From Gemmatimonadota bacterium (lineage in GTDB: Bacteria; Gemmatimonadota; Gemmatimonadetes; Longimicrobiales; Gaopeijiaceae), in NCBI GenBank assembly GCA_026706635.1, contig JAPOYJ010000002.1, forward strand, positions 1 to 38,885: a stretch of 38,885 bases of DNA. The letters are read 5' to 3'. A program made the translations under genes and the position numbers. Below are positions 1-38,885 of this stretch, piece after piece. The notes under the pieces were generated by a model. The model was given only the letters and a program-made list of their open reading frames with translations, was not told where the DNA came from and made no database searches. Within the stretch, counting starts at the first letter, position 1. Each line of letters starts with the position of its first letter.

Positions 1-342
1 CTTCGCTCTGCGTTGCTCCTCGGACCAATAGCGCTGCGGCTATTGGCCCTTCGTCCCGTCTTGCCAGCGGAGCGCTTCGCCGCTCTCGGTGCTCGCGCGA
101 GTCCGCCCACGGACTGCCGCAGCCCGTGGACAGAACTCCCACGGCATTCGAGCGGCGGAGCATCCCCGCTGGACCGCTTCGCTCTGCGTTGCTCCTCGGA
201 CCAATAGCGCTGCGGCTATTGGCCCTTCGTCGCGCCTTGCCAGCGGGGCGCTTCGCCGGTCTCGGTGCTCGTCCGGGCCCGTCCACGGACCGCTGGCACT
301 TCGCCGCTCTCGGTGCTCGCGCGAGATTATCCGCGGACTGCT
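1..342. repeat. Cluster of foldback (MITE-like) elements, left copy cut by window edge
   Basis: Three pieces lie head to tail. The first (1 to about 117) starts inside an element. The second (about 118-294) is the cleanest complete copy. The third (about 298-342) is a single right arm. The complete copy starts GCAGCCCGTGGACA and ends GTCCACGGACCGC, which are inverted repeats of each other. Its arms also pair further in (CCCCGCTGG near 175 with CCAGCGGGG near 240). Its centre is a perfect hairpin, CCAATAGC-6 nt-GCTATTGG at 201-222, repeated at 25-46 in the first copy. Open frames across the block are frame-neutral shadows: the same repeat reads open in several frames and has no start signals. 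The same element recurs at seven other places in the window. Confidence 0.85.
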
Positions 343-351
343 GGGTCGGAA

Positions 352-1161
352 TCAAAGAACCGCGAAGGGGAGCCTGGTCGGCCGGGGATCCGAATCGCTG
401 GGCCGAGGCCCGCTTCCGGGCGCGGCAGGGGGCCGGTGAGGATGCGGCTCGGGCGCCTCGTGCGCGACCCGGCCCAGGAGAACCGCCGCGAGCTTGAAGA
501 CCTCCGCATGCGTGCGGATCCCCACTAGGCCCTCCAGCTCGGCACCGGGCAGCGCGGTGGCGAAGTCGCCGCCCCCCTCCCGCGCGGGCCCCGACCCCCA
601 TCCGGGCATCGCGGCAAGGGGCTGCGGGGGGACGGTCGCGACCACGAATCCGGGACGGTCCCTGCGAATGCCGGCCACCAGAGCCAAGTGGAGCACACCG
701 CCCTCGTCGCAGCACCAGAAGAACCCGTCAACGGACTCGGGCGGCTGATCCGGAGACTCCATCCAGACCAGGTGCTGGGGAAGCTGGACGTACCCGGCGC
801 GTCCGGCCAGGCCGTCCTCCCATGCGGGCTCCCCCACCGTCTCCGCTCCCCCTGCCAGCAGTGTGCGCACCGTCTTCCGTCGCACGAGCACGACCTCGGT
901 GCCAGCGCGCCAGAAGTGGTACGCGAAGAAGAGGATCCCCGCGTGTTCGTGCGCAGACTCGGGCCCTGCGCCCTCTTCGCGCAGCTCGGCGAGCGCGCCC
1001 TGCACCGAAGCCAGCATGACGAAGGCCGCCGGGTTGCCAGCATCGACGCCCCGTTCCCGAGCCTCCGCGCCGATCGTGGCGAGGCGTCGGTTCGGGAATT
1101 CGGGATCGGGGAGCAGAAGCTCGTAGGCGGTGAAGCGGGCGTACCCGTCGTGGACGGCCAT
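352..1161 (-). CDS. Hypothetical protein downstream of SLC6-type symporter
   Basis: A 269-residue soluble protein that I do not recognise. It starts MAVHDGYARF, has no signal peptide or membrane segment, and contains an aromatic and Cys-rich core (FFWCCDEGG) followed by a strand-rich stretch. The last 45 residues are Pro/Arg-rich low complexity (HPHRPPAAPGSGPRP), and the frame closes about 10 bases from the foldback cluster at 1-342, so the tail may be an extension rather than original coding sequence. It begins 18 bases after the symporter stop on the same strand, so the two are probably cotranscribed. No clear Shine-Dalgarno sequence precedes the ATG. Function unknown. Confidence 0.7.
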   Translation of the reverse strand: MAVHDGYARFTAYELLLPDPEFPNRRLATIGAEARERGVDAGNPAAFVMLASVQGALAELREEGAGPESAHEHAGILFFAYHFWRAGTEVVLVRRKTVRTLLAGGAETVGEPAWEDGLAGRAGYVQLPQHLVWMESPDQPPESVDGFFWCCDEGGVLHLALVAGIRRDRPGFVVATVPPQPLAAMPGWGSGPAREGGGDFATALPGAELEGLVGIRTHAEVFKLAAVLLGRVAHEAPEPHPHRPPAAPGSGPRPSDSDPRPTRLPFAVL

Positions 1162-1179
1162 GGGGAGGGCAGGTCAACC

Positions 1180-2670
1180 TCACATTGCGTTGCCATCGCC
1201 GGACTCCGCCCCCTCCCCGCCACCCCGCGCGGCCCGCAGCCGCCGCACCATCCACCCGTTGAGCAGAAGGAGGGCCGACAGCGCCACGCCCCACTGGATC
1301 AGGACCGACCCCACGTTGTAGGGCGAGAATAGGGTCCAGTTCTCCGCCGACCAGAAGTCGTCGCCTCCGGCCTGCGCCAGCCACCACCCCATCAGCACCA
1401 CGGCCTGCACGATCACCAGGCGGATCGCCCAGTCCCACCACCTCCCGATCCGCACGTCGGAGTCGGCGGTGTTGATGAATCTCTCGCGCCACCTGGTAAC
1501 ACCGTACCTCACCACGGCGAAGGCGAAGAAGAGGCCCGAGAACATGAGGCCGACGCCCCAGACCCAGTCCTGGTTCTGGAAGAATCCGGTCCGCATCGCC
1601 GAGGGGATGCCAAGCAGGAATCCCGCCGAACCCACGATCGCTATGGCGCGGCCGCGGGTCATGCCGAAATCGATCAGGACCCGGGCAGCCAGCTCGATCA
1701 TGGCCACCAGGCTGGACCAGGCCGCGAAGACGAGCGCCAGGAAGAAGAGCCCCATGAAGAACTGCCCTGCCGGAATCTCGGCGAAGAGCTGCGGCACCCA
1801 GATGAAGGTCAGTCCCTCGTTTCCGGCTCCCACGATCTCGCTGGCCGCCTCCGGCATCGCCGAGAAGATCGTGCAGAGCACCATGACGCCGGCCAGCAGG
1901 GACATCGAGTTGTTGCCGAAGCCGATCACGAATGCGTTGAGCGCCGTGTCCTCGCGCGACCGCATGTAGATCGCGTAGCAGAGCACGAGCCCCCACCCGG
2001 CCCCGGTGTCCCAGGCGTTCTGGGTGAGCGCCTGCAGCCAGATACGGACGTCGCCCAGCTGCCCCAGGTCGGGGGTGAATAGGAAGGCGAGCCCGTTCGA
2101 GGCACCCGGCATCGTCACCGCCTTGACGGCGAGCACCACTACCAGAACGACGAGCGACGGGATCAGGAAGCGCGCCGCCGTCTCGATCCCGCGCACCCCC
2201 TTCGAGACGACGAAGATTCCCAGGCCGATGGCGATCGCGTGGAAGAGCACCGCCTGGGGGGTCGAGTTGAAGGCACCCCAGAACTCGCCCGGCACGGCAG
2301 TCGGGATCTCTCCGCGCACGGTCGCGACGAAGAAGCGGATCGTCCACCCCATCACCACCGAGTAGTAGAAGGTGATGGCGGTCGCCACCCACGCCACCCA
2401 AGCCCCCATCCACGCGAACTTCGGCCCGATCGTCGCTACGAAGGACCCCACGGACCCTCGGCGCGTCGCCTTCCCCATCCCGAACTCCAGGATCAGCAGC
2501 GGCACGGACCAGATGAGCAGGAAGACGACCCACGCCACCAGGAAGCTGCCCCCGCCGTTGGAGGCCGCGATGCGGGGGAAGCGCCATATGTTCCCGGTGC
2601 CGATCGCCATGCCGAGCATGGCCAGCAGCATTCCCCAGCGGGTGGTGAAGACCTGAGATCGGGTGGACAC
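1180..2670 (-). CDS. Neurotransmitter:sodium symporter (SLC6/NSS family)
   Basis: A 496-residue inner-membrane protein with about 12 hydrophobic segments. Segment 1 carries the family signature GTGNIWRFP (residues 24-32), the unwound Na+ and substrate site of LeuT-like transporters. Further family features are the conserved GNEGLTF loop and the AAWSSLVAMIE segment. Members use the sodium gradient to import amino acids or related amines; the substrate cannot be read from sequence. Start chosen as GTG at 2670, because GGAAGAG lies 8 bases upstream and the family N-terminus (R-x-x-x-F-x-x-RWG) begins a few residues later. The unknown gene at 352-1161 follows closely on the same strand. Divergent from vsr. 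Confidence 0.95.
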   Translation of the reverse strand: MSTRSQVFTTRWGMLLAMLGMAIGTGNIWRFPRIAASNGGGSFLVAWVVFLLIWSVPLLILEFGMGKATRRGSVGSFVATIGPKFAWMGAWVAWVATAITFYYSVVMGWTIRFFVATVRGEIPTAVPGEFWGAFNSTPQAVLFHAIAIGLGIFVVSKGVRGIETAARFLIPSLVVLVVVLAVKAVTMPGASNGLAFLFTPDLGQLGDVRIWLQALTQNAWDTGAGWGLVLCYAIYMRSREDTALNAFVIGFGNNSMSLLAGVMVLCTIFSAMPEAASEIVGAGNEGLTFIWVPQLFAEIPAGQFFMGLFFLALVFAAWSSLVAMIELAARVLIDFGMTRGRAIAIVGSAGFLLGIPSAMRTGFFQNQDWVWGVGLMFSGLFFAFAVVRYGVTRWRERFINTADSDVRIGRWWDWAIRLVIVQAVVLMGWWLAQAGGDDFWSAENWTLFSPYNVGSVLIQWGVALSALLLLNGWMVRRLRAARGGGEGAESGDGNAM

Positions 2671-2826
2671 GGCGGGTGCTCTTCCTTGTTGGTGGGTAGA
2701 GGGCGCGGGCCCATGAACTGAGAGGTTGCGGGGGCTTGCCGCAAGGTCCCCGGCGCTTCAGGATCGTGGACGTGGGATGGATTGAAGTCGATTGAGGTTA
2801 GGGGCGAGGATGCCTACCGACGTGGG

Positions 2827-3273
2827 ATGACGGACACCGTAGACAGCGCCAAGCGAAGCGAGATCATGTCGCGCATACGCGGCCGCGACACCAAGCCGGA
2901 GATGGTCGTGCGCCGCACCGCCCACCGGCTGGGCTTCCGGTTCAGGCTGCACCGCAAGGACCTTCCGGGATCGCCGGACCTCGTCTTTCCACGCCATCGG
3001 GCGGTAATCATGGTCCACGGCTGCTTCTGGCACCGCCACCCCGGCTGCCGACTGGCCTCGACGCCCAAGTCGCGCAGGGACTACTGGAAGGCCAAGTTCC
3101 GGGGCAACGTCGTGCGCGACCGGAGGAGCGAGTCGGCGCTGGTCGAGCTCGGCTGGCGCGTCCTGGTGATCTGGGAGTGCGAGACGAGGGACGAAGCCGA
3201 GGTGGCGGAGCGGATCATGGAGTTCCTGGCACCCCTCTCGGCAAATCCGCCGGAGACCGGTGGAGGCGGGTGA
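2827..3273 (+). CDS. vsr: Very short patch repair endonuclease (Vsr)
   Basis: A 148-residue protein matching the Vsr family along its length: DSAKRSEIMSRIRGRDTKPE (an N-terminal helix with the catalytic-site Glu), the GSPDLVFPRHR strand with the metal-binding Asp, and VHGCFWHRHPGC with the catalytic His and zinc-site residues. In known members it nicks beside T:G mismatches that arise by deamination of 5-methylcytosine at methylase sites. No cytosine methyltransferase gene lies next to it in the window, so it is an orphan here. Start chosen at MTDTVDSAK, which gives the usual family length; an in-frame upstream ATG at 2782 would add 15 residues. The start lies inside the second copy of an 11-bp direct repeat (GACGTGGGATG, 2769-2779 and 2819-2829). 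A fragmented nuclease and an IS remnant follow, suggesting a decayed defence or restriction locus. Confidence 0.93.
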   Translation: MTDTVDSAKRSEIMSRIRGRDTKPEMVVRRTAHRLGFRFRLHRKDLPGSPDLVFPRHRAVIMVHGCFWHRHPGCRLASTPKSRRDYWKAKFRGNVVRDRRSESALVELGWRVLVIWECETRDEAEVAERIMEFLAPLSANPPETGGGG

Positions 3274-3297
3274 CCTCGCCGCCGCCCCAGCGATCGT

Positions 3298-3550
3298 TCA
3301 GGTGCTCGGCGACGAGAATGTAAGCCATGGATTACGTTTTGACGCCCGCTCGTCCACCTTCAGCTCGAAGATGTACGCCGCCTCGTCCAATAGGACCGCC
3401 ACATCCAGCCGACCCGCCGCCACGCTCTCCTCCGCTCGCACCTCCAGCCCCGTCCCCGACAGGAAGGAGTGGGGCGCGTCTGGAGTGTCCGGCATCGGAC
3501 TGTAGCTGGACGGCCGATCTGGATCAGAGGCAGACTGGCACCTGAAGCGA
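3298..3550 (-). pseudogene. Fragment of PD-(D/E)XK nuclease (DUF1703-like C-terminus)
   Basis: The minus-strand reading contains ESVAAGRLDVAVLLDEAAYIF followed by ELKVDE in one run, which is the core PD-(D/E)XK pattern (G-R-x-D-x-x, then E-x-K) typical of the C-terminal nuclease domain of AAA-ATPase/DUF1703 proteins. Only about 45 recognisable residues remain. The upstream part stops at the IS terminal repeat near 3552, and the open frame upstream of that merely reads through the IS end. The downstream side loses similarity after the Lys. It is most likely a remnant left when the IS inserted, not a functional enzyme. Confidence 0.6.
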
Positions 3551-3551
3551 T

Positions 3552-4090
3552 ATAGGAGGCTGTCCCAATTGTAGTTGGAGGTTGAGGTGGCTCCCGGGCA
3601 TTTCATGCTACGATGCGACCTCCTTTCCTGCTACCGGGGTGGTGAGCTCGTCCAGGTGTGCCTTGAGGATCCAGAGATCCCGGTAGCCCATGATCTTGCG
3701 GTAGGTCTGCTCGGCGTCCATGAACGAGGCGGCCGCCCAGCGAACGACCATCGAGCCATCTCGCCGGCGTGTGACCCGGCGCATCCTCTGGCGCATCCCG
3801 GAGTGGGCGTTGTCGATGAGGTTCGTGGTGCCCAGGCAGCGGCGTAGCGGGGCCGTGAGCCCGAGTTCGCTGACGGTGAACAGCTCGCCGAGTCCCTCGC
3901 GCAGGCTCCCCGCGGCGGCCGGATGCTCCTTCCCGACCCACGACGCGAACTGCTCGATCCTCGCCTTGCCATCCTTCTCGCCCAGCTTCCAGGCCGCCCG
4001 CAGAACCGCCCGGGCCTGTTCGTGCAGCTTCTTCGGCAAGTGGCCGAGAACGTTGCGCATCTTGTGGTTCCGTCCAGCCTACGCGACGGT
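3552..4090 (-). mobile_element. IS256/Mutator-type insertion sequence remnant
   Basis: The right part of an IS. The inner edge carries GAGGCTGTCCCAATTGTAG at about 3554, which resembles terminal inverted repeats of IS256-family elements (GAGxCTGTCCCAA). It is followed by the transposase 3' half on the minus strand. The other end is missing: after about 4085 the sequence changes to an unrelated junction (GGGGACCCCTTGACC near 4118) and no matching inverted repeat was found. The element is therefore truncated and not able to move by itself. Confidence 0.7.
3608..4078 (-). pseudogene. 5'-truncated Mutator (IS256) family transposase
   Basis: The reading frame gives NHKMRNVLGHLPKKL and later LREGLGELFTVSELGLTAPL, LGTTNLIDNAHSGMRQRMRR and MVVRWAAASFMDAEQTYRKI. 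These are the C-terminal half of Mutator-type transposases, including the region with the third catalytic acidic residue and the conserved [S/T]TNxIxN motif. The full family length is about 400 residues and only about 155 remain. Upstream of AGRNHKM an in-frame TAG closes the frame and similarity ends. The annotated ATG (4060) is internal to the family alignment, so this is a remnant rather than a short gene. Confidence 0.85.
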
Positions 4091-4209
4091 CAGACCCCGC
4101 CGCATAGAACCTGAATCGGGGACCCCTTGACCTGACCGGCAGGAATCGCTACGATCACTGCCCTTTTCTCTGGGAGCCTCACCACCTCACCACCAGACAG
4201 GAGCACTTA

Positions 4210-4542
4210 TTGAGCGAGCAGCCTGTTACTCACATCGCAGTTGCGGGGACGGTCGAATGGCGGCGGAGAGATGTGGCTGGATACACCATAGCCAGTTGTC
4301 CAGCACTCAATATCGTCGTCTGAGGCGAATCCGAGGCCGAGCTGAAGACGAAGCAAATCCAGGCGGTGTGGCTGGTCGTCCCCTATCTCCACAGCCAGGA
4401 CCTCCTAGACGTGTTTCTGACTCTTCGGGGTTTCGAGGTGGAGGTGACGGAAGGCATCATCCACTTAGGAGCTTCTGCGGGCAAGACACCTGTGCCGCCA
4501 GGGCCGCACTTCCACCTTCCCCTCGAACATGTCTACGCATGA
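4210..4542 (+). pseudogene. HicB-like antitoxin frame interrupted by in-frame TGA
   Basis: AGGAG at 4199-4203 precedes a TTG at 4210 by six bases. Translation gives a 37-residue piece containing HIAVAGTVEWRR and GYTIASCPALNIVV, then TGA (4321-4323), and then in the same frame GESEAELKTKQIQAVWLVV and more to a TGA at 4540-4542. Read through the stop, the whole is a HicB-like pattern: a strand pair, 'x-C-P-A-L-x-x-x-V-x-G-E-S-E-A-E', then an amphipathic helix. The interruption sits where family members usually have Gln or another polar residue (V-x-Q-G-[DE]-[ST]). The second half overlaps the next ORF by ATGA, as antitoxin-toxin pairs often do. It may be a nonsense mutant or a sequencing error. 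Confidence 0.5.
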
Positions 4543-4814
4543 GGGAAAGGGATCAGGACCTTTACCACATACTGAAGCGCGGCTATCGGCGCGTAACCAC
4601 GTTCGGCAATATCGAGGTATGGGCCAACCCTAAGGACCCCAGCGACTTCAGGGTGACCCACGCCAATCCGCCTCCTCCGCAGGAGGTAGTAGATGCCTGG
4701 ATCGAGGAGCTTGAACGGATGGAAGCCCCTAGCAGCCCGTGGACAATATCCCCCCGGCATTCGAACGGCGATGCATCCGCGCTGGCCGCTTCGCCTCGCC
4801 TGTCCACGCTGTAA
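4539..4814 (+). CDS. Small protein coupled to the HicB-like frame; possible toxin partner
   Basis: The ATG overlaps the upstream TGA (ATGA), implying translational coupling. The first 63 residues look like a genuine compact domain (LYHILKRGYRRVTTFGNIEV followed by WANPKDPSDFRVTHANPPPP) ending in a charged helix (VVDAWIEELERME). The remaining 28 residues (from APSSPWTISP) are encoded by the foldback element inserted at 4731, so the original C-terminus was replaced. It does not carry the usual HicA 'G-S-H-xx-[FY]' motif, so naming it HicA is not justified. The position after a HicB-like frame is the only functional hint. Inference: a degraded toxin-antitoxin-like pair. Confidence 0.45.
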   Translation: MRERDQDLYHILKRGYRRVTTFGNIEVWANPKDPSDFRVTHANPPPPQEVVDAWIEELERMEAPSSPWTISPRHSNGDASALAASPRLSTL

Positions 4815-4979
4815 AGCATACTTCACACTATGTAATGTCTGCTATACATTTTGCCACTCCAAGGCTGCGCTCTGCGTTGCTCCTCGGGCGAATAGCGCTG
4901 CTATTCCCCCTTCGTCGCGCCTTGCCAGCCCGGCGCCTCGCCGCTCTCGGTGCTCGGGCGGCTTTATCCACGGACTGCT
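4731..4979. repeat. Full-length foldback element with 39-bp internal module
   Basis: The element is bounded by AGCAGCCCGTGGACAA at the left and TTATCCACGGACTGCT at the right, imperfect inverted repeats of each other, with TA on each side (cTAgcag and ctgcTAg), as expected for a TA target duplication. Left-arm and right-arm blocks shared with the other copies are present (CTCTGCGTTGCTCCTCGG and CTTCGTCGCGCCTTGCCAG). The central stem is GAATAGC-GCT-GCTATTC at 4890-4906. The AT-rich 39-bp module lies in the left half. The element truncates and extends the small ORF to its left. Confidence 0.85.
4810..4848. repeat. 39-bp four-part TGTAA/TTACA module, copy 1
   Basis: Half-sites in order: TGTAA (4810), TCACA (4823), TGTAA (4831), ATACA (4844), with spacers of 8, 3 and 8 bases. 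The same 5-8-5-3-5-8-5 layout occurs at 23326-23364 and 26972-27010. The alternating inverted half-sites with fixed spacing look like a protein-binding array or a cruciform-forming segment. The role is unknown. Confidence 0.65.
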
Positions 4980-5319
4980 AGCCAGCCCTAGAGGACCGGC
5001 CGGTGTCGGCGATCAGCTTCTGGCAGGTGAGCCGCTTCCCGACCATTCTGGCGGCGATGTGGGCTCTAGTGCTTCGAGGAACGGAGCGCGGAAGGGTCAG
5101 CTAGTGGATCAGAGAAAGTCAAGTCAAGTCTATAGTCTCCTCAAATGTTTACATCCATCTCGCGGCACACACGCTCGCCGCCTGCCAGAAGTAGATCCGC
5201 CCGCCGACCCTCGTCGCTCGCAGCGAACCCACCGCCTGCTACACTCTGCCGACTGGACCGACGTGCGGTCCGCAACTACCTTGACCGCGCTCACCACTCC
5301 TCTTTCACGGAAGGACGAC
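4980..5319. other. Intergenic region upstream of the metalloprotease
   Basis: 340 bases without a supported gene. The metalloprotease frame stays open upstream through this stretch and into the foldback element, but codon content is unlike a protein and no family homology is visible, so it is treated as leader. A direct repeat GTCAAGTCAAGTC lies near 5117-5129. No convincing promoter was recognised. Confidence 0.4.
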
Positions 5320-7851
5320 ATGCGCTCACCCACCCTGATCTTCTTCGCCCTGCTCGCCGTCGTTGCGATCGGATGGACCGCCCCTGCGCCGGTATCGGCC
5401 GCCGCCTTCGCTCCCCTCCAGGAGGAGGAGCAGGAGGAGGAGGCCGAAGCGGCCGACACCGCGGACACCGACGAGGAGGAGGCCGCGGAGGAGGAGGACA
5501 CGATCACCACCTACGCCGACGTGATTACCGAGGATGCAGTGACGAGCGAGGGCCTCTTCGACACCCACATGATCGAGGAGAAGCTCTACTACGAGATACC
5601 GCTCGAGCTGCTGGGCAGGGAGATGCTGCTCCTGACGAGGGTCGCCCGCACCGCCAGCGGGGTGGGCTACGGGGGATCCAAGACGAACACATCGACCGTC
5701 CGCTGGGAGCGCAACAAGGAGCGTATCCTCCTGCGCCTGGCCAGCTACGGGAGCTATGCGAACGACACCGCGGCGATCGCCCAGGCGGTGAGAAACTCGA
5801 ACTTCGAACCGATCCTCATGGCATTCGACATCGAGGTGATGTCGGAGGACTCGACCGCCGCAGTCATCGAGGTCACCGACCTCTTCTCCAAGGACGTCAA
5901 GCTAATAGGGCTCTCCGGCTTTCGCCGCGAGGCCCTCAAGGTGAGGCAGCTGGACGACGACCGCAGCTACGTCGTGAGGGCCTCCGCCTACCCGACCAAC
6001 GTCGAGGTCCGGCGCGTGGTCACCTACGAGGCGGGCGAGGCGCCGATCCCCGCAAGCAACACGGTGTCACTGGAGATGCACCACTCGATGCTCCTCCTTC
6101 CCGAGGATCCCATGGAACCCCGTCTGTGCGACGAACGGGTGGGATTCTTCAGCAACAGCCGGATCGACTACGGACTGGACGAGCAGCGCGCCGAGACCCG
6201 GTGCTTCATCACGCGCTGGCGTCTCGAGCCCTCCGACCCCGCCGCCTACGCGAGCGGGGTCGCCGTGGACCCGGTCAAGCCCATCGTCTTCTACATCGAT
6301 CCGGCCACCCCGCCGAAGTGGATCCCCTACCTGAAGCAGGGGGTGGCGGACTGGCAGCCAGCCTTCGAGCAGGCGGGCTTCACAAACGCCATCGTGGCCC
6401 GGGACGCTCCTGCGGACGATCCGGACTGGCACCCAGAAGATGCGCGCTACTCGGTGATCCGCTACCTGGCCTCGCCGATCCAGAACGCCTCGGGACCTCA
6501 TGTCCACGACCCGCGCAGCGGCGAGATACTCGAGAGCGACATCCAGTGGTACCACAACGTCATGAATCTCCTGCGCAACTGGTTCTTCGTGCAGACGGCC
6601 GCAGCCAACGAGGACGCACGGGGCATCAGCTTCGACGACGAGGTGATGGGCGAGCTGATCCGCTTCGTCTCGGCGCACGAGGTGGGTCACACGCTCGGTC
6701 TGCCGCACAACATGCAGGCGTCGGCCGCATACCCGGTGGAGAAGCTGCGCACCCGCTTCGTGTGCGAGATGGGGGTCGCTCCGTCGATCATGGACTACGC
6801 GCGCTTCAACTATGTGGCGCAGCCCGGCGACGATACCTGCTACTACCCGGTTGTGGGGCCCTACGACAGGTTTTCTGTCGAGTGGGGGTACAGGGCGTAT
6901 CCCGGCAAGGACCGCGAGAGCGAGCTGGGCGATCTGCGCAAGCTCGTGAGGCGGATGCAGGAAGATCCGGTCTACCGCTTCTCGAGTCCGACCGGAGCCG
7001 ACCCCTCCGCGCTGACCGAGGCGATAGGCGACGACGCAATGCTGGCCTCCACCTACGGCATCGAGAATCTGAAGCGGATCGTGGAGAGGCTGACGGAGTG
7101 GACGCGCGAGGAGGGCGAGAACTACTCGCAGCTCGAGGAGCTCTACGGCAACGTCGTGACCCAGTGGCGGCGCTACACCGGCCATGTCCTGGCGAACATC
7201 GGCGGCGTGGTGCTGACGCGAAAGCGCCAGGGGCAGGATGGGGTCCCCTACGAGGCGGTGGATCGGGAGCGCCAGATGCGGGCCATGGAGTACCTAAACG
7301 AACAGGTCTTCGCGACCCCGGAGTGGATGATCGACGCCGACATCCTGAAGCGCTTCCAGGGGACTGGAGCGCTGGATATGGTGCGCGCCGCCCATTCCTC
7401 CGCGCTGAACCAGGTCCTTAGCGTGTCGCGCATGAAGAGGCTGGTGGAGCAGGAGGCCTTCCACGGCGGGGCCGCGTACTCGCTGGGCGAGATGCTCGAC
7501 GACCTCCGAAGCGGGGTCTGGTTCGAAGCGATGTCAGGAGAGGCGACGGACGCCTACAGGCGCAACCTGCAACGGGCGTACCTTGACCGGATGAAGTCTC
7601 TGATGTGGAACGACGATGCCATGGAGTCGGATGTCGCAGCCTATGCGCGCGCCCAGCTGACTACGCTGAAGGAGGAACTTGCGGCCGCTGCCGACGCGGC
7701 GACGCACGAGCCGACCAGATGGCACTTCCTGGACGCCGTCGTGCGGATCAGGACGATCCTGGATCCGGCCAACAAGCCTCCGCCGGCGGCAGTCCCGACG
7801 CCGCGGATAGTCTTCCCCTTCGTTCAGGAGGAGGCGCCGCCGGGGTTGTAG
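5320..7851 (+). CDS. Secreted zinc-dependent metalloprotease (DUF5117/DUF4953 type)
   Basis: An 843-residue protein. It has a signal peptide (hydrophobic LIFFALLAVVAIGW, then AxA-type cleavage around VSAAAFA), then an acidic low-complexity linker rich in Glu and Asp (about residues 31-65). The large globular part contains the zincin motif HEVGHTLGLPH, with His453, Glu454, His457 and His463, followed by a PSIMDYARFNY Met-turn type stretch. Such proteins occur in Gemmatimonadota and Bacteroidota and are presumed extracytoplasmic peptidases; substrates are not known. Start chosen at ATG 5320 because GGAAGGA lies just upstream and a signal peptide follows at once. The frame is open back to 4693, but that part is repeat-derived. 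Monocistronic, convergent with the SDR gene at 7880. Confidence 0.92.
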   Translation: MRSPTLIFFALLAVVAIGWTAPAPVSAAAFAPLQEEEQEEEAEAADTADTDEEEAAEEEDTITTYADVITEDAVTSEGLFDTHMIEEKLYYEIPLELLGREMLLLTRVARTASGVGYGGSKTNTSTVRWERNKERILLRLASYGSYANDTAAIAQAVRNSNFEPILMAFDIEVMSEDSTAAVIEVTDLFSKDVKLIGLSGFRREALKVRQLDDDRSYVVRASAYPTNVEVRRVVTYEAGEAPIPASNTVSLEMHHSMLLLPEDPMEPRLCDERVGFFSNSRIDYGLDEQRAETRCFITRWRLEPSDPAAYASGVAVDPVKPIVFYIDPATPPKWIPYLKQGVADWQPAFEQAGFTNAIVARDAPADDPDWHPEDARYSVIRYLASPIQNASGPHVHDPRSGEILESDIQWYHNVMNLLRNWFFVQTAAANEDARGISFDDEVMGELIRFVSAHEVGHTLGLPHNMQASAAYPVEKLRTRFVCEMGVAPSIMDYARFNYVAQPGDDTCYYPVVGPYDRFSVEWGYRAYPGKDRESELGDLRKLVRRMQEDPVYRFSSPTGADPSALTEAIGDDAMLASTYGIENLKRIVERLTEWTREEGENYSQLEELYGNVVTQWRRYTGHVLANIGGVVLTRKRQGQDGVPYEAVDRERQMRAMEYLNEQVFATPEWMIDADILKRFQGTGALDMVRAAHSSALNQVLSVSRMKRLVEQEAFHGGAAYSLGEMLDDLRSGVWFEAMSGEATDAYRRNLQRAYLDRMKSLMWNDDAMESDVAAYARAQLTTLKEELAAAADAATHEPTRWHFLDAVVRIRTILDPANKPPPAAVPTPRIVFPFVQEEAPPGL

Positions 7852-7879
7852 TCCGCGCATCGTCCGTGGCGGCCGCCAG

Positions 7880-8707
7880 CTACCCAGGCCCCGTGGACCC
7901 GCCGCGCACCACCAGCTCGGAGCCCTGCAGCGAGGCTGCCGCTTCGGGGAGGAAGGAGAGCACGGCTTGCGCGACCTCGCCCGGCGAGACGAAGCGCCCG
8001 CCCGGCTGCATCTCCTCTAGGCCCCGCCGCACCGCCGCTGCGTCGCGCCCGGTAGCCTCGGCGATCCGCAGGATGTTGCGCGTCGTCATGGGGGTGTCCA
8101 CATACCCGGGGCAGACGGAGTTGACGGTCACCCCCGTGCCCGCGAGCTCGTCGGCCAGGCAGCGCGTCATCCCGAGGAGGGCGTGCTTGGATGACGCGTA
8201 GGACGAGATGTAGCGAGCGCCCTTCAGCCCGACGACCGACGCCACATTCACGATTCGCCCCCACCCTCGTTCCAGCATCCCCGGCAGCAGCGCCTGCGTG
8301 ACGAGGAGCGGACCGGTGGCGTTGACTCGGTGCATCGCCTCCCAGTCGCCGACCCTGACCCGGAGGAAGGGTGCCGACCCCGAGATGCCAGCGTTGTTGA
8401 CGAGGATGTCGACGGCGCCCAGGAGCTCCCGCGCCCGGTCGGCCATCTTCGCCACTGACACCTCGTCGCTCACGTCGCACGGCACCGCGTGGACCCTTGC
8501 ACCCGTAGCCCCGAGGCGCTCGGCCACCATCTCGATCTCCTCCGTCGACCGCGCCGCGACGACGACCCCGGCACCTGCCCCCACCAGTGCGTCGGCCACC
8601 GCGCTACCGATCCCCCGTCCTCCTCCGGTGACCACCGCCCCTCTCCCCGCAAGCCAATCGCCGCCGCGCCCCTGGCCCGCCCCATCGACCGTCGCATCGC
8701 CGGTCAT
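7880..8707 (-). CDS. Short-chain dehydrogenase/reductase
   Basis: A 275-residue classical SDR. TGGGRGIG (residues 27-34) binds the dinucleotide, NNAG (104-107) stabilises the central sheet, and the catalytic set is Ser157 (VNVASVVG), Tyr170 and Lys174 in YASSK. CPGYVDTPM follows, as in 3-oxoacyl/3-hydroxyacyl reductases. The basic residue pattern after strand 2 (AARS) is compatible with NADP(H) use; the substrate is undefined. The ATG overlaps the stop of the Ppx/GppA gene (ATGA at 8704-8707), so translation is coupled. It is the last gene of the M14 peptidase, CPBP, Ppx and SDR set. The first 19 residues precede the Rossmann fold and are Gly-rich. Confidence 0.92.
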   Translation of the reverse strand: MTGDATVDGAGQGRGGDWLAGRGAVVTGGGRGIGSAVADALVGAGAGVVVAARSTEEIEMVAERLGATGARVHAVPCDVSDEVSVAKMADRARELLGAVDILVNNAGISGSAPFLRVRVGDWEAMHRVNATGPLLVTQALLPGMLERGWGRIVNVASVVGLKGARYISSYASSKHALLGMTRCLADELAGTGVTVNSVCPGYVDTPMTTRNILRIAEATGRDAAAVRRGLEEMQPGGRFVSPGEVAQAVLSFLPEAAASLQGSELVVRGGSTGPG

Positions 8708-9633
8708 TCGCCGCCCTTCGGCTCGGGGATGGCTCTGCGCGCAACGTCGAGGAGCACCCCCTCCTTCACCCCCACGCCGGGCACGACGATACGGTCCACG
8801 CCCGCCAGACGGGCAAAGTGCCGGTAGACGAGCGCCGCAGGCACGATGACGTCCGCGCGGTTGGGCTGCAGCCCGAGCACCGAGGTGCGCTCGGCAACAG
8901 TGAGTCCGGAGAGGAGCCGGACCACCGCCTCGAGGTCGCGGATCGGAAGGCTCGCCGCCTCGCGCCCGCTCGTTCGGCCGAGCGCCAGACGCGCAATCTC
9001 CTCGATGTTGCCGCCCGTGGCCGCGAAGACGGCTGGGCCTCCGATCCCCACGTACGGGGGAATCGTCAGGGGGCCCAGCTCCCCCTGCACCCAGGCGAGG
9101 AGCGATCTATGGCAGCCGTCCGCCTCTTCCAGCGTCTCGACGAGCCGCACCGTCCCCACCCGGTACGACTCGCTCCACAGGATCCCCGCCTCGTTGACTA
9201 TCGAGACCTCGACGCTTCCGCCCCCGAGATCCACCAGCACCCACTTCCCCCGCGAGAGGTCGACGCGACTGCGAACGGCCAAGTGCACGAGCCGCGCCTC
9301 CTCGCGACCGCTGATCGGCTCCAGCACGATGTCAGATTCCTCTAGGATTCTGTCCAGGAAAGCCTGACGATTGGTCGCTTCTCGGGTGGCGCTGGTCCCC
9401 ACGGCCCGGTAACGCTCCACGCCGAAGGCGTCGATCTCCTGCCGAAAGCCCCGAAACGCCTTAGCCGCAAGCTCGACCGTGGCGTCGTCGAGCCGTCCGG
9501 TGGTGAAGACGCCGTGGCCCAGGCGGACGGGTCTCCTGGTCTTCCCGACTACCGAGTAGCGCGACCCGCCGAGGAAGTCGGCGGCCACGAAGCGGATGGC
9601 GTTGGATCCGGCGTCGATCGCGGCCACCCGCAT
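8704..9633 (-). CDS. Ppx/GppA family phosphatase
   Basis: A 309-residue ASKHA-fold enzyme. The phosphate-1 loop is DAGSNAIR (residues 7-14), and the phosphate-2 loop is DLGGGSVE (135-142), preceded by the family stretch AVGTSATREATN (77-88) and SGREEARL with the catalytic Glu (about 111). It is single-domain and shorter than E. coli Ppx, as in Aquifex-type members that act as exopolyphosphatase or (p)ppGpp-pentaphosphate hydrolase; which activity applies is not decided here. Start chosen at MRVAAIDAGS, because the 23 extra residues from the ATG at 9702 are encoded by a foldback-element arm. Neither start has a clear Shine-Dalgarno sequence. Its stop overlaps the SDR start. Confidence 0.92.
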   Translation of the reverse strand: MRVAAIDAGSNAIRFVAADFLGGSRYSVVGKTRRPVRLGHGVFTTGRLDDATVELAAKAFRGFRQEIDAFGVERYRAVGTSATREATNRQAFLDRILEESDIVLEPISGREEARLVHLAVRSRVDLSRGKWVLVDLGGGSVEVSIVNEAGILWSESYRVGTVRLVETLEEADGCHRSLLAWVQGELGPLTIPPYVGIGGPAVFAATGGNIEEIARLALGRTSGREAASLPIRDLEAVVRLLSGLTVAERTSVLGLQPNRADVIVPAALVYRHFARLAGVDRIVVPGVGVKEGVLLDVARRAIPEPKGGE

Positions 9634-9654
9634 CTGGGCAAGCGAGTGAAGCGG

Positions 9655-9710
9655 TCCAGCGGAGCGCTTCGCCGCCGTCGGTGCTTGCGCGAGATTGTCC
9701 ATGGGCTGCT
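9655..9710. repeat. Solo right arm of foldback element between CPBP and Ppx genes
   Basis: CCAGCGGAGCGCTTCGCC, then a CGGTGCT-type block and GCGCGAGATTGTCC, ending ATGGGCTGCTA. It matches the right arm of complete copies with scattered differences; no left arm is present. The terminal TAG is the stop codon of the CPBP gene, and the arm supplies the alternative upstream ATG of the phosphatase gene. Confidence 0.8.
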
Positions 9711-10614
9711 AGCCTGACACGTACGGGATCGGTGCGTCGCGCCTGGGCCAGCTGCGGCGCACGTACCAGATCAACGCTGGCGCTCCGACGCCGACGAGCA
9801 GGAGTCCCTCCGGCACGCTCCCCTGAATCTGCTCCACCTCGAGCGTGCCCTCCAGGTCGGCGAACTCGCTCATTACGGTCGCGATCAGGTTGTTGCCGAC
9901 GTGCAGCGCGATCGGTACGAGGAGGGTGCCGGTACGCAGGTAGAGGAGGGCCGCCACGAGCCCGAGGGCAAAGACACCGACCGGGTTTGCGTGCAGGCAG
10001 GCGAAGATCGCCGAGGATGCGAGCACGCCGGTCCGAATCCCCCACTTCGCCCCCCATCGATTCACCAGGACGCCGCGGAAGAGGAGCTCCTCGACCACCG
10101 GTGCCAGGAGGACGATCTCGAGGTGCCAGAGGGTCTGGTGCAGTGGCGATGCCCCAGGCGGGATCTCGGCGGCGGCGAGCGATCTGGTCAGCCACTCGAG
10201 GAGGCCGGGGGCGAGGTAGCTGAGCACCGACGCCGAGAGGTACCACGAGCCCATCGAGAAGACGAGACCAGCCGCCAGCAGCCCCGCTGCGGCGAGCCAG
10301 CTGGCGGGGCTGGGAGGCCGGCCTCCCAGGAGACGCGGAGGCACCACCCCGGCGCGGCGGCAGGCGATCCAGATCCAGAGCGCAATCGCCGAGTAGGCGA
10401 CCAGGAGCTGGGCCACCTGCATCGCCAGGGGGGCGTCGAGGTCGGCGAGCCCGAGCTCCCCCGCTACCAGGAGCAGGAGGTAGAGGGCCGCCCCCACGAC
10501 GACTGCGACCGGGAGCAGGGTGCGCGTTCGGAGGTGGGCGAAGGGACCCGGTCCGCTCTCCTCGGCTACGCCAGCCGCGACAGCAGCGTGCTCAGGTGCC
10601 TCCGATTCGTTCAC
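9709..10614 (-). CDS. CPBP-family intramembrane metalloprotease (CAAX/ABI-like)
   Basis: A 301-residue membrane protein with about eight hydrophobic segments and the three CPBP motifs: EELLFRG with Glu175, Glu176 and Arg180; FACLHAN with His208; and HVGNNLIA with His238 and Asn241. Family members are membrane-embedded Glu-type proteases, some linked to bacteriocin maturation or self-immunity. The partner here is unknown. Start chosen as GTG at 10614, which overlaps the M14 peptidase stop (GTGA), indicating coupled translation; the longer open frame reads antisense-type Arg/His-rich sequence. The stop codon TAG coincides with the terminal TAG of a foldback arm. Confidence 0.9.
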   Translation of the reverse strand: MNESEAPEHAAVAAGVAEESGPGPFAHLRTRTLLPVAVVVGAALYLLLLVAGELGLADLDAPLAMQVAQLLVAYSAIALWIWIACRRAGVVPPRLLGGRPPSPASWLAAAGLLAAGLVFSMGSWYLSASVLSYLAPGLLEWLTRSLAAAEIPPGASPLHQTLWHLEIVLLAPVVEELLFRGVLVNRWGAKWGIRTGVLASSAIFACLHANPVGVFALGLVAALLYLRTGTLLVPIALHVGNNLIATVMSEFADLEGTLEVEQIQGSVPEGLLLVGVGAPALIWYVRRSWPRRDAPIPYVSG

Positions 10615-13412
10615 TGGCAGTCCGTGGCGGGAGGTATGTCCACGGGCTGCTGGCCTCCGTCGCCCCCCCAAGCGGCACCATAGTGGATCGCGTTGAAGAG
10701 GAGCGGGAAGGTCCCGTGCGACTGGGCGCGGAAGGTGATCTTGGGTCCGAAGAGGAAGAGCTTCCCGGCGCCTACATCGGCCTCGATCATGCTCGTGCCG
10801 CCCTCGAGTCGATCCTGGCCCCACGCCCAACCGCTCACCAGCGGCTCGGGCGAGTCGTACCATGCCAGCGTACACACCCCGGTGGAGGGTTCACCGATCC
10901 GAAAGACCGGAGAGTGGCTGTGCAGCACATTCGCGCGCTCCCCCAGGCCGTGCGTGGCCGGAGAGGCGTGCTCGATCCGAAGGGTGTGAATCGACCCGGG
11001 CGTGAAGTAATCGTCGCGGCTAGGCGGTTCCCCCTCCTCGTCCGCCAGGTGGCTCGAGATGGGCAGGCCGAGCTCGACGCCGAGCGCCGTGGACGACCCT
11101 ATCGCCACCACCGTGCCGCCCCCCTCCAGGAAGGCGCGGAGAGCCGGTACGCTAGCCTCGCGGGAGAGCGAGCCGACCCGGGCGGCAAGCGAGTCGGGGA
11201 GGGTGGCGAGGAGCTCGTCGTCCACACCCTGCCAGTAGCGGGAGGGGCGCCCTCCGTCCTCGCTCAGGGCACCATCGGGGAGCACTATCACGTCGAAGCG
11301 CTCCCTCAGCGAGCCCGCATCGATCTCGGGCGGGTATACGACCTCGAAGTCGAACTCGAAGTCCTCCAGGATGTGGCGGGTCCACCCCGACGCCATAGAG
11401 CCTCCGTACCGGTCCCAGAGGCCGACTCTAGGCGACTTCAGCCCGAGCGCGCTCGGGGGAGCGGCCGACAGAGCGTGGAAGGAGACACCCAGCTCGGCGG
11501 CCCACTCCTCGAGCTGCGACCGCGCCACCTCGCCCGCCGGGAAGAAGAACGCTCCCGGGGCGAGCGAGGCTCCGGGCGCGTGGAGGGAGTCCTCGACCCA
11601 GCGGACCGTCCCACCACCCGCCAGCACTCGGTTCACCGCCCTGAACGCCGCATTGACGTGGTCGGTCGCGTACCCCGCGGGCGACTCGACGCCCGTCACC
11701 AGGCCCGGCAGAGGATCGGCCAGCCACTCGATCTCCTCGAAGGGCCCGTCGAATTCCTCGAGGATGCGGTCGAATTCGAGCCCCATCTGGAGCGCAAGCG
11801 TCCACCCGGCGTTGTCGTACGGGGCGATCGGCGGCCCTCCGGGGTACTGGAAGTCGTCCGGGTACTGCTGCGGCTCGAACATGTCGAGCACATGCGGTCG
11901 AAAGGCCTGCCGCGTCAGCACCACGTACGAGCCGACCGGGTACTGGGTCCCGCCGACGCCGAAGTCCTCGGTGGCGCGGTGCACCGCGACGCCACCCTTC
12001 AGGAGCGCGTTCACGAAGCGGGTGGCGGTGACGAAGTCCCGCTGGTCGGAGCGGAGCACGTACCCGCGCGGGTCCCTCCTGGCGGGGTCGCGCAGATGCG
12101 ACCCGAGGTCGTCCCGGTCCCCGCTCCCGCCCACCTCCTCGGCAGCGCGGTCGATCCATTTCGGCAACACCGTCCACGAATCGCGGCTGCCCCGCTCGAT
12201 CGAGTTGGCGCCCATCCGCCAGATGTTGAATAGCAGGTGCTCCCGGTTGCGCGACGCGTAGTCGAGCACGGCCACGTTGGCGGTCTGCGAGTACTCTACG
12301 GACTGCCGAAAGCGCCAGGGGCCCGGCTCGACGGGGAGCAGCAGGTCCCCGTGCATGATCTGACGGTCGGGGACGAAGGGGACCTCGATCGGCGTCGGGT
12401 GCCCGATCGTCTCGGTCAGCAGGCCAATCATGTTCTTGAAGTAGGGCGTGGTGCGGAGTCCCCCATTCCACCAGGTCGAGTAGCTGGCGCCGCTCCGCAT
12501 CGTGGTGCCGCCCTTCCCCTCGACGATCATCCGCTGGTGGATCGCCGAGCCCAGCTGGTCTATCCCGGTAAGGACCAGCGGGTCCAGGTTGTGGTTCGGC
12601 GGGTCCCGGAAGGGCGGAGCGAACATGACCGTCCCCCGCGGCGCCGTCTGGTGGTGGTTGAGGACGATCTGCGGGAACCACTCCCGGTACAGGACCCGGT
12701 TCATATTCTCGGTCTCGGCGAGAGCGGCCATGAAGAAGTCGCGGTTGTTGTCGTGTCCCGCGTACTTCTGGTAGAGGACCGGCACGCCCCGCGTGGTGCG
12801 CTCCTCGGGGTCGTCGCTCCGCATGTACCAGCTGGCGAAGAGGTCGTGCCCGTCGGGATTGGAGTGGACGACGAGAAGGATGACGTCGTCCAGGATACGG
12901 AGCACCTCCCCGCCGTCGCCACTCGCCATCTGCCAGAGGAGCTCGAGGAGCTGCTGTGCGGTGAGCACCTCGTTGGCGTGGAGCCCGCCGTCGATCCAGA
13001 CCACCGCCCTCCCCTCGGCCGCCAGCTCCCGCGCCTCCGCCTCGGTCACCCCCGCGGCAAGCGCCAGTCGACGCGAAATCTGCCGATAGCGCGCGAGGCG
13101 CGACTGGTTGGCGGGCGAGGTGACGATCGCCATCAGCTGCTCGCGCCCCTCCGAGGTCGTGCCGATGGACTCTACGGAAACACGGTCGGACTGCTCCGCC
13201 AGCAGACGCCAGTAGCCGGCAAGGCCCCGGTAGTCGACGAGGTGGTAGTCGGCGCCGATCTCGTGGCCGAAGTGCTCCTCGGGGCTGGTGGGCATCTGGG
13301 CGCGTGCTGGCAGCGTCGCGCACACAAGGCCTCCGACGGCGAGCAGTGTCGCACACGACCGGCGGCGCCCACGTCCCCTGCCTTCAGCGTTGCGTGTTGG
13401 AATCTTGGTCAT
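10611..13412 (-). CDS. Large M14-family zinc carboxypeptidase-like secreted protein
   Basis: A 933-residue protein with an N-terminal Arg-rich segment, hydrophobic core and ARAQ cleavage site, so it is probably exported. The M14 domain occupies about residues 55-345: HANE (His145 and Glu148, zinc ligands), HSNPDGHD (His183, third ligand), DNNRDF (Asn/Arg substrate site, 221-226) and TETIG (Glu334 as the likely catalytic Glu). The long C-terminal part includes a segment resembling the ThuA/GATase-like region seen in the large bacterial M14 relatives (FDVIVLPDGALS). Its likely role is periplasmic or extracellular peptide trimming. First gene of a minus-strand set. The last 13 codons, including QQPVDIPPA, lie in or beside a miniature foldback palindrome. 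Confidence 0.9.
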   Translation of the reverse strand: MTKIPTRNAEGRGRGRRRSCATLLAVGGLVCATLPARAQMPTSPEEHFGHEIGADYHLVDYRGLAGYWRLLAEQSDRVSVESIGTTSEGREQLMAIVTSPANQSRLARYRQISRRLALAAGVTEAEARELAAEGRAVVWIDGGLHANEVLTAQQLLELLWQMASGDGGEVLRILDDVILLVVHSNPDGHDLFASWYMRSDDPEERTTRGVPVLYQKYAGHDNNRDFFMAALAETENMNRVLYREWFPQIVLNHHQTAPRGTVMFAPPFRDPPNHNLDPLVLTGIDQLGSAIHQRMIVEGKGGTTMRSGASYSTWWNGGLRTTPYFKNMIGLLTETIGHPTPIEVPFVPDRQIMHGDLLLPVEPGPWRFRQSVEYSQTANVAVLDYASRNREHLLFNIWRMGANSIERGSRDSWTVLPKWIDRAAEEVGGSGDRDDLGSHLRDPARRDPRGYVLRSDQRDFVTATRFVNALLKGGVAVHRATEDFGVGGTQYPVGSYVVLTRQAFRPHVLDMFEPQQYPDDFQYPGGPPIAPYDNAGWTLALQMGLEFDRILEEFDGPFEEIEWLADPLPGLVTGVESPAGYATDHVNAAFRAVNRVLAGGGTVRWVEDSLHAPGASLAPGAFFFPAGEVARSQLEEWAAELGVSFHALSAAPPSALGLKSPRVGLWDRYGGSMASGWTRHILEDFEFDFEVVYPPEIDAGSLRERFDVIVLPDGALSEDGGRPSRYWQGVDDELLATLPDSLAARVGSLSREASVPALRAFLEGGGTVVAIGSSTALGVELGLPISSHLADEEGEPPSRDDYFTPGSIHTLRIEHASPATHGLGERANVLHSHSPVFRIGEPSTGVCTLAWYDSPEPLVSGWAWGQDRLEGGTSMIEADVGAGKLFLFGPKITFRAQSHGTFPLLFNAIHYGAAWGGDGGQQPVDIPPATDCQ
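10617..10650. repeat. Minimal foldback palindrome (element ends only)
   Basis: GCAGTCCGTGG (10617-10627) and CCACGGGCTGC (10640-10650) are inverted repeats with a 12-base centre. These are exactly the outermost bases of the large foldback elements, with the interior absent. The palindrome lies within the last codons of the M14 peptidase gene and just upstream of the coupled CPBP start. Confidence 0.75.
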
Positions 13413-13590
13413 GGCAATCCCTGGAAACCACCCTTCCCTTCACCCTCATGGACAGGACTCCGCGTTGCAGCTGGCGGCTCGCGGCTGTAGTTTACGGCGG
13501 GGTCGCCGCATGCGGAAGGGTGCCTGGGCGGCGGTTCCATTCGATCTCCAGCCCCCGGCAGCTCACCCCAGCAACCAGCTAGGTACCTCG

Positions 13591-13911
13591 ATGGCAAAGT
13601 ACATGCTTCGCACCAACTACACGCAGGCCGGGGTCAGAGGACTGATCGCAGAGGGCGGCACTCGGCGGGAGGCCGCTCTGCGCGAGACCGTCGAGAGCGT
13701 CGGCGGCACCCTCGAGGGATTCCACTACGCGCTCGGCGACTGCGATCTCTACCTGATCGTGGAGCTGCCGGACGCGGCGGCCGCGACGGCTCTGGCGCTG
13801 AACATCTCGGCCGCGGGCGGCCTCACGGTCTCCACCACGCCACTGATGAGCGCCGAGGATCTGGACATCGCCGCCCGCACCAAGGTCGAGTACCGGGCGC
13901 CAGGGGCTTAG
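13591..13911 (+). CDS. GYD domain protein
   Basis: A 106-residue cytoplasmic protein with the GYD-family layout: MAKYMLRTNYTQAGVRGLI at the start, a central GGTLEGFHYALGDCDLYLIVELPD (written here as one family stretch in two parts: GGTLEGFHYALGDCDL and YLIVELPD), and LTVSTTPLMSAEDLD near the end. These are ferredoxin-like alpha/beta proteins of unknown biochemical role. The start has only a weak upstream AGG. It is transcribed divergently from the M14 peptidase. A frameshifted copy of its last 30 codons lies at 15713-15802, on the other side of two paralogous exported-protein genes. Confidence 0.85.
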   Translation: MAKYMLRTNYTQAGVRGLIAEGGTRREAALRETVESVGGTLEGFHYALGDCDLYLIVELPDAAAATALALNISAAGGLTVSTTPLMSAEDLDIAARTKVEYRAPGA

Positions 13912-13924
13912 CGTGAGCTCTATC

Positions 13925-14092
13925 TGACAGATTGTAGTGTTTATCTGTCAATACGCAGGCTACGCGGCATCCTCCTCCCGACCGAGCGGTCTTCAGATTT
14001 CTTCCAGTGACAGATTACAGGCGCTACTTGTCACTGCATGAGTCTTGGCTCGTGGGGCTGCATCTGTGACAGATTATAGGAGTTATCTGTCA
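13925..14092. repeat. Three 26-bp palindromic repeats (TGACAGATT…TTATCTGTCA)
   Basis: Copies at 13925-13950, 14008-14033 and 14067-14092, each 26 bases, each starting TGACAGATT and ending in CTTGTCA or TATCTGTCA. The second extends outward to CAGTGACA/TGTCACTG. Start-to-start spacing is 83 and 59 bases, so they are not a CRISPR. No T-run follows, so rho-independent termination is not indicated. They may be operators or a small palindromic repeat family. The intervening 13951-14007 and 14034-14066 hold nothing I recognise. Confidence 0.8.
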
Positions 14093-14115
14093 CACTGCCC
14101 CCACATCACCTTGCC
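14083..14115 (-). pseudogene. Stray copy of the 3' end of the TonB-receptor gene
   Basis: On the minus strand this reads TGKVMWGQCDR then TAA, against TGKVMWGLRDR then TAA at the end of the receptor gene (17757-17790). A block of 18 bases (CCCCCACATCACCTTGCC) is identical and TTATCTGTCAC is also shared. The right half of the third 26-bp palindrome is formed by these terminal codons. Only the tail is present. Confidence 0.6.
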
Positions 14116-14150
14116 TGTCGGGCCGCCAGGGGTGCCGGCCTTCCGGCCAT

Positions 14151-14762
14151 TCAGCTTGTCCCTAACTCCGCGCCCGGGAAGCTCTCAAGGGGAATCTCCA
14201 CAGAGGCTTCACAGAAATAGCCGACGAGGGATTCGTTGAACGGATCGTCGTCGCCAGCCTCCTTCCAGAACGTCTTCGTGAGACCCTCGCTACTACAGCC
14301 GAGAAACTCTACTTCGTCCTCGTGCGGAGTGCTCCAGCCGAATCCCCCTTCCACCCATGCCTTTAGACGCCGCCGCCCCGAATCGAAGATGACGGCTCTG
14401 GCCGCGAACGCCACGCGGCCGTCGATCGCAAGATCCGGGTACCCCACGGCCAGTCCGCATCCGGACGGCCGCAGCTCCCACGTCCCGTAGCGGTAAAGGC
14501 CGCTATCGCCCAACTGTCCGGAAGTGACCGTCACCGTGTTCGTGGCCTCCCCGCCGAAGGGGCAGGCATATGTGTGGGTCCCGTGCTTCGCCTCGTTCGC
14601 CATCTCGATCAGCCCGGAGAGCACGGCCCGGGCCTCATCTTCGCCGAGGGCGACTTCGGGAGGCCAGTAGTCGCACTCGGTGAAAGGCGGGCAGTCACAG
14701 GCCGCCATCATCGCCGCGCCCGCGACGGCGGCCGCCAGGGCGATGCCTCTAGCTGTCTTCAT
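14151..14762 (-). CDS. Putative lipoprotein, paralogue of the next gene upstream
   Basis: A 203-residue exported protein with signal peptide MKTARGIALAAAVAG and a MMAAC lipobox (Cys22). The mature part is of unknown family: LGEDEARAVLSGLIEMANEA, a strand-rich middle with paired cysteines, and FCEASVEIPLESFPGAE at the end. It aligns end to end with the protein at 14979-15551 (ARAVLSGLIEMAN against AQAVLSALVEMAN; YFCEASVEIPLESFPG against LFCEEAVEIPVSSFPG). Start chosen at MKTARG because the paralogue starts at the same place and the upstream 85 bases are conserved. Probably outer-membrane anchored. Function unknown. Confidence 0.8.
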   Translation of the reverse strand: MKTARGIALAAAVAGAAMMAACDCPPFTECDYWPPEVALGEDEARAVLSGLIEMANEAKHGTHTYACPFGGEATNTVTVTSGQLGDSGLYRYGTWELRPSGCGLAVGYPDLAIDGRVAFAARAVIFDSGRRRLKAWVEGGFGWSTPHEDEVEFLGCSSEGLTKTFWKEAGDDDPFNESLVGYFCEASVEIPLESFPGAELGTS

Positions 14763-14847
14763 TCTCGCCTCGTTCCCGCCCCGTCGCCCGTACTGCACCC
14801 ACGTCCATCCGACACGGCACCACCGGTGCTGACAGAAATGTAACAGA
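14763..14847 (-). promoter_or_regulatory. Upstream region conserved between the two paralogues, copy A
   Basis: Hand alignment of these 85 bases with 15552-15636 gives roughly four in five identical positions without gaps, from TCTGTTAC to the GGGCGGGAAC and ribosome-binding segment before the ATG. That is more similar than the coding parts. It probably carries promoter and 5' leader functions common to both genes; I cannot assign -35/-10 boxes with confidence. Confidence 0.5.
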
Positions 14848-14929
14848 CGCGCCTCCCGGCCCGATCAGGGATCGCAAGGGGACGCGAAGCGCGCCTCCGG
14901 ACGGCCGCCCTCGCACCAAGTGATCCCCT

Positions 14930-14979
14930 GCAGCCCGCCGTGGAGCTGCCCGGCGGCCCCGCGGCGCTCCACGGACTGC
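14930..14979. repeat. Miniature foldback palindrome
   Basis: GCAGCCCGCCGTGGAGC at the left and GCTCCACGGACTGC at the right are inverted repeats, separated by a GC-rich centre. The ends match those of the large foldback elements. The flanking TA at the right side creates the TAG stop of the upstream paralogue gene on the minus strand. Confidence 0.7.
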
Positions 14980-15551
14980 TAGAAGGTCCAGTTGCCGGGG
15001 AAGCTCGAGACGGGAATCTCCACAGCCTCCTCACAGAAGAGGCCGTCAAGCGATCCGGTGTACGGCTCGTCGAGGCCAGCCTCGAACACCCCAGAAATAT
15101 CGGTCAGCCCCCTGTCACACCTGAAACGGCGGTTGTCGGGAAGGCGGGCCCAGCGGAACCACGCTTCCACCGCCGCCTCGAAGCGCCGCGTCTCCGTCTC
15201 CGCCTCAGCGACGTTATTGGAGGTGAACGCGAAGTAGCCGACCTCGATCGTGACGTCTGAGTATCCCAGCTGGCATTCGTCGATCTCGATCTCCCACATC
15301 CCGGTGACCCGGTAAGGGAACTCCTCGTCATCGATCGCCGCCGTAACCTCGGCATCGCCCCCGGAAAGACAGGGATAGGTGTAGCTCCCGGAATACTCCG
15401 GCTTGTTCGCCATCTCGACCAGCGCGGAAAGCACGGCTTGAGCATCCTCACTACCGAGGGGAAACACTAACCGACCAGTACTACAGGTGGCGGATCCGAG
15501 GACGGACACCGCTAGCATGGCGGCCAGCGCGATGTCTCTGGCTGCTTTCAT
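14979..15551 (-). CDS. Putative exported protein, paralogue of 14151-14762
   Basis: A 190-residue protein with signal sequence MKAARDIALAAMLAVSVLGS and a possible, weak lipobox (SATC, Cys23). The mature part shares the layout of the neighbouring paralogue: AQAVLSALVEMANKPEYSGS, a YPCLSGG loop, WEIEIDECQLGYSDVTIEVG, and LFCEEAVEIPVSSFPGNWTF at the C-terminus. Several cysteines are at equivalent positions, suggesting conserved disulphides. The stop codon TAG is the junction with a miniature foldback palindrome, so the original C-terminus may have differed by a few residues. Function unknown. Confidence 0.8.
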   Translation of the reverse strand: MKAARDIALAAMLAVSVLGSATCSTGRLVFPLGSEDAQAVLSALVEMANKPEYSGSYTYPCLSGGDAEVTAAIDDEEFPYRVTGMWEIEIDECQLGYSDVTIEVGYFAFTSNNVAEAETETRRFEAAVEAWFRWARLPDNRRFRCDRGLTDISGVFEAGLDEPYTGSLDGLFCEEAVEIPVSSFPGNWTF

Positions 15552-15636
15552 TCTCGTCTTGTTCCCGCCCCGTCGCCTGTACTGCGCTCACGTCCGTTCG
15601 ACATGGCACCAACCGTGCTCACAAGAAGGTAACAGA
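15552..15636 (-). promoter_or_regulatory. Upstream region conserved between the two paralogues, copy B
   Basis: The counterpart of 14763-14847. Shared blocks include GTTCCCGCCCCGTCGCC and the TAACAGA at the far end (plus-strand reading). Similarity stops abruptly beyond the TAACAGA, which marks the edge of the duplicated unit. Confidence 0.5.
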
Positions 15637-15712
15637 GGGTCGGAAGAACCAGCTAGCAGCCAGGGGCTGGCGAGCCCACTTCACGATTTGGATCCGACCT
15701 CACGAACACCGT

Positions 15713-15802
15713 GCGGGTCCGCAGTCTCCACCACGGCACTGGTGAGCTCGGAGGATTTTGGAAATCGCCGCCTGCACCGAGGTCGAGTACCGGGTGCCGT
15801 GA
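15713..15802 (+). pseudogene. Frameshifted copy of the 3' end of the GYD gene
   Basis: The bases run parallel to 13822-13911: GTCTCCACCACG, then GAGGAT, then ATCGCCGCC, then GTCGAGTACCGGG. Translation gives VSTTALVSSED, and after removing one extra T in GAGGATTTTGG it continues LEIAACTEVEYRVP to a TGA at 15800-15802. The intact gene has VSTTPLMSAEDLDIAARTKV then EYRAPGA at the same place. Only the last 30 codons exist and no start is present. Evidence for a local duplication around the paralogous genes. Upstream (15637-15712) and downstream (15803-15913) flanks hold no gene. Confidence 0.75.
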
Positions 15803-15913
15803 AAAAGGACCTTCCGGTCGACGCCGAGGGGCACGGGGGTAGGGCGGAATTTGCATCTCCAGACTCCGGATGCCACCATCGGGGGAACGAATTCCGCCAT
15901 CCGAGGGGGAGGC

Positions 15914-16699
15914 ATGCGCACGAGACCGCTTCTGGCCGCGCTGGCGGCCCTCCCGCTGCTCTCTGGATGCTTGGGGGAGGGGGAGCTCGAGCCCGACTGG
16001 GATGCGACCGTCGACGCGCTCGTGGAGGAGATCGAGGGCGGCCTCTGGGCGGCCAAGGGCAACCCCCTTGCCGACGGCGGCGACGACGACGGGTTTATGT
16101 GCCCCGACGTCAAGGGTTGCGCCGAGAAGTGCAACGGGATCGAGGCCGATCGCTGCTTCTGCACCGCGACGGACGACGACTCCGACTCCTACTGCTGCTG
16201 CCCCAGTTCGAATTCCTGCGACTTCTGCGGCGGCGGGGGAGGTGGCGAGGGGGAAGGCGAAGGCGAGGGCGAGGGCGAGGAGGAGGAACTCGACGGCACG
16301 GACCGGGGAATGTTCCTGTCGTGCTGGCGTGGGAGGCGCGGCCAGACAACGAGGTGCGAGGTCGTGACGACGGCCGATGTGGACTCCCTGACCTTCGAGT
16401 TCTGGTCCGGGGGGAACTATCGGGGAGCGGAGAGGGGTCGGTTCGCCGACAGGTGGAGCGGCATTGCCACGAGGAGCCAGGAAGTCATGGCCGTCGTTAG
16501 GGGCCCTTGGAGGCGCGGCGGTTTCTGGACCCTGAACGACCATGCCCATGTCGAGGCGTGTGGCGACTGGGCCACGCTGCAGTCCGCGGCCGTCGTCTAC
16601 ACCCGCAAGCTGCCGGACACCTTGTGGGGGGCTTACCACGCGACCCTGATTGGGGATCTGTCGGCCGGCGAGGGCAGCGGGCCGTGGGAGCGCAGCTAG
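15914..16699 (+). CDS. Cysteine-rich lipoprotein with Gly-Glu repeat linker
   Basis: A 261-residue protein. Signal peptide and lipobox LLSGC (Cys19). Then an acidic segment, a cluster of ten cysteines within residues 63-105 (including a YCCC triplet at 93-96 and CDFC at 102-105), a glycine run leading into alternating Gly-Glu (about 106-125), and a C-terminal domain of about 130 residues with paired cysteines and many Trp/Arg (LSCWRGRRGQTTRCEV, GPWRRGGFWTLNDHAHVEAC). The cysteine cluster resembles no named motif that I know and may be disulphide-bonded in the periplasm or on the surface. Start chosen at MRTRPLLAAL for the signal peptide and upstream GAGGGGGAGG. Confidence 0.8.
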   Translation: MRTRPLLAALAALPLLSGCLGEGELEPDWDATVDALVEEIEGGLWAAKGNPLADGGDDDGFMCPDVKGCAEKCNGIEADRCFCTATDDDSDSYCCCPSSNSCDFCGGGGGGEGEGEGEGEGEEEELDGTDRGMFLSCWRGRRGQTTRCEVVTTADVDSLTFEFWSGGNYRGAERGRFADRWSGIATRSQEVMAVVRGPWRRGGFWTLNDHAHVEACGDWATLQSAAVVYTRKLPDTLWGAYHATLIGDLSAGEGSGPWERS

Positions 16700-16843
16700 G
16701 GAGAGCAAGCAGAGCGAACAGAGGTTCAGACAGACCCTCTGGTACTACGAGCGACCGAGAGGCCCGTGGTCAAAGGGTACCATTGACCTGCCGGGCCACA
16801 GCGGCACCGACGGATGCCCCGGGATCTGAAGAGGAGACGACCG

Positions 16844-17692
16844 ATGAAGAGGACTTCGACGACGGCGATAGCGGCCCTGGCGGCGCTGGCCTGGCTGCCC
16901 GCATCGGTGCCAGCGAGCGGCCAGGAGACGACGGCCCAGGAGGTGCTCGAGGCGCTACGGCTGGGGGAGCGGGTGGAGAGTGCGCCGCGGTGGATGGATA
17001 TCAACACCCTCGCCTCCTTTTTCCTCCGCCAGGTGGACCCATCGTCGTTGATGTGCACGGAAGGAGAGGACAGGTGCAGGTTCGAGCCCGCCCCGCGCAC
17101 CTCGGTCGAGCTCGACGCCTTCGCCGACCAGGTGGCCGCGATCGCGGCCGACTCCACGCTCCCGGATCGCGTCCGGAGCAACGCCAGCTCCGCCCTGGCG
17201 AGCGCGGTGAGCCGCAGTCTAGGCAGGAGCAACGTGGGCACTCCGTACCCGCGCGCCTTCGATCTGCTGGTCCGGGTGTACGAGGGCGGCTACGACGATG
17301 CGCTGGACGACATCTGGCGGACCGATTCCCGCGCCTTCGACCTGCTGGTCCGGGTGTACGAGGGCGGCTACGAAGGTGCGCTGTACGACATCTGGCGGAC
17401 CGATTCCGTGCGAGGCCCGGCGTACGTGCGCGAAGTCTTCGAGCGGAGCGAGCGGCCGCCGCTGTGCCGGCGATACCGCCCGGTCCTACAGGAATGCGAC
17501 GGCTACGACTACTGGGACGACGCGCGCCCCACGCTGTTCTGCCGTGCGGGGATGATTCTGTTCGATGACATGGTGTCAGCAGCCCGCGAGCGGGCGCCCA
17601 GCGACCAGGTGTACGACCTCGCCGGAGTGCCGGACCCCATCCCCCCCGGTCTTCCGGAGCACGTGGAGGACCGGTACCGGCGCTGCCGCTAG
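16844..17692 (+). CDS. Secreted protein with internal 26-residue duplication
   Basis: A 282-residue protein of unknown family. Signal peptide MKRTSTTAIAALAALAW to about ASGQ. Residues 137-162 and 163-188 are a near-perfect tandem repeat (RAFDLLVRVYEGGY, then DIWRTDS), encoded by two 78-base units at 17252-17329 and 17330-17407 that differ at few positions, so the duplication is recent. The C-terminal part has four cysteines and a YDYWDDARPTLFCRAG stretch. The helical spacing before the repeat suggests a HEAT-like array, which is inference. GAGGAG lies 9 bases before the ATG. It follows the Cys-rich lipoprotein on the same strand by 144 bases and may share its transcript. Confidence 0.8.
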   Translation: MKRTSTTAIAALAALAWLPASVPASGQETTAQEVLEALRLGERVESAPRWMDINTLASFFLRQVDPSSLMCTEGEDRCRFEPAPRTSVELDAFADQVAAIAADSTLPDRVRSNASSALASAVSRSLGRSNVGTPYPRAFDLLVRVYEGGYDDALDDIWRTDSRAFDLLVRVYEGGYEGALYDIWRTDSVRGPAYVREVFERSERPPLCRRYRPVLQECDGYDYWDDARPTLFCRAGMILFDDMVSAARERAPSDQVYDLAGVPDPIPPGLPEHVEDRYRRCR

Positions 17693-17700
17693 CCGTGGGG

Positions 17701-17728
17701 GGCGTCGCGCGCCCCCGCCCCCGACGCC
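17701..17728. terminator. Possible bidirectional hairpin between convergent genes
   Basis: GGCGTCG (17701-17707) pairs with CGACGCC (17722-17728) across a C-rich loop, between the convergent stops at 17692 and 17757. No T-run is present on either side, so termination is inferred from position alone. Confidence 0.3.
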
Positions 17729-17756
17729 GCGCCCCGTCCCCATGGGCGGGCCGGAA

Positions 17757-19763
17757 TTATCTGTCACGCAGCCCCCACATCACCTTGCCGGTCAGATAGA
17801 TGGCTCGCCCTGCGCCGTCAAAGCCCAGCACCTCCTGGTATTCCTCCCGCCAGATGTTCTCGATGCGCACATTGAGCGATAGTCCGGGTCTGCCCGCCGC
17901 CGGGCTCGCCAGCTCGAGCTCCGCAGAGATGTCCACGACCGTGTGCCCCGGGAGCAGCACCGGGCTGGCGGGGTAGGTCGAAAAGTCGCGGTCGGTGCGT
18001 TCGCCGGTGTGGCGCAGCGTCGCCTCGATCCCGAACGATGCGCCTACGGTGTAGCTGGCCGAGACGGCGGCGGTGCGTTCCGGCCGCCTCATTAGCGGCT
18101 CCCCCTCGACGAAGACCGACCCTGGAAGGCTGTCGAAGCCGGCATCCTCGACTTCGGTGTCGAGCCAGGTGTAGCTCGCTCTCGCACTGAGCTCCCGGAA
18201 CTCGGCCTCCACCTCCGCCTCGATTCCACTACTCCGCGCCCTGGCCACGTTCTCGAAGTTAGGTGTGGGGTCGTCCGGCGGTCTGCTGGTGTACTGAATG
18301 AGATTGCGGTAGCGCTGACTGAACGCTGTGGCCCGCAGCTCGGCCCACTGGCCAAGGTCGCGGTCGAGCCCCGCCTCGAAACCCACCGAGGTCTCCGGCC
18401 TGAGCTCCGGGTTGCCGGTGACGAACCCGGCGGCGTATGTCTCGTAGAAGGTGGGCTCCTTGATCCCGCTTCCACCAGCCAGGCGGAGCCTCGTCGTCCC
18501 GGAGAGCAGCAGCCAGACCGCGCCCGCACGCCACGTTGCGACGGTGCCGAAGCGCTCGTTGGACTCGACCCGAACGCCGCCATTCAGCGCCAGCTCCGCC
18601 AGCCGGGAGGACAGCTGTGCGTAGGCCGCGTGATTGCCGCGCTCGTTCTCCGAGCTCGACGAGGAGGTCCCCCACTCCGAGAGGTCCCTGCGGAGCGACC
18701 TCACCGACTGGTGCTCACGCTCGTACCCGGCCGCAAGCGTCGTCGCGGCCTCCGGTCTGTAGACCGATCGCACGCCTACCGCCGAGCGCCGCACTCCGCT
18801 AAGGCTGGCCGACCCGAAGAAGCCCACATTGTCGTCGGGGCCGTCCGGGGCATCCTGGCTCCCGTGGTCCGAGTCGTTCAGGGTGAAGGTCGCGCCGGTC
18901 TCGAAGGCGTCCGACCAGCGGTGGCCTACCTGCAGGCCGAGGAGCAGGGCGTCGCTGTGCGTGTAGGAGTTGCTGTCGGTCACCGCACCGGAGCCGTCGG
19001 TGGGGTGGTGGAAGGTACGGTCCGTGTAGCGGACGCTGAGCGCGGCGTCCGTGGCGGGGTCCAGCTGCCCCTGCACCCGCCCCGAGAAGGTCGTCCGGTA
19101 GTGCTGGTTGTTGAAGGCGAGCACACCGTCCGTCTCGCTTCGCCCGAGCGAGAAGGAGTACGATGTCGATCCGTCTCCCCCCGCGAGCGCGCCCCGCCAG
19201 CGCCGCGTACCGAATGTTCCGAGGGCTGCCGACAAGGTGCCGCTTGGCGACCCGCTGCCGCGACGGGTGAAGACCTGGACGACCCCGCTCATGGCGTCGG
19301 ATCCGTAGAGCGCCGACGCCGCGCCGCGCACGATCTCGATGCGCTCGATGTTGTCGGTCGTCAGCCCTGAGAGGTCCACCGACCCGCCGGGGTCGTTCAC
19401 GGGCACCCCATCCACCAGCACCCTGGTGTAGTCAGACTCGCCGCCCCGCAGGAACACCGACGCAATTGCCCCGAAGGACCCGCTTCGCACGACGGCAAGG
19501 CCGGAGACGCGCCTGAGCGCCTCGGCAAGGTCCTCGATCCCTCTCCGCTCCAGCTCGGCACCCGAGATGACCGTGGCGTGGGTTGCGACGGCCCATTCCG
19601 GTTCGGCCCAGCGGCTGGCCGTGACGACCAGTCCCTCGAGCTCCACGGGTTCCTGGGCCGCCGCGCGGAGATGCAAGAGGGAGGGGAACGGTGCCCAGAT
19701 CGCGATTGCGGCCACCAGAGTCGGGCGAAGACATGGGGAAGACGGGATCCGGAAGGTGGTCAT
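17757..19763 (-). CDS. TonB-dependent receptor, BtuB-like (cobalamin uptake)
   Basis: A 668-residue outer-membrane receptor. Signal peptide to about AAAQ (residue 37), TonB-box-like LEGLVVTAS (42-50), plug domain (about 60-175) with VSGLAVVRSG, FLRGGESDYTRVLVDGVPVN and IERIEIVRGAASALYGSDAM (the last a plug-domain signature), then a 22-strand type barrel ending in VMWGLRDR. Plug features and length match BtuB-like receptors, and a cobalamin riboswitch precedes it, so the likely ligand is vitamin B12 or another corrinoid. Start chosen at MTTFRIPS with AGGAGA upstream; the frame is open further up but crosses the leader. The terminal residue is Arg rather than the usual aromatic one. Confidence 0.93.
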   Translation of the reverse strand: MTTFRIPSSPCLRPTLVAAIAIWAPFPSLLHLRAAAQEPVELEGLVVTASRWAEPEWAVATHATVISGAELERRGIEDLAEALRRVSGLAVVRSGSFGAIASVFLRGGESDYTRVLVDGVPVNDPGGSVDLSGLTTDNIERIEIVRGAASALYGSDAMSGVVQVFTRRGSGSPSGTLSAALGTFGTRRWRGALAGGDGSTSYSFSLGRSETDGVLAFNNQHYRTTFSGRVQGQLDPATDAALSVRYTDRTFHHPTDGSGAVTDSNSYTHSDALLLGLQVGHRWSDAFETGATFTLNDSDHGSQDAPDGPDDNVGFFGSASLSGVRRSAVGVRSVYRPEAATTLAAGYEREHQSVRSLRRDLSEWGTSSSSSENERGNHAAYAQLSSRLAELALNGGVRVESNERFGTVATWRAGAVWLLLSGTTRLRLAGGSGIKEPTFYETYAAGFVTGNPELRPETSVGFEAGLDRDLGQWAELRATAFSQRYRNLIQYTSRPPDDPTPNFENVARARSSGIEAEVEAEFRELSARASYTWLDTEVEDAGFDSLPGSVFVEGEPLMRRPERTAAVSASYTVGASFGIEATLRHTGERTDRDFSTYPASPVLLPGHTVVDISAELELASPAAGRPGLSLNVRIENIWREEYQEVLGFDGAGRAIYLTGKVMWGLRDR

Positions 19764-19957
19764 CTGGCTCTCCTCTCCGCACGAAGGGAGGGAGACGCCA
19801 AGCCGACGGTGCGATCGGGCGCACTCGATGGTGCGCCGGCGCATATCCGCCCCGTTCCGTGACCGGGTACCGACGGCCTGCCTCACCCAGCCTCCCCGCG
19901 GAAGCTGTGTCAGCGCGAGGGCGAGGCGATGCCCGCCGCAGCGCAACGGTGACGGCC

Positions 19958-20155
19958 GGTGGTCACGTTTCCTGGCTCGAGGTTTGGTCCGCCTTCCCGG
20001 AGTGGCCAGCCCGCGGACGAGCTGCCACCCTAGTGGCTTCTTCGGACCTCCCGAGTCGCCTCGGAACCTCTGACAGTGGCGGGGCCGCGCCGGATTCTCA
20101 CCGGCTTCCGTGTCGTCCCCCGGCCTATTGTGTGGAAGGCCTCTACACTACCCAG
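19958..20155 (-). promoter_or_regulatory. Cobalamin riboswitch
   Basis: Reading the minus strand, the conserved core occurs in order: GGAAGCCGGTGAGAATCCGG, then CGCGGCCCCGCCACTGTC (the L5/P6 region), then GCCACTCCGGGAAGGCGGAC, then GAGCCAGGAAACGTGACC (B12 box). These match the AdoCbl-class riboswitch consensus in sequence, order and spacing. It lies about 195 bases before the start of the BtuB-like receptor, which it is expected to repress when cobalamin is abundant. The exact outer stem boundaries are estimated. Confidence 0.92.
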
Positions 20156-20189
20156 ACGAGGGGTGTCGGGCAAGCCTGCGGATCACCGC

Positions 20190-21695
20190 TCAGTGGATCG
20201 GTACGCCAATCCAGATCTGCTGAGTCACCACGGTCGCGCCCTGCAGCGTCAGCGGGCCTTCGGGGGCGGTTACGAAGTCGTTGCCAGGGGAGTTGACCGC
20301 TTCCACCGCGCCAAAAAATCCACCTCCCCTGTCGGTTCCGGGGTGGCCGGTTCCGGTCGTGAAGCGCAGTCCGTACTGGAGATCGAAGCCGTCGAAGGCG
20401 ACCACCGCCGAGGCCGCAGGGGTCCACTCCATCCAGGACTCCTCCTGATTCCGGGTGGTGCTCTCGATGTTGTTGACCTGTTCCAGCGAGTAGCTGTACG
20501 AACGGCCCTCGATCCCTCCCTGCACCCGCACCTCGTCGAACTGATGCGAGAATCCGACCCGCAGCTGCGCATTCAGAAAGGCGAACTCGTTCTCGATCGT
20601 CCTGCCGCCCTTCGCGATCACCCCCTTGCCCTCGCCGAGGACGATGTCCTCCTCGGCCTCCTGCCAGGTGTCGCTCCAGATGGGCTGGAGCGCGACATCG
20701 ACGGCGAAGGTGGATGCGCCCCGCGTGCGCGCCAGCCCGACGCCGAGCTCGAAGGCCGTGCTGTTGCCGGGGTCGCGCGGGATGTTCTGGATGTTGTAGT
20801 TGGGTATCTTGGGGTGCGACTTGCGATTGGCGGTGAGCGACACGCCGTAGCGCCAGCCCGGTGCCGCCTCGAGGGCGCGGTCCCACTCCAGCTGAGCTCC
20901 CCAGGCGTTCGTGCGGTCCAGATTGATCTCCCTCCTCCACGAGACTGCCGGCTCGATGTGGTGGTCGATCGTGTCCCAGTCCACGTCGGGCCAGACCACG
21001 TCCATGTAGGTGACGATGTGCTCCATGTCCACCATGTTGCGCGCGACCGTCAGCGAGAGGCGGCCCAGCCCGTCCTCGCGGTACAGCCCCATGCGCACGT
21101 CCCTCACCGAGCCCGACTGGTCCAGATGCAGCGCGCCCCCGTAGAGTAGATCGACCCCGTCCATCGCCTGCAGGTCCGAGGCGGTGGCTCCAATGCCTAC
21201 CGACCACGGCGACTCGCCCAATCTGCGCCCGACGAAGCCGGCGGCGTAGAGGTTTCTCGACGACACGTCGGAGAGCCGAGGCGCGTCGGATACCCGCCAC
21301 AGATCCACCCGGCCCAGCTCGTTGTCGACGTCCTGAATTGCCACCATGCCCCCGCCGAACCAACGCTGGCCGGCGACAAGGGCCGAAAAGGGCAGCGTCA
21401 CCCCGTGCCCTCCGCCCCGACCGATCGCATAGGTCGCCGGAGAGCTGTACACCCCCGAGGCGCCGAGCATCGCACCCTTGGCCGGGTTCGACCAGCCGTC
21501 GGCCAGAGAGTCGGCCACCGCGAAGCGGACGCCCGCCATGCCGAGGTTCGACGAGGGGACGAGGAGGAACTGGTCGCCCGTGGCGACGGGAACGGTGCGC
21601 ACCTGGATGAGCTGCGAGCTCAGCGCCCGGGGCAGCGCCATGGTCAGGATCGCGGTGCCGACCAGCACCGCCCGGTTCCGTAGTGTCGGGTTCAT
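20190..21695 (-). CDS. Outer-membrane beta-barrel protein, FadL/PorV-like
   Basis: A 501-residue protein with signal peptide MNPTLRNRAVLVGTAILTM to about LSSQ. The mature N-terminus contains SNLGMAGVRFAVADSLADGW followed by SNPAKGAMLG, close to the G-M-x-x-[AT]-x-x-A-x-x-D-x-x-x-x-x-x-NPA pattern that opens FadL, PorV and UPF0164-type barrels. The remainder is alternating amphipathic strands with no other motif. Family members are outer-membrane channels or secretion-system shuttles; which applies is not visible. AGGAG lies 9 bases before the ATG. The cobalamin riboswitch begins about 35 bases after its stop, so the receptor downstream is controlled separately. Confidence 0.75.
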   Translation of the reverse strand: MNPTLRNRAVLVGTAILTMALPRALSSQLIQVRTVPVATGDQFLLVPSSNLGMAGVRFAVADSLADGWSNPAKGAMLGASGVYSSPATYAIGRGGGHGVTLPFSALVAGQRWFGGGMVAIQDVDNELGRVDLWRVSDAPRLSDVSSRNLYAAGFVGRRLGESPWSVGIGATASDLQAMDGVDLLYGGALHLDQSGSVRDVRMGLYREDGLGRLSLTVARNMVDMEHIVTYMDVVWPDVDWDTIDHHIEPAVSWRREINLDRTNAWGAQLEWDRALEAAPGWRYGVSLTANRKSHPKIPNYNIQNIPRDPGNSTAFELGVGLARTRGASTFAVDVALQPIWSDTWQEAEEDIVLGEGKGVIAKGGRTIENEFAFLNAQLRVGFSHQFDEVRVQGGIEGRSYSYSLEQVNNIESTTRNQEESWMEWTPAASAVVAFDGFDLQYGLRFTTGTGHPGTDRGGGFFGAVEAVNSPGNDFVTAPEGPLTLQGATVVTQQIWIGVPIH

Positions 21696-21886
21696 CTGTC
21701 GAGTCTCCTACGAGGCCACGACGAACGCTCCCCGTAGTGCCGCCCGGGAAAGCGATTCGGGAATGTAAACCAAAGTGGACGCGATGCAAAATCAACTTCG
21801 GAGACCCAGCCCTGCCAGATCTCCCCGCGCTTGTACCCCGGTGTGCGTCCAGAGTTCCACGACGCCCCCGAGCGAGCCACGAAACG

Positions 21887-23209
21887 TCAGAGGCGCTCGC
21901 GCAGCCAGCCGACGACATGGCCGATCCCGACGCGCACCTGCTCGAGGCTGTCACGGTCGCGGATCGTCGCCGTGTCGTCGTCCTTCGTCTGACCGTCGAT
22001 CGTCACGCACCAGGGCGTCCCGGCCTCGTCCTGGCGGCGGTAGCGGCGGCCGATCGATCCCGCCTGGTCGTACATCGTCGGAATTCGCTCCCGACGGAGC
22101 TCGGCGATCAGGCGCTCGGCGATCTCGGGGAGGCCCAGCCTCTTCATCAGCGGGAAGACGGCGGCCTTGACCGGAGCCAGCGCCGGGTGCAGCCCCAGCA
22201 CCACGCGCGACTGCCCCGCCACCACCTCCTCCCGGTAGCCGTCGATCAGCGCGACCAGCGCCGCCCTCCCCACCCCCATCGCCGTCTCCACCACGTACGG
22301 CAGGTAGCGCTCGCCACTCGCCGGGTCGATGTAGGCGAGGCGCTTGCCCGAGTACTCCTGGTGGCGCTCCAGGTCGAAGTCGGTTCGGTTGTGGATCCCC
22401 TCGAGCTCCTGCCAGCCAAAGGGGAACTCGTACTCGATGTCGACCGCGGTCTTGGCGTAGTGCGCGAGCTCGCCGGGTCCGTGCGCGTGGAGGCGCAGGC
22501 GCTCTGGAGCGATGCCCAGCTCCCGGTGCCACTCAACCCGCTGGTCCCGCCAGTACTCCCACCACTCGTCGTCGTCGCCGGGCTTCACGAAGAACTGCAT
22601 CTCGGCCTGCTCGAACTCGCGGGTGCGGAATATGAAGTTCCCCGGGGTGATCTCGTTCCGGAAGGCCTTGCCGAGCTGCGCTATCCCGAAGGGGATCCGC
22701 TGCCTCGAGGTCTGCTGGACGTTGAGGAAGTTGACGTAGGCGCCCTGGGCCGTCTCGGGACGCAGGTAGACCACCGCCGCCGCCTCCTCGACCGGCCCCA
22801 TGAAGGTCTTGAACATGAGGTTGAAGAGGCGCGGCTCGCCCAGCTCGCAGCTCTTGTCGGTTCCCTTCGGCAGCGACGCCTTCGCCGAGCACGCCCGCTC
22901 GGGCGCCTGATCGGCCCGCCAGCGCTTCTTGCACGCCCTGCACTCCACGAGGGGGTCGGTGAAGCCCGAGAGGTGCCCCGACGCCTCCCAGACCCTCGGG
23001 TGCATCAGTATGCCTGCGTCGAGTCCCTCGATGTCGTCGCGCGCGTGCACCATCGCCGACCACCAGGCATCGGCGACGTTGCGGCGCAGCTCGACGCCCA
23101 GAGGACCGTAGTCCCACACGGAGGCCGCGCCGCCATATATCTCCGACGACTGAAACACGAAGCCCCGCCGCTTGGCGAGTGAGACGACCTTCTCCATGAG
23201 CTCCGGCAT
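21887..23209 (-). CDS. glyS: Glycyl-tRNA synthetase (eukaryote/archaea-like homodimeric type)
   Basis: A 440-residue class II synthetase that charges tRNA-Gly. The N-terminus has KRRGFVFQSSEIYGGAASVW then DYGPLG, diagnostic of the alpha2 GlyRS rather than the alpha2beta2 form. Motif 2 lies at GKAFRNEITP (180-189), RPETAQGAYVNF (150-161) precedes it, and motif 3 is AMGVGRAALVALIDGY. The C-terminal anticodon-binding domain contains LGLHPALAPVKAAVFPL and YDQAGSIGRRYRRQDEAGTP. Paired CxxC (Cys90, Cys93) and later Cys in the insertion suggest zinc. GGAGAGG lies 8 bases before ATG. The upstream flank is a composite foldback repeat, which must lie in or before its leader. Confidence 0.95.
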   Translation of the reverse strand: MPELMEKVVSLAKRRGFVFQSSEIYGGAASVWDYGPLGVELRRNVADAWWSAMVHARDDIEGLDAGILMHPRVWEASGHLSGFTDPLVECRACKKRWRADQAPERACSAKASLPKGTDKSCELGEPRLFNLMFKTFMGPVEEAAAVVYLRPETAQGAYVNFLNVQQTSRQRIPFGIAQLGKAFRNEITPGNFIFRTREFEQAEMQFFVKPGDDDEWWEYWRDQRVEWHRELGIAPERLRLHAHGPGELAHYAKTAVDIEYEFPFGWQELEGIHNRTDFDLERHQEYSGKRLAYIDPASGERYLPYVVETAMGVGRAALVALIDGYREEVVAGQSRVVLGLHPALAPVKAAVFPLMKRLGLPEIAERLIAELRRERIPTMYDQAGSIGRRYRRQDEAGTPWCVTIDGQTKDDDTATIRDRDSLEQVRVGIGHVVGWLRERL

Positions 23210-23247
23210 CGCGCGTGCCTCTCCCTATCCGTTGGTCGCTACCGTTA

Positions 23248-23671
23248 GCAGCCCGTGGACAAACCTCCCACGGCATTCGAGGCGCGCTGCATCCCCGCTG
23301 GACCGCTTCGCTCGCCCGTCCGTACTGTAATATATACTTTACAATGTGTAATTCACGGTTTACAACTACTGTATCCCTGACTTCGCTCTGTGTTGCTCCT
23401 TGGCCCGGTAGCGCTGCTACCAAGCCATGCGGCCCGCAGAATGCACCCTGGCGGCATTCGAGGGGCGCTGCATCCGTGCTGGATCGCCTTGCTCTGCGTT
23501 GCTTCTTGGGCGAATGGCTCCGCCATGCGCCCCGCAAAGCGCCTTGCCAGCCCGGCGCTTCGCCCCTCTCTGTGCTCGCCCGGGCGCATCCACGGACCGC
23601 CTCGTCGCGCCTTGCCAGCGGGGCGCTTCGCGCCTCTCGGTGCTCGCGCGAGATTATCCACGGACTGCTAC
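23248..23671. repeat. Composite foldback element (one inside another)
   Basis: The outer copy starts AGCAGCCCGTGGACAAACC (TA flank at 23245) and ends GAGATTATCCACGGACTGC with TA. Its first half holds the 39-bp module and a stem GGTAGC-GCT-GCTACC (23407-23421). A second element starts near 23435 and ends near 23600 (GCATCCACGGACCGCC); its stem is GGGCGaATGGC-TCC-GCCATgCGCCC (23508-23532). The outer right arm then resumes at TCGTCGCGCCTTGCCAGC. Two insertions therefore explain the 424 bases. No protein is encoded. It lies between the SDR at 23654, whose last codons it overlaps, and glyS. Confidence 0.85.
23326..23364. repeat. 39-bp four-part TGTAA/TTACA module, copy 2
   Basis: The most regular copy: TGTAA (23326), TTACA (23339), TGTAA (23347), TTACA (23360), with spacers of 8, 3 and 8 bases and all four half-sites exact. 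It is AT-rich against a strongly GC-rich background. Confidence 0.75.
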
Positions 23672-24490
23672 TTCGCTCCACTTCCAGAGCGCCTCCTGCG
23701 CAGCGCGGTCGCGGGCGTGAACGGACGGTTCGGAGACCTTCCCCTGCTCAAGGTAGGCACCGGCGAGCGCCTCGTCCCGGCGGCCCACCGCCAGCTCCGC
23801 GACTATCGGGGCCGCCTTCTCCGGGTTGTTGCCCAGGACGCGGGCCACCGTGCCGGTGCCCCACCCTCCGCCCATGTAGTCCCGGAGCAGCTGGGTATCG
23901 TAGACGCCCGGGTGCAGCGCGACCGGCTCGATCCCGTCACCGGAGGTGCGGCGTGCCAGCGCCCCGGTGAAGAGCACGTTGGCGAGCTTGCTCTGCTGGT
24001 ACGCGACCAGCTTGCCGTATCTGCGGCGCTCGAAGGAGGGGTCGGAGAGATCGAAGGCGGGGCCGTCGTGCGCGGCCGAGGAGATGGTGACCACCCTGCT
24101 GGACCCCTCGTAGGCGCCGAGGAGAGGCAGGAGCAGATTCGTGAGTAGGAAGTGGCCGAGGTGGGTGACGGCCAGCTGCAGCTCGAAGCCATCCCGGCTC
24201 ACCCGGTGCCGCTTAGGCAACACCGCGGCGTTGTTGACGAGGGCGGCGAGCGGGTGGCCAAGCGCCAGGGTTTGGCCAGCCCCCTCCCGCACCGAGGCGA
24301 GCGAGGCCAGGTCCGCTTCGACGAGGTGGTGCTCATCGCCATCCGGGAGCGGCGCCAGCCTGGCGAGCGCCGCCCTCCCCCGCTCGCGGTCGCGGCAGAT
24401 CATGACGACGCGGTGACCCTGCGATGCCAGCAGCTCGGCCGCGGCCAGACCGATCCCGCGATTGGCACCTGTGATCGCGACTGTCTCCAT
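23654..24490 (-). CDS. Short-chain dehydrogenase, retinol-dehydrogenase-like
   Basis: A 278-residue SDR with TGANRGIG (residues 7-14), NNAA (86-89), Ser138 in TISSAAH, and YQQSK with Tyr164 and Lys168. The segment VTHLGHFLLTNLLLPLL and the AFDLSDPSF insertion before the Tyr are typical of the retinol/protochlorophyllide-reductase-like branch; the actual substrate is unknown. The ATG at 24490 is 15 bases after the stop of the fused binding protein, so the two are likely cotranscribed. The last codons (VAVRG, then TAA) are encoded by a foldback element end, so the native C-terminus was probably a few residues different. Confidence 0.9.
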   Translation of the reverse strand: METVAITGANRGIGLAAAELLASQGHRVVMICRDRERGRAALARLAPLPDGDEHHLVEADLASLASVREGAGQTLALGHPLAALVNNAAVLPKRHRVSRDGFELQLAVTHLGHFLLTNLLLPLLGAYEGSSRVVTISSAAHDGPAFDLSDPSFERRRYGKLVAYQQSKLANVLFTGALARRTSGDGIEPVALHPGVYDTQLLRDYMGGGWGTGTVARVLGNNPEKAAPIVAELAVGRRDEALAGAYLEQGKVSEPSVHARDRAAQEALWKWSEVAVRG

Positions 24491-24505
24491 CGATCGCGTC
24501 GCGCG

Positions 24506-26878
24506 CTAGCTCTGGAAACACGGAGCGGCCTCGGCTTCCGAGGGCGGGTGCACCACGCGCTGCGACAATCCGCCCTGTCCGTCGTCCTGCCATTGCACCA
24601 GGAGTCCCCTGGCGGCCACCTGCGCCCCGGCCGAGCTCTCGCCGAGCGGCACGACCCGGTAGTCTCCGAAGACCGTCTGCGTCCCGGCGGAGAAGAGGTA
24701 GTCGCGGACAATCGAGTCGTCGATTCCGCCCACCTCGGCCACGGATACCGTCAGCGCCTCCGCGAGCAACTCCATCGCGCCAAAGGCACTAGCCGCCGTG
24801 AAGCCCGGAGACTCGCCGTAGAGCTCCTCGAAGCTGGCCACGAAGGTGGCGTTGTCCGCGATGGCGCCCTCGGTGTCGCGGCTGGGCAGCCAGCTCGTGT
24901 ACCCCACGACGCAGCGTGCCAGGTCGCCGACCTCGTCATGGAAGGAGGGCTCTTCGGGTCCCACCGCCCAACTCGTGAGGCGAGGCGCGTACCCGACCGC
25001 CGCAGCCGCCTCGGTAAGGCCGACGGCGTCGGACGAGTAGCCGCCGCCGATGAATATCTCGCCCTCCGCGTCCCTGGCGGCAACCGCCAGCGCCTCGTAG
25101 TCCGGGTCCTCGGAGAAGTCCATGTCAACGACCAGCTCGACGTCGTGGTCGTTAGCGGCCGAACGCACTCCCCTCGCCATGGCCCTCTGAAACCCCGAGT
25201 CCAGATAGACGAGGGAAGCCGTCGTCAGGCCCTCCGCCGCAGCCAACTCGACCGCTCCCCCGAGGAAGGACTCGGCCGAATTCAGCACCTGCACGCTCCA
25301 CTCGCGCCCCATCTTCTCCCAGATCGCGGGGTCGGCCGCCATGCTGGCGACAAGTGGCCTCCGGGCCGCCTCGACGATCGGCACGACCGCCGCGGTAACG
25401 GCGCTGCTGTAAGGCCCAAGGACCATGTCCACGGAATCGCCCCTGGTGAAGTCGTAGTAGAGCTGGGCAGCGCGCTGAGGGCTGCTGGCGTCGTCGGCAG
25501 CCACCAGGCGAACGGACCTGCCATCTATGCCCCCGCCCTCGTTCAGCATCTGGGCAGCTAGGCGATAGCCCCGAAACAACCTGGCCGCGTCCGTGCTGAG
25601 CGGTCCGGTCGCGGAGTATGTGAAGGCAACCACGATATCGGGTGGGGAATTCGTGCAGGGCTCGGCCTCGGCGACGGAGTCGGGATAGATCAGACGCTGC
25701 ACCAGGCCACCCTCTCCGTCGTCCTGCCACTGGAGCTGCTTGCGGATCAGCCTCGTCTGACTGCCCGCGTCCGAGTCCCCGAGCGGTGCGACGCCATATG
25801 GTCCCAACACCGTCTCCGTCTCGGTGGAGAACAGGTAGTTGCGCACTGCGGAGTCCGGGATTTCGCCGCTCTCGAGCATCGCTGCCTCGGCGGCCTTGCC
25901 GAGAAGCTCCATCGTCGCGAAGGCCGCTGCGGCCGTGTAGCCGGGAGTCAGGCCGTATTCCTCCTGGTAGGCCGCGATGAAGTCCTCGTTCGTCGCGAGC
26001 GGCCCGGTCGTAGCGAGCGACGCAGCCCACGGGGCGTTGCCGATGACACATCGCGCGCGGTCAACGCCAACGCGCTCCACCCAGTCGGGCTCCGCAGGGC
26101 CGATCGCCCAGCTGGTCAGGAGGGGGTAGTAGGACGCGGCGGCCACTGCGTTGGCGAAGGCGACCGCGTCCGCCGTGTAGCCCCCTCCCAGGAACAGGTC
26201 CGCCCCCAGCTCCTTGGCCCTCGCGGTCAGCGCGGCGTGGTCGGCACCGCCCACGGGATAGCTCTCGTCCAGTACGAGATCGAGGCCGTGCTCGGCCACG
26301 ACGTCCCGCACGCCCGCAGCCGCCGACACGGGAAAGCGCGAGTCCTCGTAGACCAGGGCGACGGTCTCCGCACCTACGGCCGCCGCCACCTCCACCGCAC
26401 CGCTCAGGTTGGCGCGGGCGTTGTTCATCATCTGCACCGTCCACCGGCGGCTCTTGCCACCCCAGATCTCGTGCGACGCGGCGAGCGGCGTGATCAGAGG
26501 CCGCGCGGCGGCCTCGGTCACCTCGACGACCGCCTGGGTGATCGAGCTCGCATAGGGACCCAGCAGCAGGTCAACGCTGTCGTCGGCGACGAATTCCCGG
26601 TAGAGTCCGGCGGCGGTCTGCGGGTCGCTGCGGTCGTTGCCCAGCACGAGCTCCACCTGCCTGCCGCCAATTCCGCCAGCTTCGTTGAGCATCCGCACCG
26701 CGAGCCGGTAGCCCCGCTCCACATTCATCCCCTCGGGCGCCAGGGCACCGGACTCGGGCCGGCTCGCCGCGATCCTCACCGGGGAGGTGTCGGGCATCGT
26801 ATCGGCGCACCCGGCACCGATGCCACCCAATAGCGTGAGCGACACAGCCAGCGAGCGTGTCGAAGAACACCTACTCAT
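24506..26878 (-). CDS. Fused tandem periplasmic binding protein, lipoprotein (Peripla_BP_6 x2)
   Basis: A 790-residue protein with a signal peptide and lipobox GAGC (Cys24). Two complete type I binding-protein domains follow: about 33-408 and about 413-787. They match closely: ERGYRLAVRMLNEAGGIGGR against FRGYRLAAQMLNEGGGIDGR, LLLGPYASSITQAVVEV against MVLGPYSSAVTAAVVPI, LFLGGGYTADAV against IFIGGGYSSDAV, and both end with EAEPC/EAAPC. Each half also keeps a conserved RCVIG/RCVVG cysteine. Single-domain relatives deliver branched-chain amino acids or similar ligands to ABC transporters, but no permease or ATPase gene is nearby. GGAGG lies 6 bases before the ATG. Confidence 0.92.
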   Translation of the reverse strand: MSRCSSTRSLAVSLTLLGGIGAGCADTMPDTSPVRIAASRPESGALAPEGMNVERGYRLAVRMLNEAGGIGGRQVELVLGNDRSDPQTAAGLYREFVADDSVDLLLGPYASSITQAVVEVTEAAARPLITPLAASHEIWGGKSRRWTVQMMNNARANLSGAVEVAAAVGAETVALVYEDSRFPVSAAAGVRDVVAEHGLDLVLDESYPVGGADHAALTARAKELGADLFLGGGYTADAVAFANAVAAASYYPLLTSWAIGPAEPDWVERVGVDRARCVIGNAPWAASLATTGPLATNEDFIAAYQEEYGLTPGYTAAAAFATMELLGKAAEAAMLESGEIPDSAVRNYLFSTETETVLGPYGVAPLGDSDAGSQTRLIRKQLQWQDDGEGGLVQRLIYPDSVAEAEPCTNSPPDIVVAFTYSATGPLSTDAARLFRGYRLAAQMLNEGGGIDGRSVRLVAADDASSPQRAAQLYYDFTRGDSVDMVLGPYSSAVTAAVVPIVEAARRPLVASMAADPAIWEKMGREWSVQVLNSAESFLGGAVELAAAEGLTTASLVYLDSGFQRAMARGVRSAANDHDVELVVDMDFSEDPDYEALAVAARDAEGEIFIGGGYSSDAVGLTEAAAAVGYAPRLTSWAVGPEEPSFHDEVGDLARCVVGYTSWLPSRDTEGAIADNATFVASFEELYGESPGFTAASAFGAMELLAEALTVSVAEVGGIDDSIVRDYLFSAGTQTVFGDYRVVPLGESSAGAQVAARGLLVQWQDDGQGGLSQRVVHPPSEAEAAPCFQS

Positions 26879-26944
26879 CCTGTGCCTCCTTGCTGGAGTC
26901 TCTGATTCAGTGAAGCCGATGCCCTGTCCAGGTTAGCGCGCCGC

Positions 26945-27040
26945 TGGACCCCCTCGCTCGCTCCTCCACAGTGTAATGTTTGCTTTACAATATGCAATCC
27001 ATAGTTTACAATTCCCATGTCCGTGGACAAGCCTCCCACA
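26945..27040. repeat. Rearranged foldback fragment with 39-bp module, copy 3
   Basis: It contains CGCTGGACCCCCTCGCTCGC (left-arm interior), the 39-bp module at 26972-27010 (TGTAA, TTACA, TGCAA, TTACA with spacers 8, 3, 8), then a left-end segment CCGTGGACAAGCCTCCCACA in an order unlike the complete copies. No right arm is recognised. It lies downstream of rpoC and upstream of the fused binding-protein gene; nothing else is seen in 26879-27050 apart from the GGAGG before that gene. Confidence 0.65.
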
Positions 27041-27050
27041 ACATCCGGCG

Positions 27051-31400
<4,350 letters not shown>

Positions 31401-31427
31401 CGTGTGGTTGCAGTGCTAGTTGTGCCC

Positions 31428-31473
31428 AGCAGTCCGTGGATAATCTCGCGCGAGCACCGAGAGCGGCGAAGCG
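31428..31473. repeat. Foldback-element arm in the rpoB-rpoC junction
   Basis: AGCAGTCCGTGGATAATCTC, then GCGCGAGCACCGAGAG and CGGCGAAGCG, is the exact consensus right arm (inverse orientation) of the foldback family. Only one arm is present. It occupies half of the 90 bases between rpoB and rpoC, so it is transcribed as part of the polymerase operon. Confidence 0.85.
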
Positions 31474-31490
31474 GGCCGCATCGTGTCTCC

Positions 31491-34400
31491 TCACTCTTCC
31501 CGGTTGAGCTCGACGGCCAGTCCCAGCGCCTGGAGCTCCTTGACGAGGACGTTGAAGGACTCGGGAATCCCGGGCTTCGGCAGGTTCTCGCCCTTCACGA
31601 TCGCTTCGTAGACCTTGGAGCGTCCCGTCACGTCGTCGGACTTGACGGTGAGGATCTCTTGCAGCGTGTGCGCCGCCCCGTAGGCCTCGAGCGCCCACAC
31701 CTCCATCTCGCCGAAGCGCTGACCGCCGAACTGCGCCTTGCCCGCGAGCGGCTGCTGCGTCACGAGCGAGTAGGGGCCGATGCTGCGTGCGTGGATCTTG
31801 TCGTCGACGAGGTGGGAGAGCTTGAGGACGTAGATGACGCCGACTGTGATGGGGAAGCGGAAGCGCTTCCCGCTCCGTCCGTCCCGGAGCCAGATCTTGC
31901 CGTTGGAGAGTATGTCGGCGGCTGCCAGGAGCTCCTGCACCGAAGCCTCCAGGCTGGCCCCCTTATTGCCCTTCGCAAGTGCGTGGACAGCCGGAAAGAC
32001 GTCGTCTAGCGGACGGCCTCGCTTCTCGGCCACCCACCTGGCGGCCCCGACTACGAAGTCGCCCAGCGCTTCGAGGACCCCGTGCGCCTCCTCGCCAGCC
32101 CACGGCGCCAGGTAGTCGTCGAGCGACTTCCCGATCCCGACCCCGGCGGCATCCGAGATGGACGTGCCCGAGCTCCCGTTTCCGGAGCTCCCGTTGTCCG
32201 ATACCGAGGCGCTGCGAATCTGGCCCGTCTCCGGGTGCAGATCGGCCGCGCGCAGGAGGCGCTCGTAGTGAAGCGTCTCGAAGGGCCACTCGACGTCCGC
32301 CTGCAGCGTCGCCGCCGCCCACCTCGCCCCCGCCAGCTTCAGGAGGATCGAGATCTCGTCCTCGGAAGCCCCCTGGAAAACGGGCGTCTTGGCCCCGAAA
32401 CCCAGGTTCTCGGCTGCCCACCCCAGGTGGGTCTCCAGGATCTGGCCCACATTCATGCGGGACGGCACGCCGAGCGGGTTGAGGACGATGTCGACCGCCG
32501 ACCCATCCGGGAGGAAGGGCATGTCCTCCTGCGGCGCGATCCGCGCGATGATTCCCTTGTTGCCGTGGCGGCCAGCCATCTTGTCGCCGACCGAGATCTT
32601 CCGCTTCTCGGCCACGTAGACCTTGACGAGCTGCACCACGCCCGGCGGGAGCTCGTCGGGCTGGAACACCTTGTCGATCTGCTCCTCGGTGCGCTCGCGG
32701 ACGCGCTCGGTGCGCCGCTTGGCCTCCCGGACGAGCGCCTGGATCTTCTCGTTGACCTTCGGGTCCTGCACCTTGAGTCGCGAGAGGTCGATCTCCGACA
32801 GGCTCACCCCGCGCAGCACCCTGGCGCTGATCCTCGTGCCCTCCTCGAAGAAGGGCTCGACCGTGCCCCGCTTCAGGCAGAGTGCGATCGTCTGGTTGCG
32901 CGGGCGCGTGAGGAGCACCCGCAGCTCCTCGTCGCGCGCCCCGATGATGCGGCGGATCTCGTCGCGCTCCTCGTTCCTGAGCTCGCCGATGCGGGCACCG
33001 TGCTCCCGTTCCAGCAGAGGGTCGTCTATCCGGCGCGAGAATATCTTGACGTCGATGACCGTCCCGACCATCCCCGGCGACATGCGGAGCGACGAGTCCT
33101 TCACGTCCTTGGCCTTCTCTCCGAAGATCGAGGTCAGCAGCTTCTCCTCCGGCGAGAGCTCGGTCTCGCCCTTCGGCGTGATCTTGCCGCATAGGATGTC
33201 GCCGCTCTTGACGCGGGCGCCGACGCGCACAATCCCGCGCTCGTCCAGATCCACAAGGCTTTCCTCGGCCACGTTCGGAAGCTCGCGCGTGATCTCCTCC
33301 ATCCCGCGCTTCGTGTCCCGGACGTGCAGCTCGAGCTCCTGGATGTGGATCGAGGTGAAGATGTCGTCCCGAACGAGACGCTCCGAAACGACGATCGCGT
33401 CCTCGAAGTTGTGGCCGTACCAGGGCATGAAGGCGACGCGAACGTTGCGTCCGAGCGCGAGCTCGCTCCGGTCGGTCGAGGGTCCGTCGGCGATGATGTC
33501 GCCCTTCCTGACCCGCGCCCCCGACCTGACCAGCGGACGCTGGTTGATGGCGGTGTCCTGGTTGGTCCGCCAGAACTTCTTGAGCCGGTAGCGGTCGAAC
33601 TGGGCCAGCTTGGCGAGGGGCCTGCGGGCGGCCTTCTTCTCGACGCCCTTGTCCACGACGATCTCGTCGGCGGTGACGCGCACCACCTTCCCGTCCCGCC
33701 GGGCGACGACGACGGCGCCGGAGTCCCGCGCGACCTTCTCCTCGAGTCCGGTGCCGACAAGCGGCGAATCGGTGTAGAGGAGCGGCACACCCTGACGCTG
33801 CATGTTGGAGCCCATCAGCGCCCGGTTGGCGTCGTCGTGCTCCAGGAAGGGAATCATCGCCGCGGCGACCGAGACCAGCTGGTCGGGAGCGACGTCGATG
33901 TAGTCGATATCCTCCGGCCTCTCGAGGGGGAAGTCGCCCCGGCGGCGGCAGAGGACGTACTCGTTCTGGAACGATCCATCGGGGTTCAGCGGTGCGTTCG
34001 CCTGCGCGATCGTCGCCTCCTGCTCCTCGTTGGCCGAGAGCCAGCCGATCTCGTCGGTCACCCTTCCCTCGACTACCCTTCGGTACGGCGTCTCGACAAA
34101 GCCCAGATCGTTTACGCGCGCATACGTCGTGAGCGAGGTGATCAGACCGATGTTGGGGCCCTCGGGCGTCTCGATCGGACACATGCGCCCGTAGTGCGAG
34201 TAGTGCACGTCGCGCACCTCGAAGCCGGCCCGTTCGCGAGTCAGCCCCCCCGGCCCGAGCGCAGAGAGGCGCCGCTTGTGGGTGAGCTCGGCCAGAGGGT
34301 TGGTTTGGTCCATGAACTGGCTGAGCTGCGACGACCCGAAGAAGGCCTGGATGACCGCCGACACGGTGCGCGCATTCACCAGATCGTCGATGTTCACCTT

Positions 34401-35750
34401 CTTGGGGTCGTTGCTGATCGACATGCGCTCGCGCACCAGCCTGGCCATCCGCGAAAGGCCGACCGAGAGCTGGTTGGCGATGAGCTCGCCCACGGTGCGC
34501 ACGCGCCGGTTCCCCAGGTGGTCGATGTCGTCGATTCGGCCCCTGCCCTCGCTGAGCTCGATCAGGTACCTGACGATCTCGACGAAGTCCTCCTTGGTGA
34601 GCACAGTCTCGGTGGCGGGGATGTCGAGCCCCAGCCGCTGGTTGATCTTGTATCGGCCGACGCGTCCCAGGTCGTAGCGCTGCGGATCGAAGAAGACCTG
34701 CTCGAGCGCCCTGCGCGCCGTGCGCAGGTTGGGGGCCTCACCCGGACGGAGGAGCGAGTAGATGGCGTTCAGCGCCTCCTCCTCGTTCTCGGTCGGGTCC
34801 TTCGCTATGGTGTTCTTGACTATCGGGCTCTCGCCCGGACGCCCGCCCTTGGCCTCGGGGGCCGACCTGAAGAGCTGAACCTCCTTGCAGCCCAGGCGCT
34901 GGAGAAGCCTGACCGAGTCCTTGTCGAGCTCCGCTCCGACCTCGAGCACCACCTCGCCGGTCTCCGTGTCCACGACCTCCTCGGCGACGACGGCGCCGAG
35001 GACCGATCGCTCGTCCTCCTCCTCATCGGGGACCACAGCCGGCCTGGACTCGAAGAAGAGCCGGTAGATGTCGGCGTCCGAGCCGTACCCGAAGGCGCGC
35101 AGCAGAGCCGACGCCGGGAACTTCTTCTTCTTGTCGATGTGGACGTAGCAGATGTCGTTGATGTCGATCGTGAACTCGACCCACGACCCCCTGAAGGGGA
35201 TAATCCGGGCGCTGTTCAGGCGGGCGCCGTTCGGGTGCACCTCCTCCTCGAAGACCACGCCCGGAGAGCGGTGCAGCTGGCTCACCACGACCCGCTCAGC
35301 CCCGTTGATGACGAAGGTCCCCAGGTGCGTCAGCAACGGCAGGTCGCCCAGGTAGACATCCTTCTCGACGGTCTCCCGCAGCCGCCTCTTCTTGCCCTTG
35401 CCCTCGTAGAAGCCGAGACGCAGCATCGCCTTGAGGGGCGAAGCATACGTCATGTCGCGTTCGATGCACTCCTCGACCGAGTACTTCGGCTCGCCCAGGG
35501 CGGAGGAGACGTACTCGAGCTCGCCATTCGTGTCCTTGATGGGAAAGATGTCCTCGAAGATGCCGTCAAGGGAGAACTCCCACCCCTCCGAGTCGGCGGG
35601 GCCGCGCTTCACGAGCTTCCCGAAGGAGCGCGTCTGGACGTCAAGCAGGTCGGGCATCGGCATCGCCGCGCGCAGCTTGCCGAAACTGACGGCCGGGCGG
35701 GTGCCCTCTATCGCGCCGGTGGGCTGGACGGCGCCGTTCTCACTAGGCAA
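31491..35750 (-). CDS. rpoB: DNA-directed RNA polymerase beta subunit, with unusual C-terminal-region insertion
   Basis: A 1419-residue protein, longer than E. coli RpoB (1342). The rifampicin region reads [20 protein letters not shown] followed by [13 protein letters not shown], with the residues expected of a sensitive enzyme. Conserved C-terminal elements include [11 protein letters not shown]-type [20 protein letters not shown]. Between LLKLAG (about residue 1138) and GKIWLRDGR (about 1280) lie about 140 residues where E. coli has about 15. The insertion includes a Ser/Gly/Asn-rich linker ([13 protein letters not shown]) and helical segments. TTG start with GGGAG 9 bases upstream. Part of the rplKAJL-rpoBC operon. 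Confidence 0.97.
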
Positions 35751-35818
35751 TTGACCACACTCCCGTAGTAGTTATGGATAGGCGACGGGCACGAGCCCGC
35801 ACCGGGGGCGGAGATGGC

Positions 35819-35846
35819 ATGGGGCACCCCCGCGCGGGGCGCCCAT
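35819..35846 (-). promoter_or_regulatory. Strong hairpin in the rplL-rpoB spacer
   Basis: ATGGGGCACCCC pairs with GGGGCGCCCAT around a CGCG-type loop, with one bulge. The spacer between rplL and rpoB is 129 bases, the largest in the operon. In E. coli the same spacer holds an attenuator and RNase III site; a comparable role here is inference, and no T-run follows. Confidence 0.4.
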
Positions 35847-35879
35847 GGATCCGACTCGACGTGTACAGCGAGGGGCGAC

Positions 35880-36260
35880 CTACTTGAGGACCACGGTGGC
35901 GCCGACTTCCTCCAGCTTCGCCTTGATCTCCTCGCCCTCCTCCTTGCCGACGCCCTCCCTGACCGAGCTGGGCGCCTTGTCGACGAGCTCCTTGGCCTCC
36001 TTGAGGCCCAGGCTCGTGATCTGCCGCACCACCTTGATCACCTGGATCTTCTTCGACCCGAAGTCCTCGAGCACCACCTCGAACTCGGACTGCTCCTCCT
36101 CGGCGGCCTCCTGAGGCCCGGCTGCGCCAGGCATCGCCATCGCCGGGGCGACGGCCGCGCTCACGTTGAAGCGGCTCTTGAAGGCCTCCACAAACTCCGA
36201 CAGCTCCGTGACCGTCATGGTGCCGAAGGTCTCGAGCAGCTCCTCCTGATTCACAGCCAT
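35880..36260 (-). CDS. rplL: Ribosomal protein L7/L12
   Basis: A 126-residue protein. The N-terminal dimer helices are [20 protein letters not shown], followed by an Ala/Pro/Met-rich hinge ([17 protein letters not shown], about 37-53) and the C-terminal domain with the conserved [10 protein letters not shown] and [13 protein letters not shown] stretch that contacts elongation factors. Start at MAVNQEEL with GGAGAG upstream; an ATG 13 codons earlier is open but lies outside the family alignment. It lies 78 bases after rplJ and 129 before rpoB. Confidence 0.97.
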
Positions 36261-36338
36261 AGTCTCTCCTGCCTCCCGTTGGGTGCGCCCCGTTCGCACG
36301 GGTCCGCCGTGGAAATCGTCACTCTGGCCACTACGCCT

Positions 36339-36869
36339 CTATCGCTCTCGGTCGCGCTCGCCCTGGAGCGCCTCCACCAGTCCCGCCATCTCCTGCAGCT
36401 TGCCCTGGATCGCGGTCAGGAGCGCCGCCGTCGGAGCGCTCAGCGCACCGGCCATCTGCGCGAGGAGCTCCTCTCTGGAGGGCAGCTCGGCCAGGCGCCG
36501 AATCGCATCCGGGTCGAGCACCTCGCTCGCCAGCACGCCCACCTTGAGCGCAGGCCTGTCTTCGTTCTCCCTGGCAAAGTCCCTGATCGTCTTGGCAACC
36601 GCCGCCACTACCTCCGAGTCGCCGAAGACCACTCCGGTCGGGCCCTCCAGGTGGCCCGAGATGTCGGGCATCTCGGTATCGGCGAGAGCTCGCTTGACGA
36701 GACGGTTCTTCACCACCAGGAACTCGCCGCCCGACTTCTTGAGCTGGCTCCTCAGCGTCGTCATCTGCTTGACGCCCAGTCCGGTAAAGTCCGTCAGGAG
36801 TATCGCATCCGTCTCCTGGACGCGCTCTCGGAATCCCTCCACGAATGCTTCTTTACGCTCTCTGATCAT
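36339..36869 (-). CDS. rplJ: Ribosomal protein L10
   Basis: A 176-residue protein with the L10 N-terminal pattern MIRERKEAFVEGFRERVQE and ILLTDFTGLGVKQMTTLR, the FLVVKNRLVKRAL strand-helix, and GPTGVVFGD. The C-terminal helix that carries L7/L12 dimers ends in REELLAQMAGALSAPTAAL and a final charged helix. Its ATG is only 4 bases after the rplA stop, so there is no room for an L10-leader between rplA and rplJ; any autoregulatory leader would have to lie inside rplA. Confidence 0.97.
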   Translation of the reverse strand: MIRERKEAFVEGFRERVQETDAILLTDFTGLGVKQMTTLRSQLKKSGGEFLVVKNRLVKRALADTEMPDISGHLEGPTGVVFGDSEVVAAVAKTIRDFARENEDRPALKVGVLASEVLDPDAIRRLAELPSREELLAQMAGALSAPTAALLTAIQGKLQEMAGLVEALQGERDRER

Positions 36870-36873
36870 GGCC

Positions 36874-37572
36874 TTACCCGGATCGCGCGAAGCTGTTGGG
36901 ATCGACGGCCACGCTCGGCCCCATCGTGCTCGACACCGACACGCTCTTCACATAGGTGCCCTTGGACGCCGAAGGCTTGGCCCTGAGCACCGACGACATG
37001 AAGGCGTTCAGGTTCTCGACCAGCGGCTCGAGATCGAAGGACACCCGCCCGATCGGGGCGTGCAGGTTGCCGGTCCGGTCGACCCGGTACTCGATCTTCC
37101 CCGCCTTGATCTCGGCGATCGCCCGACCCACGTTGAAGGTCACCGTGCCGGCCTTCGGCGTCGGCATGAGGCCGCGTGGCCCCAGGATCCGGCCCAGAGG
37201 TCCGACGAGCCGCATCAGGTTCGGGGTTGCCACGCAGACGTCGAAGTCGAGCCATCCGCCCTTGATCTTCTCGACGTACTCCGTCCCCACGTAGTCGGCA
37301 CCGGCCTCCTCGGCCTCCACCTCGTGCTCGCCCTGGCAGATCGCGAGCACCCGTGGGGACTTACCGGTGCCATGGGGGAGCACCACCGTGCCGCGCACCA
37401 CCTGGTCGGCGCGCCGGGGGTCGACGCCCAGATGGGTTGCGACATCGATGCTCTCGTCGAAGCCGGCGTAGGCCATCTCCTTGACCCTGCCTAGAGCCTC
37501 GCCGGGCTGTCGCTTCGCGAGGGTGTCGTACGAGCCCCTCGCCTCCGAGTACTTCCTGCCGCGTCTTGGCAC
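36874..37572 (-). CDS. rplA: Ribosomal protein L1
   Basis: A 232-residue protein of normal length. Recognisable parts are the [20 protein letters not shown] strand, the [23 protein letters not shown]-binding loop, and the C-terminal [20 protein letters not shown]. It forms the L1 stalk and in many bacteria represses the L11 operon by binding its own mRNA. Start is GTG at 37572, with GGAGG 5 bases upstream. 19 bases after rplK. Confidence 0.97.
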
Positions 37573-37591
37573 AATGTCCTCCGTAGGGCCC

Positions 37592-38035
37592 TCAGGCCGC
37601 CAGCTCGCCGTCCACCTCGATGCCCATGGCCCGCGCCGTACCGCTGACCATCCGCATGGCGCTCACGATGTCCTCCGTATTCAGATCCGGCATCTTGATC
37701 TCGGCGATCTCCTTCACCTGGGCCACCGTCAGCGTCGCCACCTTGTCGGTGTGCGGCTCCGCCGAGCCCTTCTCGATCCCGAGCGCCTTCCTGATCAGGA
37801 AGGAGGCAGGCGGGGTCTTCGTGACGAAGGTGAAGGAGCGGTCGACGTACACGGTGATCTCGACCGGAATCAGCGTGCCCGCCTGCGCCTGCGTCCTCGC
37901 GTTGAACTGCTTGCAGAAGTCCATGATGTTCACGCCGTGCTGGCCGAGCGCCGGACCCACCGGGGGGGCCGGATTCGCCTGGCCGCCGACGATCTGGAGC
38001 TTCGCAAATCCGAGGATCTTCTTTGGTGGTGGCAT
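37592..38035 (-). CDS. rplK: Ribosomal protein L11
   Basis: A 147-residue protein. The N-terminal domain has [20 protein letters not shown], the thiostrepton and GTPase-centre region, then [12 protein letters not shown]. The C-terminal RNA-binding domain ends [17 protein letters not shown] precedes the ATG. 28 bases after nusG. It has the usual role in the factor-binding centre and in RelA activation. Confidence 0.97.
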
Positions 38036-38063
38036 CGCTGTCCTCTGGCCTTTCTTGCTTGAG

Positions 38064-38612
38064 CTAGAAGCCGCGCGCCTGTGTGAAGTCCAGCTCCACG
38101 GAGGTGGGGCGCCCGAAGAGGGATACCTCCACCTTGACCTTGCCCTTCTCGGGGTAGACCTCCTGGACAGTCCCCGAGAAGTCCGTGAAGGGCCCCTGCA
38201 TCACCTCGACCACCTCGCCGACGCGGAAGGGGATCTCCTCGCGTGCCGAGATCTCCTCCTCGACCTCGATTCCGAGGATCCGGTTCATGTCCTCCTCGCG
38301 GACCGGCTGTGGATCCCCCTGCCCCACGAAGCGCACGCCCTTCATGGCGGAGATCATGTGCTCGGTGCTCTGGTTGAGGACCATGCGCACGAGGAGGTAG
38401 CCTGGGTACAGGGGCTTGGTCACCGGCACCCGCTTGCCCTTGCGGATCTCGACGACATCGTGGGTAGGCACCAGGACCTCCCTGATGTCGCGGTCGTCGC
38501 CGGGGCGCTTGTCGATCTCCTGCTGGATCAGACGCCGCACCCGGTTCTCGTGACGTGCCTGGGTCTGCACGGCGTACCAGCGGCCCACGCTCTCCGTCTG
38601 TGCGCCGGGCAC
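38064..38612 (-). CDS. nusG: Transcription termination/antitermination protein NusG
   Basis: A 182-residue protein. NGN domain: [31 protein letters not shown], and GVRFVG. KOW domain at the C-terminus: [20 protein letters not shown], then [20 protein letters not shown]. Start taken as GTG at 38612, which overlaps the secE stop (TAGTG), giving the usual family length; the frame is open to 38834, but that extra part is antisense to nothing and lies over secE. The KOW domain contacts Rho or ribosomal S10. Confidence 0.95.
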
Positions 38613-38815
38613 TAGGTGAAGATCCCGATGATGAAGTCGACTATGACCGTTCTCGAGAAGATGTCCATGATCCAGATGATCAGGGACACGATGATGGTGA
38701 AGACGATGACGACCCAGGTGGCGTTGCGGAGCTGGTCGCGATCCGGCCACGTCACCCTCTCCATCTCGGTGACGCACTCCTGCACGAAGGTCCTGGCACC
38801 CGCTATGCGTGACAT
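38612..38815 (-). CDS. secE: Preprotein translocase subunit SecE
   Basis: A 67-residue single-span protein. N-terminal amphipathic helix with the conserved EMERVTWPDRDQLRNATWVV, followed by one membrane helix (VIVFTIIVSLIIWIMDIF). It is the short single-TM form common outside Enterobacteria. It begins 11 bases after the tuf stop and overlaps nusG by one base. GGGGAG lies upstream. Confidence 0.95.
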   Translation of the reverse strand: MSRIAGARTFVQECVTEMERVTWPDRDQLRNATWVVIVFTIIVSLIIWIMDIFSRTVIVDFIIGIFT

Positions 38816-38826
38816 GGAGGACTCCC

Positions 38827-38885
<59 letters not shown>

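Follow-up and report, generated by a model that had tools for sequence, protein, structure and literature searches.

A young, truncated MITE-like copy in the rpoB-rpoC spacer of a Gemmatimonadota bacterium is probably a tolerated passenger

Does the repeat that lies between rpoB and rpoC in this Gemmatimonadota genome act on rpoC, or is it simply carried along in the message? A sequence-only reading of the window (the whole analysed stretch of 38,885 nucleotides) had described a foldback arm in this spacer, recent or kept, and had called mobile repeats rare at such a place. We analysed the locus in its own genome (G000, 2.81 Mb) and in relatives, which carry the other G numbers. By RpoC, the named relatives are Gemmatimonadota/Longimicrobiales metagenome genomes, several of them with bin names like RHO1 and RHO3; a sponge origin of these relatives is our reading of the bin names. 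The junction holds the following features.

31491..35750, minus strand: rpoB, with its stop codon TGA at 31493-31491
31429..31479, minus strand: truncated copy of the MITE, its right end in the sense of the rpoC mRNA
31429..31442, plus strand: right terminal inverted repeat (TIR), GCAGTCCGTGGATA
31414..31431, minus strand: predicted rpoC-leader hairpin TGCTGG-GCACAA-CTAGCA, whose columns and loop match a covarying hairpin in relatives
31397..31402, minus strand: Shine-Dalgarno (SD)-like motif CGGTGG, which many relatives conserve, 8 nt ahead of the ATG
31386..31388, minus strand: rpoC start codon ATG (MIDFPR...), conserved in the genus and in Gemmatimonadota loci
27051..31388, minus strand: rpoC

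The repeat is indeed at the claimed place, as 31429-31473 (45 nt) shows 100% identity to the right end of the 175-bp MITE consensus of its own genome, a match far beyond chance. To the left of this exact match, a GCGG match with two mismatches may carry the copy to 31479. These last bases (31474-31479) form a degenerate GCGGCC that is either mismatched internal MITE sequence or belongs to 8 nt left over from the left TIR (GCGGCCCG) and joined to the right end, in which case the copy would be an internal-deletion derivative. In mRNA sense, the rpoB TGA is followed by GGAGACACGAT, the copy (GCGGCCCGCTTCGCCGCTCTCGGTGCTCGCGCGAGATTATCCACGGACTGC, 31479-31429), TGGGCACAACTAGCACTGCAACCACACGGTGGCCAACGAC and the rpoC ATG. 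The copy is flanked by AT on the left and TG on the right, and since there is no clear target duplication, truncation or later deletion must be assumed. The term foldback arm proved loose, because the two MITE ends are complementary over only ~14 bp and the copy is a single end from which most of the MITE is missing.

The family to which this end belongs is a MITE, that is, a non-autonomous DNA transposon: it has copies of defined length with TIRs, a 2-bp target-site duplication and no transposase of its own, since full copies (≤~250 bp) are too short for one. Full copies come in two sizes, 247 bp and 172-175 bp, the latter without an internal AT-rich module of ~75 bp, and are bounded by TIRs of ~14 bp, GCAGYCCGTGGAYA at the start of the copy and its inverse at the end. 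Among 40 full-length TIR pairs, mostly of 247, 172 or 175 bp, 14 had identical 2-bp flanks, and TA was the commonest flank on each side. Nested copies duplicate TT (filled site GGCCCTT-element-TTCGTCG versus empty site GGCCCTTCGTCG), and TA+TIR ends (≤1 mismatch) numbered 311 in the own genome versus 0 for a reversed control pattern. The own-genome repeat search gave at least 47 matches at E≤1e-3, with 40 of 264 first-look candidates scored. Members were found in every genome searched within the genus (23/23) and in two of 12 other genomes searched from the same family (G030 and G033); one genome further away (G051) gave a weak match. Loose first-look candidates were most numerous in G000 (448), G014 (389) and G003 (213), and ranged from 51 to 179 in the other genomes; the three highest counts suggest a recent expansion. 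A literature search found no paper on Gemmatimonadota MITEs beyond passing co-mention.

Several arrangements of copies stood out in G021. Head-to-tail arrays of three copies each (L162, 5450-6194; L169, 353-872) have a CC dinucleotide between copies, suggesting repeated insertion at, or replication of, a MITE end. Two further copies (L158, 498-744; L159, from 545) follow the same CGAATA flank, which in L158 is the end of tuf, whose stop codon TAG consists of the TA target and the G that opens the TIR; in L159 the copy may lie at a second tuf gene.

IS630-type transposase loci are present in the own genome, and the TA preference of the MITE fits IS630. Inspection of the IS630-type loci and long TIR pairs identified neither an IS630 carrying these TIRs nor any other transposase or autonomous partner whose ends match; we therefore infer mobility from the structure of the copies. 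The MITE ends near the IS630-type loci either face away from the gene or are parts of separate copies. At L154 (1399-2529, G000 contig C13), the 3′ end of an IS630-type transposase gene runs into a MITE terminus and a second terminus lies upstream, both facing away from the gene; the locus may represent an IS that was interrupted. At L155 the copy is fragmentary and located within a nested MITE. The other long TIR pairs span host genes, among them one of 2,880 bp on C13. The TIR pairs of G021 yielded no transposase candidate, a result that for L159 and L160 rests on a listing of their ORFs.

If the family is this abundant, is a copy between rpoB and rpoC exceptional? Besides the junction, the window contains a remnant directly after rpoC and four other copies or clusters.

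26941..27026, no strand assigned: second MITE remnant, directly after rpoC
1..341, plus strand: cluster of head-to-tail copies, of which 119-293 is a complete 175-bp element
4732..4978, plus strand: full-length 247-bp copy with TA flanks on both sides
9656..9709, plus strand: right-end MITE fragment
23248..23668, plus strand: cluster of MITE copies between two genes

Across 439 kb sampled from the own genome, 79 merged copies occupied 57 of 312 spacers (~18%), including 36 of 195 co-directional ones, a crude estimate that rests on simple GC3-based gene models. At that level the rpoB-rpoC copy is unremarkable, the chance of one there being about as high. Further copies occur upstream of rpsJ (G000 and G021) and between rplC and rplD, at the equivalent place after rplC (G012, G007, G021 and G003), and the rpoB-rpoC gap itself is occupied in three relatives. 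MITE insertions in the spacers of essential operons are thus ordinary within the genus, and the claim of rarity does not hold. At window 17252-17407, two directly adjacent repeat units of 78 bp, 95% identical, lie within a predicted reading frame.

We then compared the same spacer across relatives. Copies were present in 3 of 20 (G014, L062; G003, L063; G021, L068), at positions other than that of G000, and the G000 position was unoccupied in relatives. In its sequence part, the comparison with sister genomes that the sequence-only reading had proposed therefore found the arm absent at this position. The G021 copy (nearly complete) and the G014 copy (near-complete) both separate the conserved GGTGG motif from the rpoC ATG, and in G018, the closest relative of G021, the spacer is empty with similar flanks. 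The G003 copy has lost its left part, has replaced the region and ends at the same junction as that of G014 (TGAAC-ATG), so these two may represent one shared event. Since the G000 copy lies upstream of GGTGG, it is most simply a separate event; one ancestral insertion for all four was rejected on these positions and on the empty spacer of G018. Short TIR-like palindromes in the spacers of G001, G004, G016 and G019 may be older MITE remnants. Across the phylum, the length of this spacer ranges from 0 to ~310 nt. The view of the copy as recent is supported.

One explanation holds that rpoC starts at GTG 31400, a weak start regulated by the arm, and the frame from this GTG is indeed open and in frame. 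The ATG at 31388-31386, however, is the aligned start (MIDFP) in 21 of 21 genus members read and in other Gemmatimonadota, several with spacers of only 0-9 nt, and the GTG falls within the conserved SD-like CGGTGG, 8 nt before that ATG. We consider a GTG start hardly credible, and the sequence-only reading, which had rpoC beginning with GTG and lacking a strong SD, erred here. It follows from the ATG start that the gap is 102 nt (31389-31490) rather than the 90 bases that had been counted. Assuming a standard anti-SD, the predicted pairing energy of CGGTGG in G000 is -6.5 kcal/mol, relatives without an insert range from -5.8 to -12.1, and in G014, G003 and G021, where the MITE has displaced the motif, the best value is only -3.2 to -3.3, from the CGGA of the TIR itself.

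The copy could alternatively regulate rpoC at the transcript level, as an RNase III site, as an attenuator or by sequestering the initiation region, in the manner demonstrated for the Correia elements of Neisseria. MITE transcripts can serve as RNase III sites (PMC10969869, PMC2229807), and a 5-bp hairpin internal to the MITE (GCGGC/GCCGC) is predicted with a probability of 0.92. Yet neither the spacer RNA (z +0.69) nor that of the element (z +1.22) folds better than its dinucleotide shuffles, and a search for terminators and promoter-like sites found none. In-silico deletion of the MITE changed accessibility little (SD, 0.33 to 0.31; start, 0.62 to 0.65), and shuffled inserts left both sites less accessible than the actual MITE did. 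Moreover, nearly all of the opposite MITE end is gone, so a long stem of the Correia type cannot form. Such regulation thus appears improbable, and the structural effect on rpoC initiation that had been proposed is not borne out by folding or accessibility. Rfam returned no family match to the repeat above the gathering score; its sole match in the window was a cobalamin riboswitch elsewhere (19944-20159, minus strand; RF00174, 53.8 bits).

One structural contact of the MITE is possible according to the predicted fold. Ten relatives, about half of the genus, share a covarying hairpin of 8 bp, closed by a loop of 6 nt, directly upstream of the rpoC SD (window 31389-31431; relatives L054-L057, L062, L065 and L068-L071). 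The G000 leader hairpin aligns to the same columns and likewise has a 6-nt loop (pair probabilities of 0.79-0.98). The outer bases of its 5′ arm, TGC (31431-31429), are those with which the MITE ends; the MITE would thereby supply half of that arm and take part in three pairs. This is suggestive only that the MITE end forms part of the leader hairpin in G000. It raises the explanation that the terminus was accidentally built into a regulatory leader hairpin of rpoC, located 11 nt ahead of the SD, and that this hairpin keeps the copy in this species for a role in initiation spacing, mRNA processing or mRNA stability. Consistent with this, double changes occur in 6 of 8 pairs with G000 included (0 of 500 shuffles reach the score), slid registers fail the covariation test, and random sequence forms the hairpin at only ~3-8% (the observed pair probability is reached in 2.75% of shuffles of the element, and a mean of 0.75 in 7.5%). 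Three matching bases are little, however, and the covariation is modest without G000 (3 of 8 pairs; 1 of 500 shuffles on the covariation score). The hairpin is also dispensable, because it is absent in G003 and in nine relatives whose spacers measure 19-27 nt, and in G014 and G021 the MITE separates it from the start codon. While less improbable than transcript-level regulation, co-option of this kind is unlikely. In other genera, spacers of ≥37 nt often carry CACCC...GGGTG-like hairpins at the same place.

Comparison with known repeats places the family among short, non-coding, mostly intergenic elements. REP sequences are dispersed and transcribed in operon spacers, and have neither TIRs nor target duplications. 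REP/ERIC-type repeats thus resemble the present family in their dispersal and transcription within operon spacers, whereas full copies here have TIRs and target duplications. The family also resembles RUP of Streptococcus pneumoniae and Correia/NEMIS of Neisseria, which are likewise short, non-coding, high-copy and mostly intergenic, with short TIRs and TA termini. RUP is tied to IS630-Spn1 (PMC2229807), whereas here no mobilising IS was identified. Correia elements fall into size classes of 107 and 155 bp that differ by an internal module (PMC2229807), as the 172-175 and 247-bp classes do here. An IHF site and RNase III processing are described for Correia (PMC2229807), and unlike Correia, the rpoB-rpoC copy has one end and no long TIR stem. 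The Chunjie MITE of Geobacter uraniireducens, as cited in PMC10969869, is similar in size (178-235 bp), has many partial copies and, by the title of its paper, is inserted in an operon with the structure undisturbed; on that citation it differs in organism and sequence, and in lying in a phosphate-uptake operon rather than rpoBC.

Together, these results are best explained by a young, truncated or internally deleted MITE-like copy that is, with good probability, a tolerated passenger in the rpoBC mRNA. A MITE would have inserted between rpoB and rpoC, ahead of the rpoC ribosome-binding site, would have been internally deleted or truncated, and would now be transcribed as a passenger, leaving the rpoC start codon and SD-like motif intact downstream. 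It would have no selected role, and the spacer presumably accepts it since rpoC has an SD of its own for initiation. Tolerance, which the sequence-only reading had offered as one option, is supported by these intact signals and by the independent hits on the same spacer in relatives. Against a passenger, the clean right-end sequence is also the outcome expected under selection.

The findings indicate that in this genus a MITE family of high copy number can enter even the spacers of rpoB-rpoC and of ribosomal-protein operons. The conserved hairpin of the rpoC leader offers a minor lead of its own, and the relatives in which a MITE lies between the rpoC SD-like motif and the start codon constitute natural experiments in the translation initiation of an essential gene.
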